From: Alphaproteobacteria bacterium
Lineage (GTDB): Bacteria; Pseudomonadota; Alphaproteobacteria; TMED109
Assembly (NCBI GenBank): GCA_022824395.1
Contig: JAJDZX010000040.1
Span: 1 to 64,000, forward strand
Direction of reading: 5' to 3'
Length of the DNA: 64,000 nt
How positions within the stretch are numbered: the stretch's first letter is position 1; each line of letters begins with the position of its first letter. The position numbers and the translations under genes were made by a program. This document shows positions 1 to 64,000 of the stretch, piece by piece. The notes beneath the pieces were generated by a model. It did no database searches and was not told the origin of the DNA. It saw only the letters and a list, made by a program, of their open reading frames with translations.

Positions 1-703
1 CGGCGGCCCGCGGACCGGAGCCCGGCGCCCTGGGGCCGGCAGGACGGTCGCGGTGCGGACGCGGACCGCGCATCGCCGGCGCGTCCGGCCCGGAATCGCT
101 ACGGGGGCGCGGACCGCGGGCCACGACGCGGACGTCCGGACCCAGCGAACTCGAGGGGTCTTCGGTGACCCCCGGGTCGCCCTCCTCCATCGGCGGCGGA
201 CCGGCATCGAGCGGGGCCGGGGCCGGCCGGTCCGGCGGGCGACGGCGGCGCACCTCGGGAGCCGCTTCCAGCTCCTGTTCGGGCGGCGGCACGATCGTCA
301 CCTGCTCCATCATGTCCGGAGGCGGCTCCGCCATCCGGCGGGCCCGTTCCTCGAGGGCCCGGAGCCGAGCCCGGCGCTCCCCCTCCGACAGGCCGCTGGG
401 CGCGCGCTTGGGCGGTGGGGGCGGCGGGGCTGGCGACGCGGCATCGGCCGTGCTCGTCGGGGCGGTGAGGGTCGGCCTGGCTGTCAGCGTGGAGGCGGCC
501 GATTTCGCCTTGTCCTCCTCCATGCGCCCGCCCGCGCCCTTCTTGAAGACCCGCTTCTTGCGGCGCTCGACCTCGACCGGCTTGCTCCGGCCGCGGGAAA
601 AGTTCTGGCGCACCGTGCCGCCGCTCACCGTGCGGCTGAGCTGGAGGCTCTCCGGTCGGCCGCCCTTGGCGTCGGGATCAGGGCCCGCAGGTTTGTCGGT
701 CAT
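1..703 (-). CDS. infB: Translation initiation factor IF-2, N-terminal part (cut by window edge)
   Basis: Only the first ~234 codons are present; the GTPase domain lies beyond the left edge. The protein starts MTDKPAGPDPDAKGG and contains LSRTVSGGTVRQNFSRGRSK followed by a basic stretch (RRKKRVFKKGAG), which is the IF-2-associated N-terminal region typical of Alphaproteobacteria (compare RQNFSHGRSK). The rest is a proline- and charge-rich linker, as expected for this variable part. IF-2 delivers initiator tRNA to the 30S subunit in the cytoplasm. The ATG shares bases with the ylxR stop (ATGA), so the gene is translationally coupled to ylxR and nusA. Confidence 0.9.
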   Translation of the reverse strand, partial: MTDKPAGPDPDAKGGRPESLQLSRTVSGGTVRQNFSRGRSKPVEVERRKKRVFKKGAGGRMEEDKAKSAASTLTARPTLTAPTSTADAASPAPPPPPPKRAPSGLSEGERRARLRALEERARRMAEPPPDMMEQVTIVPPPEQELEAAPEVRRRRPPDRPAPAPLDAGPPPMEEGDPGVTEDPSSSLGPDVRVVARGPRPRSDSGPDAPAMRGPRPHRDRPAGPRAPGSGPRAA

Positions 704-1305
704 GCCTGATCTCCGTGTACGGCCGGGCGCAGCCCGGCCAGGCGTTGCAGATCGCGCCCGATCCGGTCGCAGAGCGACCCGGCCCAGATGGCGACGTAGG
801 CGGCGCTGTCAGCACCGAAGGGGGTTCCGAGGGCCGCCTTGCACGGACCCGTACCGGTGGTCACGCCGCTCGCCGCCGCCGCGCGCTGCATCCGCCGCGT
901 CTCCGAGCCGGCGTCATCCGCCACGATCAGCAGTCCCGCGACTCCCTCGCGCAGGGTCTCGAGGCAGCGGTCACGGCCATGCACGGCGCGGCCCGCCCGC
1001 CGGGCAAGGCCGACCTGTTCGACCACCCGCTTGGCGACCAGCTCCTCCACCTGCCCCGCCAGGTCCGGCGAAGCGTCGACCCGGCGCTGGAAGGCCCGCG
1101 AGAAGAGGTTGCGCCGCACCGCCTCGTCGATCCGGCTGCGCTCCGCTCCAACCCACGCGCCGCGGCCGGGCAGGCGCTCGGCCAGGTCCGGCACGACTTC
1201 CGTGCCGTGCGCGACGAACCGCACCAGCCCGGTGCGCGCTTCCGCCGTCCGCGCCACGATGCAGCGGCGCTCGCCGGCGGCGTCCGTCGCCCGCACCGCC
1301 GTCAT
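700..1305 (-). CDS. ylxR: YlxR-family RNA-binding protein fused to an L7Ae-like domain
   Basis: 201 aa. The first ~80 residues are the YlxR (DUF448) domain, with ERRCIVARTAEARTGLVRFV and the signature GRGAWVGAERSRIDEAVRR; the tail (~95-190) resembles the L7Ae-like RNA-binding domain that many alphaproteobacterial YlxR proteins carry. In the family's usual GRGAYxC motif the cysteine is an alanine or glycine-like position here. YlxR is thought to act with NusA in transcription or RNA metabolism. It lies between nusA and infB and overlaps each by 4 bases. The position and motifs make the identity secure; the exact biochemical role of the family is still loosely defined. Confidence 0.9.
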   Translation of the reverse strand: MTAVRATDAAGERRCIVARTAEARTGLVRFVAHGTEVVPDLAERLPGRGAWVGAERSRIDEAVRRNLFSRAFQRRVDASPDLAGQVEELVAKRVVEQVGLARRAGRAVHGRDRCLETLREGVAGLLIVADDAGSETRRMQRAAAASGVTTGTGPCKAALGTPFGADSAAYVAIWAGSLCDRIGRDLQRLAGLRPAVHGDQA

Positions 1306-2945
1306 GCAGTCGTGTCCGCGGATACGGCACTGGCATCCGGTTTCGGTTGGTCGTCGGCAAACCAGTGGGCGCGGGCCGTCATGATCACTTCGTTGGCTTC
1401 CTCGTGCTCGAGCTCCACGTCGGGGAGCTGGATGCCGGCGCCCATCTCCTCGTCGTTGGCCTGGTAGAACACGCGGAGTTTCTCCAGGGCCACCTTGTCG
1501 GTCAGCACCTCGATGAGCTCGTCGTTAGACAGGTCCGCCAGCTGGTCGAGCGTCCGGATGCCGTTGAGGCCCAGCACCACCAGCATCGACGGGCTGAGGT
1601 GCTCGATGCCGGCGACGTCGTCCGCCACGCCGAGCTTGGACCGGACCTTCAGCAACTCCTCGTTGCGCTCCATGATGACCTTCGTGGCGCGTTCGCGGAG
1701 TTCCTCCGCCACTTCCTCGCGCAGGCCCTCGATCTCCGCGAGCTCCTCGAACGGCACGAACGCGATGGCCTCGAGCGAATCGAAGCCCTCCGTGACCAGC
1801 AGATGGGCCACCACTTCGTCGACGTCGAGGGTCTGGACGAACATCCTGATCAGCTGTCGCAGTTCTACCTGACGCCGGTCGGATTCCATCTTCTCGGTCA
1901 GGATCTTGATTTCCCAGCCGGTCAGCTTGGTCGCGAGGCGGACGTTCTGGCCGCGCCGCCCAATGGCGTAGCTCTGCTGGTTCTCGGGCACCACGACCTC
2001 GACCCGCGTCGCCTCGTCATCGAGAATGACCTTGGTCACCTCGGCCGGCACCAGCGCGTTGACGATGAAGGTGGCGGTATCCGGCGACCACTGGATGATG
2101 TCGACGCGCTCGCCCTGCAGCTCGCCGACCACCGCCTGGACGCGGCTGCCGCGCATCCCGACGCACGCACCGACCGGATCGATTCCGGGATCGTTCGAAA
2201 TGACCGCGATCTTGGCGCGGCTGCCCGGATCGCGCGCGGCGGCGATGATCTCGACGACCCCGTCGTAGATCTCGGGAACCTCCTGGGCAAACAGCTTGAC
2301 GAGAAACTCGTTGCACGCCCGCGACAGCAGGATCTGCGGTCCCCGGGTCTCCTCGCGCACCTCCATGATGTACGCGCGGATGCGGTCGCCGGTCCGGTAC
2401 GCCTCCTTGGCCAGCGTCTGGTCCCGCCGCATGAAGCCCTCGGCCCGGCCCAGATCGACGATCACGTTGCCGTACTCGAACCGCTTCACGATGCCGTTGA
2501 TGATCTCGCCGACGCGCCCCTTGAATTCCTCGTACTGACGCTTGCGCTCGGCCTCGCGGACCAGGCGGTAGACCACCTGCTTGGCCGTCTGCGCGGACAG
2601 GCGGCCCAGGTCGATCGGCGGCAGCGGCTCGTAGAGCCGGTCCCCGACCTTCGCCTCCGGGTCGCGGCCCCGGCCCTCGTCCAGGCTGATCTGCCGGTGC
2701 CAGTCCTCGACCGGGTCGGCCACCTCCAGCACTCGCTGCAGGGTGATCTCGCCGGATTTCCGGTCGATGCTCGCCTTCACCTCGAGGTCCTGGCCGTACT
2801 TCCGCAGCGCCGCCACCTGCACGGCCTCTTCCATGGCGCCCAGCACCACCTCAGGATCGATCAAGCGCTCGTTGGCAATGGACTGGGCGAACTCGAGAAG
2901 TTCCGGTCGCCCGAGCTCGGGAATGGCGTTCACGTTCTGCGTCAA
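1302..2945 (-). CDS. nusA: Transcription termination/antitermination protein NusA
   Basis: 547 aa, full length for an alphaproteobacterial NusA. The order is an N-terminal RNA polymerase-binding domain (1-~130, with IDPEVVLGAMEEAVQVAAL), an S1 domain (~130-200, GRVGEIINGIVKRFEYGN), two KH domains (~205-350, with DPVGACVGMRGSRVQAV and AIGRRGQNVRLA) and two C-terminal acidic helix-hairpin-helix repeats. It binds RNA polymerase and nascent RNA to control pausing, termination and antitermination. First gene of nusA-ylxR-infB here; rimP, the usual upstream partner, is missing. The start was chosen for its match to family N termini (PELLEFAQSIANE). Confidence 0.97.
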   Translation of the reverse strand: MTQNVNAIPELGRPELLEFAQSIANERLIDPEVVLGAMEEAVQVAALRKYGQDLEVKASIDRKSGEITLQRVLEVADPVEDWHRQISLDEGRGRDPEAKVGDRLYEPLPPIDLGRLSAQTAKQVVYRLVREAERKRQYEEFKGRVGEIINGIVKRFEYGNVIVDLGRAEGFMRRDQTLAKEAYRTGDRIRAYIMEVREETRGPQILLSRACNEFLVKLFAQEVPEIYDGVVEIIAAARDPGSRAKIAVISNDPGIDPVGACVGMRGSRVQAVVGELQGERVDIIQWSPDTATFIVNALVPAEVTKVILDDEATRVEVVVPENQQSYAIGRRGQNVRLATKLTGWEIKILTEKMESDRRQVELRQLIRMFVQTLDVDEVVAHLLVTEGFDSLEAIAFVPFEELAEIEGLREEVAEELRERATKVIMERNEELLKVRSKLGVADDVAGIEHLSPSMLVVLGLNGIRTLDQLADLSNDELIEVLTDKVALEKLRVFYQANDEEMGAGIQLPDVELEHEEANEVIMTARAHWFADDQPKPDASAVSADTTA

Positions 2946-3682
2946 TGCACCTCGCTACCGGCCGGCCGGCCCCGCGCCTGCGGGAAACGTGCAACCGGAG
3001 CTTCCTTCAAGTAGATGCCGGGCCCGCCAACCCGGCCTGCACAGCCACGCGCGAGACATGCCCGGATTGATACGACCTCTGGATCCGCGCAGACGTCGCG
3101 GAAGGGGAGGGTCGTCCCCGGCCATTGCGCGCGCAGGCACAAATGGCGGCTGCCGGCCTTCGCGACGCCACACTTCACACATCTAAGGAGACGATCGCGG
3201 AAAGCCCGCACGCACACCATACAGGTTCTCGACAGGGGTTCAACCAAGTCCGGCCGGCAGCCTTTCGACAACCCGATCAAGCGTCTCCCTACTCGGTGGG
3301 GCGGCGCAGGGTTGCAGAGCGCGTGAAGACCGGGCGGCACCAGCCGGATGCCGCTGTCCGCGTGCAGCGGCTGGCAAGCCGCTGGACATCCGCACGGGCC
3401 TAGAAGCCCGTCGTCAGAGGCCGCCAGACTCGGGCCCAGGGACCGGCGCCCATCCGCCCAGGCGTTCCGGTACCCCTCGCAACGCATGGGCGCGGCAGCC
3501 CTGCCGATCGCCAGTCCAATTTCATTCGACAAATATGTAAGCGTTTGAATCCTCTGCCAGCCTACATCCTCACTCAATGCGACTTTGATGTCGCGGAAGC
3601 CGTCGGATGGGCGGCCAGTGCGTGGGCTAGGACGGGCGGGGCCAGCGCATTCGCGGATATCGCCCCACATGCTGTTGCCTGA
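2946..3682. other. Gene-free stretch upstream of nusA; no rimP
   Basis: 737 bases with no convincing reading frame on either strand. Frames that stay open across it give arginine/proline-rich translations typical of antisense GC-rich DNA and no RimP-like motif. The nusA promoter should lie here but I cannot place it. A short hairpin sits at 3365-3384 (8-bp arms cagcggct/agccgctg, 4-base loop); its function is unknown. Confidence 0.6.
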
Positions 3683-4069
3683 TCACACGACCTCGACATC
3701 GGTACGGGCGAAGTCCTCGCCCTTGCACAGCAGCGGCTCGCCCGTCACGTTGGCGAGTGCATAGGCGAAGCAGTCGCCGTAGTTCAGCGCCGCCGGATGA
3801 TTGCCCTTGCCGAAACGCCGCCACGCTCGTCGCGCCGCTTCCATGTGTTCCAGGGTGACCGGCACCAGCTCGATGGCGGCGTCTTTCAGGAAAGTGTCGA
3901 GTTCATACCCTGCCGCCGTACCCCCTCGGCCCTCCAGAACGATGGCCGCCTCCAGCGCATTGGCAACGGACATTCGACAGCTCAGGACCGAGGCGATCGC
4001 CGTTTCATAGCGCGCGGCATCCGGTTCGCGGTACAGAACCGCGAGTATCGCCGAACTATCGACAATCAC
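3683..4069 (-). CDS. vapC: VapC-type PIN-domain toxin (ribonuclease)
   Basis: 128 aa, the usual VapC size. It opens with MIVDSSAILAVL and carries the four acidic positions of PIN-domain nucleases: D4, E40, D99 (in NYGDCFAYALA) and D119. VapC toxins cleave tRNA or rRNA when not held by their antitoxin. The start overlaps the stop of the upstream antitoxin gene by 4 bases, the classic antitoxin-first arrangement. Because all four acidic positions are kept, an active toxin is likely. The RNA target cannot be read from the sequence. Confidence 0.9.
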   Translation of the reverse strand: MIVDSSAILAVLYREPDAARYETAIASVLSCRMSVANALEAAIVLEGRGGTAAGYELDTFLKDAAIELVPVTLEHMEAARRAWRRFGKGNHPAALNYGDCFAYALANVTGEPLLCKGEDFARTDVEVV

Positions 4070-4323
4070 TTCGGCAGTCCCCGCTCGTCATAGAGCACAT
4101 CGCCATGCTTCACGGCCGCCGGCCCCGGAGCCAAAAGCTTGGCGCAACGCTCCGCGGTGGCACGCATCTTTTGAATGCGGGCATCGACATTGCGCTCGTG
4201 CTTCTCGCGCTCGAGGCGTTCACGCAGCGCAACGGTAATGGCACCGGTCTTGGTCTCTCCGGTCAACCGGGCCAACGCATCGGCAAGCCGGCAAGTTTCG
4301 TCATTCTTGATGTTGAGGCTCAT
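4066..4323 (-). CDS. vapB: VapB-type antitoxin (Rv0623-like family)
   Basis: 85 aa starting MSLNIKNDETCRLADALARL, the N terminus typical of the VapB family often annotated as a type II toxin-antitoxin transcription factor. The N-terminal part should form the DNA-binding ribbon-helix-helix-like domain and the C-terminal part (DVLYDERGLPK) would wrap the toxin. A TTG two codons upstream is also possible, but the ATG gives the family-typical start. It overlaps vapC by 4 bases. A perfect 8-bp inverted repeat begins 12 bases upstream, fitting autoregulation. Confidence 0.85.
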   Translation of the reverse strand: MSLNIKNDETCRLADALARLTGETKTGAITVALRERLEREKHERNVDARIQKMRATAERCAKLLAPGPAAVKHGDVLYDERGLPK

Positions 4324-4334
4324 GACCAACGGTC

Positions 4335-4363
4335 GGGTAGACGATATTGCGGGCTGTCTACCC
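4335..4363. promoter_or_regulatory. Probable VapBC operator (perfect inverted repeat)
   Basis: Arms gggtagac (4335-4342) and gtctaccc (4356-4363) are exact reverse complements separated by 13 bases, directly upstream of the vapB ATG. Autoregulation by antitoxin binding to such repeats is known for this class; binding here is inferred. Confidence 0.6.
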
Positions 4364-5672
4364 TAGCGCGTGCGGCAACCACGCTCAACGTTGAGACCCC
4401 TCCCGCAGGCAATCGCATTGCTGGCGCGACGGCCTCCTGACGCTGCTCGTCGCACATGTCCATCGTCGCTGCAGATGCGGCGTTCCCGGACTGATCTGCT
4501 AAACCTCTGCACGCTCCATATTCGGGCGCGAACGACGGAGAACAGCAAGCGCTCTATCCATGGAGCGAGCAGGCTGTGCACGTAGCCTAGCCACTCGTTG
4601 GGGACCGCCGCACGGGCACGTCGACAGCGGCGCGGACTTGACTCCTACCTGCTGACCGCCCGCTGAGCATGGCTATCTACGCCCATCGACGATGCTGCGG
4701 GCCGCACCGCCCCCAGCAGCGATGGAGATCGCCGGCATAACGACCGAGCGGAATTCCCGGATAAGGCTAAGTGCCGTACGGGACTCGCGGTCCCCCTGTC
4801 CGCGTTCCGTCGACCCGAGGACAGCGGACGGGGCAAGCGGCCGGGCCAGACACGCGAGCAACGGCCAGGAACGGAAAGTTGTCCTGGAAGCTGATCAAGA
4901 TTCGAACGGCGAGCAGGGAAGCCGCAATCGTACGGTAACCGAGTCATGCCCAATGTACCTGGTCGGCGAGCTCGGAAAGACGGTCGGGGGGATCGGAGGG
5001 ACGCCCATTCGACGATGTGATGGATCCTGTCGTCAGACACCGCCTACAGTGCGAATTTCATGCAGAAACCGCGCGCCGTAGCGTGCCAACTTGCAAGGGC
5101 CTTCAGCCTGGCACGCCCTTCGGCGGTCTCGAGCAATGCCTCCGCGCGGGTCCACGCGTTGGACGGCGGTTCCGGCAGGGGTTCCTCCGGCAGCAGCTCG
5201 TCGGCGATCGCGACGAGCGCCTCTGCCCGGCCGGTACCGACCATGCAGGCGAGCGCATTGCGGATCGCCTCTCGTTCACGTAACGCTGCTGCTCGGGATT
5301 CGCGCGGCCATCCTGGCCGGCCGGCCGTGCCGGCGTTGCCGGGCCCTGCCCGTTGCGCGGCCGGGTGCACTTCGATTGAAGTCCGCATCGCGGGAGGAAC
5401 GGCCGTGGGCGCAGCCTACCGCTGCTGGACCTGAGGGTCAGTTGCGAACGGCTCCCCAGGCGCCGGCAATGACCCGCGCACTGTCAACGACGACTCCGGC
5501 GGCGGCGATACCGGCGGCAGGTAGGCCGTGCCAAGATCTGCCCCCGACAGCAGGCCGCGCCAGCTGGTGTTGCCGTTGATGCTGGTGTCCGTCGCCTGGA
5601 AGGTCGTGAACGGGAAGATGCGGAACTGGCCGCCGTGGCAGTCCCGGCGCGGAATCCACGGGGACTGATTCG
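4364..5672. other. Gene-poor stretch with possible coding remnants
   Basis: No gene here is certain. Two minus-strand stretches have codon-like third-position G/C. One is listed separately (5044-5388). The other runs from about 5650 down to a TAG at 5416-5418 and reads in part QFRIFPFTTFQATDTSINGN then TSWRGLLSGADLGTAYLPP; it has no convincing start codon and matches no family I recognise, so it may be the tail of a broken gene. I see no RNA gene or insertion-sequence end in the rest. Confidence 0.35.
5044..5388 (-). CDS. Hypothetical protein, possibly a gene fragment
   Basis: 114 aa at most. From about residue 36 the translation looks natural (REREAIRNALACMVGTGRAE, then EALLETAEGRARLKALASWH), with helical, alanine/glutamate-rich character and G/C-ending codons. 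The first 35 residues look non-coding, so a shorter start such as the internal MVGTGRAEA is possible. I recognise no family. It has no operon partner: vapBC lies about 0.7 kb away and the small coiled-coil gene about 0.3 kb away. It may equally be the surviving 3' end of a decayed gene. Confidence 0.3.
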   Translation of the reverse strand: MRTSIEVHPAAQRAGPGNAGTAGRPGWPRESRAAALREREAIRNALACMVGTGRAEALVAIADELLPEEPLPEPPSNAWTRAEALLETAEGRARLKALASWHATARGFCMKFAL

Positions 5673-5912
5673 CTACGGCAGCAGCTTCAGCAGTGCGACG
5701 ATCAAGCCTGCCTGCGCGCCGGCGATCAAGACAATCCGCCAGGTCAACCTGGCCTCCAGGCGGGCCTCCAACGTTGCCAGGTCTGCCTTCGTGGCCAAGT
5801 CACCCTGGCCAGCACGGATCGCGGCGGCGACGGCTTCCGCCTGCCGGCGATCCATGCCCGCGTCAGTGAGTTCGCGGGCGACTGCAAGGGTGTCGAATGT
5901 TCCGGTTGCCAT
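5673..5912 (-). CDS. Small coiled-coil protein with C-terminal membrane anchor (DUF1640-like)
   Basis: 79 aa. The first half (FDTLAVARELTDAGMDRRQA, then EAVAAAIRAGQGDLATKADL) predicts amphipathic helix and coiled coil, followed by ATLEARLEARL and a single C-terminal membrane helix (VLIAGAQAGLIVALLKLLP). This architecture matches short DUF1640/CCDC90-like bacterial proteins, often found in multiple copies or near mobile DNA. The function is unknown; such proteins may form membrane-tethered oligomers. The ATG at 5912 was chosen over a far longer frame that runs back through the tRNA gene. No adjacent gene suggests a pathway. Confidence 0.7.
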   Translation of the reverse strand: MATGTFDTLAVARELTDAGMDRRQAEAVAAAIRAGQGDLATKADLATLEARLEARLTWRIVLIAGAQAGLIVALLKLLP

Positions 5913-6100
5913 GGCTCCGACCATAGCGGTTGACCGCTGGGGCCGCCATATTGCGTAGTGCGGCTTGCGTGTTCTGCGTCCTTGGCCGATGGTCGGCTGC
6001 TTGCCAAGTACTGGCCGCGCTCGGCATGAGCAGCCGGAGCATGCATGTTGCGCGCGCCGACGTCGCGTTTCCCGGCACGCGCCCGCCGCCGGCCCGGATC

Positions 6101-6187
6101 TGGTGCGGGTGGTCGGACTCGAACCGACACTCTGTTGCCAGAACCGGATTTTGAATCCGGCGCGTCTACCAATTCCGCCACACCCGC
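6101..6187 (-). tRNA. tRNA-Leu (anticodon CAA)
   Basis: 87 nt including an encoded CCA (TGG at 6101-6103 on the plus strand). The 7-bp acceptor stem is GCGGGTG/CACCCGC. The anticodon stem-loop is CCGGA-TTCAAAA-TCCGG, giving anticodon CAA. A T-arm with GGTTCGAGTCC and a long variable arm, as expected for a class II tRNA, are visible. Confidence 0.97.
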
Positions 6188-6317
6188 GCGCAGCCAATGC
6201 CGGGAATCAACTCCATCGGCGCCGACTTCGCAAGCCCGGTCGGGGGCGTGCCCGGCCCGGGGTCGGCGGGGGCAGATCGGTTGCATTGGATTGCCCGCGC
6301 CACCATACTGCCCTGTT

Positions 6318-6692
6318 ATGGAAGGGCAGGCCCAGACAACGCCCAGTGTATTGCCGGCCCGGGTCGTTTCGAGACCGGGCCGGCGGGTATCGAGCCCGAA
6401 GAACGTCTTCCGTGACGGCGAAATCGGTCAGCTGATCGGGCTGTTCTCGCGCATGCTCAAGGCCGGTCTGTGGCACGACTACTCGATCGACCACAGCGAG
6501 AGCCTGGCGGTGTTCTGCGTCTACCGGTATGCCCGCGAGGCACCCGAATACCAGCTGATCCGAGGCGGCTCGGGCACCCGGGTGCCGGAATGGCAGGTCT
6601 GCCAGCGGGGCAGGGTCCTCAAGCATTCGGGGAGCCTGCCGCTGCTGCTCACCTGGCTTGAGGCACGCGCCCGGCGCATACGGCGGGGCTGA
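6318..6692 (+). CDS. DUF2794 family protein
   Basis: 124 aa. The core (residues ~30-85) reads VFRDGEIGQLIGLFSRMLKA, GLWHDYSIDHSESLAVFCVY, RYAREAPEYQLIRG, which matches DUF2794, a small family almost confined to Alphaproteobacteria (pattern: FDRxEL..LLxLYGRMVAAGEWRDYAID). The function is unknown. The ATG at 6318 gives a length normal for the family. It is followed 9 bases later by the thioesterase gene on the same strand, so the two are likely co-transcribed. No signal peptide or membrane helix. Confidence 0.85.
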   Translation: MEGQAQTTPSVLPARVVSRPGRRVSSPKNVFRDGEIGQLIGLFSRMLKAGLWHDYSIDHSESLAVFCVYRYAREAPEYQLIRGGSGTRVPEWQVCQRGRVLKHSGSLPLLLTWLEARARRIRRG

Positions 6693-6701
6693 TCCGACCG
6701 C

Positions 6702-7133
6702 GTGCCGCAGCCGTTCCGCTGGCGCATGCGGGTTCGTTACAACGAAGTCGACGCCCAGGCGCTGGTGTATTTCGCGCAGCACCTGACCTACTACGACAAC
6801 GCCATCACCGAATTCCTCCGGTCGCTGCCCTTCGAACTGTTCGACTACGCCCGCACCTCGGGTCAGGACTTCAACGTGGTCCACGCGGAAGTCGACTTCG
6901 CCCGGCCCGCGCGGCTCGACGATGTGCTCGACGTCGCCGTGGAGGTCGCCCGGCTGGGGACGTCGAGCGTCACGTTCGCAACGGCCCTGCACCCCGCGGG
7001 CAGCGACGACGTCCTGTCCCGGGGCAGCGTCGTCTGGGTACACGCGGACCAGGGCACGATGCGTTCAACCCCGATCCCCGACGACCTCCGCGGCCGTCTC
7101 GCCCGGCATCTGAGCGTCCCCGCCGAACCGTGA
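6702..7133 (+). CDS. Acyl-CoA thioesterase, hotdog fold (YbgC/4-hydroxybenzoyl-CoA type)
   Basis: 143 aa from a GTG. The motif RYNEVDAQALVYFAQHLTYY (residues 12-31) is the active-site segment of the YbgC/4-HBT thioesterases (consensus YxDTDAxGxVYxxxYLxxxE) with the catalytic aspartate kept. These enzymes hydrolyse acyl-CoA or aryl-CoA thioesters in the cytoplasm. It follows the DUF2794 gene by 9 bases. YbgC in the strict sense belongs to the tol-pal cluster, which is not here, so the substrate is open. Confidence 0.85.
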   Translation: MPQPFRWRMRVRYNEVDAQALVYFAQHLTYYDNAITEFLRSLPFELFDYARTSGQDFNVVHAEVDFARPARLDDVLDVAVEVARLGTSSVTFATALHPAGSDDVLSRGSVVWVHADQGTMRSTPIPDDLRGRLARHLSVPAEP

Positions 7134-7234
7134 GGGGCCGGTCGATCCCGCCGTGCGGGGCCGGCCGGCGGCGGCGCCCAAGGCTCGTGGCAGGATTCAC
7201 CGGCCGGCGGCCGGGTCCGCGATTCTGCCAATCG

Positions 7235-7723
7235 ATGGTGCTGGTCTCGGGCGGGCAGACCGGCGCCGACCGGGGCGCCCTCGAGGCGGCGCGCGCCTGC
7301 GCCGTTCCCATCACCGGCTGGTGCCCCGGGGGGCGCTGGACGGAAGCGGGGCCGCTCGAGGGCTGCTGGCCGCTGACGCCGACCCCCCTGCGCCGTCCGG
7401 TCCAACGCACGCTCCGGAACCTCCGCCTGGCCGACGGCGTCCTGATCCTGGCCGGCCGACGGCCGCGCGGGGGCAGCGCCGTGCTGCCCCGGTCGGCCGG
7501 AGCGGCCCGGCCCCGGATCGTGCTCGACCCACGAATCGATCGGGCCGTGCCGGCGGCGCTCCGGTTCTGCCGGCGGCACCGGATCCGGCGCCTCTTGGTG
7601 GGTGGTCCCAGGGAGAGCGAGGAACCCGGCATCCGGGCGGCGGTCCGGGCGATGATGACGCGGTTCTATGAAGCCGTCCGGCGGGCCGGCTCACTCCCAC
7701 TCGATCGTGCCAGGCGGTTTTGA
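7235..7723 (+). CDS. Putative molybdenum-carrier-like protein (SLOG/Rossmann fold)
   Basis: 162 aa starting [20 protein letters not shown]; the [13 protein letters not shown] motif and the following [14 protein letters not shown] are hallmarks of the putative molybdenum carrier family (PF12694), part of the SLOG nucleotide-binding superfamily. The family is thought to bind cofactors or nucleotides; a molybdenum role is unproven. The ATG at 7235 is preferred because the motif normally starts the protein and the upstream frame is arginine/proline-rich. The 3' end overlaps the convergent guaA 3' end by 33 bases, which is unusual and could mean the true stop was lost and the gene extended. Confidence 0.75.
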
Positions 7724-9232
7724 CGTGACGTCGTACAGGACGCGGTTGATGCCCGGCAGCCGGTTGACGATCGTGGTCGCGACCTCCGCGAGGAAGTCCG
7801 CCGAGAACGGGTAGACGCTCGCCGTCATGCCGTCCAATGACGTCACCGCCCGCAACGCCAGCGCGTAGTCGTACGAGCGCCGGTCCCCCATCACGCCGAC
7901 ACTCCGGACCGGCAGCAGGACGGCGAACGCCTGCCAGATGTCGTCGTAGAGGCCCGCCCTGCGAATGGCGTCCAGGTAGATCCGGTCGGCTTCCCGGAGC
8001 AGCGAGATCTTGGAACGGGTGACCGCGCCGGGAATCCGGATCGCGAGCCCCGGTCCCGGAAACGGGTGGCGCCCCACCAGGCTCTCGGGCAGGCCGAGTT
8101 CCCGGCCGAGCTCCCGGACCTCGTCCTTGAAGAGTTCGCGGAGCGGCTCCACCACCTGCATCTGCATGCGCTCGGGCAGACCGCCGACGTTGTGGTGGGA
8201 CTTGATGGTGACGCTGGGGCCGCCCGAGGGGGCGACCGACTCGATGACGTCCGGGTACAGGGTGCCCTGCGCCAGGAAATCGGCCCCGGTGTCGCGCGCG
8301 ACCGCCTCGAATTCCTCGACGAACACGCGGCCGATGGTCTTCCGCTTCGCTTCCGGCTCCTCGACGCCGTCGAGCGCGGCCAGGAACGTCTCCTCCGCGT
8401 CCACGGTGCGCAGCGCCATGTTGAACCGCTGGCGGAAGGTCGCCTCGACCTCGGCGGCCTCGTTCGCGCGGAGCAGGCCGTGGTCGACGAACACGCAGGT
8501 CAGCCGCTCCCCCACCGCCTCGTGCACGAGGCGTGCCGCGACCGCGCTGTCGACGCCGCCGGACAGCCCGCAGATGACCCGCCCGCCGCCGACCTGGGCG
8601 CGGATGCGCGCCACCGCCTCCGTGCGGATCCGGCCCACCGACCACGAGCCGTCCAGCCCGGCGACGTCACGCACGAACCGGCGCAGGAGCTGGGAACCGT
8701 CCGGCGTATGCACCACTTCCGGGTGGAACTGCACGCCGAAGTAGCGACGGTTTTCGTCGGCGATGGCCGCGAAGGGCGCCGCATCGGTCCGGGCCACCGC
8801 CCGGAAGCCGTCCGGCACGGCATCGACGCGGTCCCCGTGACTCATCCACACCGGGTGGCGCTCACCGGGCTGCCACAAACCCTCGAAGAGCGCGGACGGC
8901 GCCGAGACCTCGATGTCGGCGCGCCCGAACTCCCGGGTCTGCGCGGCGCTCACGCGCCCGCCGAGCGCCTTGACCATGGCCTGCTGGCCGTAGCAGATCC
9001 CGAGGACCGGCACGCCGCTCCGGAAGATCTCCGGCGGGATCGACGGCGCGGCTTCGGCCGCCACGGAATCGGGGCCGCCCGACAGGATGACGGCGCCCGG
9101 CGGCGGATCGAGCCGATCAGCGGCCCGGTGCCAGGGAACGATCTCGCAGTAGACGCTGTGCTCGCGCACGCGCCGGGCGATCAGCTGGGTGACCTGGCTT
9201 CCGAAGTCGACGACGAGGACACGTTCGCTCAC
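7691..9232 (-). CDS. guaA: GMP synthase (glutamine-hydrolysing)
   Basis: 513 aa, standard length. The N-terminal class I glutamine amidotransferase domain has the nucleophile C80 in GICYGQQ and the histidine in VQFHPEV. The central ATP pyrophosphatase domain has the P-loop [11 protein letters not shown], and the C-terminal dimerisation domain ends [18 protein letters not shown]. The enzyme aminates XMP to GMP in purine synthesis. Its start overlaps the stop of the preceding TPR gene by 4 bases, and guaB, which makes the XMP substrate, lies just upstream on the same strand. Confidence 0.98.
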
Positions 9233-9735
9233 CCGTCCAAATTCTTCCGATACAGCGCGATCTGCTCAGCCAGGTCGTCGCCGTCGGGGCAGGGGAAGTC
9301 GCAGACGGCCTCGATCCTGGCCAGGTTGGCCTCCGCCTCGTCCAGGCGTCCGAGCGCCAGGAAAGTCTCGGCCTGGTAGTGGAGCGCCGCCGTGTGCTCG
9401 GGCGCGAGCGTCAGGGCCTTGGCGTAGTGCTGGAGCGCCGCCTCGAAGTTCTGCAGGCGGCGCTCCAGGTAGCCGAGCCGGTTCCACGCCTCGGCGGAAT
9501 CCGGGGCCTCTGCCAGCACGGCGCCGAGCGCCAGCCGGGCGTTCTCGTAGTAGCCGCCCTCGATGAGTTCGCTGGCTTCCGCGAGGAGCGCCGCCGTCTC
9601 GTCGCCGCCCCCAATCCCGAACGAGTCGGTGGGCTCTTCCATGGCGAGGGCGCCGGGGCCGGCGGTCGCCGCCAGCAGCACGGTCGCGGACGCGGCAAGG
9701 CAATGCCGCCAGGCCGGGCCAACCCACTCAGTCAT
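9229..9735 (-). CDS. TPR-repeat protein with signal peptide
   Basis: 168 aa. An N-terminal hydrophobic stretch ([22 protein letters not shown]) looks like a Sec signal peptide. Residues ~45-150 contain about three tetratricopeptide repeats (for example [20 protein letters not shown] followed by [20 protein letters not shown]). A cysteine pair (CDFPC) lies near residue 145. TPRs mediate protein-protein contacts; the partner is unknown and the protein is probably periplasmic. It sits between guaB and guaA and overlaps guaA by 4 bases. No purine-related role is evident from the sequence. Confidence 0.8.
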
Positions 9736-9780
9736 CGTCTTCCTCCGGCGCGGTTATGGGGAGAATGGCAGGCGAGGGAA

Positions 9781-11268
<1,488 letters not shown>

Positions 11269-12012
11269 TCAGGTAGGTATAGACGGCGGGCGGGGCTCGC
11301 GAAAGCCGGCGTCCGGCCGACCGGCCTCCGGCGGCGGCCCGAAGCCGGTTGCGAAGACGAACATCTCGCTGGAATCGGGGCGCGACGCTGGCGGCTTCTC
11401 GCGCCTGACCTTGGCAAACCGTTGGCTTAGTCCCTGTATCAGTTCCTGCTCCCCCTGCCCGCGGATGAGCTTCACGAGCAGGGTCCCGCCGGGCGCCAGC
11501 AGAACCAGCGCACAGTCGACGGCCGCTTCCGCGAGGGCCAGCGACCGGAGCTGGTCGGTGGCCCGATGCCCGGTCGCCGGTGGCGCCATGTCCGAGAGCA
11601 CCACGTCGGCCGGCCCGCCGAGCGCCGTCCGCAGCCGCTCCGCAGCGTCGGCGGCGAACGCGTCGCCCTCGAGAATGATCGCGCTGCCGACCGGCGCCAC
11701 CGGCTGCAGGTCCAGCGCGACCACGCGGGCCGTCGGCGCCCTTGCCACCGCCACTTGCAGCCAGCCGCCCGGCGCCGCGCCCAGGTCCACGACCCGGCGC
11801 GCGCGCCGAAGGAAGTCGTGCCGGTCGTCGATGGCCGCCAGCTTGTACGCGGAGCGCGATCGGTAACCGTCCTTGGCCGCTGCCGCGACGAAGGGATCCG
11901 TCTGCTGGCGGCGGAGCCAGCGCTGCTCGGAGACACTGCGGCCGCGCATACGCGGCCCGGGCGTCCGGCGCGAACGCTGGCGCGAGCGTGGTGGAGGCCG
12001 GCGACGTGACAT
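11269..12012 (-). CDS. rlmE: 23S rRNA 2'-O-methyltransferase RlmE (FtsJ)
   Basis: 247 aa with a basic arginine-rich N-terminal extension (1-~30). The SAM-binding motif [15 protein letters not shown] and the K-D-K-E catalytic tetrad K57 (RSAYKL), D141 (LSDMAP), K181 (VKLIRG) and E216 (SSEMF) are all visible. RlmE methylates the 2'-OH of U2552 in the A-loop of 23S rRNA late in 50S assembly. It lies just upstream of guaB on the same strand with a 33-base gap, so it may be co-transcribed. Confidence 0.95.
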
Positions 12013-12138
12013 CGTGAGGCGATCGGCTCCCCCCGGCGCCGGCCAGCGGTCTTCGCCGCGGGGCGTCGGATCCGGTCCCGGCCGTCGGCTGGTGCCGGCG
12101 GCGCCAACGACCGACCGACGGCGAGCGCGGACCGGCGA

Positions 12139-13248
12139 TCAGTAGATCACCACGCTCCGGATGGATTCGCCCCGGTGCATCAGGTCGAACGCGTCGTTGA
12201 TGGCGTCGAGCGGCATCGTGTGGGTGATCATGTCGTCGATCGCGATCTTCCCGTCCATGTACCAGTCCACGATCTGCGGCACCTGGGTGCGGCCCTTGGC
12301 CCCGCCGAATGCGGTGCCGCGCCAGACCCGGCCGGTCACCAGCTGGAACGGGCGGGTGGCGATCTCGGCCCCGGCCGGCGCCACGCCGATGATCACCGAT
12401 TCGCCCCATCCCTTGTGGCAGCATTCCAGGGCCTGGCGCATCGTGGTGACGTTGCCGATGCACTCGAAGCTGTAGTCCGCACCGCCGCGGGTCAGGTCCA
12501 CGAGATGGCCGACGAGGTCGTTTCCCGCATCGATGGGATTGACGAAATCCGTCATGCCGAACTTCCGCGCCGTCGCCTCGCGCGCCGGGTTGATGTCAAC
12601 GCCCACGATCATGTTGGCGCCGACCATGCGAAGCCCCTGGATGACGTTCAGCCCGATGCCGCCGAGCCCGAATACCACGCAGTTCGAGCCGGGCTCGACC
12701 TTGGCCGTGTTGATGACCGCGCCGATCCCCGTCGTCACGCCGCAGCCGATGTAGCAGATCTTGTCGAAGGGAGCGTCTTCACGAACCTTCGCCACCGCGA
12801 TTTCCGGCAGGACCGTGTGGTTGGCGAAGGTCGACGTGCCCATGTAGTGCAGCACCGCCTCGCCGCCGAGCGAGAACCGGCTGGTCCCGTCCGGCATCAC
12901 GCCGCGGCCCTGGGTCTCGCGGATGGCCTGGCAGAGGTTGGTCTTGCCGGACGTGCAGTACTCGCATTGCCGGCACTCGGGCGTGTACAGGGGGATCACG
13001 TGGTCGCCGGGCTTGACCGACGTGACCTCGCGGCCGACATCGACCACGACACCCGCCCCCTCGTGGCCGAGAATGGCCGGGAACATGCCCTCGGGATCGT
13101 CGCCTGAGAGGGTGAAGGCATCCGTGTGGCAAACGCCGGTCGCCTTGATCTCCACGAGCACCTCGTTGTCCTTCGGTCCCTCGAGATCGACTTCCTCGAT
13201 CACCAGCGGCTTGCCGGCCTCGACGGCCACTGCTGCTCTCGTCTTCAT
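12139..13248 (-). CDS. frmA: S-(hydroxymethyl)glutathione dehydrogenase / class III alcohol dehydrogenase
   Basis: 369 aa from the ATG at 13248. Catalytic zinc ligands C40 (GVCHTDAF) and H62 (GHEGAGVV), the structural zinc cluster C92-C95-C98-C106 and the NAD-binding [12 protein letters not shown] are all present. It oxidises the formaldehyde-glutathione adduct to S-formylglutathione and can also reduce S-nitrosoglutathione. An S-formylglutathione hydrolase, its usual partner, is not next to it. The upstream neighbour in the opposite direction is the D-threonine-aldolase-like gene, 158 bases away. Confidence 0.96.
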
Positions 13249-13406
13249 TGCACGGATCCTCCCTCTCCCATGGGGACGCGTAGGGACGACCATATCACGC
13301 CCGGACCCCTCGCCCGGCGGCGGCGCTCGTCGAATCGGAGCGACCGTTGTGCGGGGCATCCGCCAGCGGCACACTTCCGCCGCCAGACATTCCTCCAGGT
13401 GCCGCC

Positions 13407-14531
13407 ATGACCACTCCCCCACCCGCCCAGATCGGCATGCCGCTCGCCGATGTCGATACGCCGGCGCTCGTGATCGATCTCGACGCCTTCGAGCGCAACC
13501 TCGACTGCTTGGCACGCGGCACGGCCGCGGCCGGCGTGCGGCTCCGGCCCCATGCCAAGACCCACAAGTGCGCGCCCATTGTCCACCGGCAGATGGCGCT
13601 GGGTGCGGTCGGGGCCTGCTGCCAGAAAGTGAGCGAGGCCGAAGCGCTGGTCCGAGCCGGCGTGCCCGACGTCCTCGTGAGCAATCAGGTCATTGGCAGC
13701 CGAAAGATCGCGCGGCTCGTGTCCATGGCCCGCGAGGCGAAGGTCGGGGTGTGCGTGGACGATGCCGACAACACGGCGGCGATCGGCGCCGCGGCGGCCG
13801 CGGCCGGCGCGCGGATCGACGTGCTGGTGGAGATCGACGTCGGCATGGCCCGCTGCGGCGTCGCGCCCGGCGCGGAGGCGCTCGCGCTGGCGCGCCGGGT
13901 CGCGGCCACCGAGGGGCTCCGGTTTGCCGGCCTCCAGGCCTACCACGGGCTCGCACAGCACCTCCGGAGCCATGCGGAGCGCCGCGCCGCCATCGACACC
14001 GCCAGCGCGCTGGCGCGTTCGACCGTCGAGCTGCTCGGCCGGGAGGGGATCCCGTGCGACACGGTGGCCGGGGCGGGCACCGGGACGTGGGAATTCGAGG
14101 CGGCGAGCGGGGTCTACAACGAGCTCCAGGCGGGCTCCTACGTCTTCATGGACGCGGATTACGCCCGGAATCTCGATGCCGCGGGCGCACCGGTCGCCGA
14201 TTTCGAGCAGGCGCTCTTCATCTACTCGACCGTGGTGAGCAGTCCGGTGCCCGAGCGCGCGGTCACGGACGCCGGGCTCAAGGCGTTTTCCGCGGAGTCG
14301 GGCGTACCCGGGATTGCCGACATCGATTCGGCCGCCGTGGCCGGCGTGTCCGACGAGCACACGACGATCGATCTCTCCGGTTCCAATGTCCGTCTCGCGG
14401 TCGGCGACGGCGTCCGCCTGATCCCCTCGCACTGCGATCCGACCGCGAACCTGCACGACTGGTACGTCTGCGTCCGGGACGGGCGCGTCGAGGCCCTCTG
14501 GCCGATCGTGGCGCGCGGCTGCATCTGGTAG
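13407..14531 (+). CDS. D-threonine aldolase / D-3-hydroxyaspartate aldolase-like PLP enzyme
   Basis: 374 aa, alanine-racemase-like fold type III. The PLP lysine lies in RPHAKTHKC (~residue 52), and the C-terminal metal-binding motif SHCDPTAN (H and D) is that of D-threonine aldolases. These enzymes split D-3-hydroxy amino acids into glycine and an aldehyde, using PLP and a divalent metal. The ATG at 13407 gives the typical start ([20 protein letters not shown]). It stands alone, divergent from frmA; glycine and formaldehyde metabolism could be linked, but that is inference. Confidence 0.88.
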
Positions 14532-14809
14532 CGCTCCTGGGTACGCGGGCGGAACGGCGGCGGCGGACCACCTCGCAGCAAGGAAACCGCCCCGTGCCGG
14601 GCGGGCACGGAACTGCCGGAGAGGCGTGTCGACGAGGCTGCCGGCCCCCCTCCGCGGGCGGATTCGACGCGCCCGCACCGGCCGCCGCGGCCCGTCGGCA
14701 GATGGACAGCCCCCCCTGCCTCGGCTAATTTTGGAAGTGTCAATCGACGCGATCACCCTCCAAGCACCTGCGGTCTGCAGCGCGCAATCGTGCCGCCACG
14801 AGTCGAACC

Positions 14810-15985
14810 TTGCCGAGCCATCTCTTCACCAGTGAATCCGTGTCCGAGGGTCACCCGGACAAGATCTGCGACCAGATTTCCGACACGCTGGTCGACCTGA
14901 TCCTGGAGAAGGCCGACGATCCGCGGGCCTCCCGCGCGGCGTGCGAGGCCATCACCACCACGAACCTCGTGCTCGTCGCCGGCGAAATCCGCGGGCTGAC
15001 GCTGCCGGTGGCGGAAGTCGAGTGGGCGGTGCGGCAGACGGTCCGCGCCATCGGCTACGAGCAGGACTCGTTTCACTGGCAGAACTTCGAGTTCGACTAC
15101 CGCCTGCACGGCCAGTCCTCCGATATCGCCCAGGGCGTTGACGCCGCCGCGCGGGCCGAGGAGGGTGCGGGCGACCAGGGCCTGATGTTCGGCTACGCCT
15201 GCCGCGAGACGGAAGACGCCCTCATGCCGGCCGCGCTGCACTACAGCAACCAGATTCTCCTGCACCTCCGGGACTCGCGCCGCGCCGGCCGGGTGGACGG
15301 CCTGGGCCCGGATGCGAAATCGCAGGTCACGCTGCGTTACGAGGACGCTCGCCCCGTCGGGGTCGAGAAGGTCGTGGTCTCGAGTCAGCACGATGCGAGC
15401 CTCGAGCTGTCGGATGTCCGGGACCGCATCATCCCGTCCATCGAGGCGGTTCTCCCGAACGGATGGATGCCGGGCGCTGACTCCGTCCTCGTCAACCCGA
15501 CGGGCAAATTCGTGATCGGCGGACCCGACGCGGACGCCGGGCTTACCGGCCGCAAGATCATCGTCGACACCTACGGCGGCGCCTGCCCGCACGGCGGCGG
15601 CGCGTTCTCCGGCAAGGACGCGAGCAAGGTGGACCGCTCGGCGGCGTACGCCGCCCGTTATCTCGCCAAGAACATCGTCGCGGCCGGCCTCGCCGATGCC
15701 TGCACCATCCAGCTGGCCTATGCGATCGGGGTGGCCGAGCCGGTCTCGATCCGCGTGCAGACCGACCAGGGCCCGGAGCGCGATGCCGCGCTGACGCGGG
15801 TGCTGGACGAAGGAAGCGTCTTCTCGCTGCGCCCGGGCGACATCCGCGAGCAGCTCGGGCTGCACCGGCCGATCTTTCGTCGCACGGCCGCGTACGGGCA
15901 CTTCGGGCGCGCCCCCGAAGCGGACGGCGGCTTCAGCTGGGAGGAAACCGACCGCGTCGACGCCCTTCGTGCCGCCCTCGGCTGA
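14810..15985 (+). CDS. metK: S-adenosylmethionine synthetase
   Basis: 391 aa starting from a TTG ([17 protein letters not shown]); no in-frame ATG precedes it. The conserved GHPDK (~14-18), [12 protein letters not shown] and [19 protein letters not shown] motifs for ATP, methionine, Mg2+ and K+ binding are present. It makes SAM, the methyl donor also needed by the sterol-methyltransferase-like gene elsewhere in the window. trmB follows with a 17-base overlap, as in many Alphaproteobacteria. The 278 bases upstream hold no gene, and I see no SAM-riboswitch consensus there, though I cannot fold it. Confidence 0.97.
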
Positions 15986-16694
15986 GCCGCCGCGATACCG
16001 CTGCTATGGACGGCGGCAGCGCGGCCGCCTGCGACCCGGCCGAAAGGCCCTGATCGAGCACGTGCTGCCGACACTCTCGATCCCCCTGGACACGCCCCCG
16101 GGCACCCTGCAACCCGCCTCGCTGTTCGCTGACGCCGTTGTCGAGACCTGGCTCGAGATCGGTTTCGGGAGTGGCGAGCACCTGACCGCCCTGGCCCGCG
16201 CCAACCCGGACACCGGCTTCCTGGGGTGCGAGCCCTTCATCAGCGGCGTCGCCGCACTGCTTGCGAATTTGCCGGTCGAGGACCGCTCGCGGACCCGGAT
16301 CCTGGCGGATGACGCCCGCCTGCTCCTCGACGCGCTGGCGCCTGCGTCGATCAGCCGCGTGTTTCTCCTGTTCCCGGATCCCTGGCCCAAGCGCCGGCAC
16401 GCGAAGCGGCGATTCGTGCAGCGGCACACGCTCGACCAGCTGGCGCGGATCATGCAGCCCGGGGCGCGTCTGCGGTTCGCGAGTGACCATCCGGTCTGCC
16501 AGCACTGGGTCCTGCGGCAACTCCTCGGCCACCCCGAGTTCGAGTGGACCGCCCGGCGCCCGGCAGACTTCCTCGAACCGCCCGACGACTGGCACGGGAC
16601 GCGGTACGAGACGCGCGGCGCGCCCGGATCGACCAGCCCGCTGTATCTGGAGTTCGCAAGGACCGGGACGGCCGCATCGTCAGGCGGTCACTGA
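15969..16694 (+). CDS. trmB: tRNA (guanine-N7-)-methyltransferase
   Basis: 241 aa from a GTG inside the metK 3' end. It has the SAM motif [11 protein letters not shown], the family pattern [11 protein letters not shown], and [15 protein letters not shown], the TrmB signature. It methylates G46 of tRNAs at N7. The C-terminal part ([11 protein letters not shown]) is also typical. In many relatives rimP and nusA follow; here the next gene is a convergent toxin-antitoxin pair that overlaps the trmB end by 7 bases. Confidence 0.95.
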
Positions 16695-17098
16695 CCGGCC
16701 AGCAGGTCGTCCATGGTGACTGCCGTCTCGGGAAATGTGCGCACGATCCGGGCGTCTTCGATGACCAGCGGATAACCCATCGACTTGGCCAGGGCGACGG
16801 ACCCGCAGTCGTATGCCCAACAGTCCGCCTTGGCGACAAGGCCCATCACGGCGGCGGAGTCGACGTCGCGCTCGCCATGAACCAACTCGGCCTCCGCATT
16901 CCGAATCAACGCACTGGCCTGAGCGAGTCCGATCTTGCCGGCTCGAAGACAGCGGGCCAGGACGTTGCGGAATTCGGATCGCCACAGCGTCGTCACGAAC
17001 CACTCGTCGGTATGTCGACGCAGGGCTACAGCGCTTTCGGTATGCCCGCCCGGCAGCCAGTAGTACGCGATGATGTTCGTGTCCACCACGACGTTCAC
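16688..17098 (-). CDS. vapC: PIN-domain toxin (VapC/FitB-like)
   Basis: 136 aa. PIN-domain acidic residues are visible: D6 (VVVDTNIIAYYWLPG), E42 (WRSEFRNVLAR), D97 (CWAYDCGSVALA) and D115 (VIEDARIV). A ribonuclease toxin is expected. It overlaps its antitoxin gene by 4 bases and runs convergently into the trmB stop by 7 bases. Its location exactly where rimP-nusA would follow trmB suggests the module took part in, or marks, a rearrangement. Target RNA unknown. Confidence 0.88.
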   Translation of the reverse strand: MNVVVDTNIIAYYWLPGGHTESAVALRRHTDEWFVTTLWRSEFRNVLARCLRAGKIGLAQASALIRNAEAELVHGERDVDSAAVMGLVAKADCWAYDCGSVALAKSMGYPLVIEDARIVRTFPETAVTMDDLLAGQ

Positions 17099-17331
17099 GG
17101 CCGGCCACTACGCTTGTGCCGGTCCACGATGTCGTGATCGACGGGCGGCAGCTGGTCTCGCAGTTGGGCGGCTTCGGCCATCATCTCCGCCTTCGATCGC
17201 GGCGGTTGCTCCGCGTAGCGCTCGAGGCAGGCGATGACCTCGTTCTGCAGGCTCCGGTGGTGACGCCGCGCAATGCCCTTTAACCGCTCATCGAGCGTGG
17301 GGGAGATGCCCTTGATCGTGATGGACGGCAT
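17095..17331 (-). CDS. vapB: Ribbon-helix-helix antitoxin (FitA/VapB-like)
   Basis: 78 aa beginning MPSITIKGISPTLDERLKGI, the usual Arc/CopG-type N terminus of FitA antitoxins (family pattern: beta strand, then LKxRLxxxAxxxxRSLxxEVxxxL). The segment RRHHRSLQNEVIACLERYA is the DNA-binding helix pair; the rest would bind the toxin. The ATG at 17331 is chosen over an upstream alternative because it places the strand at the start and has an AGGGAAG ribosome-binding site. It is coupled to the toxin gene by a 4-base overlap. Confidence 0.82.
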   Translation of the reverse strand: MPSITIKGISPTLDERLKGIARRHHRSLQNEVIACLERYAEQPPRSKAEMMAEAAQLRDQLPPVDHDIVDRHKRSGRP

Positions 17332-17346
17332 AGGCTGACTTCCCTT

Positions 17347-17363
17347 TTGCAACCAAAATGCAA
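17347..17363. promoter_or_regulatory. Candidate antitoxin operator (short inverted repeat)
   Basis: Arms ttgca (17347-17351) and tgcaa (17359-17363) form a 5-bp inverted repeat with a 7-base spacer, 16 bases upstream of the antitoxin ATG, in a locally AT-rich stretch. The position fits a FitA/VapB operator, but the repeat is short and could be chance. Confidence 0.3.
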
Positions 17364-17496
17364 GTCGCGGCACGGCGGCACGTTCTGTCAAAGGCAGGGT
17401 GCGGAACCCAAAGTGGCGCGAGCCTCCGGAACACCGTCGCGCCCGCCTGACCCGGGTGATGCAGTATCAGGATCAGCCGCTCACAGGAGGTCGCGC

Positions 17497-17991
17497 ATGT
17501 TCCTCTCCCACTTCCGCACCCTGGCCGCCTACAACCGGTGGGCGAACGCCCGCCTCTATGACGCCTGTGCCGGTCTGGGCGACGCGGCGCGCAAGCGGGA
17601 CCGCCAGGCCTTCTTCGGTTCGATCCACAACACGCTGAACCACATTCTGGTCGGAGACCGCGCCTGGCTCGACCGCGTCGAGGGAGTCGATGCCGGTCCG
17701 GTCGCACTTGATCGTGTGCTGTTCGACGATTTCGAGGCGTTGCGCGGTGGTCGCACCGCCGGGGACGATCGGCTCGACCGGGTGCTGGCAGACATGGACG
17801 AAGAGCGAATCGCGGGCGACCTTGCCTACCGCAACGTAGCGGGCGAACCGTTCCGCACGCCGATGCGTCTCGTATGGACGCATCTGTTCAACCACCAGAC
17901 CCACCATCGCGGTCAGGTGCACGGCATGCTGAGCCACGCCGGCGTGCCGCCGCCGGAGTTGGACCTGATTTACTACGTCCGCACGCTGTGA
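17497..17991 (+). CDS. DinB-family protein (putative metal-dependent thiol S-transferase)
   Basis: 164 aa. The DinB four-helix fold is indicated by HFRTLAAYNRWANARLYDAC at the start and histidines at the expected metal positions: NTLNHILVGDRAWL and the C-terminal FNHQTHHRGQVHGML. An AGGAGG ribosome-binding site lies at 17485-17490, 6 bases before the ATG, fixing the start. Members use metal and a low-molecular-weight thiol in some cases, but most are uncharacterised. It is flanked by toxin-antitoxin pairs on both sides and has no operon partner. Confidence 0.85.
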   Translation: MFLSHFRTLAAYNRWANARLYDACAGLGDAARKRDRQAFFGSIHNTLNHILVGDRAWLDRVEGVDAGPVALDRVLFDDFEALRGGRTAGDDRLDRVLADMDEERIAGDLAYRNVAGEPFRTPMRLVWTHLFNHQTHHRGQVHGMLSHAGVPPPELDLIYYVRTL

Positions 17992-18257
17992 TCCGCCGCC
18001 GGTTCCCTCGCAACAAGCCAAGCAGCCACGATGGGGCGCTACTGACGTTGCCGGCAGCCCGTCGTCGAGTCGCCAGACCGTTCCACCGTGCACGCCGTGC
18101 CGTCCGCCAACATCGCTCGTACGCGCCCGACGAATTGCCGCTGGTCAGCGCAGACACGCGGTGCGCACGGCGCCGTCAGACCGTCACTCTTCCTTCCCTC
18201 CCGGAGCCGGCACATTCTTGCATCGCATGCTGGGGAGCGACGGCCGGACCGCTCTCG

Positions 18258-18659
18258 TCAGTGAATTACGGAAACGCCTTCGGTGGTAGCGGCACCTGCC
18301 AAGACCCGGTCTAGGGTTGCCAGACGGTCTCCTCGGCGCAGTGCGGTCTCCAAGTAGGCGGCATCGAAGGCGCTCAGTGCATGGCTTCGCGCGAGCCCCA
18401 TCATTGAATCCTCGTCATGGTCATCGTCACGCTGAAGACCGAGGCTGCGCAGGCGCATAAGAAACCGCGCGCTGTCGGCCGGTTCAATGCGTGCCCGCCA
18501 TTCATTGACGACCAGCACATTGCGGACCTCGTACCAGAACAGTCCGGGGACCACGCCGCCCAACTGGGGCAAGTCTTCCAGCACCTTCTCTGCAGCGTCC
18601 GCATGCTCATCAGGGAAGCACCACGCGGCCGCAATCGACACGTCGACGACAATGGCCAT
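18258..18659 (-). CDS. vapC: VapC-type PIN-domain toxin
   Basis: 133 aa with MAIVVDVSIAAAWCFPDE at the start (D6), E44 in FWYEVRNVLV, D99 in SAFDAAYLETAL and D117 in LATLDRVL, the full PIN acidic set. Like other VapC proteins it should be a ribonuclease held inactive by the partner antitoxin. The ATG shares bases with the antitoxin stop (ATGA). This is the third toxin-antitoxin pair in 15 kb and differs in antitoxin type from the other two. Confidence 0.9.
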   Translation of the reverse strand: MAIVVDVSIAAAWCFPDEHADAAEKVLEDLPQLGGVVPGLFWYEVRNVLVVNEWRARIEPADSARFLMRLRSLGLQRDDDHDEDSMMGLARSHALSAFDAAYLETALRRGDRLATLDRVLAGAATTEGVSVIH

Positions 18660-18892
18660 CAGGCGCGCCCCTGATCCCTGGCCGCGCGGATTGCCGCGGC
18701 CGTTACCCTGGGACGCCGGGTCCGTTCGTCACGAAGCAGCGCGATCGTCTCAGCCACCGGACAGTTCAGCGGCACGAGCCGCGCGGCCGGCACGCCGTTG
18801 CGCGCGATGATCACGTCCTCGCCTGCCTCTGCACAAGCGATGAGATGCGACAGTTGCGCCTTTGCCTCCCCAATATTGATGGTTCGGGGCAT
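18659..18892 (-). CDS. Phd/YefM-type antitoxin
   Basis: 77 aa starting MPRTINIGEAKAQLSHLIAC, followed by AEAGEDVIIARNGVPAARLV, the Phd/YefM N-terminal DNA-binding domain (consensus INIxEAKxxLSxLIxxVxxGExVIIxRxGxPVAxLV). The C-terminal tail (ALLRDERTRRPRVTAAAI) would bind and block VapC. Phd-type antitoxins paired with PIN toxins are common. The gene precedes vapC and is coupled to it by 4 bases. Two interleaved inverted repeats immediately upstream suggest autoregulation. Confidence 0.88.
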   Translation of the reverse strand: MPRTINIGEAKAQLSHLIACAEAGEDVIIARNGVPAARLVPLNCPVAETIALLRDERTRRPRVTAAAIRAARDQGRA

Positions 18893-18905
18893 GGAGTGAA
18901 GTTCC

Positions 18906-18944
18906 GACAGTGGTTGTCCGACCAACGTACTGTCACCGACAACC
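18906..18944. promoter_or_regulatory. Probable operator of the Phd-VapC pair (interleaved inverted repeats)
   Basis: Two perfect inverted repeats interleave here: gacagt (18906-18911) with actgtc (18929-18934), and ggttgtc (18912-18918) with gacaacc (18938-18944). They start 14 bases upstream of the antitoxin ATG, as expected for cooperative binding by a Phd-type repressor; binding is inferred. Confidence 0.55.
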
Positions 18945-19330
18945 GTTAGCTTGGTCAAGGCTTGGTCACGACTACTGGCGCACCACTTCCTCACGGCTGG
19001 TCGCTTTATTTCGCGTCGGGTGGCGCAAGTCAGGCTGTTGGGCCATGCCTCGGTCGCCAACGGGATCGCGAGCGGACATGTTGTTGCCCAAGGCTGGAAT
19101 CCCCCCGTCAACGATGGACGCGGCGCATACCTGCCTGATGCGGTCCTGCTCCTGCAGAACGCCGGCCCAGAAGGCCCGGACTTGTCTATGGACGCATCCC
19201 TCCCCCGCAATACAGAAATACGCGTCCGGACGGGAACCCCCGGTCCATCTGCTATCCGACCAGGGGCAAACGTATCCTCGCCATGGGGCCGCGTCGGTGG
19301 GACGAAGCAGGTACGGCCCGTGGTGGGAAC
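18945..19330. other. Gene-free stretch between the Phd-VapC pair and the GNAT gene
   Basis: 386 bases. Frames on both strands are interrupted or give no recognisable protein. I see no RNA gene or insertion-sequence end; it may hold the remains of a lost gene and the GNAT promoter. Confidence 0.4.
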
Positions 19331-19843
19331 ATGCGCATGCAGGACATCAACGGCCAAGAAGTGCGCATACGGGAGGCCGCGTCCGTTTCGGACATTGCCG
19401 ACATGCGCGGACTGTTTATCGAGTACCAGCGCTGGCTTGGCCAGGATTTGACCTTCCAGAACTTCTCGGCCGAACTGGCAACCTTCCCGGGCGACTACGC
19501 ACCGCCGCTCGGGCGGATGCTGCTGGCGCGTCACGTCGATGGCACAGCCGTGGCCGGAGTCGCGATGAAGCCCTTGTCGGCCGGAATCTCCGAGATGAAG
19601 CGCCTGTTCGTGCGTCGACCCTGGCGCGGTACGGGGTTGGGGCGCACGCTGGCCGAAGCCATCGTCGATGCTGGTCGTGCCGCCGGTTACGCCAGGATGC
19701 GTCTCGATACCTTCTCCAGGCTCTCCGCTGCCACAGAGCTCTACCGTTCACTGGGTTTCCGCGAAATCGCACCGTACTACGAGAACCCGCTTGACGGGGT
19801 CATCTACATGGAAAAGGTGCTCGACACGAGTCGAGGGTGCTGA
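19331..19843 (+). CDS. GNAT-family N-acetyltransferase
   Basis: 170 aa. The acetyl-CoA pyrophosphate-binding loop is seen in EMKRLFVRRPWRGTGLGRTL (R-x-x-G-x-G at RGTGLG), followed by MRLDTFSRLSAATELYRSLG and FREIAPYYENPLDGVIYMEK, typical GNAT motifs A and B. The ATG at 19331 is likely; another ATG lies two codons later. The acetyl acceptor cannot be predicted. It is flanked by 0.4 kb and 0.3 kb of non-coding DNA and has no operon partner. Confidence 0.85.
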   Translation: MRMQDINGQEVRIREAASVSDIADMRGLFIEYQRWLGQDLTFQNFSAELATFPGDYAPPLGRMLLARHVDGTAVAGVAMKPLSAGISEMKRLFVRRPWRGTGLGRTLAEAIVDAGRAAGYARMRLDTFSRLSAATELYRSLGFREIAPYYENPLDGVIYMEKVLDTSRGC

Positions 19844-20120
19844 CTGGACGATAGTCGCCCCTGGCACGGCCCCGAGGCAATCCGGAAGCGTGGTCGCGGA
19901 CCCGACGGATTGCCGGAGACGGGGAACCTGCGCCCACGACGGTTCGGTCGTCGTGCGGCGCCACCTGCCCGGTCGAGGCGGCGGCTGGGCCCGCCGTCAC
20001 CTGGCGGTGGCCCTGCCCCAGGCAAGGACTGCCGTCGTGCAGACGGGGCTCTGGCCCGGACGAGACGGAGCGGTCCCGTCTCAGCAAGAACGACCGGAAG
20101 CGGCGGCGCGGCGGGGCCGC

Positions 20121-20669
20121 TCACGGCGCGCACCGAGCGCCCCCGCTGTCCGCCGCGTCGCTGGCGTTTCCCCAGCCGACTCGGACGGCTGCCACCCGTT
20201 CGGATTTCCTGGGATGGCTGGATGACAGCACTTCGGGCAGGACCGCGGTCATTGCAAGGGCCTGTTCGAGCGACGCCCCCATCCGGTAGAGAAAATGCCC
20301 GGCGTACCGGTCGGCAGAGATTTCCTCCCGATGCCTCTCGCCTCGATACACGACGTGGCCCATGACATGGCGCCCGATCTCCCGCGCCATGATTCCCGCC
20401 TTCGTCCAGTTCCAGCTCCCATCCGTCCAGCCGAGACCGGACAGGAATTGACCATTGATCAGGATGTACCGATGGCCGTCGCAAATCAGCGCCCTTGCGT
20501 TCAGGACGTGGTCCGACTCCCGAACCTCGAAATTGGCCTCGGACAGGCCGGCAGCTTCCAGAACGGCATGCAGTGCGGACGCGGCGGTCGCGGATTCATG
20601 GGAAGGAGGACAGGCCAGACCTGAAGCCGGCAGCAGCAGTGCCAACACGATGCCCGGCCAGCGAGGCAT
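20121..20669 (-). CDS. M48-like metalloprotease homologue, probably inactive (zinc-site histidines replaced)
   Basis: 182 aa with a signal peptide (MPRWPGIVLALLLPASGLA). The region IMAREIGRHVMGHVV aligns with the HEIGHHxxGH zinc motif of small exported M48-like proteases, and EEISADRYAGHFLYRMGAS and SSSHPRKSERVAAVRVGW match their downstream blocks (ExxAD..SG...MGAS and STHPxxxxRxxAIxxGW). The two histidines that should bind zinc are arginines here (R96, R100), while E97 and H101 remain. So it is probably a pseudoprotease or a decaying gene. A start at the ATG is favoured over an upstream TTG. No operon partner. Confidence 0.7.
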   Translation of the reverse strand: MPRWPGIVLALLLPASGLACPPSHESATAASALHAVLEAAGLSEANFEVRESDHVLNARALICDGHRYILINGQFLSGLGWTDGSWNWTKAGIMAREIGRHVMGHVVYRGERHREEISADRYAGHFLYRMGASLEQALAMTAVLPEVLSSSHPRKSERVAAVRVGWGNASDAADSGGARCAP

Positions 20670-20806
20670 GGTCCCCGAAGCTCCTCCCAAACCCGCGGAG
20701 GCACCGGCGGCTGCCCCAGCGCTCGGCTGGACCGGCGGCCGATGGGTCCCCGTGCTCAGTCAGCGCCCCGCCGGCCCGGCGACCGGCGGGGCCAGCCGGA
20801 CGGTCG

Positions 20807-21529
20807 TCAGCCCTGCTGCTGTTGGCGGATGATGTCCATCAGTTCCGGCGGCGGCCTCCAGCCCTCCGGGACCTGCATGTTGAAGGTTCCCTGCTTGATC
20901 CCGTCCGCGGTCTCGCTATCGAAGGCGACGATCAGCGCCGCCCGCTCCTCCTCCGACAACGGCTTGAGCAGGAGGTCGCTCTCGAGGAGCGGGTCGCCCG
21001 TGAAGTACATCTGCGTGGTGACCCCCGGGTTCAGCGGCGGATGCACCTTGAAATGGATGTGCGCCGGGCGGTACCAGTCGCCGATCGCCGCGTAGGGGGC
21101 GGGACGGATGGTGCGGATCCGGTACTCGCCGTTCTTGTCCGTGACGATGCGGGCATAGCCCTGGAAGTTCGGGTCGAGCGGCGCCGGGTTGCCGTCCTTT
21201 GGATGGTCGTAGCGGCCGTGCACGTTCGCCTGCCAGATCTCGAGCACGCAGTCGCCGACCGGCCTGCATTGTGCGTCCTGGATCTTGCCGACGACCTCGA
21301 TGACCTCACCGGCCGCCCGGTCGGCCCCGGACGCGATGTGGGTCAGGTCCCAGTCCTGTTCCCCGGGTGTGTACGGATAGAATGGCCCGTCGATCTGGTA
21401 CGCGGTCACGGAGCAGGCGGCGCGCGCCACCCCTGCGGTCGCCACGGAAGCGGCCGCCACGCCCAGTCCCGACAACATGCTGCGACGCGACAACCGGTGT
21501 TGTGCCGTCGAACGGCTCATCTTGTTCAT
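20807..21529 (-). CDS. Exported intradiol ring-cleavage dioxygenase
   Basis: 240 aa. The N terminus has a twin-arginine-type signal (RLSRRSMLSGLGVAAASVAT then AGVARAA). The catalytic domain (~40-240) shows the Fe(III) ligands of intradiol dioxygenases: a tyrosine in HGRYDHP, a second in GDWYRPAHIHFKV and the two histidines of that motif. The family (protocatechuate 3,4-dioxygenase beta-like) opens catechol-type rings between the hydroxyls. Export is unusual for classic catabolic enzymes and suggests action on aromatics in the periplasm or outside. No other aromatic-degradation gene lies nearby. Confidence 0.88.
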   Translation of the reverse strand: MNKMSRSTAQHRLSRRSMLSGLGVAAASVATAGVARAACSVTAYQIDGPFYPYTPGEQDWDLTHIASGADRAAGEVIEVVGKIQDAQCRPVGDCVLEIWQANVHGRYDHPKDGNPAPLDPNFQGYARIVTDKNGEYRIRTIRPAPYAAIGDWYRPAHIHFKVHPPLNPGVTTQMYFTGDPLLESDLLLKPLSEEERAALIVAFDSETADGIKQGTFNMQVPEGWRPPPELMDIIRQQQQG

Positions 21530-21821
21530 GCATCCCCTCCTCAGGCTGCATCCGACCGATGACCAGCCGGTTCATGCATGCGGCCTAGCGTAACACGCCC
21601 ATCAGCCGGCCATGGGTCCCGGCGCGGCGGCGCCCTGCCGCCGAACACCCGTTGCCGGGCGGGGCCGACCTGAGTTGCAGGATGGCGGCGTCCCGCCACC
21701 GGGGCGAACACGGGACCGGGCGTCCCCTGCTCGGCTGACTGCCGCGCCGCGCGCGGCTGCCTCTCCGGATCGAACGAGAGGCGTCCGTCTTCACAGGCGA
21801 CCTGATCGAGCGCCGGCCCCC

Positions 21822-23108
21822 TCAGCGAAGCGCCGCCGGGCGGGGTCCCCCGGTCGCCCAATCCAGAAGCTCGACCGTGTGGACCACCGGGAGGTCGCTG
21901 CCCCCGGCGATCTGCACCATGCAGCCGATGTTGCCCGCGGCGACCGCGGCGGCACCGGTGCGTTCCAGGTTGGCGACCTTCCGCTCGCGCAGCCGCTCGG
22001 CGATCTCGGGCTGGAGGAGGTTGTAGGTCCCGGCCGACCCGCAGCAGAGATGCCCTTCGGCCACCGGGCGCACGTCGAACCCGGCCTCGGAAAGGAGCGA
22101 TGCTGGCAGGCGCGAGATCTGCTGGCCATGCTGCAGGGAACATGCCGAGTGGTAGGCGACGCTCATGCCGGCGTGCGGCCCGGATGCCGCGGGCAGCGTC
22201 AGGCGCTCCACCACTTCGGTGACGTCGGCCGCCAGTCCGGCGACCCAGACCGCATCCTCGCAGTCGGCATCCGTCCGGAGCAGGTGGCCGTAGTCCTTCA
22301 GCATGGTGCCGCACCCGGACGCATTCACGACGATGGCATCGAGCGGTACCTCGCCATCGAGGCTGCGCCATGCGGCGATGTTGCGCCGGGCGCCCTGCTT
22401 CGCGGCGCTCTCGCGGCCCATGTGGTGCACCAGCGCGCCGCAGCAGCCAGCGTCTGCCGGCACCACCACCTCGGCACCCAGCCGGGTGAGAAGCCGAACG
22501 GTGGCGTCGTTGATCCTGGGGTCGAGGGCCTGCTGCACGCAACCGGCGAGGAGTGCCACCCGGAGCTTGCGCTCGCCCACGGCCGGGTGCACCGAGCCCG
22601 GCCGGACGAAACCGCTCGGGGCGGACTGCTCCGGAAGCATGCGGAGCATGGTGCCGGCGGGCTCAGGCAGCAGCCGGCCGAACGGGCGGGCGAGTCGGCC
22701 CAGGCGCAACGCCCAGCGAAAGCGCGCGGGATAGGGCAGCAACAGACTGAACACGCCGCGCACCAGCCGTTCGAGCGGGGGGCGCCGGAAGGTCTCCTCG
22801 ATCCAGGTCCGCGCGTGGTCGACCAGGTGCATGTAGTGCACGCCGGAGGGGCACGTCGTCATGCACGAGAGGCACGAGAGGCACCGGTCCACGTGCAGCA
22901 CCGTCTTCGGATCCGCCGGCCGGTCGTTCTCCAGCATGTCCTTGATCAGGTAGATCCGGCCCCTCGGACTGTCGAGTTCGTCCCCCAGCAGCACGTACGT
23001 CGGGCAGGTGGCCGTGCAGAAGCCGCAGTGCACGCAGGCACGGAGGATGCCGTTCGCCGTGCGGATGGCCGGGTCCTCGAGCTGGGCCGCCGTGAAATTC
23101 GTTCGCAC
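21822..23108 (-). CDS. glcF: Glycolate oxidase iron-sulfur subunit
   Basis: 428 aa from a GTG at 23108 (RTNFTAAQLEDPAIRTANGI). Two 4Fe-4S motifs, CVHCGFCTATCP and CLSCLSCMTTCP, lie in the first ~100 residues. Two CCG-type domains follow (DAGCCGALVHHMG and GHLCCGSAGTYN). With GlcD and GlcE it oxidises glycolate to glyoxylate and passes electrons to the membrane quinone pool. It is the last of glcD-glcE-glcF, 4 bases after glcE. The longer frame upstream was rejected since it overlaps glcE. Confidence 0.95.
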   Translation of the reverse strand: MRTNFTAAQLEDPAIRTANGILRACVHCGFCTATCPTYVLLGDELDSPRGRIYLIKDMLENDRPADPKTVLHVDRCLSCLSCMTTCPSGVHYMHLVDHARTWIEETFRRPPLERLVRGVFSLLLPYPARFRWALRLGRLARPFGRLLPEPAGTMLRMLPEQSAPSGFVRPGSVHPAVGERKLRVALLAGCVQQALDPRINDATVRLLTRLGAEVVVPADAGCCGALVHHMGRESAAKQGARRNIAAWRSLDGEVPLDAIVVNASGCGTMLKDYGHLLRTDADCEDAVWVAGLAADVTEVVERLTLPAASGPHAGMSVAYHSACSLQHGQQISRLPASLLSEAGFDVRPVAEGHLCCGSAGTYNLLQPEIAERLRERKVANLERTGAAAVAAGNIGCMVQIAGGSDLPVVHTVELLDWATGGPRPAALR

Positions 23109-23112
23109 GGGA

Positions 23113-24324
23113 TCAGGCCGCCATGCGGCCGGGATTGAGCACGCCCTCGGGGTCGAACCCGGACCGGATCGCGGCCGCGATGCGCTCGATGCCAGCGCCC
23201 TGCCGCGGGAACACGCCTTCGGCGGCCCGGACCGAGTCCGGCGCCCGGAGCAGCATCGCCGTCCCGCCTGCCCCGGCCGCCTCGGCGCGGACGCGGTCGC
23301 CGGCACTCGTATCGCCGGCGGGCGCGAACCACAGCATGCTACCGTCCAGCAACCACGATCCCCCCGGCCGCGCGGCCAGCCGCTGGATCACGCCGGCCGC
23401 CGAGGCGGGCGGCAGCGACAGCCGCCACAGCGGCCGCGCCACCTGCACGGCCGCTGCCTCCGCGAACGGAGTGGCGTCGGTGACCGCCTTCCAGAACGCT
23501 CCCGATTCAGTCTCCCCCAGCTCATGCGACGCGCCTCCCAGCGTGTCGCGCATCCGGCCAGCCCGGTCGCGCACCGATCCCGCCGGTCCCTCGAACCGGA
23601 CGGCGGCGAGGCAGCCTGCATCCGCCGGCAGGCCGGCCGGCAGCAGGGGCGCGAGCTCGGCCGGCACGCAGCAGAGCCCGCTCGGCTCGAGCCGGCTCTG
23701 CCAGGCGGCGATCAGCAGCCCGACGGCGTCGACGACCGTGCGGCCGGGCAGCAGCAAGGTGGCGGTCCGCTCCGCCCGCGGCAGCACCTTCACCGTCACC
23801 TCCGACAGTGCAGCGAGGGTGCCGAACGATCCCGCCAGGAGCTTGCAGAGGTCGTACCCGGTCACGTTCTTGACCACGTGGCCGCCGGCCTTGAACGCCT
23901 CGCCGCGGCCGCTCACGGCGCGGAACCCGAGGAAATGGTCGCGCGCACCGCCCGCGCGCACCCGGCGGGAGCCCGCCAGGTTGCACCCGAGCACGCCGCC
24001 GATGGTCGCCGCGCCGGCCGGCGCGCCGTAGAGCGGGCCCAGGTCGGGCGGCTCGAACGCCAGTTCCTGGCCGTGCTCCCGGAGCGCGGCCGCCACCGCC
24101 GCGAGCGGCGTGCCCGCGCCGCAGGTGAGCGTCAGTTCGTCGGGGGCGTACGCCTGGATGCCGGCGAGGCCGTCGAGCCGCAGCGTGACGGCAGCATTGA
24201 CCGGCCGCCCGAAGCCCTGCTTGGTGCCGGCGCCGCTGACCTGGGCCGGCGTTCCGGCCGCCACCAGGCCCAGGATCGCGTCGACGAGTTCCGATTCGTC
24301 CGCCGGCCGGACCTGCGCGTCCAC
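23113..24324 (-). CDS. glcE: Glycolate oxidase FAD-binding subunit GlcE
   Basis: 403 aa from a GTG (VDAQVRPADESELVDAIL). FAD-binding type PCMH elements are seen in VSGAGTKQGFGRP and GAATIGGVLGCNLAGSRRVR, with HVVKNVTGYDLCKLLAGSFG typical of GlcE. The C terminus ends IRSGFDPEGVLNPGRMAA, the shared GlcD/GlcE tail. It forms the second flavin subunit of glycolate oxidase. The GTG sits 13 bases after the glcD stop; an ATG at 24405 would overlap glcD by 68 bases and adds a non-family N terminus. Confidence 0.93.
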   Translation of the reverse strand: MDAQVRPADESELVDAILGLVAAGTPAQVSGAGTKQGFGRPVNAAVTLRLDGLAGIQAYAPDELTLTCGAGTPLAAVAAALREHGQELAFEPPDLGPLYGAPAGAATIGGVLGCNLAGSRRVRAGGARDHFLGFRAVSGRGEAFKAGGHVVKNVTGYDLCKLLAGSFGTLAALSEVTVKVLPRAERTATLLLPGRTVVDAVGLLIAAWQSRLEPSGLCCVPAELAPLLPAGLPADAGCLAAVRFEGPAGSVRDRAGRMRDTLGGASHELGETESGAFWKAVTDATPFAEAAAVQVARPLWRLSLPPASAAGVIQRLAARPGGSWLLDGSMLWFAPAGDTSAGDRVRAEAAGAGGTAMLLRAPDSVRAAEGVFPRQGAGIERIAAAIRSGFDPEGVLNPGRMAA

Positions 24325-24337
24325 GAGCGGCGCCGCC

Positions 24338-25819
24338 TCAGAAGCGGGGCAGGTGCGGAAACGGGAGCTTGCCGTGGTGGACGTGCATCTTCCCGAGCTC
24401 GGCACAGCGGTGCAGCTCCGGGAACATCTTGCCCGGATTGAGCAGGCCGTCCGGGTCGAACGCGCACTTCAGGCGCTGCTGGTGCTTGAGGTCGGTGTCG
24501 TCGAACATGGCGGGCATCAGGTCCCGCTTCTCCACGCCGATGCCGTGCTCGCCGGACAGCACGCCGCCCTCCGCCACGCACAGCTTGAGGATGTCGGCGC
24601 CGAACGCCTCGGCCCGCGCCAGCTGATCGGCGTCGTTGGCGTCGTACAGGATCAGCGGATGCAGGTTGCCGTCGCCGGCGTGGAACACGTTCGCGACGCG
24701 AAGACCGTGCTGCTTCGAGAGGGCGGTGATGCCGTCGAGCACGTCCGGGAGCCGGCCGCGCGGGATCGTGCCGTCCATGCAGATGTAGTCGGGCGAGAGG
24801 CGTCCCATCGCAGGGAACGCCGACTTGCGCCCCGACCAGAACCGCTCGCGCTCGGCCTCGTCGGCGTTCTCGCGGACGTGCGTGGCGTCGCACTCGCGGG
24901 CGATCGCGATCACCCGCGCCATGCCGTCCGCGACCTCGGAGACGGTCCCGTCGAGCTCGACGATCAGGAGCGACTCGGCATCGAGCGGGTAGCCGGCATG
25001 CGCGAACGCCTCGGCCGCCTCGATCGCGAACTTGTCCATCATCTCCATGCCGGCCGGAATGATCCCTTCCGAGATCACCCGGCTGACGCACGTGGCGCCG
25101 GCGCGGATGGTCGGGAACCCGATCAGCGCGGCGCGGGTGCACTCGGGCTTCGGCCGGATCTTGACCGTCACCTCGGTGATCACGCCGAGCAGGCCCTCCG
25201 AACCCGTGATCACGCCGAGCAGGTCGTAGCCGGCGGGGTCCGGGTGCCGGCCGCCGATGCGGAGGACGTCGCCGGCCATCGTGACGAGCTCGACGCCGGT
25301 GATGTTGTTGGTGGTGACCCCGTACTTCAGGCAGTGGACGCCGCCCGAGTTCTCGGCCACGTTGCCGCCGATCGAGCAGGCGATCTGGCTCGACGGGTCG
25401 GGCGCGTAGTAGAAGCCGCGGTCCTCGACCGCCCGGGTGATCGCCAGGTTGGTGACGCCGGGCTGCGTCACGACGCACAAGTTGTCGTAGTCGATCTCGA
25501 GGATGCGGTTGAAGCGGCCGAGGCCGAGCGTGACCCCGTCACGGAGCGGCAGGGCGCCGCCGGAGAGCCCGGTCCCGGCCCCGCGCGGGACGATCTTGAC
25601 GCCGCGGCCGTGGCAGAGCTTGAGGACGGCAGCGACCTGCTCGGTCGTTTCCGGCAGCACCACCAGCATCGGCAGTTCCCGGTACGCCGTGAGACCGTCG
25701 GTCTCGTAGGCGAGGAGTTCGCGCTCCTCCTCGATGACACCCTCGCCGGGCACGATGGCGCGGAGCGCCTGCACGAGGTCCGCGCGGGCGGCGATGACCG
25801 CCGCATCCGGCTCCGGCAT
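24338..25819 (-). CDS. glcD: Glycolate oxidase FAD-linked subunit GlcD
   Basis: 493 aa from the ATG at 25819. The FAD-binding PCMH domain (~50-230) has VPRGAGTGLSGGALP and PDPSSQIACSIGGNVAENSG. The C-terminal FAD-oxidase domain has NVFHAGDGNLHPLI and GEHGIGVEKRDLM, and ends with FDPDGLLNPGKMFP. It oxidises glycolate (or D-lactate in some relatives) with FAD. First gene of glcD-glcE-glcF on the minus strand, with rpmJ 59 bases upstream. The complete three-subunit set supports glycolate rather than D-lactate use. Confidence 0.96.
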   Translation of the reverse strand: MPEPDAAVIAARADLVQALRAIVPGEGVIEEERELLAYETDGLTAYRELPMLVVLPETTEQVAAVLKLCHGRGVKIVPRGAGTGLSGGALPLRDGVTLGLGRFNRILEIDYDNLCVVTQPGVTNLAITRAVEDRGFYYAPDPSSQIACSIGGNVAENSGGVHCLKYGVTTNNITGVELVTMAGDVLRIGGRHPDPAGYDLLGVITGSEGLLGVITEVTVKIRPKPECTRAALIGFPTIRAGATCVSRVISEGIIPAGMEMMDKFAIEAAEAFAHAGYPLDAESLLIVELDGTVSEVADGMARVIAIARECDATHVRENADEAERERFWSGRKSAFPAMGRLSPDYICMDGTIPRGRLPDVLDGITALSKQHGLRVANVFHAGDGNLHPLILYDANDADQLARAEAFGADILKLCVAEGGVLSGEHGIGVEKRDLMPAMFDDTDLKHQQRLKCAFDPDGLLNPGKMFPELHRCAELGKMHVHHGKLPFPHLPRF

Positions 25820-25878
25820 CCGCACGGCGCGGCCTCAGGCCGGGACTCGGTCGCCGCCCGGCCGGCCGGCGGCCCGGA

Positions 25879-26004
25879 TCATCCCTGGCGGGCCTTCAGG
25901 CGGGGATTCTTCTTGTTGATCACGTAGACGCGACCTTTCCGCCGGATCACCCGGCAGTCGCGATCACGTTTTTTGGTACTCTTGAGAGAGTTGACAATCT
26001 TCAC
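25879..26004 (-). CDS. rpmJ: 50S ribosomal protein L36, zinc-free 41-residue type
   Basis: 41 aa from a [20 protein letters not shown] then [20 protein letters not shown] and ARQG. It has the L36 signature but lacks the CxxC...CxxxxH zinc cluster (a single cysteine, C17), as in the 41-residue L36 of Alphaproteobacteria. The GTG is fixed by homology, with AAGG 9 bases upstream. A 59-base gap separates it from glcD on the same strand. Confidence 0.96.
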
Positions 26005-26097
26005 GGCTCGACCTTCGCCAGCGGAACGGCATGCGGTGGGAAGTCGGAGCACTATCAAAATCATGTGCCGTGCTGTCAATCCGCCGGGGGCCGAACC

Positions 26098-26454
26098 ATG
26101 ATGCCGCGACCGCTGGTACCGGCCTCGCTGATCCCGTTCCTGGACCCGTGGGGCTGGTGGATGGCGGCACTCGCGGCCGTGCTGATCGTCCTCGTCCTCC
26201 GCTGGCGGGCGCCGGACCGGCGGCGGCTTCGCGGCGTGTTGATTCGCGGCGCGGCGGCGCTGCTGGGCGTGGGCGCGCTGCTCGAGCTGCAGCGGCGTGG
26301 CAGCATTGGCGCACCGGTCCTGAGTTGGCCCGGCCTGCTGCTCTGGACGGTCGCGAGCGCCGCGCTGGCCCACGGCGCGGTGTCACTCCTGGACCGGGCG
26401 CTCCGGTCAGCGTCGGGCCAACTTCCCCCGGACCACGAGGAACCCAGACCATGA
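26098..26454 (+). CDS. Small membrane protein of unknown function
   Basis: 118 aa with about three membrane helices: near [32 protein letters not shown] and [20 protein letters not shown] recognise no family. The reading frame is supported by its 4-base overlap (ATGA) with the following enolase-superfamily gene, which suggests co-translation, and by its hydrophobic pattern. Tandem ATGs at 26098 and 26101 leave the exact start open. Charged loops ([12 protein letters not shown]) are consistent with the positive-inside rule. Confidence 0.6.
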
Positions 26455-27533
26455 CGATCGCCGCCCTCGACGTCAGCCAGTACCGGCTGCCCCTTGACCC
26501 GCCGCTCACGGACGCCACGCACGGCGCGATGAGCGTCTTCGAGGTGATCGTCGTCGACATCCGCACCGAGGACGGCGCGACCGGGTCCGGCTACACCTAC
26601 ACCGCCGGGCGGGCGGGCGGCGCCGTGCGCAGCCTGATCGAGGACGACTTCAGGCCGCTGCTGATCGGCGCCGATGCCGGGCGGATCGAGGCCCTGTGGC
26701 AGCGCCTCTGGCACGCGGTGCACTACATCGGCCGGGGCGGCCCGGTGAGCTTCGCCCAGGCGGCCGTGGACGTCGCGTTGTGGGATCTGAAGGCCCGCCG
26801 CGCCGGCCTGCCCCTCTGGCGCCTGCTCGGCGGCCACGATCCCGAGGTCGCCTGCTACGCGGGCGGGATCGACCTGCAGGACCCCATCGAGGAGCTGCTG
26901 GCCCGCACCGAGCGCCGGGTCGAGAACGGGTTCCGGGCAATCAAGATGAAGGTGGGCCGGGCGGACGTGCACGAGGACGTCGAACGCGTGGGCGCCATGC
27001 GGAAACTACTGGGAGACGGCTTCCCGCTGATGGTCGACGCCAACATGGGCTGGCGGCCCGGCGCGGCCGTGCACGCGGCGCGGCTGCTCCGGCCGTTCGG
27101 CCTGGTGTGGCTGGAAGAGCCCGTGGCCCCCGACGACTTTCCCGCCCACCGGCGCGTGCGCGACGTCGGCATACCCATCGCGGCCGGGGAGAACCTGCAC
27201 ACGCTGGCCGAGTTCCAGGCCCTGCTGGCGGCGGGTGGGGCCGACTTCCCGGAACCCGACCTCGCGACGTGCGGCGGCATCACGGTCTGGCGCAAGGTGG
27301 CGGCGCTGGCCGAGGCCCACGGCCTGCCGGTGACCTCGCACGGCGTGCACGATCTCCACGTGCACGTGCTCGCCGCGGCGCCGAACGCGTCGTACCTCGA
27401 GATCCACGGGTTCGGCCTGGAGCAGTTCATCGTGCACCCGCTCGAGATGCGCAACGGCAAGGCCGTGGCCCCGGACCGCCCCGGGCACGGCGTCGAGTTC
27501 GACCGCGAGCGGCTCCGCGCCTTCGCGGTCTGA
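26451..27533 (+). CDS. Mandelate racemase / muconate-lactonizing-type enzyme (probable sugar-acid dehydratase)
   Basis: 360 aa, enolase superfamily. The catalytic KxK is K165/K167 (AIKMKVG). Metal ligands are D196 (VDANMGW), the glutamates of WLEEP (222/223) and E247 (AGENLH), and H297 (TSHGVHDLHVH) is the partner base. This arrangement belongs to the mandelate-racemase subgroup, which includes L-talarate/galactarate dehydratases; the substrate is not certain. It is coupled upstream to a small membrane protein and lies 69 bases before an MFS exporter, so the three may form one transcription unit. Confidence 0.88.
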   Translation: MTIAALDVSQYRLPLDPPLTDATHGAMSVFEVIVVDIRTEDGATGSGYTYTAGRAGGAVRSLIEDDFRPLLIGADAGRIEALWQRLWHAVHYIGRGGPVSFAQAAVDVALWDLKARRAGLPLWRLLGGHDPEVACYAGGIDLQDPIEELLARTERRVENGFRAIKMKVGRADVHEDVERVGAMRKLLGDGFPLMVDANMGWRPGAAVHAARLLRPFGLVWLEEPVAPDDFPAHRRVRDVGIPIAAGENLHTLAEFQALLAAGGADFPEPDLATCGGITVWRKVAALAEAHGLPVTSHGVHDLHVHVLAAAPNASYLEIHGFGLEQFIVHPLEMRNGKAVAPDRPGHGVEFDRERLRAFAV

Positions 27534-27602
27534 GCGGCTTGCCGGACCGCCTGGCGCCGCGCGCCGCCGGGCGGGCGGCACCCCTCCGGACCTGGACCTC
27601 GC

Positions 27603-29168
27603 ATGGCTGACGTGACGGTGGCGGCGGGCCCGCCCGAGACGATCAATGTTCGCCGCTTCGTCGCGTTCATCGCGATGATCGCGGGGATGTTCATGGCGGT
27701 GCTGTCGGTGCAGATCGTCGGCTCGTCGTTCAAGGAGATCCAGGCGGCGCTGGGCGCCGCCCCGGACGAGGTGAGCTGGGTCCTGACCGCCGCCCTGATC
27801 GCCGAGGTGATCATGATCCCGCTGTCGGCGCGGTTCAGCCAGATCTGCTCGACGCGCATCTTCTTCTCGGTCTGCGCCGGCGGGTTCACGCTCGCCAGCG
27901 TGGGCTGCGCCCAGGCCTGGGACGTGCCGTCGATGATCGCCTTTCGGGCGACCCAGGGCTTCTTCGGCGGCGGCATGATGCCGATGGTGGTGGCGAGCCT
28001 CTACACCGCGATTCCGCGCCGGCTGCAGGTCACGTTCGCCATGATCTTCGGGATGCTCGGCACCAGCGCGGTCGCCATCGGGCCCGTCGTGGGCGGCTGG
28101 ATCACCCAGGTCCTGTCGTGGGAGTGGCTGTTCCTCGTCAACGTCCCGATCGGCGTGGTCGTGGTGATCGTGGTCGGGCTCCTCGTGGACTTCGACCGGC
28201 CGGACGCCCGCCTGATCCGGCAGACCGACTTTGCCGGCATCGTGCTCGCCTTCCTGCTGCTCGGGTCGACCCTCTTCGTGCTGCAGGAGGGGCAGCGGCG
28301 CGACTGGTTCGAATCCGGCCTGATCCTCGGATGCACGGTGGTGGCCGGGATCACGCTCGTGGCGTTTCTCGCCCGCGAGTTCACCGCGCGCGAACCCCTG
28401 GTCCGCTTCGGCACCTTCCGGCGCTCCCACTTCCTGGCCGGCGTGCTCCTCATCGGCATCTTCGGCGGCGGCCTGTACGTCCCGATCTACCTGCTGCCGC
28501 TGTACCTCGGGCAGGTGCGCGGCTTCGACACCGCGACCATCGGCAGCATCACGGCCGTGCTCGGCGTCTCCATGGTGCTCTCCGGCGTGTTCGCCGGGCA
28601 CCTGGTCCGCTACATCGGCCTGGGCTGGACGGCCGCACTGGGCTTCGGGCTGCTCGCCGCCGGCACCATCCTGCACGCCGGCCTCACCATCGACAGCGGG
28701 TTTGCCGAGTGGGCGCTGCCGCAGGTCCTGCGCGGGATGGGCGCCCCGCTGGCCTACTTCACCATGCTGGACCTGTCGATGAGCGCGCTGCCGGTGTCCG
28801 AGGTCAAGCACGGCAGCGCGCTGTTCAACCTGATCATGCGCCTCGGCGCGGCGGTGGGCCTCGCCATCGCCAACACCCTGCTGGTCGCCCGCGCCGACCT
28901 GCACTACGCGCGGATCGCCGAATCCATGGCCCTGCCGCCGGGCGGCGGGTGGCAGATCCTCGGCCTGGTCTCCGGCCTGCTCGCCGGCTCCGTCTCGCCC
29001 GAGGTCCATGCCGACGCCATCGGCTATCTCACCCAGATCGCCCAGCGCGAAGCCCTGATCATGGCGTTCAACGACGTGCTGATCGGCGCCGCCTGCGTGC
29101 TCGCGATGGCCCTGCTCGTGATGCCGGTCGTGGGCCGGATCGCGCGCACGTCGCACGTTCGGCTCTGA
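27603..29168 (+). CDS. MFS transporter, DHA2 (EmrB/QacA) family, 14-helix
   Basis: 521 aa with about 14 membrane helices. It shows the DHA2 pattern: FMAVLSVQIVGSSFKEIQAA in helix 1 (the D1-like motif region), GGGMMPMVVASLYTAIP, FGMLGTSAVAIGPVVGGWIT (motif C of exporters) and WEWLFLVNVPIGVVVVI. Relatives expel drugs, dyes or acids by proton antiport. No membrane-fusion (EmrA-like) partner lies nearby, so it may act alone or with a distant one. It ends 3 bases from the convergent ymdB-like gene. Confidence 0.9.
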   Translation: MADVTVAAGPPETINVRRFVAFIAMIAGMFMAVLSVQIVGSSFKEIQAALGAAPDEVSWVLTAALIAEVIMIPLSARFSQICSTRIFFSVCAGGFTLASVGCAQAWDVPSMIAFRATQGFFGGGMMPMVVASLYTAIPRRLQVTFAMIFGMLGTSAVAIGPVVGGWITQVLSWEWLFLVNVPIGVVVVIVVGLLVDFDRPDARLIRQTDFAGIVLAFLLLGSTLFVLQEGQRRDWFESGLILGCTVVAGITLVAFLAREFTAREPLVRFGTFRRSHFLAGVLLIGIFGGGLYVPIYLLPLYLGQVRGFDTATIGSITAVLGVSMVLSGVFAGHLVRYIGLGWTAALGFGLLAAGTILHAGLTIDSGFAEWALPQVLRGMGAPLAYFTMLDLSMSALPVSEVKHGSALFNLIMRLGAAVGLAIANTLLVARADLHYARIAESMALPPGGGWQILGLVSGLLAGSVSPEVHADAIGYLTQIAQREALIMAFNDVLIGAACVLAMALLVMPVVGRIARTSHVRL

Positions 29169-29171
29169 GCG

Positions 29172-29987
29172 TCAGAGGCGCGGGCGCGCCTCCGACAGGT
29201 GGCCGCCCACCCGCACCGGATCGGCCCGCACGGCGAGCCCGGTGCCGGCGGCGGTCTCGACGTACACGCCGGCCAGGGTGCCCTCGCCGCCCGCCGCCCG
29301 GATCCGGCCGGTGCGCATCTTGGTCCGGAACCGGGCGATCCACGGCTCGGCCTGGTAGCCGATCACCGACTGGTAGTCCCCGCACATCCCGGCATCCGCC
29401 TGGAACGCGGTCCCGCCCGGCAGGATCCGCGTGTCCGCGGTCGGCACGTGGGTGTGCGTCCCCACCACCAGGCTCGCGCGGCCGTCCACGGCGTGGGCGA
29501 AGGCCATCTTCTCCGAGGTGGTCTCGCCGTGCAGGTCGATCAGCAGGGCGTCCGCAGCTTCCCCCAGGCGATGCTCCCGAAGCAGGGTCTCGACCATGGC
29601 GAACGGATCGTCGAGCGGCTCCATGAACGTGCGCGCCATGAGGTTGATCACGCAGATCCGTTCCCCGGACGCCGCCATGTAGACCCCCACCCCGGTCCCG
29701 GGCACCGCGCCCGGGTAGTTGTGCGGCCGGAGCAGCCGCGGTTCGCGCGCGGCCAGCGGGATGATCCGGGCGTTGTCCCAGATGTGGTTGCCGGACGTGA
29801 TCACGTCGATTCCGGCCGCGAACAGCTGCTCGCAGGTATCCGGGGACGGGCCGTAGCCGTCGAGCGCGTTTTCCCCGTTGGCCACCACGAAATCGAGCTG
29901 CAGCTCCCGCTTCAGGCCGGGCAGGTAGTGCCGGAGCACCCGGACCCCGGGCGCGCCCACCACGTCGCCGCAGAAGAGGAACCTCAC
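29172..29987 (-). CDS. YmdB-family metallophosphodiesterase
   Basis: 271 aa from a GTG (RFLFCGDVVGAPGVRVLRHY). The binuclear metal site of YmdB/TIGR00282 is visible in FCGDVVG, VANGENA, TSGNHIWDN, DLHGETTSEKMAFAH and GTHTHVPTAD. The best-studied member, Bacillus YmdB, hydrolyses cyclic nucleotides and influences biofilm gene expression. The 5-FTHF cyclo-ligase gene precedes it with a 4-base overlap, an arrangement seen in many Alphaproteobacteria. No signal peptide; cytoplasmic. Confidence 0.92.
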   Translation of the reverse strand: MRFLFCGDVVGAPGVRVLRHYLPGLKRELQLDFVVANGENALDGYGPSPDTCEQLFAAGIDVITSGNHIWDNARIIPLAAREPRLLRPHNYPGAVPGTGVGVYMAASGERICVINLMARTFMEPLDDPFAMVETLLREHRLGEAADALLIDLHGETTSEKMAFAHAVDGRASLVVGTHTHVPTADTRILPGGTAFQADAGMCGDYQSVIGYQAEPWIARFRTKMRTGRIRAAGGEGTLAGVYVETAAGTGLAVRADPVRVGGHLSEARPRL

Positions 29988-30580
29988 GGCGCCGCCGCGC
30001 CGGCCGCCTCGGGGCGGCGGTAGACCCGGCGCTCGGTGACGACCAGGTCGAGGCTCCGGTCGTGGGCGGCGACCGGCACCCGGTCCGCGCACTGCTGCTC
30101 CCAGGCCAGGCCGACGACCCGCACCCCGGCGCCGAGCGTCGCCAGCGCCCGGTCGATGTAGCCGCCGCCGCGGCCGAGCCGGCGGCAGGCCGCATCGAAT
30201 GCCACCAGCGGGCAGAGAACGAGGTCCGGCATCACGCTCGGGGCCGAGGCGGCCGGGGCCGGGATGCCGACGCGGTCCGGCTGGAGCGGATCGCCGGGGT
30301 TCCAGCGTCGGTACACCGGCGGGGCGGCGCGCTCCACCACCGCCGGCAGCGCCAGCGCGACCCCGCGCTCGGCCCATGCCCCCATCAGCGGACGCGGATC
30401 GATCTCGCCGTCATCGGGCCAGTATCCGGCCGCCACGTCGCCGGGCGCCGCGGGCACCTCGAGCAGGACCCGTCGGGCCAGGGCGTGCGCGGCATCGGGC
30501 TGCGTCGCGTGCAGCCGGCGGCGGCGGGCCCGGAAGGCGCGCCGCAAATCCCGCTTCGCCGTTGCCAGGTCCGCGGTCAT
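29984..30580 (-). CDS. fau: 5-formyltetrahydrofolate cyclo-ligase
   Basis: 198 aa from the ATG at 30580 (TADLATAKRDLRRAFRARRR). The family blocks VAAGYWPDDGEIDPRPLM and LVAFDAACRRLGRGGGYIDR are present; the second is the signature GxRLGxGxGxYD region with I in place of Y. It converts 5-formyl-THF to 5,10-methenyl-THF using ATP. The gene lies between ymdB (4-base overlap) and zapA, with a candidate 6S RNA in the 241-base gap upstream, a conserved proteobacterial order. Confidence 0.93.
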   Translation of the reverse strand: MTADLATAKRDLRRAFRARRRRLHATQPDAAHALARRVLLEVPAAPGDVAAGYWPDDGEIDPRPLMGAWAERGVALALPAVVERAAPPVYRRWNPGDPLQPDRVGIPAPAASAPSVMPDLVLCPLVAFDAACRRLGRGGGYIDRALATLGAGVRVVGLAWEQQCADRVPVAAHDRSLDLVVTERRVYRRPEAAGAAAP

Positions 30581-30589
30581 CCGCCTGTG

Positions 30590-30745
30590 TGGGTCATGGG
30601 AGGCACCGCACCGACCGTTCGCAACGGAAACCACTGTGGCGCAATCTGCTCAGGTGGGCGCCGTATAACCGGGCCACGGCCCGGACAGGGACAGCTCCCC
30701 AGTGGTAGGTGAGGCCCAAGGGTATTCGTGCAGCGCGAATCGGGC
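30590..30745 (-). ncRNA. ssrS: Candidate 6S RNA (approximate ends)
   Basis: The 241-base gap between zapA and the cyclo-ligase gene is where many proteobacteria encode 6S RNA. On the minus strand it can form a long imperfect rod: CTGGGGAG near the 5' side can face CTCCCAT near the 3' side, ACCACTG faces CAGTGGT, and inner hairpins CCGGG/CCCGG and CCGTT/AACGG are present. The placement rests mainly on synteny; ends are estimates and no covariance search was possible. Confidence 0.4.
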
Positions 30746-30821
30746 AGCAACCATCCCGGCGTTGATCCTAGCAAACATGGCGGCGGAAGGCCTCTCCGGC
30801 CCGCCTGGAGGTCCGGAAGTC

Positions 30822-31094
30822 TCAGGGCAGGACCTTGGCCTGCAGCGCGGCGACGCGGGCCTCGAAGGCCACGAGCTGTTCCGTCGCGGCGTCCGCCGCG
30901 GCCCGGGCCTCGTCGAGCACGGTCAGCGCCGCCATCAGGATCAGCTGGCTCTGGCCGGCACCGGGGTTCTCCTGCTGGAAGGCGGCCAGTTGCCGATCGA
31001 TCTCGGCGGCCAGCGCCCGCACCCGGTCCATGTCCTCCGCGGCGCAGGAAATCTGGTACGGGCGGTTCCCGACCGTGACCTCAAGCCTTGCCAT
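30822..31094 (-). CDS. zapA: Cell division protein ZapA
   Basis: 90 aa. The N-terminal block ARLEVTVGNRPYQISCAAED followed by MDRVRALAAEIDRQLAAF is the ZapA pattern (VxIxGRxYxLxCxxGEExxLxxLAxxVD), and the C terminus is a coiled coil (LVAFEARVAALQAKVLP). ZapA binds and bundles FtsZ filaments at the Z-ring. The start overlaps the end of a small coiled-coil gene upstream, a usual alphaproteobacterial pair. Confidence 0.93.
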   Translation of the reverse strand: MARLEVTVGNRPYQISCAAEDMDRVRALAAEIDRQLAAFQQENPGAGQSQLILMAALTVLDEARAAADAATEQLVAFEARVAALQAKVLP

Positions 31095-31305
31095 CGGAGC
31101 CGCCCAACAGTTCGTCCAGCTGGCCGAGCACCGCGTCGACCCGCGCGAGCCCCCGCTCGCGCCGCGTGTCCTGGACGGCCCGGTCCTCGGCGGCGGCGCG
31201 GGCGCGGTCCAGACCGGCTTCGATCAGGTCGAGGCCGGTCCGGATGCGCTCAGCGATCCGATCGACGTTCTCGGCTGCCGGCCCCGGACCCGGCATGCGG
31301 TTCAT
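31081..31305 (-). CDS. Small coiled-coil protein upstream of zapA
   Basis: 74 aa, largely helical and heptad-like (NVDRIAERIRTGLDLIEAGL, DRARAAAEDRAVQD, LARVDAVLGQLDELLGG). A short coding sequence of this kind commonly precedes zapA in Alphaproteobacteria (DUF4164-like). It overlaps zapA by 14 bases, so translation is probably coupled. A division-related role is inferred from position only. No signal peptide or membrane helix. Confidence 0.7.
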   Translation of the reverse strand: MNRMPGPGPAAENVDRIAERIRTGLDLIEAGLDRARAAAEDRAVQDTRRERGLARVDAVLGQLDELLGGSDGKA

Positions 31306-31326
31306 GGCCGGCGGAACCGCCGGCGG

Positions 31327-32457
31327 CTACGGCAGGTAGCCCCGGTCGCCCCAGGTCTTGTACTTCTCGCGGAACTCGGAGAGCGAGGCCCACACGCGGG
31401 CAAAGTCCGCGTCCTTGGCAGCCTCCTCCTCGACGACCTCGTTCCAGGCGTTCTCGAACACCTCGAGGAACGCCGGGTCCCACTGGTGCACGGTGACGCC
31501 GCGCTCCTCGAGCTGGATCAGCGCGTCCGGCTGGAGCGACTCGGCCAGCGCGTAGGCGTTCAGGATGCTCTCCGAGCAGGTCGTCTCGATCTGCGCCTGC
31601 TGGGCCTGGCTGAGGGTCTGCCACTGGTCCATGTTGACGATGAACTCGGAGAAGCTCGTGGGCTGATGCCAGCCCGGCAGGTAGTAGTGCTTGGCGACCT
31701 GGTAGAACCCGAGGTCGTAGTCGATGACCGGCTGCGCGAACTCGGTGGCGTCGATCGTCCCGAGGTCAAGCGCGGGGTAGATGTCGCCGCCGGCGAGCAG
31801 CTGGGTCGACACCCCGACCTTTTCCATGACCTTGGCGCCCAGCCCGAAGAACCGCATCTTGAGGCCCTGCAGGTCGTCGACGCTCTCGATCGGGTTCCGG
31901 AACCAGCCGGACGCCTCGGGGGAGATCATCATGCAGTGCATGGGGTGGATGTTGTGCGCGGCATAGAGCTCGGCGAACATCTCGTTGCCGCCGCCATAGC
32001 GCAGCCAGGCGATCGCCTCGCCGGGCAGCGGGCCGAACGGAATGGCCGTGAAGAACTGCAGCGCCGGCACCTTGCCTGCCCAGTAGCCCGGCGTGGACCA
32101 GCCGGCGTCGACCGCGCCGGTCGACACCGCGTCGAAGATCTCCAAGGCCGGGACCAGCGCGCCGGGCTCGAAGAACTGGATCTGGATCGACCCGCCCGAC
32201 ACTTCCTCGACGCGCTCGACGAACTCCTTGCCGATGGTGCCGAGGATGACGAGGTTGCCAGGGAACGTGCTGGGCATCTTCCAGCGCACCGTGGCGCCGC
32301 TGCCCGCCCCCGGTTCGGCGGCGTCTCCGGCGTCGGTCGCCGCCGTGGTGGTGGCGTCGCCCGCCTGTTGCGGAGCGTCCGGCGACATGACACCGGCCCC
32401 CAAGTATCCGACCACCAAGCCGACTACGAGTACGACCACGAGCAGAATCTTATTCAT
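31327..32457 (-). CDS. TRAP transporter substrate-binding protein (TakP/DctP-like), no permease nearby
   Basis: 376 aa. A long N-terminal membrane segment (MNKILLVVVLVVGLVVGYLG) acts as signal peptide or anchor, followed by a threonine/alanine-rich linker. The DctP domain (~60-370) includes SPEASGWFRNPIESVDDLQG, KMRFFGLGAKVMEKVG, LGTIDATEFAQPVIDYDLGF and KHYYLPGWHQPTSFSEF, blocks shared with TakP-type receptors that bind 2-oxo acids; the substrate is inferred from the family. The dctQ and dctM membrane genes that normally accompany it are absent from the window. An FAD oxidoreductase is divergently transcribed 205 bases upstream. Confidence 0.88.
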   Translation of the reverse strand: MNKILLVVVLVVGLVVGYLGAGVMSPDAPQQAGDATTTAATDAGDAAEPGAGSGATVRWKMPSTFPGNLVILGTIGKEFVERVEEVSGGSIQIQFFEPGALVPALEIFDAVSTGAVDAGWSTPGYWAGKVPALQFFTAIPFGPLPGEAIAWLRYGGGNEMFAELYAAHNIHPMHCMMISPEASGWFRNPIESVDDLQGLKMRFFGLGAKVMEKVGVSTQLLAGGDIYPALDLGTIDATEFAQPVIDYDLGFYQVAKHYYLPGWHQPTSFSEFIVNMDQWQTLSQAQQAQIETTCSESILNAYALAESLQPDALIQLEERGVTVHQWDPAFLEVFENAWNEVVEEEAAKDADFARVWASLSEFREKYKTWGDRGYLP

Positions 32458-32662
32458 GGCGTGAGCTTCCCTGGTCCCGGGCCTGCCGCGGACATTCCCC
32501 GGCTTTCCGCCCCCCGGGATACTGCCGCATGGGGGAGGGGGGCGCAAACGGCGCGGCGGCCGTCAGGGGGTGGTGTCGGGGGCCGTCGGCCGCTAAATCC
32601 TCTACCGGCGGCGACCGGCGATCGGTCCGGCCGGCGCCGCACGCCATGGCAGGAGAAATCGG

Positions 32663-33823
32663 ATGTCGCGGTCGTTCGATGTACTGGTAATCGGTGCCGG
32701 CATCGCCGGCGCGTCGGTTGCGGCGCGCCTCGCTCCCCACGGTCGGGTGGCCGTGCTGGAACGCGAGCCGATGCCCGGCTATCACACGACCAGCCGGTCC
32801 GCGGCGTTCTTCACCGAGAGCTACGGGAACCCCACCATCCGGGCCCTCACCCGCGCCAGCCGGGCGTTCTTCGAACAGCCCGAGGCGCACTTCGAGGGGC
32901 CGCTGCTGGGCGGGTGCGGGGGGGCGCTGTTCATCGCCAGGGCCGACCAGGCGGAGGCGTTCGACCGCGAATTCGGCGCCGCCCGCGCGCTCGATCCGGC
33001 GATCATCGAGTTGACCCCGGACGAGGCGGCGGCGCGGGTCCCGGTGCTCCGGCCGGGGTACGTGGCGCGGGCCTACTTCGAGGCCGCGGGCCGCGAGATG
33101 GACGTGGACCGCATCCACCAGGGCTGGCTGCGGACCCTGCGCGCGCACGGCGGCGAAACCGTGTGCAACGCCGAGGTGCGCGCCATCGCGCGGCGCCGCG
33201 GCGAGTGGCAGGCCGACACGCCGCAGGGAGCGTTCCGGGCGCCCGTGCTGGTCAACGCCGCCGGCGCCTGGTGCGACGTGATCGGCCGCCTGGCCGGGTG
33301 CCGGCCGATCGGGCTCGTGCCCAAGCGGCGCACCGCCATCGTGTTCGCGGCTCCGCCTGACATCGACATCGGCGCGTGGCCGGTCACACTGGACGTGGAG
33401 GAGGCGTTCTACTTCCGGCCCGACGCCGGCCGGATCCTCGCCAGCCCGGCGGACGAAACCGATTCGCCGCCCTGCGACGCCCAGCCGGAGGAGCTGGACA
33501 TCGCCATCGTGGCGGAGCGCATCCAGCTGGCGACCACCCTGCAGGTCGGGCGCATCCAGAACCGGTGGGCGGGACTGCGGAGCTTCGTCGCCGACCGGAC
33601 CCTGGTCATCGGGGAAGACCCCGGGCAACCGGGCTTCTTCTGGCTGGCCGGCCAGGGCGGCTACGGGATCATGACATCGCCCGCCGCCGCCGCCGCCTGC
33701 ACGGCCCTCGTCACCGGGTCGGCCTGGCCGGCGGGGCTGGCCGCCGAGGGGCTCACCCCGGAGACGTTCGCGGCCGCCCGTCCGGGGCTCGGCCCGGGCC
33801 GCGAATCCCCCGGCGCGGACTGA
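32663..33823 (+). CDS. FAD-dependent oxidoreductase, D-amino-acid oxidase family
   Basis: 386 aa. The Rossmann dinucleotide motif VIGAGIAGASVAARLA lies at residues ~9-24. The DAO-family pattern continues with LVNAAGAWCDVIGRLAG (~195), and the C-terminal GQPGFFWLAGQGGYGIMTSP is the second FAD contact. Members oxidise amines, amino acids or 2-hydroxyacids, passing electrons to O2 or quinones. I cannot name the substrate. It is a single gene; 182 bases separate it from the downstream cytochrome oxidase operon. Confidence 0.9.
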   Translation: MSRSFDVLVIGAGIAGASVAARLAPHGRVAVLEREPMPGYHTTSRSAAFFTESYGNPTIRALTRASRAFFEQPEAHFEGPLLGGCGGALFIARADQAEAFDREFGAARALDPAIIELTPDEAAARVPVLRPGYVARAYFEAAGREMDVDRIHQGWLRTLRAHGGETVCNAEVRAIARRRGEWQADTPQGAFRAPVLVNAAGAWCDVIGRLAGCRPIGLVPKRRTAIVFAAPPDIDIGAWPVTLDVEEAFYFRPDAGRILASPADETDSPPCDAQPEELDIAIVAERIQLATTLQVGRIQNRWAGLRSFVADRTLVIGEDPGQPGFFWLAGQGGYGIMTSPAAAAACTALVTGSAWPAGLAAEGLTPETFAAARPGLGPGRESPGAD

Positions 33824-33926
33824 CGCGAGCCGGCCCGGCCACCGCGCCGGCGGGCGTCCGCGCTGCGACCGGCGACGCCGGGCATCGACCAGGGCCGGCC
33901 GGGTGCTGCATGCCGTCCGCCACGCA

Positions 33927-33954
33927 TTGCGCCGTGTTCAACCACGGCTAGACT
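33927..33954 (+). promoter_or_regulatory. Possible sigma70-type promoter of the cytochrome oxidase operon
   Basis: TTGCGC (33927-33932) and TAGACT (33949-33954) have a 16-base spacer and lie about 50 bases upstream of the ctaC ATG. The hexamers match the consensus only in part, so this is a weak assignment. Confidence 0.3.
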
Positions 33955-34005
33955 TCCCGCTTCAATCCATGCAGGGACAGGCCGGCAGGCCGAAGGGGAT
34001 TGCGA

Positions 34006-34854
34006 ATGCACATTGGCAAACTAGCAGGAGCCGTGCTCGCCTTCGCGCTTGTCGCGACCGGTGCCATGGCGGCCGAAGTCGTGGGCCAGCCGGTTGACTG
34101 GGGGCTCAACTTCCAGGCGGCCGGTTCGGAAATCATGAGCGAGCTGAGGGTCTTCCACGACTGGCTGCTCTGGCTGATCTTCGCGATCTCCCTGTTCGTG
34201 CTGGGGCTTCTCGTCTGGGTGATGTACCGCTACAACGCGTCGGCGAATCCGACGCCCGGGACGCGCACCCACAACACGGTGCTGGAAGTCCTGTGGACCG
34301 CGATTCCGGTGGTCATCCTGGTCATCATCGCCGTCCCGTCGTTCCGGATCCTGTACGCCGCCGACACGATTCCGCCGGCCGACATGACGATCAAGGCCAC
34401 CGGCTACCAGTGGTACTGGGGGTACGAGTACCCGGACCACGGCGACTTCTACTTCGACGCGTTCGTGGTCGACAGCGCCGACGAGTTCGAGGAGCCCAGG
34501 CCCTTCGCCCGGCTGCTCTCCACCGACCTCCCGATCGTCGTGCCGGTCGACACGACCGTGCGGGTGCTGGTCACCGCCGCCGACGTGCTGCACGCCTGGA
34601 CGGTGCCGGCGCTCGGGGTGAAGGTGGACGGGGTGCCCGGCCGTCTCAACGAGACGTGGTTCCGCGCCGAGCGGGAAGGCATCTACTACGGCCAGTGCTC
34701 GGAGCTGTGCGGGGACTTCCACGGCCGGATGCCGATCGAGCTCCACGTGGTCTCGCAAGAGGCCTTCGACGCCTGGATTGCCGAGGCGCAAACCAAGTTC
34801 GCACGGGATTCGGCACCGTCCGGGCCCGTGCTGCTGACCCAGAATGCCAACTAG
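34006..34854 (+). CDS. ctaC: Cytochrome c oxidase subunit II
   Basis: 282 aa from the ATG at 34006, with an AAGGGG ribosome-binding site upstream and a signal peptide (MHIGKLAGAVLAFALVATGA). Two membrane helices follow (~52-76 and ~95-117), then the periplasmic CuA domain with H in VLHAWTVPALG and CSELCGDFHGRM, which supplies the two cysteines, glutamate, histidine and methionine of the CuA centre. It accepts electrons from cytochrome c. First gene of a long operon; ctaD follows after 30 bases. An upstream TTG is possible but less likely. Confidence 0.96.
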   Translation: MHIGKLAGAVLAFALVATGAMAAEVVGQPVDWGLNFQAAGSEIMSELRVFHDWLLWLIFAISLFVLGLLVWVMYRYNASANPTPGTRTHNTVLEVLWTAIPVVILVIIAVPSFRILYAADTIPPADMTIKATGYQWYWGYEYPDHGDFYFDAFVVDSADEFEEPRPFARLLSTDLPIVVPVDTTVRVLVTAADVLHAWTVPALGVKVDGVPGRLNETWFRAEREGIYYGQCSELCGDFHGRMPIELHVVSQEAFDAWIAEAQTKFARDSAPSGPVLLTQNAN

Positions 34855-36471
<1,617 letters not shown>

Positions 36472-36503
36472 GACGTCGCCCGTTGCCCGACCTGTCCCGG
36501 GAT

Positions 36504-37391
36504 ATGGCCCGCCCGGCCGAGTACCGGGCGGGCAGCGACCTCGGCGACTTCTTCGCGCTCGCCAAGCCGCGCGTGATGGCGCTGGTGGTGTTCACCGGCA
36601 TCGTCGGCATGGCGCTGGCGCCGACGGTGCTGCACCCGGTCCTGGCGTTCGCGGCCCTGCTGGCCCTGGCCCTCGGTGCGGGCGGGGCCGGCGCCATCAA
36701 CATGTGGTTCGACCGCGACATCGACGCGGTCATGGAGCGCACGAAGACCCGCCCGGTGCCCGCGGGCCGGGTACCGGCGGCCGAGGCGCTGGCGTTCGGG
36801 ATCACGCTGTCGCTCCTCGGCGTGCTCCTCATGGGCCTCGCCGCCAACTGGGCCGCGGCGGCGCTGCTCCTCGCCAGCAGTCTCTTCTATGTCTTCGTCT
36901 ACACCTGCTGGCTCAAGCGCTCGACGCCCCAGAACATCGTCATCGGGGGCGCCGCCGGAGCGCTGCCGCCGGTGATCGGCTGGGTCGCGGCCACCGGCGG
37001 ACTGGCGCCGCTGCCCCTGATCCTGTTCGGCATCATCTTCCTCTGGACGCCGGCGCATTTCTGGGCCCTGGCGCTCGTGCGCGCCGACGACTACGCGCGC
37101 GCCGGCGTCCCCATGCTGCCGGTCACCCGGGGCGACCCGGCGACCCGGCTGGGCATCCTGGTCTACAGCGCGGCCACGGCGGCGGCCACGCTGCTGCCGT
37201 ATCTCATGGGCGGGCTCGGCGCGGTCTACGGGACCGGGGCGGGCCTGCTGGGCGCGGGCCTGCTGTGGCACGCCCTCAGGGTCCGCCGGCGCCGCGCCGG
37301 CAGCGAGATGCGGATGTTCTGGTACTCGATCGCCTACCTGTTCCTGCTGTTCCTGCTGATGCCGCTCGACGGCCTGCTGGCTGGGGCGTGA
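36504..37391 (+). CDS. ctaB: Protoheme IX farnesyltransferase (heme o synthase)
   Basis: 295 aa from the ATG at 36504; a TTG 21 bases upstream is possible. About nine membrane helices. The polyprenyltransferase motifs NMWFDRDIDAVMERTKTRPV (with DxxxD) and VRADDYARAGVPMLPV are present. It adds a farnesyl group to protoheme to give heme o, the precursor of heme a for subunit I. Located 32 bases after ctaD, with a small ORF and ctaG after it. Confidence 0.96.
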   Translation: MARPAEYRAGSDLGDFFALAKPRVMALVVFTGIVGMALAPTVLHPVLAFAALLALALGAGGAGAINMWFDRDIDAVMERTKTRPVPAGRVPAAEALAFGITLSLLGVLLMGLAANWAAAALLLASSLFYVFVYTCWLKRSTPQNIVIGGAAGALPPVIGWVAATGGLAPLPLILFGIIFLWTPAHFWALALVRADDYARAGVPMLPVTRGDPATRLGILVYSAATAAATLLPYLMGGLGAVYGTGAGLLGAGLLWHALRVRRRRAGSEMRMFWYSIAYLFLLFLLMPLDGLLAGA

Positions 37392-37392
37392 C

Positions 37393-37509
37393 GTGTCCCG
37401 GCCGGACCCCAAGACGCGCCGGAAGAACCTGGCGCTGGCCGGGCTCATCGTGGTCCTGATCGGGGTGTTCTACGCCGTCTCGCTGATCCGCATGGGAGCC
37501 GGGTCGTGA
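37393..37509 (+). CDS. Tiny single-helix protein between ctaB and ctaG (CoxF-like)
   Basis: 38 aa from a GTG: SRPDPKTRRKNLALAGLIVV then LIGVFYAVSLIRMGAGS. A basic N terminus leads into one membrane helix (~13-32), the form of the tiny ORF found at this place in alphaproteobacterial cox operons. It starts 1 base after the ctaB stop and shares GTGA with the ctaG start. The tight spacing argues that it is expressed. Its exact role is unknown, presumably oxidase assembly. Confidence 0.75.
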   Translation: MSRPDPKTRRKNLALAGLIVVLIGVFYAVSLIRMGAGS

Positions 37510-38114
37510 ACCGCAACCATGCGGTCGGCGGCCTGGTGGTCGCGGCGGTTGCCCTGATGGCCGGACTGAGCTTCGCCGCCGTCCCGCTGTACGACCTCTT
37601 TTGCCGCGTCACGGGTTTTGCCGGCACCCCGGGGATTGCCGCGAGCGCGCCGGGCGGCGCCGGCTACGCGATGACGGTCCGGTTCAACGCCGACGTCGCC
37701 CCCGGTCTGCCGTGGCGCTTCGAGCCGGTCGAGCGGCAGCTGGCCGTCGAAGCGGGCACCTCCGTCCTCGCGTTCTACCGGGCCACCAACCACGGAACCG
37801 GACCCGTGACCGGCACGGCCACGTTCAACGTCACGCCCCTGAAGGCCGGTCAGTACGTGCAGAAGATCGACTGCTTCTGCTTCGAGGAGCAGCGCCTCGA
37901 GCCCGGCCAGACCATCGACATGCCGCTCACCTTCTACGTCGACCCGGAGATCGCGACCGATCCCTCGACGCGGGAGGTGACGACCGTCACCCTCTCCTAT
38001 ACGTTTTTCGGCGCAGGCGAGGCGAACCCGGACGCATCCGTCGCATTCGCAGCCCCGGTGCCGGCGGCTGCCGCCAGCAGTCCTGAGGAATCACTTCGCG
38101 GGAGCCATCCATGA
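37506..38114 (+). CDS. ctaG: Cytochrome c oxidase assembly protein CtaG (Cox11)
   Basis: 202 aa from a GTG. One N-terminal membrane helix (VGGLVVAAVALMAGLSFAAV) precedes a periplasmic domain containing the copper motif DCFCFEEQ (CxCFxEQ, ~residues 121-128) and the tail PLTFYVDPEIATDPSTREV. Cox11/CtaG delivers copper to the CuB site of subunit I. It overlaps the small ORF upstream and ctaE downstream by 4 bases each. Confidence 0.96.
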   Translation: MNRNHAVGGLVVAAVALMAGLSFAAVPLYDLFCRVTGFAGTPGIAASAPGGAGYAMTVRFNADVAPGLPWRFEPVERQLAVEAGTSVLAFYRATNHGTGPVTGTATFNVTPLKAGQYVQKIDCFCFEEQRLEPGQTIDMPLTFYVDPEIATDPSTREVTTVTLSYTFFGAGEANPDASVAFAAPVPAAAASSPEESLRGSHP

Positions 38115-38944
38115 GCCAGCACGCCCATCCCTATCACCTCGTCTCCCCGAGCCCGTGGCCGGTGATCGGCGCCTTCGGCGCCCTCATGCTGGCGGTCGGC
38201 GGCATCATGTACATGCACGAGCTGGCGTACGGGGGCGCCGTACTGGCGATCGGGTCGCTGCTGGTGGCGTTCACCATGTTCGTCTGGTGGCGCGACGTGG
38301 TGCGCGAAGCGGAGCACGAGGGCCACCACACGCCCACGGTCCAGCTCGGACTGCGCTACGGGATGGTCCTGTTCATCGCCTCCGAGGTGATGTTCTTCGT
38401 GGCCTGGTTCTGGGCGTTCTTCGACGCCAGCCTGTTCGCCGACGAAGCCCGGCAGGTGGCCCGGGTCACGTTCACCGGCGGAGCATGGCCGCCCACCGGG
38501 GTCGAGGTGTTCGACCCCTTCCACCTGCCGCTCCTGAACACGATCATCCTGCTCACGTCGGGCGCCACCGTGACATGGGCGCACCACGCCCTGCGCGAGG
38601 GCAAGCGTTCCGGCCTGGTCCAGGGGCTGTGCGTCACCGTCGCGCTCGGCATCGCCTTCACCGCCGTGCAGGCCTACGAGTATGCGCACGCGCCATTCGC
38701 GTTCACGGACGGCATCTACAGCTCGACGTTCTTCATGGCCACGGGCTTCCACGGGGCCCACGTCCTGATCGGATCGATCTTCCTGATCGTCTGCCTGGCC
38801 CGTTCGGTCGCCGGACACTTCAAGCCCGAGCAGCACTTCGGCTTCGAAGCGGCTGCCTGGTACTGGCACTTCGTCGACGTGGTCTGGCTGTTCCTCTTCT
38901 TCGCCATCTACTGGTGGGGGGGATCCGGGGGAGTCATCCACTAA
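38111..38944 (+). CDS. ctaE: Cytochrome c oxidase subunit III
   Basis: 277 aa with about seven membrane helices. Subunit III blocks include HPYHLVSPSPWPVIGAFGAL, MVLFIASEVMFFVAWFWAFF, LNTIILLTSGATVTWAHHAL, FHGAHVLIGSIFLIVC and WYWHFVDVVWLFLFFAIYWW. It stabilises subunit I and supports proton uptake. It overlaps ctaG by 4 bases; the DUF983 gene starts inside its 3' end. Confidence 0.97.
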   Translation: MSQHAHPYHLVSPSPWPVIGAFGALMLAVGGIMYMHELAYGGAVLAIGSLLVAFTMFVWWRDVVREAEHEGHHTPTVQLGLRYGMVLFIASEVMFFVAWFWAFFDASLFADEARQVARVTFTGGAWPPTGVEVFDPFHLPLLNTIILLTSGATVTWAHHALREGKRSGLVQGLCVTVALGIAFTAVQAYEYAHAPFAFTDGIYSSTFFMATGFHGAHVLIGSIFLIVCLARSVAGHFKPEQHFGFEAAAWYWHFVDVVWLFLFFAIYWWGGSGGVIH

Positions 38945-39330
38945 CGTCCGGAAGTTTCCACCACGGTCCCGGGACGGCAGCCGGCCGGGCGCTCCGGGGG
39001 CGGTGCCCTGCCTGCGGGCAGGGCCGCTGCTTTCGGGGGCTGACCGAGTTCGTGGACGCTTGCGCCGCCTGCGGGGCCCGGCTCGGCAGCGCCAATGTCG
39101 GGGACGGGGCCTCCTGGTTCATCATGCTGATCGTCGGCGCCCTGGCGACCGCCGGCGCCTTCTTTCTGGACGCCTGGCTGCGCCCGCCGATCTGGGTCCA
39201 CGCGCTGGTCTGGACGCCGGTGATCCTGGGGGCGACCGTGGGCCTGCTGCGCCCGGTGCGGGGCCTGCTGCTGGCCAGCCACATCCGGCACAACCTCCTG
39301 GACGACGATCGGAACCCCGGTGGCGGTTGA
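38914..39330 (+). CDS. DUF983 family zinc-ribbon membrane protein
   Basis: 138 aa if it starts at the GTG at 38914, inside the ctaE 3' end; no ATG is available before the conserved region. The N-terminal zinc ribbon RGRCPACGQGRCF...CAACG (two CxxC pairs) is followed by two membrane helices (SWFIMLIVGALATAGAFFL and ALVWTPVILGATVGLLRPV), the DUF983 layout. The function is unproven; its constant place between ctaE and SURF1 in Alphaproteobacteria suggests oxidase assembly. It overlaps surf1 by 11 bases. Confidence 0.85.
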   Translation: MGGIRGSHPLTSGSFHHGPGTAAGRALRGRCPACGQGRCFRGLTEFVDACAACGARLGSANVGDGASWFIMLIVGALATAGAFFLDAWLRPPIWVHALVWTPVILGATVGLLRPVRGLLLASHIRHNLLDDDRNPGGG

Positions 39331-40057
39331 GCCGGTCAGGCTCCGCGAGAGCCGGATCCTGCAGGGCACCGCGGCGGCATCGGCGTTCCTGGTCCTGCTC
39401 GGCCTCGGCACGTGGCAGATGGAGCGCCTCCGCTGGAAGGAAGCCCTGCTGGCCGACATCGACCGGCAGGCGGATGCGGCCCCGGTTGCGGCCCCCGCAT
39501 CGGCCTCCGACCTGCCCGAGTACACGCCCGTCCACGCGGAAGGCATCTTCCGGCACGACCGCGAGCTCCTGCTGATCCCCCGGACCCGGGCGGGCGTGGC
39601 CGGCGCACACGTTCTCACGCCGCTCGTGCGCCCGGACGGCCAGCCCATCCTGGTCAACCGCGGCTTCGTGCCCGTGGAATTCCAGCCGGCCGCGACCCGG
39701 CGCGCCGGCAATCCGTCCGGCCCGGTCCGGGTGGAAGGTCTCCTCAGGCGCCAACATCCGCCGGGCCCGTTCGTGCCGGACAACGATCCATCCAGCGGCG
39801 TCTGGTATTCGGTCGACCTCGCGGCCATGGCCAGGGCCACCGGACTGGAACTGGTCGACTACGTGGTGGACGCCGGCACCGCGCGCAATCCCGGCGGATG
39901 GCCCGAGGGCGGACAGACCAACGTGGCCATCCGCAACACGCACCTTGGATACGCGCTGACCTGGTACGGCCTCGCCGCCGTTCTTGCCGTCTGTGTATCG
40001 GTGCTCGGCCAGCGCTCGGGTGACCGGCGCGGGCACCGCGCCGGCGACGCCCCGTGA
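39320..40057 (+). CDS. surf1: SURF1-family oxidase assembly protein
   Basis: 245 aa from a GTG overlapping the DUF983 gene by 11 bases. There are two membrane helices, near residues 14-30 (GTAAASAFLVLLGLGTWQM, with the LGxWQMxRLxWKxxL motif) and near 215-235 (LTWYGLAAVLAVCVSVLG). NRGFVPVEFQPAATR (RGWVP-like) and the C-terminal RNTHLGYALTWYGLA are SURF1 hallmarks. SURF1 helps insert heme a into subunit I. ctaA lies 82 bases further. Confidence 0.93.
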   Translation: MAVEPVRLRESRILQGTAAASAFLVLLGLGTWQMERLRWKEALLADIDRQADAAPVAAPASASDLPEYTPVHAEGIFRHDRELLLIPRTRAGVAGAHVLTPLVRPDGQPILVNRGFVPVEFQPAATRRAGNPSGPVRVEGLLRRQHPPGPFVPDNDPSSGVWYSVDLAAMARATGLELVDYVVDAGTARNPGGWPEGGQTNVAIRNTHLGYALTWYGLAAVLAVCVSVLGQRSGDRRGHRAGDAP

Positions 40058-40139
40058 CGCGGCCGCCTCTCGCGCACACCGGCGGTGCGGTCCGGCCGAT
40101 CCGGGCTCGCGAACCGGAGGGTCGCCGGAGTCTGCCCGC

Positions 40140-41027
40140 ATGAGACAGGTCGGCTACCTGGCCATCGCCGCGGTGCTGCTCCAGATCGCGCTGGGCGGCG
40201 CCGTGCGGCTGACCGGGTCCGGCCTCAGCTGCCCGGACTGGCCGCTGTGCCACGGTCTCTGGCTGCCGACGGCGGCGGCGCTGGCGACCATCCCGGACCT
40301 AGCCTACGAGCACTGGCAGGTCTGGCTGGAATGGATCCATCGCGTCAACGCGGCCATCTTCGTTGCGCCCCTCGTGCTCCTCGTCCTGCTGACCGCGCAG
40401 ACCCCGAAGCATCGGCTGCTCGGCGTGGCGGCGGTGGTACTGATGGTCGTGCAGGCGCTCCTAGGGGCCTTTACCGTCATCGACCGCAACAGCCCGTGGT
40501 CCGTTACCGTCCACCTCGTGTTCGCGCTGGTCCTGCTGGTGGCGCTGGTCGGCTCCTCGACCGGGCCCCGCCGGGCCCGGATGCACGCCCGGGTCCTGCC
40601 GCCGGACTGCAAGCAGCTCGCCTGGCTGGGAACGGCGCTGGCTGTCGCCACGGCCGGGGCCGGGGCGTTCCTCGCCAAGTCGGGCGCCGCCCATGCCTGC
40701 CCCGACTGGCTGCTCTGCGGCAGCCCGTGGAACCGGGCGCACTACGCAGATCCGGACGTCCTGCTCCATTTCGTCCATCGTCTGCTCGCGCTTTCCACGG
40801 TGCTCCCGGCGCTGGTGCTGCTAGGCCGGCTGTCACGCCGCGCCGCCCCCGTGGCCTTCAGCTGGGCGGCCGCCACCCTGGCGGTCTTCGTGGTCCAGGC
40901 CCTGCTGGGACTGACGGCCGCGATGGCCGAACCGTCGCTGTGGACCGCGCTGGCCCACCAGTTTGTCGGTGCGCTGCTGGTCATCGCGTACGCCGGCGTC
41001 GGCTGGTACGTGTTCCGCGAACGATGA
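40140..41027 (+). CDS. ctaA: Heme A synthase, paired-cysteine type
   Basis: 295 aa from the ATG at 40140, about eight membrane helices. The two halves are related: GGAVRLTGSGLSCPDWPLCHG in the first and AFLAKSGAAHACPDWLLCGS in the second each carry a CPDWxLC pair, and heme-ligand histidines occur in EWIHR, VTVHLVFA, HFVHRLLAL and LAHQFVG. Such cysteine pairs and this short length resemble the Bacillus-type CtaA rather than the longer cysteine-free Cox15 common in Alphaproteobacteria. It hydroxylates the heme o methyl to heme a. It shares ATGA with thrC. Confidence 0.92.
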   Translation: MRQVGYLAIAAVLLQIALGGAVRLTGSGLSCPDWPLCHGLWLPTAAALATIPDLAYEHWQVWLEWIHRVNAAIFVAPLVLLVLLTAQTPKHRLLGVAAVVLMVVQALLGAFTVIDRNSPWSVTVHLVFALVLLVALVGSSTGPRRARMHARVLPPDCKQLAWLGTALAVATAGAGAFLAKSGAAHACPDWLLCGSPWNRAHYADPDVLLHFVHRLLALSTVLPALVLLGRLSRRAAPVAFSWAAATLAVFVVQALLGLTAAMAEPSLWTALAHQFVGALLVIAYAGVGWYVFRER

Positions 41028-42463
41028 CGGCAGGTCTCCCGCCCCCCCGGTACGTCAGCACCCGCGGGGCCGACCCGGTGGACTTCCGGACCGCGACCCT
41101 GTCAGGCCTCGCGCCGGACGGCGGTCTGTTCATGCCCGATCGCTGGCCGGATGCGGCAGCCCGGTTCCGGCGGCTGGCCGGCGCCCCGTACGCCGAAACC
41201 GCGGCCCGCCTCCTCTCGGAGCTGGGCGGCGACTCCCTCCCGCCCGCCGCGGCCGCCGAGCTCGCTGCCGACGCGTACCGGGCGTTCACGCACCCCGACG
41301 TGGCGCCCGTGCGCGAGCTCCGGGACGGCCTGCATCTCCTCGAGCTCTTCCATGGCCCCACCCTCGCCTTCAAGGATTTCGCGCTCCAGGTGCTTGCCCG
41401 CCTGTTCGACCGCTTCCTGGAACTGGACGGCCGGCGGGCGCTCGTCCTGTGCGCGACGTCCGGCGACACCGGCGCCGCCGCCATCGAGGCCTGCCGGGGC
41501 CGGCGCGCCATGGCGATCGTCGTCCTGCATCCCGAGGGCAGGATCGCTCCCCTGCAGCGCCGGTTCATGACCACCGTCGACGATCCGGCGGTCTTCAACG
41601 TCGCGATCGACGGCACGTTTGATTCCTGCCAGTCGCTGGTGAAGCAGGCGTTCTCCGACCGGGCCCTGCGCCGCGCGTGCGGCCTCCTTGCGGTGAACTC
41701 GATCAACTGGAGCCGGATTGCCGCGCAGGCCGCCTACTACGTCCACGCGGCCCACCAGGTCGGCGGCCCGCCGCCGGTGTTCGCGGTGCCGTCCGGCAAC
41801 TTCGGCGACTGCTACGCCGGGCATGCCGCCGCCTGCATGGGGCTGCCGGTGGCCGGTCTGGTCGTCGGCACGAACCGCAACGACATCCTGGCCCGGTTCT
41901 TCGCGACCGGACGCTACCATCCCGGCACGGTCCATCGCACGCTGTCGCCGGCGATGGACATCCAGGTCGCCTCCAATTTCGAGCGGCTGCTGTACGAAAT
42001 CCGCGACCGGGACGGCGGGGCGGTGCAACATGACATGGCCGGGCTGGCCCGCGGCGAAGCGATCGCGGTGGACGAGCGGCACCGGGCACGGATCGGGGAA
42101 CGATTCACGGGGAGCAGAGTGACGGAAGACCAGACCATCGACACGATGCGCGACCTGCGGGACGCGTGCGGGATCCAGATCGATCCGCACACCGCCGTCG
42201 GCGTCGCGGCCGCCCGGCAGGCCGGCGCGCTCGACCCGCAGTACCGCGCGACCTCGGCGCCCGTGGTTGCGCTGGCCACCGCGCACCCGGCCAAGTTCCC
42301 CGATGCGGTCCGCCAGGCCCTGGGCGAGGAACCGGAAGTACCCGACCCGCTGGCGCGGTGCATGGACGCGCCGGAACGCCTGACCACCCTCCCGGCCGAC
42401 TATGCCCGGCTCGCCGATCATCTGCGTCGGGCCGCCGCCACCGCGGCGGAACACGCCCGATGA
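41024..42463 (+). CDS. thrC: Threonine synthase
   Basis: 479 aa, the long type. The PLP lysine lies in GPTLAFKDFALQVL, SGDTGAAA follows, and FAVPSGNFGDCYAGHAA is the phosphate-binding region. It converts O-phosphohomoserine to threonine. It is placed between ctaA and the M16 peptidase with 4-base overlaps on both sides, the usual alphaproteobacterial order. The N terminus RYVSTRGADPVDFRTATLSG matches the family and fixes the start. Confidence 0.97.
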   Translation: MTAGLPPPRYVSTRGADPVDFRTATLSGLAPDGGLFMPDRWPDAAARFRRLAGAPYAETAARLLSELGGDSLPPAAAAELAADAYRAFTHPDVAPVRELRDGLHLLELFHGPTLAFKDFALQVLARLFDRFLELDGRRALVLCATSGDTGAAAIEACRGRRAMAIVVLHPEGRIAPLQRRFMTTVDDPAVFNVAIDGTFDSCQSLVKQAFSDRALRRACGLLAVNSINWSRIAAQAAYYVHAAHQVGGPPPVFAVPSGNFGDCYAGHAAACMGLPVAGLVVGTNRNDILARFFATGRYHPGTVHRTLSPAMDIQVASNFERLLYEIRDRDGGAVQHDMAGLARGEAIAVDERHRARIGERFTGSRVTEDQTIDTMRDLRDACGIQIDPHTAVGVAAARQAGALDPQYRATSAPVVALATAHPAKFPDAVRQALGEEPEVPDPLARCMDAPERLTTLPADYARLADHLRRAAATAAEHAR

Positions 42464-43758
42464 GCGGCGCCATGGCCCTGCCGAAACCGGTCGTCACGAC
42501 GCTTCCGTCCGGCCTGCGGGTCGCGAGCCAGGCGGTGCCCGGAACCCGCACCGCAGCGATCGGCGTCTGGGTGCACACCGGCGCCAGGAACGAGCCGGAG
42601 GAGCGCAACGGCATCTCGCACCTGCTGGAGCACATGGCCTTCAAGGGCACCGCCCGCCGCACGGCCCGCCAGCTCGCCGAGGAGGTGGAATCGGCCGGCG
42701 CCTACATGAACGCCTACACCGGACGCGAGGAAACCGCCTATCACCTCCGCATCCTGCCGGGGGCGTTCCCGCTCGCCGTCGACGTCCTGTCGGACATCCT
42801 GCTGAACCCGACCTTCGCCGACGAGGAGCTGGCGCGCGAGCGGTCGGTGATCATCCAGGAGATCGGTGAAGCGCGGGACAACCCCGCGGACATCGTCTTC
42901 GACCGCTTCCAGACCTGCGCCTTTCCCGACCAGCCGCTCGGCCGGCCGATTCTCGGGACCCCCGAGATCGTCTCGGGCATCGAGCGGGACACGCTCCTCG
43001 CCTACATGCACCAGCACTACCGGGGCGAGGCCATGGTCCTGGCGGCCGCCGGCGACGTCGACCACGAAGCGCTCGTCGACCTGGCCGCCGCGGCCTTCGC
43101 AACCATCGGCAGCGACCGGTCAGAGGCGCCGGCGCCGGCGCACTACCACGGCGGAGTCGGCGGCGTGCCGCGCGACCTGGAGCAGACCCACCTGGTGCTC
43201 GGCTTCGAGGGCGTCGCGTACGCCGACCCGGACTTCTACGCCATGACCATGTTCTCCGCCGTCCTCGGCGGCGGCCTGTCGTCCCGGCTGTTCCAGGAAG
43301 TCCGCGAGAAACGGGGGCTCGCCTACGACATCCACAGCTTCGGCAGCTCCTTTCACGACAGCGGCATCTTCGGCGTCTACGCCGGCACGGCCGAACAGGA
43401 CGCAGGCGAGGTGATCCGCCACACGGCCGAACAGATCCACGGCGTCGCCGGCCGGGTCGCGCCGGAAGAGCTCGACCGGGCGATGGCGCAGGCCCGGAGC
43501 GGCCTGCTCATGGGACTGGAAAGCTGCGCCGGGCAGGCCGAGGCGCTGGCCCACCAGCTTCGCATCCACGGCCGCCCCATTTCGGTCGACGAGCACCTGC
43601 AGCGGCTCGCTGCCGTCGACCGGGCGGCGGTCAGCCGGGTTGCCCGGCGCGTGCTTGCGAGTCCCCCGACCCTGTCGGCGGTCGGTCCCCTCGATGGACT
43701 GCCCTCGGAAGGGATGCTCCGCTCCCTCTTCGGGACCCCGACGGCGGGAGCGGCGTGA
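42460..43758 (+). CDS. M16-family zinc peptidase (mitochondrial-processing-peptidase-like)
   Basis: 432 aa. The inverted zinc motif HLLEH (54-58) is complete, with a downstream glutamate within SVIIQEIGEARDNP as third ligand. The C-terminal half (~200-430) is the second M16 domain, with FSAVLGGGLSSRLFQEVREK and RGLAYDIHSF. Relatives are ancestors of the mitochondrial processing peptidase beta subunit; bacterial substrates are mostly unknown. No signal peptide, so probably cytoplasmic. It overlaps thrC and the following acetyltransferase by 4 bases each. Confidence 0.95.
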   Translation: MSGAMALPKPVVTTLPSGLRVASQAVPGTRTAAIGVWVHTGARNEPEERNGISHLLEHMAFKGTARRTARQLAEEVESAGAYMNAYTGREETAYHLRILPGAFPLAVDVLSDILLNPTFADEELARERSVIIQEIGEARDNPADIVFDRFQTCAFPDQPLGRPILGTPEIVSGIERDTLLAYMHQHYRGEAMVLAAAGDVDHEALVDLAAAAFATIGSDRSEAPAPAHYHGGVGGVPRDLEQTHLVLGFEGVAYADPDFYAMTMFSAVLGGGLSSRLFQEVREKRGLAYDIHSFGSSFHDSGIFGVYAGTAEQDAGEVIRHTAEQIHGVAGRVAPEELDRAMAQARSGLLMGLESCAGQAEALAHQLRIHGRPISVDEHLQRLAAVDRAAVSRVARRVLASPPTLSAVGPLDGLPSEGMLRSLFGTPTAGAA

Positions 43759-44423
43759 ACCGGCTGTCCCGCGCCATCCGGGGGCTCTTCGAGTCCCACG
43801 CCGTCCAGGGGCCGCGCGTGTACCTGCGCCCCCCCAGACGCTCCGACGCAAGTGCCTGGGTGAACCTGCGGAAGGAAAGCTACGCCTTCCTCAAGTCGTG
43901 GGAGCCGTCGTGGCTGCCCGAGAACTGCACCCGGTCGTACTTTCTCCGTCAGTACCGCAGCCAGGTATTCGCGGCCCGCGAGGACCGCGGCTACGGGTTC
44001 CACATCTTCCGCAATGCCGATCGCGTGCTGCTGGGTGCCGTCACTGTGGCAAACGTGCAGCGGGGGGTCGCCCATTCCGCATCCCTCGGCTACTGGATCG
44101 GGGCGCCTCACGCCCGCCAGGGCTACATGCGCGAGGCGATCGCGGTCCTGATTCCAATGCTGTTCGGGACGCTGAAGCTCCACCGGCTGGAAGCCGCAGC
44201 GGTCACCTGCAACTGGCCCAGCCGCCTCCTGCTCGAGAGCCTGGGGTTCCGTTGCGAAGGCCTGGCCCGCGACTACCTGAAGATCGACGGCCGCTGGCAG
44301 GATCACGCGCTGTACGCGATGCTTGCCACGGACCCCCTGCCCAGTCCTGCGGCGGCGACCGGCGTACAGGCGCGGGCGGTCGCCGGCACGCACTCCCACT
44401 CCCTGTCCGGAGCCACATCATGA
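43755..44423 (+). CDS. RimJ/RimL-type GNAT acetyltransferase
   Basis: 222 aa from a GTG. GNAT features: VYLRPPRRSDASAWVNLRKE (RimJ-like N terminus), SLGYWIGAPHARQGYMREAI (acetyl-CoA loop) and CNWPSRLLLESLGFRCEGLA. Relatives acetylate the N termini of ribosomal proteins S5 and L12, but the gene always found behind thrC-M16 in Alphaproteobacteria has no proven target. It overlaps the M16 gene and the following oxidoreductase gene by 4 bases. The last ~25 residues are a weak-complexity tail. Confidence 0.9.
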   Translation: MNRLSRAIRGLFESHAVQGPRVYLRPPRRSDASAWVNLRKESYAFLKSWEPSWLPENCTRSYFLRQYRSQVFAAREDRGYGFHIFRNADRVLLGAVTVANVQRGVAHSASLGYWIGAPHARQGYMREAIAVLIPMLFGTLKLHRLEAAAVTCNWPSRLLLESLGFRCEGLARDYLKIDGRWQDHALYAMLATDPLPSPAAATGVQARAVAGTHSHSLSGATS

Positions 44424-45775
44424 ATCTCTCCCGCCTCCTGGAGGCCCGCGCCGAAGCCGGAGATCCCGTCCGCGTCGGCATGATCGGGGCCGGCAAATTC
44501 GGCACCATGTTCCTGGCGCAGGCCCGTCGTACACGCGGACTGCATGTCATCGGCATCGCGGACTTCGACGTCGCGAAGGCACGGGCGAACTGCCAGCGAA
44601 CCGGCTGGAGCGCCGAACAGGTCGGAGCGACGGATCTGGACCATGCAGTGCAGACGGGGACCACGCGAATCGATGACGACGCGCCGGGCCTGATCGCCCA
44701 TCCGGCCCTGGATGTCCTGATCGAGGCCACCGGCGACCCGAAAGCCGGCATCCGCCACTGCCTCGCCGCCATCGAAAACGGCAAGCACGTCGTGATGGTC
44801 AACGTCGAGGCCGACGTCCTGGCAGGCCCCCTGCTCGCGCGGCGGGCCGAAGAGGCCGGCGTGGTGTACAGCCTGGCCTGGGGCGACCAGCCGGCCCTCA
44901 TCGCCGAACACGTCGACTGGGCGCGGGCCTGCGGTTTCCGGGTCGTCTGTGCCGGGAAGGGCACGCGCTACCACCCGGACTTCCATCGCTCGACGCCCGA
45001 TACCGTGTGGGACATCTTCCACGTGGGCCGCGAGAAGGCCGAACGCGGCGGCATGAACCCCAAGATGTTCAATTCCTTCATCGACGGGACCAAGTCCGGG
45101 ATCGAGATGACCGCCGTCTGCAACGCCACCGGTCTCACGCCGCAGACCGGTGGGCTCACCTTCCCGCCCTGCTCCCGCTACGACCTCGCCGAGGTGCTGA
45201 AGCCCGCGAGCGCGGGCGGCAGCACGGAGCATGTCGGCACCACCGAAGTCGTGTCCTCGCTGCACCGGGACATGTCGCCGGTCAGCGCCGACCTGATGAT
45301 GGGCACCTACGTGGTCATCGAGGGGGAGAGCGACTACGTGCGGAACTGCTTCGAGGAGTACCTGATGCTCCCCGACAGCACGTTCCGCTACGCCGCCCTG
45401 TACCGTCCGACCCACATGATCGGGCTCGAGCTGGGAATCTCGGTCGCCTCCGCCGCCCTGCGCGGGGAGCCGACCGGCTCGCCCACCGGCTTCCGCTCCG
45501 ACGTCATCGCATGCGCGAAGCGCCCGCTCAAGAAAGGCGAGGTGCTCGACGGCGAGGGCGGCTACATGGTCTGGGGCAGGCAGGCGCCCGCGACCGACTC
45601 ACTGGAGTTCGGTGGACTGCCGATCGGCCTGGCGAGCGGCGTCCCGCTGACCCGCGACATTGGCGAAGGCGAACTCCTGCGCTGGTCCGACGCCACCCTC
45701 GAGGACACGGACGACGCGGTCCGCGTCCGCCAGGAAATGGAAGCCGCGTTCGGGCGGCCCGCCGAGCCGGCCTGA
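44420..45775 (+). CDS. NAD(P)-binding oxidoreductase with C-terminal SAF domain (homoserine-dehydrogenase-like)
   Basis: 451 aa. The Rossmann motif VGMIGAGKFGTMFLAQARR begins near residue 18. EATGDPKAGIRHCLAAIENG and KHVVMVNVEADVLAGPLLAR are typical of the family. The C-terminal ~80 residues (KRPLKKGEVLDGEGGYMVWG onward) form a SAF domain. Proteins of this fusion type are often annotated as homoserine dehydrogenase or FlgA-like; the true reaction is not established. ATGA overlap with the acetyltransferase puts it at the end of the cox-thrC operon, although functionally it looks unrelated. 253 bases separate it from the Rieske gene. Confidence 0.88.
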   Translation: MNLSRLLEARAEAGDPVRVGMIGAGKFGTMFLAQARRTRGLHVIGIADFDVAKARANCQRTGWSAEQVGATDLDHAVQTGTTRIDDDAPGLIAHPALDVLIEATGDPKAGIRHCLAAIENGKHVVMVNVEADVLAGPLLARRAEEAGVVYSLAWGDQPALIAEHVDWARACGFRVVCAGKGTRYHPDFHRSTPDTVWDIFHVGREKAERGGMNPKMFNSFIDGTKSGIEMTAVCNATGLTPQTGGLTFPPCSRYDLAEVLKPASAGGSTEHVGTTEVVSSLHRDMSPVSADLMMGTYVVIEGESDYVRNCFEEYLMLPDSTFRYAALYRPTHMIGLELGISVASAALRGEPTGSPTGFRSDVIACAKRPLKKGEVLDGEGGYMVWGRQAPATDSLEFGGLPIGLASGVPLTRDIGEGELLRWSDATLEDTDDAVRVRQEMEAAFGRPAEPA

Positions 45776-46028
45776 CCCGGGTCGAAGGTGCCGACCGGTC
45801 GACCCGGACCGGTGCCGGGCCGGTCGCGGCCGCCGTCGACACGTCTGATCGGAGCCCGGTCGGCATCCGGCCACCGTGGCACCATGCGAACGACCGGACG
45901 CCGGGTCCACGCGCCGCTCCCTTGCGGAGCAGGCCGACGCAAGCATTCTTGACCGATTGACAGCCTGCAACGTTCGTTTGGGGACCTTCCTGCCGGCGCA
46001 GGCGGTTGCCGGGAAAGGCCACGGCCGC

Positions 46029-47084
46029 ATGTCCGACCACGCGATCCGCCACAGGGAACGCACCTACCCGCCGCCCTATCCGGACGGCTGGTACCGGGTG
46101 GCGGCGTCCAGGGACGTCAGGCCCGGCGAGGTGCGGCACGTCCGGTGCGTGGGCGAGCAGATCGCCCTGTTCCGCAGCACGACGGACGCACGGATCGCGG
46201 CGCTCGACGCGTTCTGCCCCCATCAGGGCGCCAACCTGGCCGATGGCGTGGTCAAGGGGGACCGGTTGCAGTGCCCCTTCCACGGCTGGCAACTGGACGG
46301 GCACGGGCGGATTCGCTCCCACCCGCGCGCCGCTGACCAACCGCACGCTCACCGGCATTGGGAAGCGATCGACTACTACGGGATGGTCATGATGTACCGC
46401 TCGGCGCGCCCCGGCGCGCGGGCACCCTACCGGCTTCCGCCGCTGGCGAAGATCGACAGCCGGCAGCTTGTCCTGCGCGGCCAGCACGACGCGGGCGAGG
46501 TGGACATGCACATCATTGAATTTGCCGAGAACAGCGTGGACTTCCAGCATTTTCCGGAGCTGCACGGCGTGATGCGTATTCCCTGGACCAGCATCAGGCT
46601 GCCCTGGATCAGGATTCTCCACGAGCCATCGTGGTCCCTCGACGACACGCAGGAGCACGTCTCCTACTTCGGGGACGAGGCGACGCTGGAGATCGGAGGG
46701 CGGGTCTGCGAACGGACGAGATCCCGGGCGCTGATCACCTTTCTGGGCCCCGGCAGCATCGTGAAGTTCGATTTCTCCGTCCCGCAGATCGGGGATGTCA
46801 CCATGTTCCAGACCCACACACCCGTGGCAGCGCTCAAGCAGCGCGTGACCTTCCGCTGGTTTGCCGCCCGGCGCGTACCGCGAATACTGGTCTCCTACGT
46901 GGTCGGCAACTGGATCTCGCAGTGGCGGCAGGACGTGGCGATCTGGAAACGGAAAATCTACCGGCCGCATCCCGCACGGCCCGTGGATGACGGACCCAGG
47001 GGCGTGATGCACAGGTGGTACCGGCAGTTTTACCCCGACGACCCGGTTCCGAACCTGGCCGGAGGCTCTGACCATGGCAGCTGA
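46029..47084 (+). CDS. Rieske oxygenase of the DAF-36/Neverland (cholesterol 7-desaturase-like) type
   Basis: 351 aa. After an opener RTYPPPYPDGWYRVAAS, like the Neverland/DAF-36 N terminus, the 2Fe-2S Rieske cluster is C63-P-H65 and C82-P-F-H85 (CPHQGANL, CPFHGW). The mononuclear iron site is seen at D171-F-Q-H174 and H179 (ENSVDFQHFPELHG), the pattern of the sterol and steroid Rieske oxygenases (DAF-36, KshA, SdmA). The final third contains a hydrophobic segment (ILVSYVVGNWISQW). DAF-36 converts cholesterol to 7-dehydrocholesterol; here the substrate is inferred. It overlaps the sterol-methyltransferase-like gene by 11 bases, and no reductase partner lies nearby. Confidence 0.85.
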   Translation: MSDHAIRHRERTYPPPYPDGWYRVAASRDVRPGEVRHVRCVGEQIALFRSTTDARIAALDAFCPHQGANLADGVVKGDRLQCPFHGWQLDGHGRIRSHPRAADQPHAHRHWEAIDYYGMVMMYRSARPGARAPYRLPPLAKIDSRQLVLRGQHDAGEVDMHIIEFAENSVDFQHFPELHGVMRIPWTSIRLPWIRILHEPSWSLDDTQEHVSYFGDEATLEIGGRVCERTRSRALITFLGPGSIVKFDFSVPQIGDVTMFQTHTPVAALKQRVTFRWFAARRVPRILVSYVVGNWISQWRQDVAIWKRKIYRPHPARPVDDGPRGVMHRWYRQFYPDDPVPNLAGGSDHGS

Positions 47085-48075
47085 CTTCCACAATCCCATT
47101 TCCCGGGCGATCCGGCCCGAGGACACGGCCGACACGCTGTCCAGGTACCGCCGCAGCCAGGAGCGGGGCAGGGACGATTACGCCCGGATGGTGGAGGGGT
47201 TCTACGACCTGATTACGGACTTCTACGAGTACGGATGGGGTCAGTCATTCCACTTCGCGCCGGGGAGGGACGGTGCGTCGTTTGAGGAATCCCTCGCCGC
47301 CCACCAGCAATTTCTGGGCGAGGCCCTTGGCTTGCGGCCGGGCATGACGGTGCTGGATATCGGCTGCGGGGTCGGCGGGCCCCAACGCGCCATCGCGAGC
47401 AGGTTCGGCGCCTCGATCACGGGCCTCAACATCAGCGAATATCAGGTCGGGAAGTGCTCCGAGTACAACCGGAAGGCCGGCATGGACCACCTCTGCAGCG
47501 TCGTGCATGGCGATTTCATGGCCATCCCGGCGGAGGCCCAGACCTTCGATGCGGCCTACCATATCGAGGCCTTTCCACATGCACCGAACAAGGTGGCGGC
47601 CTACGCCGAGGTGTTTCGGGTCCTGCGGCCGGGCGCGGTCTTCGCCGGCTTCGAGTGGTGCATGACCCCCTTGTACGACGGCGCCAACCCGGAACACCGG
47701 GAGCTCAAGCAGCGGGTCGAATACGGCAACGCGTTGCCGGAAATCGCTTCCTTCACGGACGTCACTGACGGTCTGCAGGCGGCCGGTTTCGAGGTGATCG
47801 AGGTGCGTGACCACGCCTTGGGCGACGACGTGGAGCGGCCGTGGTATCGACCGCTGGAAGGCGGTGCCCTGAAGCTCAGGAACCTGCCGAGGACAGCTCT
47901 GGGTCGGAAAATCACCACGGCGGCGCTCCGCGTCCTGGAGGGAGTGCGCGCCGTACCCGAGGGATCGTTCAAGGTACAGGAACTTCTCAACGTGGCGGCG
48001 GACAACCTGGTGGCCGCAGGGCGGCTGGGAATCTTTACGCCGATGTACTTCCACAAGGCTCGCAAGCCGGGTTAG
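47074..48075 (+). CDS. Sterol C-24 methyltransferase-like SAM enzyme (ERG6/SMT type)
   Basis: 333 aa with the conserved SMT blocks in order: YEYGWGQSFHF (51-61), the SAM motif LDIGCGVGGP (94-103), IEAFPHAP (164-171, IEATCHAP in ERG6), FEWCMT (193-198) and PEHR (206-209), then DDVERPWYRPLEG and a C terminus of the eukaryotic SMT type (EGSFKVQELLNVAADNLVAA, FTPMYFHKARKP). SMTs methylate the sterol side chain at C-24 using SAM. Bacterial copies are known from uncultured bacteria, including sponge-associated ones. The 11-base overlap with the Rieske gene strongly suggests one pathway. No tail for membrane anchoring is evident. Confidence 0.88.
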   Translation: MAADFHNPISRAIRPEDTADTLSRYRRSQERGRDDYARMVEGFYDLITDFYEYGWGQSFHFAPGRDGASFEESLAAHQQFLGEALGLRPGMTVLDIGCGVGGPQRAIASRFGASITGLNISEYQVGKCSEYNRKAGMDHLCSVVHGDFMAIPAEAQTFDAAYHIEAFPHAPNKVAAYAEVFRVLRPGAVFAGFEWCMTPLYDGANPEHRELKQRVEYGNALPEIASFTDVTDGLQAAGFEVIEVRDHALGDDVERPWYRPLEGGALKLRNLPRTALGRKITTAALRVLEGVRAVPEGSFKVQELLNVAADNLVAAGRLGIFTPMYFHKARKPG

Positions 48076-48098
48076 TACGTGCGCCGCACCGGCGACCG

Positions 48099-49139
48099 TC
48101 AGGCTGACGACGTGTCGGGACCCCGGATGCGGTAGGTTCTGGCTGCGGTGTCATGGAACAGCGCCCGTTTCTCGTCCTCGGAATACTGCGCCACCAGCCG
48201 CTTGAAGGAGTTCCACAACACCGTGTAGCTGCAACTGACCTTGTCGACCGGAAAGTTCGATTCGAACATGCAGCGTTCGACGCCGAAGAACTCGATCGTC
48301 GTTTCGTAGTAGCGACGCGTCGCCGCCATCAGCTCCCGGCTGTCGGGCGGGCGGCCTCGAACGTGCCACCCGAAGCCGTTCACCTCCATGTTGATCCCGC
48401 CAAGCTTGGCCACGACGTTCGGACACTGCGCGAGTTCCGCGATTCGCCCGCGCCAGGCATCGAAGACCTCGTCCGCCCGGTCCGCGTACGGCCCCACGCC
48501 GAGCGGCCCGCCAAAGTGATCGAGGATCACCGTCTGGTCCGGAAAGGCCCGCGCCAGGTCCACGGCTTCCGCCAACTGCGGGTGATAACACCACAGATCG
48601 AACGTGAGGCCCCGTGGCGCCAGGTGGCGGAAGCCGGCACGAAAGCCGTCGCTCGTCATCAGGCCGGGGGGCGGTGCTGCCCGCGCGACCGGGAGCTCCG
48701 GGCTCCCGTCCCACGCGACCACGTGGCGGATACCCCGGAACCGCGCCGGGCTGGCCTCGAGCTGGGCGTCCAGCGTGGCCGCCACCTGGTCGCCCTCGTC
48801 GAGGGCCGCCGTCCCCACGATGGCGGCAGCGACCCGGGTCTCGCCGTAGAGCCCCGAGGCCGCCATGGCCGCCAGGCCGTTCACGAATTCCGTCTCCCCC
48901 ACAACCCGCGTCCGTGGTTCCCCGCCGCGCCGATACATGGCGCCGCACTCGACGTAGACGGTGCTGACCACCCTGTGGCCGCCGCTCAGGTCCGCCAGGA
49001 GCTCGTCCAGCAGATAGCGGGGCTGCACCATCGCATCGCGGCGGTCCCAGAAGTGATGATGGGGATCGCAGATCGGGAGCTCGGGCTCCAGTGCCTGCTC
49101 CTGGACCAGGCCGAGCCAACGGTCGTTCTTCGCCTGCAT
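48099..49139 (-). CDS. Amidohydrolase 2 family metal-dependent hydrolase
   Basis: 346 aa, TIM-barrel hydrolase. The metal motif lies in CDPHHHFWDRRDA (HxH, ~25-30), with further ligand positions in VILDHFGGPLG and SNFPVDK (final aspartate). Members hydrolyse lactones or decarboxylate aromatic acids (for example LigI-type). It is convergent with the sterol-methyltransferase-like gene, 23 bases apart, and divergent from nothing obvious. A link to sterols cannot be claimed. The ATG at 49139 fits the family start. Confidence 0.9.
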   Translation of the reverse strand: MQAKNDRWLGLVQEQALEPELPICDPHHHFWDRRDAMVQPRYLLDELLADLSGGHRVVSTVYVECGAMYRRGGEPRTRVVGETEFVNGLAAMAASGLYGETRVAAAIVGTAALDEGDQVAATLDAQLEASPARFRGIRHVVAWDGSPELPVARAAPPPGLMTSDGFRAGFRHLAPRGLTFDLWCYHPQLAEAVDLARAFPDQTVILDHFGGPLGVGPYADRADEVFDAWRGRIAELAQCPNVVAKLGGINMEVNGFGWHVRGRPPDSRELMAATRRYYETTIEFFGVERCMFESNFPVDKVSCSYTVLWNSFKRLVAQYSEDEKRALFHDTAARTYRIRGPDTSSA

Positions 49140-49294
49140 GAGCTTGATGTCCTGACCGCTGTCGCCGAGACGGCAAGGTCGGCAAGTCTACAGGTGGCGG
49201 CCTGAGAAGCGGGGAAAGGCGAGCGAAACCGCGTGGAATACCGTTGGCCCGCCCGCTCGCCGGCACGACAGCGGTTTTGGCAGGCGGGCGCCGA

Positions 49295-50506
49295 TCACGA
49301 CGCTGTTCGGCGTGGCTTCAGGAGCATCGGCCCGTATTCGCCGACGTACCCGAGGAAGGCGGCGATCCACGCCGCACCCGCCAGCATGGATAGCTCCGGG
49401 CCCCAGGCGGGCACCAGGGAAGCGCCGATCCGCGCCGTGGCCGCCAGCAAGACCAAGAGGTAGATGATCACCGTAAAGCGCGACGCGCGAAGCGGTCGAC
49501 CGGTGTGGCCGAGACTCGCCCGCGTCATGACTGCCAGGGTCATGGTGCCGAAGGCGCCAACCGTCCAGGCATGGACGGCGGCACGATGGGCGGTTTCCAG
49601 GCCCGCGAGTTCCGCCCAGCCCGCCAGCGCAAAGCCCACCGGCACGAACAGGTACGCCCCGTGCAGGACCGACACCAGGGGGTCGGTCATCGTCCGGTGC
49701 GGTCGCCACCGCAGCTGCCGGCCCAGATGCAGAGCCGCCGCTACCAGCAGGACCGCTCCGGCGATGCCGGGGGAGATCATCCGTCCGTCGCCGACCCACA
49801 GCACGAGCCCCAGCAGGCCGATCCCGATAGCGACGGAATCGTAGGGTGAGAACGGCGCGGGCAGCACCGCCTCGCCCTTCGCCTTCAGCCAGTTCGCCGT
49901 GAAGCTCGGGACGATCCGGCCCGCAATCAGAGTCAGCAGGAGGAGGACCGACGCGATGGCCATCCGGCCGCCGATTGCTGGATCGGCGCCGCGCCAGACT
50001 TCCCAGGCATAGACCGTTTCCGATCCGGCGAACACGGCGAGCAGGCCCACGACCTTGAGGTTTCGCCAATTCCGCCCGGCGATGATCTCCCGTCCTACAA
50101 CAGCCACCACGGCCACGGGGAACGCGACGGAGAGTGCCATCGCGAGCGGGTAGCCGGGGATGAATGAAAAATTGACAGCGAGGCGTCCCACCACCCACAA
50201 CCCGAAGAGAGCGAAGAGGAGCCAGCCCGCCACGGGCGGCCGACGCGTCCAGCCCGAGACGGCGGTGAGCAGAAAACCGGTGACGGGCGCCGCGACGTAG
50301 CCGAACAGGAGTTCATGGGCGTGCCAGGCGACTGGCGGAAACGATATCGGAACGCTCAGCAAACCCCGGTACATGAGGAGCCACAGGCCCATCATGAGCG
50401 CTGCGTACAGCGAACCGAACAAGAAGAACGGGCGGAATCCAGCACTGAACAGGGCCGGCCCGGGCCACGTGAGGCGTGGCCGGCGCAAGGCAGCGGGCGC
50501 GTTCAC
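49295..50506 (-). CDS. nnrS: NnrS family heme-copper membrane protein
   Basis: 403 aa with about 12 membrane helices. NnrS features: FSAGFRPFFLFGSLYAALMM near the N terminus, WHAHELLFGYVAAPVTGFLL, VSGWTRRPPVAGWLL and HAWTVGAFGTMTLAVMTRAS with LGHTGRPL. In Rhodobacter and Vibrio NnrS is a heme- and copper-containing protein that protects cells from nitrosative stress by limiting iron-nitrosyl formation. No denitrification gene is present in the window, so it may serve stress defence alone. 155 bases of non-coding DNA separate it from the amidohydrolase gene. Confidence 0.92.
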   Translation of the reverse strand: MNAPAALRRPRLTWPGPALFSAGFRPFFLFGSLYAALMMGLWLLMYRGLLSVPISFPPVAWHAHELLFGYVAAPVTGFLLTAVSGWTRRPPVAGWLLFALFGLWVVGRLAVNFSFIPGYPLAMALSVAFPVAVVAVVGREIIAGRNWRNLKVVGLLAVFAGSETVYAWEVWRGADPAIGGRMAIASVLLLLTLIAGRIVPSFTANWLKAKGEAVLPAPFSPYDSVAIGIGLLGLVLWVGDGRMISPGIAGAVLLVAAALHLGRQLRWRPHRTMTDPLVSVLHGAYLFVPVGFALAGWAELAGLETAHRAAVHAWTVGAFGTMTLAVMTRASLGHTGRPLRASRFTVIIYLLVLLAATARIGASLVPAWGPELSMLAGAAWIAAFLGYVGEYGPMLLKPRRTAS

Positions 50507-50581
50507 AGGCGGGGCCGGGGACCGCCTGCGCGGACGGTTCGGTCAGGAGTTCGGCGTATCAAGGGACCCTGCTTCGGACCG

Positions 50582-51147
50582 TCACGGCCAACTGGTCTCG
50601 AACCACGGCAGGTGTAAATTCCGCGGGACGCGAACGCCGGTTCCACACCTCCGCATCAGTCGATGACAATCCACGGTACGCCCTCCGACGGATCGCTCAC
50701 GGCGCGGTGCCCGACGATGTAGCAAGTAGAGGCTGGTCGGTACGAAATCCAGGCGCGCATTTCCCGGCCACCGTACGTCACCTTCCATCATTGTTCGGGT
50801 GGTCACGAGCGGTACCACGTCGGGGCGCCAGCCCGTGAAAGCCCACAGGCTCTTCAGTTCGTTCGCGCTCTGGACGTGGCGATCAGCCCATTTGACCTCG
50901 ACGCACCACGAGGGCCGCTGCCGCCTGTCGAGGTGGACGATGTCCACTTCACCGTTTCTCCACCGCGCATGGTGAAGGGCGAGATTTGCGTGAAACCACT
51001 GGGCGAAGACAGTCGTCTCGGCGAGCGGCCCCATTTCTTCGTCGTCATCCGTGACCGGGCCGAACAGCGCACTCCGCAATGCCGGGGTGGTGACATACAC
51101 CTTGAAGTGCGTTGCGCGTTTGAAGCGGCCGGCATTCCACGGGTGTC
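50582..51147 (-). pseudogene. Remnant of an AAA-type ATPase with DUF4143 domain (C-terminal part)
   Basis: The frame reads FKVYVTTPALRSALFGPV, then DDDEEMGPLAETTVFAQWFH, GEVDIVHLDRRQRPSWCVEV and KWADRH, which are the C-terminal DUF4143 blocks of bacterial ATPases. It opens just after an in-frame stop near 51146, and the P-loop half is missing, so it is a fragment. After ~residue 115 the sequence no longer matches the domain. It is the first of several broken mobile or defence-type genes in this stretch. Confidence 0.65.
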
Positions 51148-51419
51148 AATTAAGGAAAGTCAACTTATCTTCCCTTCCCGAACCCCGATACCGAACGCAA
51201 ACTCCGCGGGTTGCAGCCGTCGCTTCCCGGACGCGAGGCGCTTCTGGGGCGCAGTCAGGCTGACGATGCATGCGCCGTGGCCGTCATTGGCGGCCGGCCT
51301 GCGGGTCAACCGGTAGCCCGGCGATGACCGGAATCCGGATGCCGGCATGGTTGTGGCGACGGCACCAACTACTCACCTGCCGCATCGGTGATGCACTTCC
51401 TGCCAGTGTCCGCTATCGC

Positions 51420-51683
51420 ATGAAGCCGATGGAGCGGTTCCTGACGGTCGATGAGACGGCGCGACTCAATGCCGTGCTCACCCGCCGCGCGTTCCGGCGC
51501 CCGGACATCGTCGCCATCGTCCGGCTGCTGGTGCTGACCCGGTGCCGCTTCGGCGAGGACGCCTCGCTCAAATGGGACTGGACCAGGGACAGGCGCATCC
51601 ATCTGCCCCAATCGAAGTCGGGCCCGCGCCCGGTGCCGCTCGGCGCGGCCGCGCGAGCACGTATTGAGCATCCATTGACCTGA
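51420..51683 (+). pseudogene. Tyrosine recombinase (phage integrase) fragment
   Basis: Residues after the ATG at 51420 read MKPMERFLTVDETARLNAVL, then VRLLVLTRCRFGEDASLKWD and HLPQSKSGPRPVPLG, matching the start of the catalytic domain (ERFLSxxELxxL, LLLLTGCRxGEILxLxWxDVD, LPxSKTGPRxVPL). The arginine of the RHRY set is present in TRCRFGE, but the frame stops before the HxxR and tyrosine parts. A truncated, inactive integrase is the best reading. Confidence 0.65.
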
Positions 51684-51771
51684 ACTTCAAACTTAAGGCG
51701 TTCTGCGGGGCGACGGCTGATGAACCAGCCCCCAACGCGCCAAAGCAATGAAGGCGGAAGAAAATCGGGTG

Positions 51772-51978
51772 TCATGCCCAGTCTGTGCCCCTCCAGCCCA
51801 AAATGCTGAGTTCTTCCACGAGCAACCGACCGCTCAGGAGAATTTCTTGCACATATTGGGCAGAGAGTCCCTCGGCGGCGGCGGTCCGTTCGCGGACTTC
51901 GGAAAGCGGCGGCTCCCCACCACCGGCAAACGCCTTGAGGGCAGGGAGCATCAGCGATTGGAAATCAGGGACGGGCAT
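51772..51978 (-). pseudogene. Mrr-like restriction protein, N-terminal domain fragment
   Basis: About 68 residues starting MPVPDFQSLMLPALKAFAGG, followed by PPLSEVRERTAAAEGLSAQY and EILLSGRLLVEELSILGW. The N-terminal Mrr_N winged-helix pattern (VPDxQxLMLPxLKxLxDG) is clear, but the usual R-V-x-W-A-x-x-L motif and the nuclease domain are absent, and the frame ends shortly after. Its ATG lies inside the higA 3' end (14-base overlap). Probably a decayed type IV restriction gene. Confidence 0.65.
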
Positions 51979-52309
51979 CAGTCGCCGCACCCGTCGCCAC
52001 CGACCGCCGAGGCGTCACGCGCTTTGCAATCTCGCGGCCCGCCGCGATCTCCGCCCGGCGAAGCTCCCAGGTCTTTTGCAGGTTCAACCAGAGTTGCGGC
52101 GTCGTCCCGAAATACCGTGCGAGCCGCAGCGCGGTGTCCGCGCTCACCCCACGCTGGCCGTTCAGGATCATCGTCACCCGGTTCACCGGCACGCCCAGCT
52201 CCTTCGACAGCGCATTGGCGGACAGGCCGAGCTCGTCGAGTTCGCCGCGCAGAATTTCGCCGGGATGCACCGGCTTCATGCCGTTTCTTGCATTCATGTC
52301 AGACTCCAT
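51965..52309 (-). CDS. higA: HigA-type antitoxin (XRE helix-turn-helix)
   Basis: 114 aa. MKPVHPGEILRGELDELGLS leads into an XRE-type helix-turn-helix (NALSKELGVPVNRVTMILNG then QRGVSADTALRLARYFG), the HigA pattern. The ending TPQLWLNLQKTWELRRAE is also typical. HigA neutralises HigB and represses the operon. The gene follows higB with a 4-base overlap, the toxin-first order usual for higBA. The tail of ~20 residues may have changed where it meets the Mrr fragment. Confidence 0.9.
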   Translation of the reverse strand: MESDMNARNGMKPVHPGEILRGELDELGLSANALSKELGVPVNRVTMILNGQRGVSADTALRLARYFGTTPQLWLNLQKTWELRRAEIAAGREIAKRVTPRRSVATGAATDARP

Positions 52310-52587
52310 CAGTGATCATCCACGATCTCCACGTCGCGCGGCCCGTCGTCCGTCCACCGGAAGCAGACGCGCCACTGCGCGTTGATCCGAATGCTGTGCT
52401 CACCGGCGCGGTCGCCCCGCAGCGCTTCCAGCCGGTTGCTCGGCAACGCGGCAAGGTCTCCGAGCGTCTCGGCGCTGTCCAGCAGGAGCAGTCGGCGCAC
52501 CGCCTGATTGGCGAAGCCTTGACACGCTGCGACGCGTCGCCCCTCGAAGAAGCGGCGCGTCTCCCGCTCCTTGAAGCTCCGTATCAT
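52309..52587 (-). CDS. higB: HigB-type toxin (RelE/ParE-fold mRNA interferase)
   Basis: 92 aa. IRSFKERETRRFFEGRRV at the start and SIRINAQWRVCFRWTDDGPR near the end are the HigB signature, including the basic cleft and the RxxWRVCFRW strand; EIVDDH closes the protein. HigB toxins cut ribosome-bound mRNA. Order higB-higA is standard. A palindrome 22 bases upstream of its ATG is the likely HigA operator. The pair appears intact, though it lies in an otherwise decayed stretch. Confidence 0.92.
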   Translation of the reverse strand: MIRSFKERETRRFFEGRRVAACQGFANQAVRRLLLLDSAETLGDLAALPSNRLEALRGDRAGEHSIRINAQWRVCFRWTDDGPRDVEIVDDH

Positions 52588-52608
52588 GCGCGCCGACCGT
52601 AACTCACC

Positions 52609-52623
52609 TTACGTTTTCCGTAA
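52609..52623. promoter_or_regulatory. Probable HigA operator
   Basis: TTACG (52609-52613) and CGTAA (52619-52623) flank TTTTC, a 15-base palindrome that stands out as AT-rich in this GC-rich sequence. It starts 22 bases upstream of the higB ATG, the place where HigA binds in other systems. Binding is inferred. Confidence 0.55.
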
Positions 52624-52955
52624 AGGATGCTGGCGGACCAACTCGTGCTCGCGCTCCTGCAGGCGCGGTGTCCGTGCCCGCCGAGGGTGCAGACCGAGCG
52701 AATGACGCTGCCAGTGCGTGCATCCTTCTGCATTGTGTTGTTACCTCCCGCTTCCTACGCTCCCGCCCGGAAGCCGCGCGGAAGTTCGGGAACCGTTTCC
52801 GGAGGTGCGCAGCGGACGCGGTCGCTCAAGCGCGGCTCGGGATAACTGCCGGTTGCAAATCGGGTTGCTTCGCCTGATCGTTTGAGTGGCCAGGAAGCGG
52901 GATGGAAACGCCCAGCGGCGGTCCGGAGTCACACCTGCCGCAGCAGGCGGAGCGC
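52624..52955. other. Gene-free stretch between higBA and algH
   Basis: 332 bases with no supported gene on either strand. Frames here are short and have no recognisable motif. I see no repeat or RNA structure of note. Confidence 0.45.
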
Positions 52956-53561
52956 TCAGGCGTTCCCGGCCGTCGGCGAAATCCGGTACGGATCGACCGG
53001 CTGACCCGACGCGGTGTCGCCGATCCCGCCGATCGCCCGCTGCCACTTCGCCGAGTGATCCGGCGAAAACACCAGTTCCTCGTCCGCCGCCACGTTGAGC
53101 CAGGAGTTCTGCATGATCTCCTGATCCAACTGGCCGGGTCCCCAGCCGGCATACCCGAACAGGACCAGCGCCCGCCGCGGCCCCTGGCCGTTGGCGATCT
53201 CCCGGAGCACGTCGACGCTCGACGTCAGCAGGATCGATTCCCCGACCCGCTGCGAATTCTCGTACTCCAGGTCGTCGGTGTGCAGCACGTAGCCGCGGTT
53301 CAGCTCGACCGGGCCACCCATGTGGATCTGCACCTGCCCGGCGGCTTCCGTGCCCTCGATGTTCAGGTCGTCCAGGACCTTGTCGAACCGCGGCGAATCC
53401 GCCGGACGGTTGACGACGAGCCCGACCGCGCCTTCGGCCGCATGTGAACAGAGGTAGACGACCGCGCGCTCGAAGAACAGGTCCGTCAGCGACGGCATGG
53501 CCACCAACAGCTGGCCGGCGAGGTGAGACTGGTCCGATGGCTCGGGCGGTGTCGGCGGCAT
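52956..53561 (-). CDS. algH: YqgE/AlgH family protein
   Basis: 201 aa. The family blocks are LAGQLLVAMPSLTDLFFERA, VVYLCSHAAEGAVGLVVNRP, IHMGGPVELNRGYVLHTDD and LVLFGYAGWGPGQLDQEI followed by NSWLNVAADEELVF. Homologues are widespread in proteobacteria. The name AlgH comes from an alginate-regulation phenotype in Pseudomonas; the biochemical role is unknown. No signal peptide; cytoplasmic. The gene is divergent from the SDR gene, with 106 bases between starts. Confidence 0.94.
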   Translation of the reverse strand: MPPTPPEPSDQSHLAGQLLVAMPSLTDLFFERAVVYLCSHAAEGAVGLVVNRPADSPRFDKVLDDLNIEGTEAAGQVQIHMGGPVELNRGYVLHTDDLEYENSQRVGESILLTSSVDVLREIANGQGPRRALVLFGYAGWGPGQLDQEIMQNSWLNVAADEELVFSPDHSAKWQRAIGGIGDTASGQPVDPYRISPTAGNA

Positions 53562-53667
53562 GGCTCAACGCTATTCTTTGTCGGCCCGCTCTGCAACGCA
53601 TCCGCAGGCGGCGGCCGCCATTCGGCCGGGCCCGGAGCGGTCGCCACCCCGTGCTGGAGGTTCACCC

Positions 53668-54342
53668 ATGCCCCGAACTGTGATTACCGGCGCCAGTCGC
53701 GGCATCGGGCGCGCGCTCGCCATCGAGCTCGCCGGGCGCGGGCACGACGTGCTCGCCCTCTGCCGCAAACCGGGCGCGGTCACCGGGCTGGCCGACGTCG
53801 ATCGCGTCACCGTCCGGGGGCTCGATGTCGCCAGCCCCGTCGCCCTCCACTCGTTCGCGACAAGCTTCGACGGCACCATCGACATCCTCGTCAACAACGC
53901 CGGTATTGCCGGCGGCAAGCTTCGGGAGAACCTGTCCGAGGCGGATTTCCGGATGGCCGACGAGGTGTTTCGCGTGAACGCGGTCGCGCCCCTCCTGCTG
54001 ACCCGCCTGCTCGCCGACCGGCTGGCGCCCGGGGCCCTGGTGGTCAACGTGACCTCCCTCATGGGGTCGAACGCGGGGAACACCTCGGGCGGCATGGCGA
54101 TCTATCGGGCGAGCAAGGCGGCCCTCAACAGCATCACCCGCACGCTGGCGGCGGAACTCGGCCCGAACGGCGTCACGGTGCTGGCCGTTCATCCGGGCTG
54201 GGTGCGCACCGACATGGGCGGTCCATCCGCGACCATCGACACCGAGACGTCGGCCCGCGGGATCGGGCAGGTCATCGCCGATGCCGATCCCTCGCGGAAC
54301 GGCGTCTATCTCGACTGGAAGGGCGACCCGCTGCCCTGGTAA
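53668..54342 (+). CDS. Short-chain dehydrogenase/reductase
   Basis: 224 aa from the ATG at 53668. The NAD(P)-binding TGASRGIGRALA (~7-18), the structural NNAGIAGG and the catalytic pair YRASK with the serine in VTSLMGS are all present. Late motif PGWVRTDMGGPSATID is typical of small carbonyl-reductase-like SDRs. The substrate is unknown. It ends 6 bases before the convergent ureG stop, so there is practically no space for a terminator between them. Confidence 0.92.
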   Translation: MPRTVITGASRGIGRALAIELAGRGHDVLALCRKPGAVTGLADVDRVTVRGLDVASPVALHSFATSFDGTIDILVNNAGIAGGKLRENLSEADFRMADEVFRVNAVAPLLLTRLLADRLAPGALVVNVTSLMGSNAGNTSGGMAIYRASKAALNSITRTLAAELGPNGVTVLAVHPGWVRTDMGGPSATIDTETSARGIGQVIADADPSRNGVYLDWKGDPLPW

Positions 54343-54348
54343 CGCGGC

Positions 54349-54959
<611 letters not shown>

Positions 54960-54963
<4 letters not shown>

Positions 54964-55631
54964 GATCGGAACAACCTCGTGTACTGGGTTTCGTGTTGCA
55001 TGGATGTCCAGTCGACGACGAGCGCCGCCGAGCCGATATCGTCGAGCGAGCGGGCGAGGGCGGTGCCGGCGGCCGCGAGCACATCGTCTTCGAGACCCGC
55101 CAGCACGCGCTGGCCGGCGACCTGGCCGAGCGGCACCAGCCGGATCCCGGCCGACACCAGGTTCGCGGCCAGCGCGTGCAGGTAGGCGGCAAGCCCGGCC
55201 CGGAGCGGGATGCCCTCGCGCGCGACGGCGGCGGCGACGCTGACCGGATACACCGGCGCCGGTCGCCCGTCCGTCGGGTTCACCCCGTCCCATGCCGCCA
55301 CGACGGTGTCCCGGAAGGCCCCGCCCTGGGCGGCGCTTTCGGCGGCGAGTTCGCAGGTGCCGCGCAGGGCGCGGCCCAGGTCGGCGATGGCCGCCAGACG
55401 GTCGGCATCGCCGGCGTGCACGGCCTGCCAGGCCTCGCGGTACAGGTCCGCATCGATCCGGGCGGAGCCGAAGCCGAGGATCCCGCGCACCCAGGTGGCC
55501 AGCGTATCCCCGTCGCGGACCAGGCCGGCCTCGACGGCGTACTCGATCCCGTGCGAGTACGCGTAGGCACCGACCGGGAAGGACGGACCGAGCCAGGTCA
55601 TCAGGCGCACGATACGGCGGTCGGCTTCCAT
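54960..55631 (-). CDS. ureF: Urease accessory protein UreF
   Basis: 223 aa, all-helical. Family markers are the start [20 protein letters not shown], then [10 protein letters not shown], and [20 protein letters not shown], followed by the C-terminal [14 protein letters not shown]. UreF bridges UreD and UreG in the nickel-insertion complex on apo-urease. It lies 9 bases after ureE and overlaps ureG by 4 bases. Confidence 0.96.
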
Positions 55632-55640
55632 GTCAGCGGC

Positions 55641-56108
55641 TTAGTCGCGGTCTGCCCGCGCCGGCGGGGCGGCGTGCGCGTACGCGCCCGGCTCCGGCGA
55701 GAACGGAGCTTGACGCCGCTCTGTGGTCGCGCCCAGCCCCTCCGCCATGGCCGCCAGCACGTGGTCGTCCTGGATCCGGAGGGCGCCGTCGGCGAGGACC
55801 TGCAGCGACGCATGGCGGTTGCCGATGTGCCAGGCGACCCGCGCCGCGTGGGCGGGCGACGAGCAGCGGAGATCGACCACCGGTTCATCGGCGGCCCGGA
55901 CCCGCACGGTCCCGCCGTCCGCCAGGGCCAGCCCGTCCCCGTCCTGCAGCCGGGACGGCGCCTCCAGGTCGAGGAGCAGGGGCTCGCCATCATCGGCGCG
56001 CAAGCGGGCCCGGCGACGCTGCCGGTCGTCGTGCCCGAGGGTCACCGTCGGCCCGTCCACCGGCGGCGTCCAGGCGCCGTGGCGCAGCACCGAGATGGCG
56101 TGTCGCAT
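55641..56108 (-). CDS. ureE: Urease accessory protein UreE
   Basis: 155 aa from the ATG at 56108. The N-terminal peptide-binding domain (VTLGHDDRQRRRARLRADDG, LLLDLEAPSRLQDGDGLALA) and the C-terminal nickel-binding domain (AWHIGNRHASLQVLADGALR with IQDDHVLAAMAEGLG) match UreE. The tail (FSPEPGAYAHAAPPARADRD) has only one histidine, so it lacks the His-rich end of some UreE proteins. UreE delivers nickel to UreG and the urease core. It lies 14 bases after ureC and 9 before ureF. Confidence 0.93.
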   Translation of the reverse strand: MRHAISVLRHGAWTPPVDGPTVTLGHDDRQRRRARLRADDGEPLLLDLEAPSRLQDGDGLALADGGTVRVRAADEPVVDLRCSSPAHAARVAWHIGNRHASLQVLADGALRIQDDHVLAAMAEGLGATTERRQAPFSPEPGAYAHAAPPARADRD

Positions 56109-56122
56109 CGCCGCCGGCCCGC

Positions 56123-57829
<1,707 letters not shown>

Positions 57830-57832
57830 GGC

Positions 57833-58144
57833 TCAGTCCTCCAGCGGGCCCTGGACCCGGGCGTTGAACCCCCGGACCACCCGGGCGCCGGCGTAGGGGA
57901 TCAGCCTGGCCTCGCGCTGCTGGCCCGGCTCGAAGCGCATCGCGGTCCCGGCGGGAATGTCGAGGCGCCGGCCCCGGGCGGCCGCGCGGTCGAACTCGAG
58001 GGCGGTGTTGACCTCGTAGAAGTGGTAGTGCGAGCCGACCTGGATGGGCCGGTCGCCGGTGTTGGCCACCGTGACCGTGACGGCCTCGGCCCCCGCGTTG
58101 AGGAGCAGCGTTCCGGGCGCGGTAATGATCTCACCGGGAATCAT
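57833..58144 (-). CDS. ureB: Urease beta subunit
   Basis: 103 aa, the usual size of a separate beta subunit. [20 protein letters not shown] opens the protein, followed by [20 protein letters not shown] and [20 protein letters not shown], all typical. It packs against the alpha subunit in the (abc)3 trimer. It starts 16 bases after ureA and ends 3 before ureC. Confidence 0.97.
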
Positions 58145-58160
58145 CGGCAGTCTCCCTGGC

Positions 58161-58463
58161 TCAGCGGATGGGCTGGTGCACCGTGACCAGCTTCGTGCCG
58201 TCGGGGAACGTGGCCTCGACCTGGATCTCGGGGATCATGTCGGCCACCCCTTCCATGACCTGATCGCGGCGCAGGACGCCGGTGCCGTCGCGCATCAGAT
58301 CGGCGACCGACGCCCCGTCCCGCGCCCCCTCGACGATGTAGTCGGTGATCAGGGCGACCGCCTCGGGATAGTTCAGCCGGACGCCGCGCTCGAACCGGCG
58401 GCGCGCCACGAGGGCCGCCATCGCGACGAGCAGCTTGTCCTTTTCCCGCGGTGAAAGGTTCAT
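58161..58463 (-). CDS. ureA: Urease gamma subunit
   Basis: 100 aa. [20 protein letters not shown], then [20 protein letters not shown] and [13 protein letters not shown], are the family landmarks. The gamma subunit is a structural part of the urease trimer. It is separate from ureB here, as in most alphaproteobacterial ureases. It lies 15 bases after ureD. Confidence 0.97.
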
Positions 58464-58478
58464 GCAGGTTCTCCTGGA

Positions 58479-59339
58479 TCAGACGTGCCAGAGCCGGGGC
58501 AGGGCCGCGGCAAGGCCCGCGGCCTCGGCGCGGAACCCGGCCCAGAAGTCCGCGAACGCGGTCCGGACGGCGTCGCCGCGTGCCGCGAGCCAGCGTACGA
58601 CCAGCACACCGTTCACGACCGTGGCCCCGGCCCGCACGCCCGGCGGCAGGTCGGCGAGCAGCTGCCGGGCCAGCGGCTGCCGGGCGCCGGCGTCGTCGGC
58701 AGCGTAGACGGCGCAGGCGACGGCCCGGGCCCCGCCGAGGCCGGCCGGGTGGTCGAGGACGGCCGGCAGATCGTCCTCGACATGGAGCGCGTCCGCCCAG
58801 GCGAGGTCGCCGTTCCGGCGGACCTCCCAGGCCTCCCGGACCAGGCCCCGCGTCATCCGCTCGCCCGACGCGGTCCGTCCCAGCACCAGAAACTCGCCGG
58901 CCAGGACGCGGGCCCCGGCCGCCAGGCCGATGCGGACCCGCCGTCGCAGCCGCGCCCGGTCGAACAGGATGGTCTCCTGGGGCAGCCACTCGAGCCACGT
59001 CCCCGCGGCGGCCTGCAGGCGGACGTCGATCCGGCAGTCCGCGCCGCGCGAGCGGTACACCTTCTCCGCCGCCTGCGCGGCCACGACCGCGGCCGCCCCG
59101 TCGTCGACGGACACCGCGACGTCGATCCGGTCGCCGCCGACGAGGCCGCCCGACGTGGTCACGAGCGCCGCCAGCGGCGGTTCGCCGGCGGGCTGGGCCG
59201 GGAACAGGACGCGCATCGGGTCCCGCTGGTACAGGTGGCGCAGTGACGCCGGGCCGGCACCTGCGAAGGCGACCTCGGCCACGCCGTGGACGCCGGGGCC
59301 GGGCCGCGGCGGGTCAGACGGTGAGGCGTCGGCGGACAT
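58479..59339 (-). CDS. ureD: Urease accessory protein UreD
   Basis: 286 aa. LVTTSGGLVGGDRIDVAVSV, AQAAEKVYRSRG, WLEWLPQETILFDRARLRRR and ARVLAGEFLVLGRTASGERM are the UreD (UreH) blocks. UreD anchors UreF and UreG on apo-urease for nickel loading. Its start overlaps the end of urtE by 26 bases, so the urea transporter and urease genes are probably one transcript. ureA follows after 15 bases. Confidence 0.95.
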   Translation of the reverse strand: MSADASPSDPPRPGPGVHGVAEVAFAGAGPASLRHLYQRDPMRVLFPAQPAGEPPLAALVTTSGGLVGGDRIDVAVSVDDGAAAVVAAQAAEKVYRSRGADCRIDVRLQAAAGTWLEWLPQETILFDRARLRRRVRIGLAAGARVLAGEFLVLGRTASGERMTRGLVREAWEVRRNGDLAWADALHVEDDLPAVLDHPAGLGGARAVACAVYAADDAGARQPLARQLLADLPPGVRAGATVVNGVLVVRWLAARGDAVRTAFADFWAGFRAEAAGLAAALPRLWHV

Positions 59340-60009
59340 CGTCCTCCACCATGTCTTCGGACGTGCCCGACAGCACCACTTCCCCGCGCTCCATCACGAT
59401 GAAGTCGTCGGCCAGGTCGCGCGCGAATTCGAAGTACTGCTCGACCAGGAGGATGGCCATGTCGCCGCGCGCCGCCAGCGTCCGGATCACCCGCTCGATG
59501 TCCTTGATGATCGATGGCTGGATGCCCTCCGTCGGCTCGTCGAGCACGAGCAGCCGGGGCCGCATCACCAGCGCGCGGGCGATCGCCAGCTGCTGCTGCT
59601 GGCCGCCCGACAGGTCGCCGCCGCGGCGGCCGAGCATGTCCCGCAGGACGGGGAAGAGGTGGAAGATCTCGTCCGGGAGCGTGCGGGTCGGCCGGGGCAG
59701 CGAGGCGTACCCGGTGTAGAGGTTCTCGCGGACGCTGAGCAGCGGGAAGATCTCCCGCCCCTGGGGCACGTAGGCGATCCCGCGCGCCGCGCGCTGATAC
59801 GCGGCCAGCGACGTGATGTCGGCGTCCTCCCACACGATGCGCCCGGCGCTCACCATCTGCTGGCCGACGATGGCCCGGAGCAGCGTGGTCTTGCCCACGC
59901 CGTTCCGCCCCATCACGCAGGTGACCCGGCCCGGCGCCGCGCCCAGGCTGACCCGGCGCAACGCCTGGCTCGCCCCGTAGTGGAGATCGATGGCTTCGAC
60001 CCGCAGCAT
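59314..60009 (-). CDS. urtE: Urea ABC transporter ATP-binding protein UrtE
   Basis: 231 aa from the ATG at 60009. LivF-type ATPase: Walker A GRNGVGKTTLL, signature LSGGQQQQLAIARAL, Walker B RLLVLDEPTEGI and H-loop LVEQYFEFA. The LSGGQQQQL signature and TEGIQPSI are typical of UrtE. It powers high-affinity urea uptake with UrtD. It starts 2 bases after the urtD stop and overlaps ureD by 26 bases. Confidence 0.96.
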   Translation of the reverse strand: MLRVEAIDLHYGASQALRRVSLGAAPGRVTCVMGRNGVGKTTLLRAIVGQQMVSAGRIVWEDADITSLAAYQRAARGIAYVPQGREIFPLLSVRENLYTGYASLPRPTRTLPDEIFHLFPVLRDMLGRRGGDLSGGQQQQLAIARALVMRPRLLVLDEPTEGIQPSIIKDIERVIRTLAARGDMAILLVEQYFEFARDLADDFIVMERGEVVLSGTSEDMVEDDVRRRLTV

Positions 60010-60011
60010 GG

Positions 60012-60785
60012 CTAGCGCCCCAGGTACACCTCGACGACCCGCGCATCGTTCTGCACGGCATCGAGGGTCCCCTCGGCCAGGACCGCGCCCTCGTGCAGCA
60101 CGGTGACCCGGCAGTCCAGCCCCCGCACGAACGCCATGTCGTGCTCCACCACGACCACCGACCGCGTGCCCGCGATGCGGGTCAGCAGCGCCGCGGTCTG
60201 CTCGGTCTCCTCGTCGGTCATGCCGGCCGCCGGCTCGTCGACGAGCAGCAGCTCGGGGTCCTGCATGAGCAGCATGCCGATCTCGAGCCATTGCTTCTGG
60301 CCGTGAGACAGGTCGCCCGCGCGGCGTGTCCGGTGGGAGGCCAGGGCCGTGATCTCGAGCACCTGCTCGATCCGCTCGCGTGCACCGGCCCGGAGGCGGG
60401 CGAAGAGGCTCCCGAACACGCTGCGGTTGCCCGCGAGGGCCAGCTCGAGGTTGTCGAAGACGGTGTGTTCCTCGAACACGGTGGGCTTCTGGAACTTCCG
60501 GCCGATTCCGAGGTTGGCGATCGCCGCCTCGTCCAGCTGCGTGAGGTCGGTGCCGCCGTTGAACTCCACGCGGCCGCGGTCCGGGCGGGTCTTGCCCGTG
60601 ACCACGTCCATCATGGTCGTCTTCCCCGCTCCGTTCGGGCCGATGACGGCCCGGAGCTCGCCCACCTCCACGTAGAAGCTGAGATCGTCCAGCGCCTTGA
60701 AACCGTCGAAGGACACCGACACCCCGTCCAGGTACAGGATGGTGTCGTGCAGCTCCGGCCGGGCCTGGACGGAACCCGTGCTCAC
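60012..60785 (-). CDS. urtD: Urea ABC transporter ATP-binding protein UrtD
   Basis: 257 aa from a GTG coupled to the urtC stop (GTGA). LivG-type ATPase: Walker A GPNGAGKTTMMDVVTG, signature DLSHGQKQWLEIGM, Walker B ELLLVDEPAAGMTDEE and H-loop VVEHDMAFV. LSHGQKQWLEIGMLL is the UrtD-specific signature. It lies in the continuous urtA-urtE series. The frame remains open far upstream through urtC and urtB, but that part is antisense-like and not coding. Confidence 0.96.
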   Translation of the reverse strand: MSTGSVQARPELHDTILYLDGVSVSFDGFKALDDLSFYVEVGELRAVIGPNGAGKTTMMDVVTGKTRPDRGRVEFNGGTDLTQLDEAAIANLGIGRKFQKPTVFEEHTVFDNLELALAGNRSVFGSLFARLRAGARERIEQVLEITALASHRTRRAGDLSHGQKQWLEIGMLLMQDPELLLVDEPAAGMTDEETEQTAALLTRIAGTRSVVVVEHDMAFVRGLDCRVTVLHEGAVLAEGTLDAVQNDARVVEVYLGR

Positions 60786-61927
60786 GGGGCCGGCTCGGGG
60801 GACCGCCGCCGGCGCGGCCAGCGCCGCGCCCCCGCGCGGTTGAAGACCGGCACCGTCCCGACGATTCCCTTCGGCAGGAACAGGGTCACGGCGATGAACA
60901 GCCCCCCCAGGACGAACAGCCACATGTCGGGCAGGACGCCGGTGAAGACCGTCTTCGCGTAGTTGACGAGGATCGCGCCGAGCACGGCGCCGTACAGGGA
61001 GCCCCGCCCGCCGACCGCGACCCAGACCACGATCTCGATCGACGCCGCCGGCGCGAACTCGGACGGGTTGATGATGCCGACCTGCGGCACGTAGAGCGCC
61101 CCCGCCAGCCCGGCCAGCATGGCCGAGAGCACGAAGACGAAGAGCTTGTAGTGCTCGACCCGGTAGCCGAGGAACCGGACGCGGGCTTCGGCATCGCGCA
61201 CGGCGACCAGCACCCTGCCGGCCCGGCTGCGGACGACGAAGCGGCACAGCAGGTACGCGGCCGCGACCGCCACGGCGCTCGCGCAGAAGAGCGCGACGCG
61301 CGTGCTGTCGGCCTGCAGGCTGAAGCCCAGCAGGTCCTTGAAGTCGGTGAGCCCGTTGTTGCCGCCGAAACCCATGTCGTTGCGGAAGAACGCGAGCATC
61401 AGCGCGAACGTCATGGCCTGGGTGATGATCGAGAGGTAGACGCCGGTCACCCGCGAGCGGAACGCGAACCAGCCGAAGACCAGCGCCAGCGCCCCCGGTA
61501 CCAGCAGGGCCATCACCAGCGCGAACGGGAACCAGTCGAAGCCGTGCCAGTACCACGGCAGTTCCTGCCAGTCGAGGAACACCATGAAATCCGGCAGGAC
61601 CGGGTGTCCGTACACCCCCCGCTCCCCGATCTGGCGCATCATGTACATGCCCATGGCGTAGCCGCCGAGCGCGAAGAACGCGCCGTGGCCGAGGCTGAGC
61701 ACGCCGGCGTAGCCCCAGATCAGGTCGACGCTCAGGGCCAGCAGCGCAAACGTCAGGTACTTGCCCATCAGGCTGACGACATACGTGGGCACGTGCAGGG
61801 CGGAATCCGCGGGCAGCAGCAGGTTCGAGACCGGCACCGCCACGGCCGCCGCGAGCAGCACGGCCAGCAGGATCTGGCCGCCCCGGTTGCCGGCGAGAAG
61901 GTCCACGAGCACCGACCTGACCGGCAC
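60782..61927 (-). CDS. urtC: Urea ABC transporter permease UrtC
   Basis: 381 aa from a GTG, 3 bases after the urtB stop. LivM-type permease with about ten membrane helices. Family landmarks include LALSVDLIWGYAGVLSLGHG, AFFALGGYAMGMYMMRQIGE, AFFRNDMGFGGNNGLTDFKD and WVAVGGRGSLYGAVLGAILV. It forms the membrane channel with UrtB for urea. The FGGNNGLTDFK motif is characteristic of UrtC. Confidence 0.95.
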   Translation of the reverse strand: MPVRSVLVDLLAGNRGGQILLAVLLAAAVAVPVSNLLLPADSALHVPTYVVSLMGKYLTFALLALSVDLIWGYAGVLSLGHGAFFALGGYAMGMYMMRQIGERGVYGHPVLPDFMVFLDWQELPWYWHGFDWFPFALVMALLVPGALALVFGWFAFRSRVTGVYLSIITQAMTFALMLAFFRNDMGFGGNNGLTDFKDLLGFSLQADSTRVALFCASAVAVAAAYLLCRFVVRSRAGRVLVAVRDAEARVRFLGYRVEHYKLFVFVLSAMLAGLAGALYVPQVGIINPSEFAPAASIEIVVWVAVGGRGSLYGAVLGAILVNYAKTVFTGVLPDMWLFVLGGLFIAVTLFLPKGIVGTVPVFNRAGARRWPRRRRSPEPAP

Positions 61928-61930
61928 GGC

Positions 61931-63577
61931 TCAGCTCTCCACGGCCCGGCCCTTGAGGGCGAACAGGCCGCGCGGTCGCTTCTGGATGAACAGGATGATG
62001 GCCACCAACACCAGGATCTTGGCGAGCACCGCGCCGGCAAACGGCTCCAGGAACTTGTTGATGACCCCGAGGCTCATGGCGCCGACCAGCGTCCCCCAGA
62101 GGTTGCCGACCCCGCCGAAGACCACCACCATGAAACTGTCCACGATGTAGGCCTGTCCGAGGTTGGGGCTCACGTTGTCGATCTGGCTGAGCGCGACCCC
62201 GGCCACCCCGGCGATGCCCGCACCCAGCCCGAAGGTGGCCGCATCCACCCAGCCGGTCCGGATGCCCATGGACGACGCCATCGACCGGTTCTGGGTGACC
62301 GCGCGCATGTACAGCCCGAGCGCGGTCCGGCGCAGGACCAGCGCGATGGCCCCGACCACCAGCAGGCTGAAGACGATGATGGCGACCCGGTTGTAGGGCA
62401 GCACCAGGCCCGTCGCGGTCTCGAACGCCCCGCTCAGCCACGAGGGACTCGAGACCTCGCGGTTGGTGGGGCCGAATACCGTCCGGACCAGCTGCTGCAG
62501 GATCAGGCTCAGCCCCCAGGTGGCGAGCAGGGTCTCGAACGGCCGCCCGTAGAGCCAGCGGATGACGCCGCGCTCGATCGCGACCCCGGCGGCGCCCGCC
62601 ACCAGGAAGGCGGCCGGCACGGCCACCGCCAGGGAATAGTCGAGACCGCCCGGGGCGAGGTCGCGGAAGATGTCCTGGACCACGAAGGTCGTGTAGGCGC
62701 CAAGCATCACCAGCTCGCCGTGAGCCATGTTGATCACGCCCATCACCCCGAAGGTGATGGCGAGCCCCACCGCGGCCAGCAGCAGGACCGAACCCAGGCT
62801 GAGGCCCTGGAAGATCGCGCCCAGCAGGTTCCAGAAGGCAAGATCGCGCTCGACGGCCTCCAGCGCCGTCGCCGCCGCCGCCCGCACCTCGGCGTCCGCT
62901 TCGCCTTCCTGGCTGAGGCTCGCGAGCAGCGACCGGACTTCCGGGAGCGCCGAATCGGCGAGGCGTGCCACGGCCGCCAGCCGGACGTCCGGCGGGAATT
63001 CCGGATTGCTCTCGATGGCCGCCTTGGCGAGCGTCAGCTGATCGAGCAGGCCCGCGTCCTCTTCCCGGGCGATCGCCTGCTCCACCGTCTCGAGCGCGCC
63101 CGCGTCCCGGGCCGCGAACACCGCCGCCGCCGCCTGCGCGCGCTGGCGCGGATCGCTGGAGAGCAGCGTCAGGCCCCCGAGCGCGGCCCTGATCACGCCT
63201 CGCAGGCGATTGTTGACCTTGACCTTCTTGAGTTCTTTCTTCTTGGCATCGCCGACCGCCGTGCCGTCGGCGGCGTCGGTCAGCGCGTACACCTTGCCGG
63301 TCTTGTCGCCGATGACGATGGAGCCGTCGGCCTTGCGGACGAACAGCTGGCCCTTCGCCATGGCCTCGAGAACCGGGATGGCCCTCGGGTGTCCGGTCGC
63401 GGCGAGCACCTCGACGCCGACCGCGCGCTCCTTGTAGCTCTCGGCCGCCAATCCCTGGAGCGCTTCCTCCAGCGTGGCCGCCTGGCCCGCCGGCGCGCCG
63501 CCGGCAACGGCCGCGAGGAACGCGATGCCCGACAGCAGGGCAGCCGGGGACGGCAGGGCGAAACCGCGTGTCGGCAT
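61931..63577 (-). CDS. urtB: Urea ABC transporter permease UrtB
   Basis: 548 aa from the ATG at 63577. It has a signal peptide (MPTRGFALPSPAALLSGIAF) and a long N-terminal extracytoplasmic region (~35-245) rich in short helical repeats (GHPRAIPVLEAMAKGQLFVR), usual for UrtB. The LivH-type permease domain follows, with LGSVLLLAAVGLAITFGVMG, VINMAHGELVMLGAYTTFVV and NVSPNLGQAYIVDSFMVVVF. It pairs with UrtC. urtA lies 122 bases upstream. Confidence 0.95.
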   Translation of the reverse strand: MPTRGFALPSPAALLSGIAFLAAVAGGAPAGQAATLEEALQGLAAESYKERAVGVEVLAATGHPRAIPVLEAMAKGQLFVRKADGSIVIGDKTGKVYALTDAADGTAVGDAKKKELKKVKVNNRLRGVIRAALGGLTLLSSDPRQRAQAAAAVFAARDAGALETVEQAIAREEDAGLLDQLTLAKAAIESNPEFPPDVRLAAVARLADSALPEVRSLLASLSQEGEADAEVRAAAATALEAVERDLAFWNLLGAIFQGLSLGSVLLLAAVGLAITFGVMGVINMAHGELVMLGAYTTFVVQDIFRDLAPGGLDYSLAVAVPAAFLVAGAAGVAIERGVIRWLYGRPFETLLATWGLSLILQQLVRTVFGPTNREVSSPSWLSGAFETATGLVLPYNRVAIIVFSLLVVGAIALVLRRTALGLYMRAVTQNRSMASSMGIRTGWVDAATFGLGAGIAGVAGVALSQIDNVSPNLGQAYIVDSFMVVVFGGVGNLWGTLVGAMSLGVINKFLEPFAGAVLAKILVLVAIILFIQKRPRGLFALKGRAVES

Positions 63578-63699
63578 GGCGGCAGGTGTCCGGACGTTGG
63601 ACGCCGGCCAGCGGCCGGCGCGAGAGGGCAGAGAACAATTGCGCCCGTCCCGGTCAGGGCGGCAGGGAGGCCCCCGCCGCCCCGGACCGGGTGCGCAGC

Positions 63700-64000
63700 C
63701 TACATGTCGACGGTGTCGCCGAACTTCGGAGCCTCGCAGTTGCCGCAGACCCACGGGAAGGTCCAGTCGGCGGTCAGCTTCGCGCTCTCGGGAATGAAGT
63801 CCGACCAGGCGTCACCCTTGACCACGCCCTCGGTTTCCCAGACCGTCTCGAACTGGCCGTCGGACTGGATTTCGCCGATGAGCACCGGCTTCGACAGGTG
63901 GTGGTTGGTGTTCATTACGGCGACGCCGCCGGACAGGTTCCTGAAGGTCTGGCCGTACATGGCCTGCCGGACGGCATCGACCTCGACCGTGCCGGCCTGC
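63700..64000 (-). CDS. urtA: Urea ABC transporter substrate-binding protein UrtA, C-terminal end (cut by window edge)
   Basis: About the last 99 residues are present. VEVDAVRQAMYGQTFRNLSG, GVAVMNTNHHLSKPVLIGEI and QSDGQFETVWETEG followed by DWTFPWVCGNCEAPKFGDTV match UrtA, the periplasmic urea receptor. A CGNC pair near the end is typical of the family. It is the first gene of the urt-ure series; its start lies beyond the right edge. Confidence 0.94.
   Translation of the reverse strand, partial: QAGTVEVDAVRQAMYGQTFRNLSGGVAVMNTNHHLSKPVLIGEIQSDGQFETVWETEGVVKGDAWSDFIPESAKLTADWTFPWVCGNCEAPKFGDTVDM

Follow-up and report, generated by a model that had tools for sequence, protein, structure and literature searches.

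A Rieske oxygenase gene coupled to a sterol methyltransferase gene in relatives of sponge symbionts: a probable mobile sterol-tailoring operon

Two overlapping genes

What would a steroid-type Rieske oxygenase do for a bacterium when its gene is joined to that of a sterol methyltransferase (SMT)? The locus that raises this question belongs to a MAG (G000; 3.75 Mb, 93% complete) of a bacterium related to sponge symbionts, and the window, that is, the whole 64-kb stretch analysed, is the first part of a 158 kb contig. Six genomes of the same genus (G001 to G006) were compared with it. Both genes lie on the forward strand with intact frames: the Rieske gene (46029 to 47084) goes from an ATG at 46029 to a TGA at 47082-47084, and the SMT gene (47074 to 48075) from an ATG at 47074 to a TAG at 48073-48075. 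They share 11 bases (47074-47084), as a first-pass annotation had reported, and the observation lies well outside what chance would produce. A ribosome-binding-like GGAGG for the SMT gene can be read inside the Rieske gene (47061-47065, forward strand); it ends 8 bases ahead of the SMT start, and is not strictly conserved among the congeners. The products are called here Rieske2 (351 amino acids) and SMT2 (333 amino acids). Taken as a whole, the pair is best explained, and in our view probably so, as a coupled, mobile sterol-tailoring operon that combines SMT action on the side chain with oxidation by the Rieske protein.

SMT2 scores 75.9 bits against the Pfam domain Sterol_MT_C (PF08498, cut-off 21.7), located at 47890-48069 (+), and 65.8 bits against Methyltransf_11. 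The ERG6-like blocks that the first-pass annotation had listed in order are all present, namely YEYGWGQSFHF (region I, 47224-47256, +), IEAFPHAP (region II, 47563-47586, +), FEWCMT, PEHR and FTPM, as is the SAM-binding motif DIGCGVGGP (47356-47382, +). Regions I and II and the SAM-binding motif were also located by alignment with yeast Erg6, to which SMT2 is 42% identical with the signature regions in common, a figure to be taken as a lead. In a tree, SMT2 falls into a clade of 15 rows (support 100/100) that is nested in the bacterial SMTs, separate from the SMTs flanking the main sterol cluster of these bacteria. No grouping with other methyltransferases was seen with Pfam or in the tree, and a generic small-molecule methyltransferase is ruled out by the Sterol_MT_C domain together with the Erg6 alignment. 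Membership of the family is well supported, and SMT2 would use SAM to methylate C-24 of the sterol side chain, on a presumed substrate and a presumed number of times.

The SMTs of sponge symbionts described by Brown et al. (2023, PMC10070321) have the family, the setting, the Sterol_MT_C domain and the motifs in common with SMT2; several of these related enzymes are active in vitro, and three produce 24-isopropyl sterols. SMT2 differs from them in that it forms a separate, well-supported clade, lies outside the main cluster and is coupled to a Rieske protein with a KshA_C domain. A scan with the SMT alignment on one genome per species gave 294 related stretches and 79 listed loci, among which jk18x isolate names, those of Ircinia sponge MAGs, are frequent (Kelly 2022, PMC9531527).

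Relationships of the Rieske protein

The Rieske protein had been likened at first to DAF-36/Neverland, the cholesterol 7-desaturase. That it is of the steroid type is supported: it scores 78 bits for the Rieske domain and 58.6 bits for KshA_C (cut-off 23.3), and no grouping with aromatic hydroxylases appeared with Pfam, in the tree or in structure comparison. Its Rieske [2Fe-2S] motif C63-X-H65-X16-C82-X2-H85 (46215-46283, +) and its non-haem iron motif E167-X3-D171-X2-H174-X4-H179 (46527-46565, +) match, to the letter, those published for Neverland and DAF-36, C-X-H-X16-17-C-X2-H and E/D-X3-D-X2-H-X4-H (PMC7609953). However, KshA, the oxygenase of 3-ketosteroid 9alpha-hydroxylase, matches them as well, so that the motifs do not separate Neverland from KshA, and the likeness, although literally true, is not discriminating. 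Rieske2 and Neverland share these motifs and, along with KshA, a broad steroid Rieske group, KshA being reported in a review to cluster with Neverland (PMC4064121). Rieske2 differs in being bacterial and in lying in an SMT operon, and eukaryotic Neverland is absent among its PDB matches. A viral sequence collection contained no relative of Rieske2.

Residues C63, H65, C82, H85, D171, H174, H179 and D302 are invariant among 34 aligned proteins. D302 (46932-46934, +) is the expected third iron ligand, to be compared with Asp304 of M. tuberculosis KshA, which has been named as an iron ligand (PMC4064121). Given that all these metal ligands are kept, Rieske2 should be catalytically competent.

An AlphaFold model of Rieske2 reached a pLDDT of 35 from a 9-sequence alignment and of 85 from 34 sequences. 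Structurally it is closest to the five KshA chains, with Z scores of 26-27, ahead of the next family at 22.9; this result is not fully independent because KshA relatives were in the alignment behind the model. The Pfam domain and the ligand set are also in common with KshA. With KshA as the nearest structural relative, Rieske2 might be a KshA-type 3-ketosteroid 9alpha-hydroxylase of steroid degradation that stands beside an SMT by chance. Such a role has precedent in the interpretation of sponge MAGs: in a metagenome study, one cluster of KshA-like proteins consists purely, and another partly, of sponge MAG proteins, and these homologues were interpreted as steroid degraders (PMC5790920). However, Rieske2 is about 25% identical to KshA, is not nested within the KshA clade, has residues of its own near the third ligand (Y290, W295, S297-Q298-W299) and occurs in biosynthetic surroundings, in fixed coupling to a biosynthetic SMT. 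Moreover, when G000, a MAG that is 93% complete, was searched at E 0.001 with TIGR03213, a proxy model, there was no match to a BphC/HsaC-type extradiol dioxygenase, which tends to speak against a catabolic KshA role. We therefore hold this explanation to be improbable. Some of the sponge-MAG KshA-like proteins of that study may be Rieske2, or Rieske1, its KshA_C relative described below, and the pair suggests that some of the proteins so far called steroid degraders may be sterol-tailoring enzymes.

Another candidate is SdmA (or MsbB), the Rieske oxygenase of sterol C-4 demethylation. Bacterial sterol clusters usually include a Rieske protein for this step, and a search of G000 found no true SdmA, so that Rieske2 could be a C-4 demethylating substitute, acting before or after side-chain methylation. 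Rieske2 is, like SdmA, a Rieske oxygenase of bacterial sterol loci, but the SdmA of the source genus ends in a VanA_C domain, whereas Rieske2 has KshA_C. Against the SdmA model NF052579, Rieske2 scores 57 bits for a cut-off of 600, with a match that spans the Rieske domain only. In a tree that covers Rieske2 (14 proteins), Rieske1, KshA and SdmA, each of the four forms a single group, with support of 100/99 or better, and G006 carries a true SdmA homologue and Rieske2 together. SdmA identity as such is ruled out by the model score, the C-terminal domain and the separate clade, and we judge a substitute role to be quite unlikely. From the separate clades, the split between VanA_C and KshA_C and the presence of both proteins in G006, it follows that Rieske2 is neither SdmA nor an ordinary KshA: on sequence grounds, it is a steroid-class Rieske protein of its own, and a second Rieske class in bacterial sterol biology besides SdmA.

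Conservation and transfer of the pair

The first-pass annotation took the overlap as a sign of a coupled unit, and comparison bears this out. The overlap of exactly 11 bases recurs in four congeners (G001, G002, G005 and G006), and in five species of the genus, these four and the source, the pair is set among the same housekeeping genes, which rules out a recent acquisition within the genus. An overlap of the same length is present in a genome of another family of Alphaproteobacteria (G304, locus L192), in MAGs bearing the labels Rhodospirillaceae (L096), Gammaproteobacteria (L098) and unclassified bacterium (L099), and in a Dadabacteria MAG, there on a 178 kb contig (L100). In a Gemmatimonadota locus (L108) the Rieske and SMT genes are parted by a short gap, and in three others the order is reversed, SMT preceding Rieske (L130, Proteobacteria; L146, Polyangiaceae; L165, Binatota), with Rieske proteins 39-48% identical to that of the source. 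All members of the Rieske2 clade (14/14) adjoin an SMT.

The last observation can also be turned towards a different function. Every Rieske2 gene found adjoins an SMT, in either order, and not ring-modifying genes, and Rieske2 may accordingly oxidise the side chain that the SMT has built, for instance by dehydrogenating or hydroxylating it around C-24 to C-28, and so produce one of the unusual side chains of sponges. However, the characterised relatives of Rieske2, namely KshA, Neverland and SdmA, are to our knowledge all enzymes of the ring system, and we regard oxidation of the side chain as rather unlikely. Oxidation of the rings is the reading retained below.

Rieske2 proteins under other phylum or class labels are 67-74% identical to that of the source, compared with 73-91% within the genus. 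Such closeness of the two ranges indicates horizontal transfer of the unit. Since the genomes are MAGs, cross-phylum finds, as well as absences, bear a risk of assembly and binning errors, and short contigs carrying such pairs may be misbinned. Judging from these comparisons, we think it probable that Rieske2-SMT2 is a transferable sterol-tailoring operon whose two genes move together, as a fixed pair, from one bacterial phylum to another. The pair is under purifying selection, with dN/dS values of 0.13-0.30 among orthologues, within the range of the neighbouring genes.

The pairing is not obligate, however. In G004, only a C-terminal scrap of Rieske2 (L034:9469-9564; residues 321-352, 66% identity) is left upstream of SMT2; the Rieske gene has been deleted and the SMT retained, which means that the SMT can work alone. 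Several related SMT2 loci likewise have no Rieske gene within the flank examined.

Ircinia symbiont steroid clusters (Kelly et al. 2022, PMC9531527) and the msb cluster of Melophlus (PMC7074536) come from the same ecological setting, and resemble the present case in horizontal transfer, purifying selection, SMT neighbours and a fused epoxidase-cyclase. They differ in their genes, described as ERG24-CYP51-cyclase-SMT with SdmA/SdmB-type genes. In the literature searched, which was without supplementary files and most subscription journals, no KshA/Neverland-type Rieske protein coupled to a bacterial SMT was found, and the Rieske2-SMT2 operon is apparently undescribed, within the known sponge-symbiont sterol clusters. 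It points to an undescribed step of sterol modification in sponge bacteria, and provides a definite enzyme couple for testing, one present in several phyla. Whether unusual sponge sterols are of host or bacterial origin is also of consequence for the sterane record left by early animals.

Sterol source and candidate reaction

It had been suggested, as the window holds neither a squalene epoxidase nor an oxidosqualene cyclase gene, that the cell remodels acquired sterols. The argument from the window fails, for a genome-wide search for sterol synthesis genes, the check proposed with that suggestion, found in G000 a squalene epoxidase-oxidosqualene cyclase (SE/OSC) fusion gene on contigs other than the window's, along with SMT1, Rieske1 and an ERG2-type isomerase. 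The conclusion nevertheless stays plausible. The fusion gene is split: it breaks off near the end of contig C133 (near 33080-33225; L025 13080-13225) after '...EWLNPA', and its second part is found at the right end of contig C66 (L001). At both contig ends, the junctions show a target duplication of 7 bases (CCTGCAG) together with imperfect inverted ends of 13 bases, ACACTACTGTCCC / GGGACAGCAGTGT, and the same site is uninterrupted in G001: an insertion sequence splits the gene. As it is the only epoxidase-cyclase gene found, de novo synthesis in G000 looks broken or in the course of being lost.

Intact fusion genes are present in two of the six congeners (G001 and G006), and genome searches of the other four MAGs (G002 to G005) gave no cyclase match. 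Of eight further genomes in which Rieske2 is paired with an SMT, five encode a full-length cyclase (as a fusion in four, as a frame of 709 amino acids in one) and three have none or only a weak fragment; no cyclase was found in G304. Both sterol sources are thus represented among carriers of the pair, and acquired sterols are plausible for G000 and for the congeners in which no cyclase was found. Together, these congeners and the split-cyclase strain offer a natural series, with sterol makers at one end and likely scavengers at the other.

The persistence of SMT or Rieske2-SMT2 genes in the four congeners and G304, which have no cyclase match, could also mean that the two enzymes act on another isoprenoid or on a hopanoid rather than on a sterol, the more so as another cyclase type, probably a hopene cyclase, is present in G001, G092, G314 and G320. 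However, Sterol_MT_C is the SMT domain, relatives that carry it use sterols in vitro (PMC10070321), and co-occurrence with SE/OSC fusion genes in genomes is repeated. We find this alternative very unlikely, and continue with sterols as the presumed substrates.

In the mechanism proposed, Rieske2 and SMT2 would form a translationally coupled sterol-tailoring operon. SMT2 would methylate C-24 of a delta-24 or delta-24(28) sterol with SAM, and Rieske2, with electrons from a putative reductase, would oxidise the same sterol pool, most likely on the ring system, either by C-7 dehydrogenation (Neverland-like) or by B/C-ring hydroxylation (KshA-like). Substrates, regiochemistry and order of steps are those that we infer; as to the reaction, C-7 dehydrogenation is our tentative first choice, with hydroxylation next. 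The unit would spread horizontally between bacteria, most of them sponge symbionts, and would serve both sterol makers and bacteria that probably take sterols from the host or from neighbours.

A broader proposal, possible although on balance doubtful, is that bacteria own a Neverland-type 7-desaturase in a C-24 methyltransferase operon, spread horizontally in sponge microbiomes, and that symbionts make delta-5,7 alkylated sterols with it. If true, their products would be ergosterol-like, of the provitamin D type, and partly derived from host sterols. One sterol of an Ircinia sponge is a known oxidation product of 7-dehydrocholesterol, with relatives that bear 24-alkyl side chains (PMC6267468); this oxidised sterol would fit a Neverland-type symbiont desaturase, as circumstantial evidence.

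Other sterol genes complete the picture of the genus. The main sterol cluster, SdmB-SdmA-ERG24-CYP51-SE/OSC-SMT, occurs in G006 and in more than 30 related loci, and is already known (PMC9531527, PMC10070321, PMC7074536); the CYP51 of G006 scores 364 bits to CYP51 structures. A generic FA_hydroxylase gene is present in all seven genomes of the genus (7/7), to which the identity of a C-5 desaturase cannot be assigned. The third SMT type, in G005 (L038:2970-3863, -), groups with SMTs that stand beside Rieske1 in Nitrospira MAGs. SMT and cyclase fragments were also seen on a 3,576-base contig (L133) of a Patescibacteria MAG (OFTM362), in which it is likely misbinned.

The second sterol locus of G000 comprises SMT1, Rieske1 (a second KshA_C Rieske protein), a GPP34-P450 fusion, an MMPL transporter and a LolA-like protein; the ERG2-type isomerase gene is, in G002, located after the P450 of this locus. 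The MMPL/RND transporter and the LolA-like protein adjoin SMT1 (L024:8499-11952, -; L028-L032) and look as if they serve to carry sterols towards the outer membrane. Most congeners have, beside SMT1, a tandem pair of M16 peptidase genes (L028-L032). The fusion of GPP34 (Golgi phosphoprotein 3-like) with a cytochrome P450 is found at L030:11297-13255 (-) and L025:7038-9080 (-), and, cut by the contig end, at L024:14208-15314 (+). The GPP34 domain possibly anchors a sterol-oxidising P450 in the membrane, and SMTs also adjoin this fusion in MAGs of Nitrospira, Dadabacteria and Binatota.
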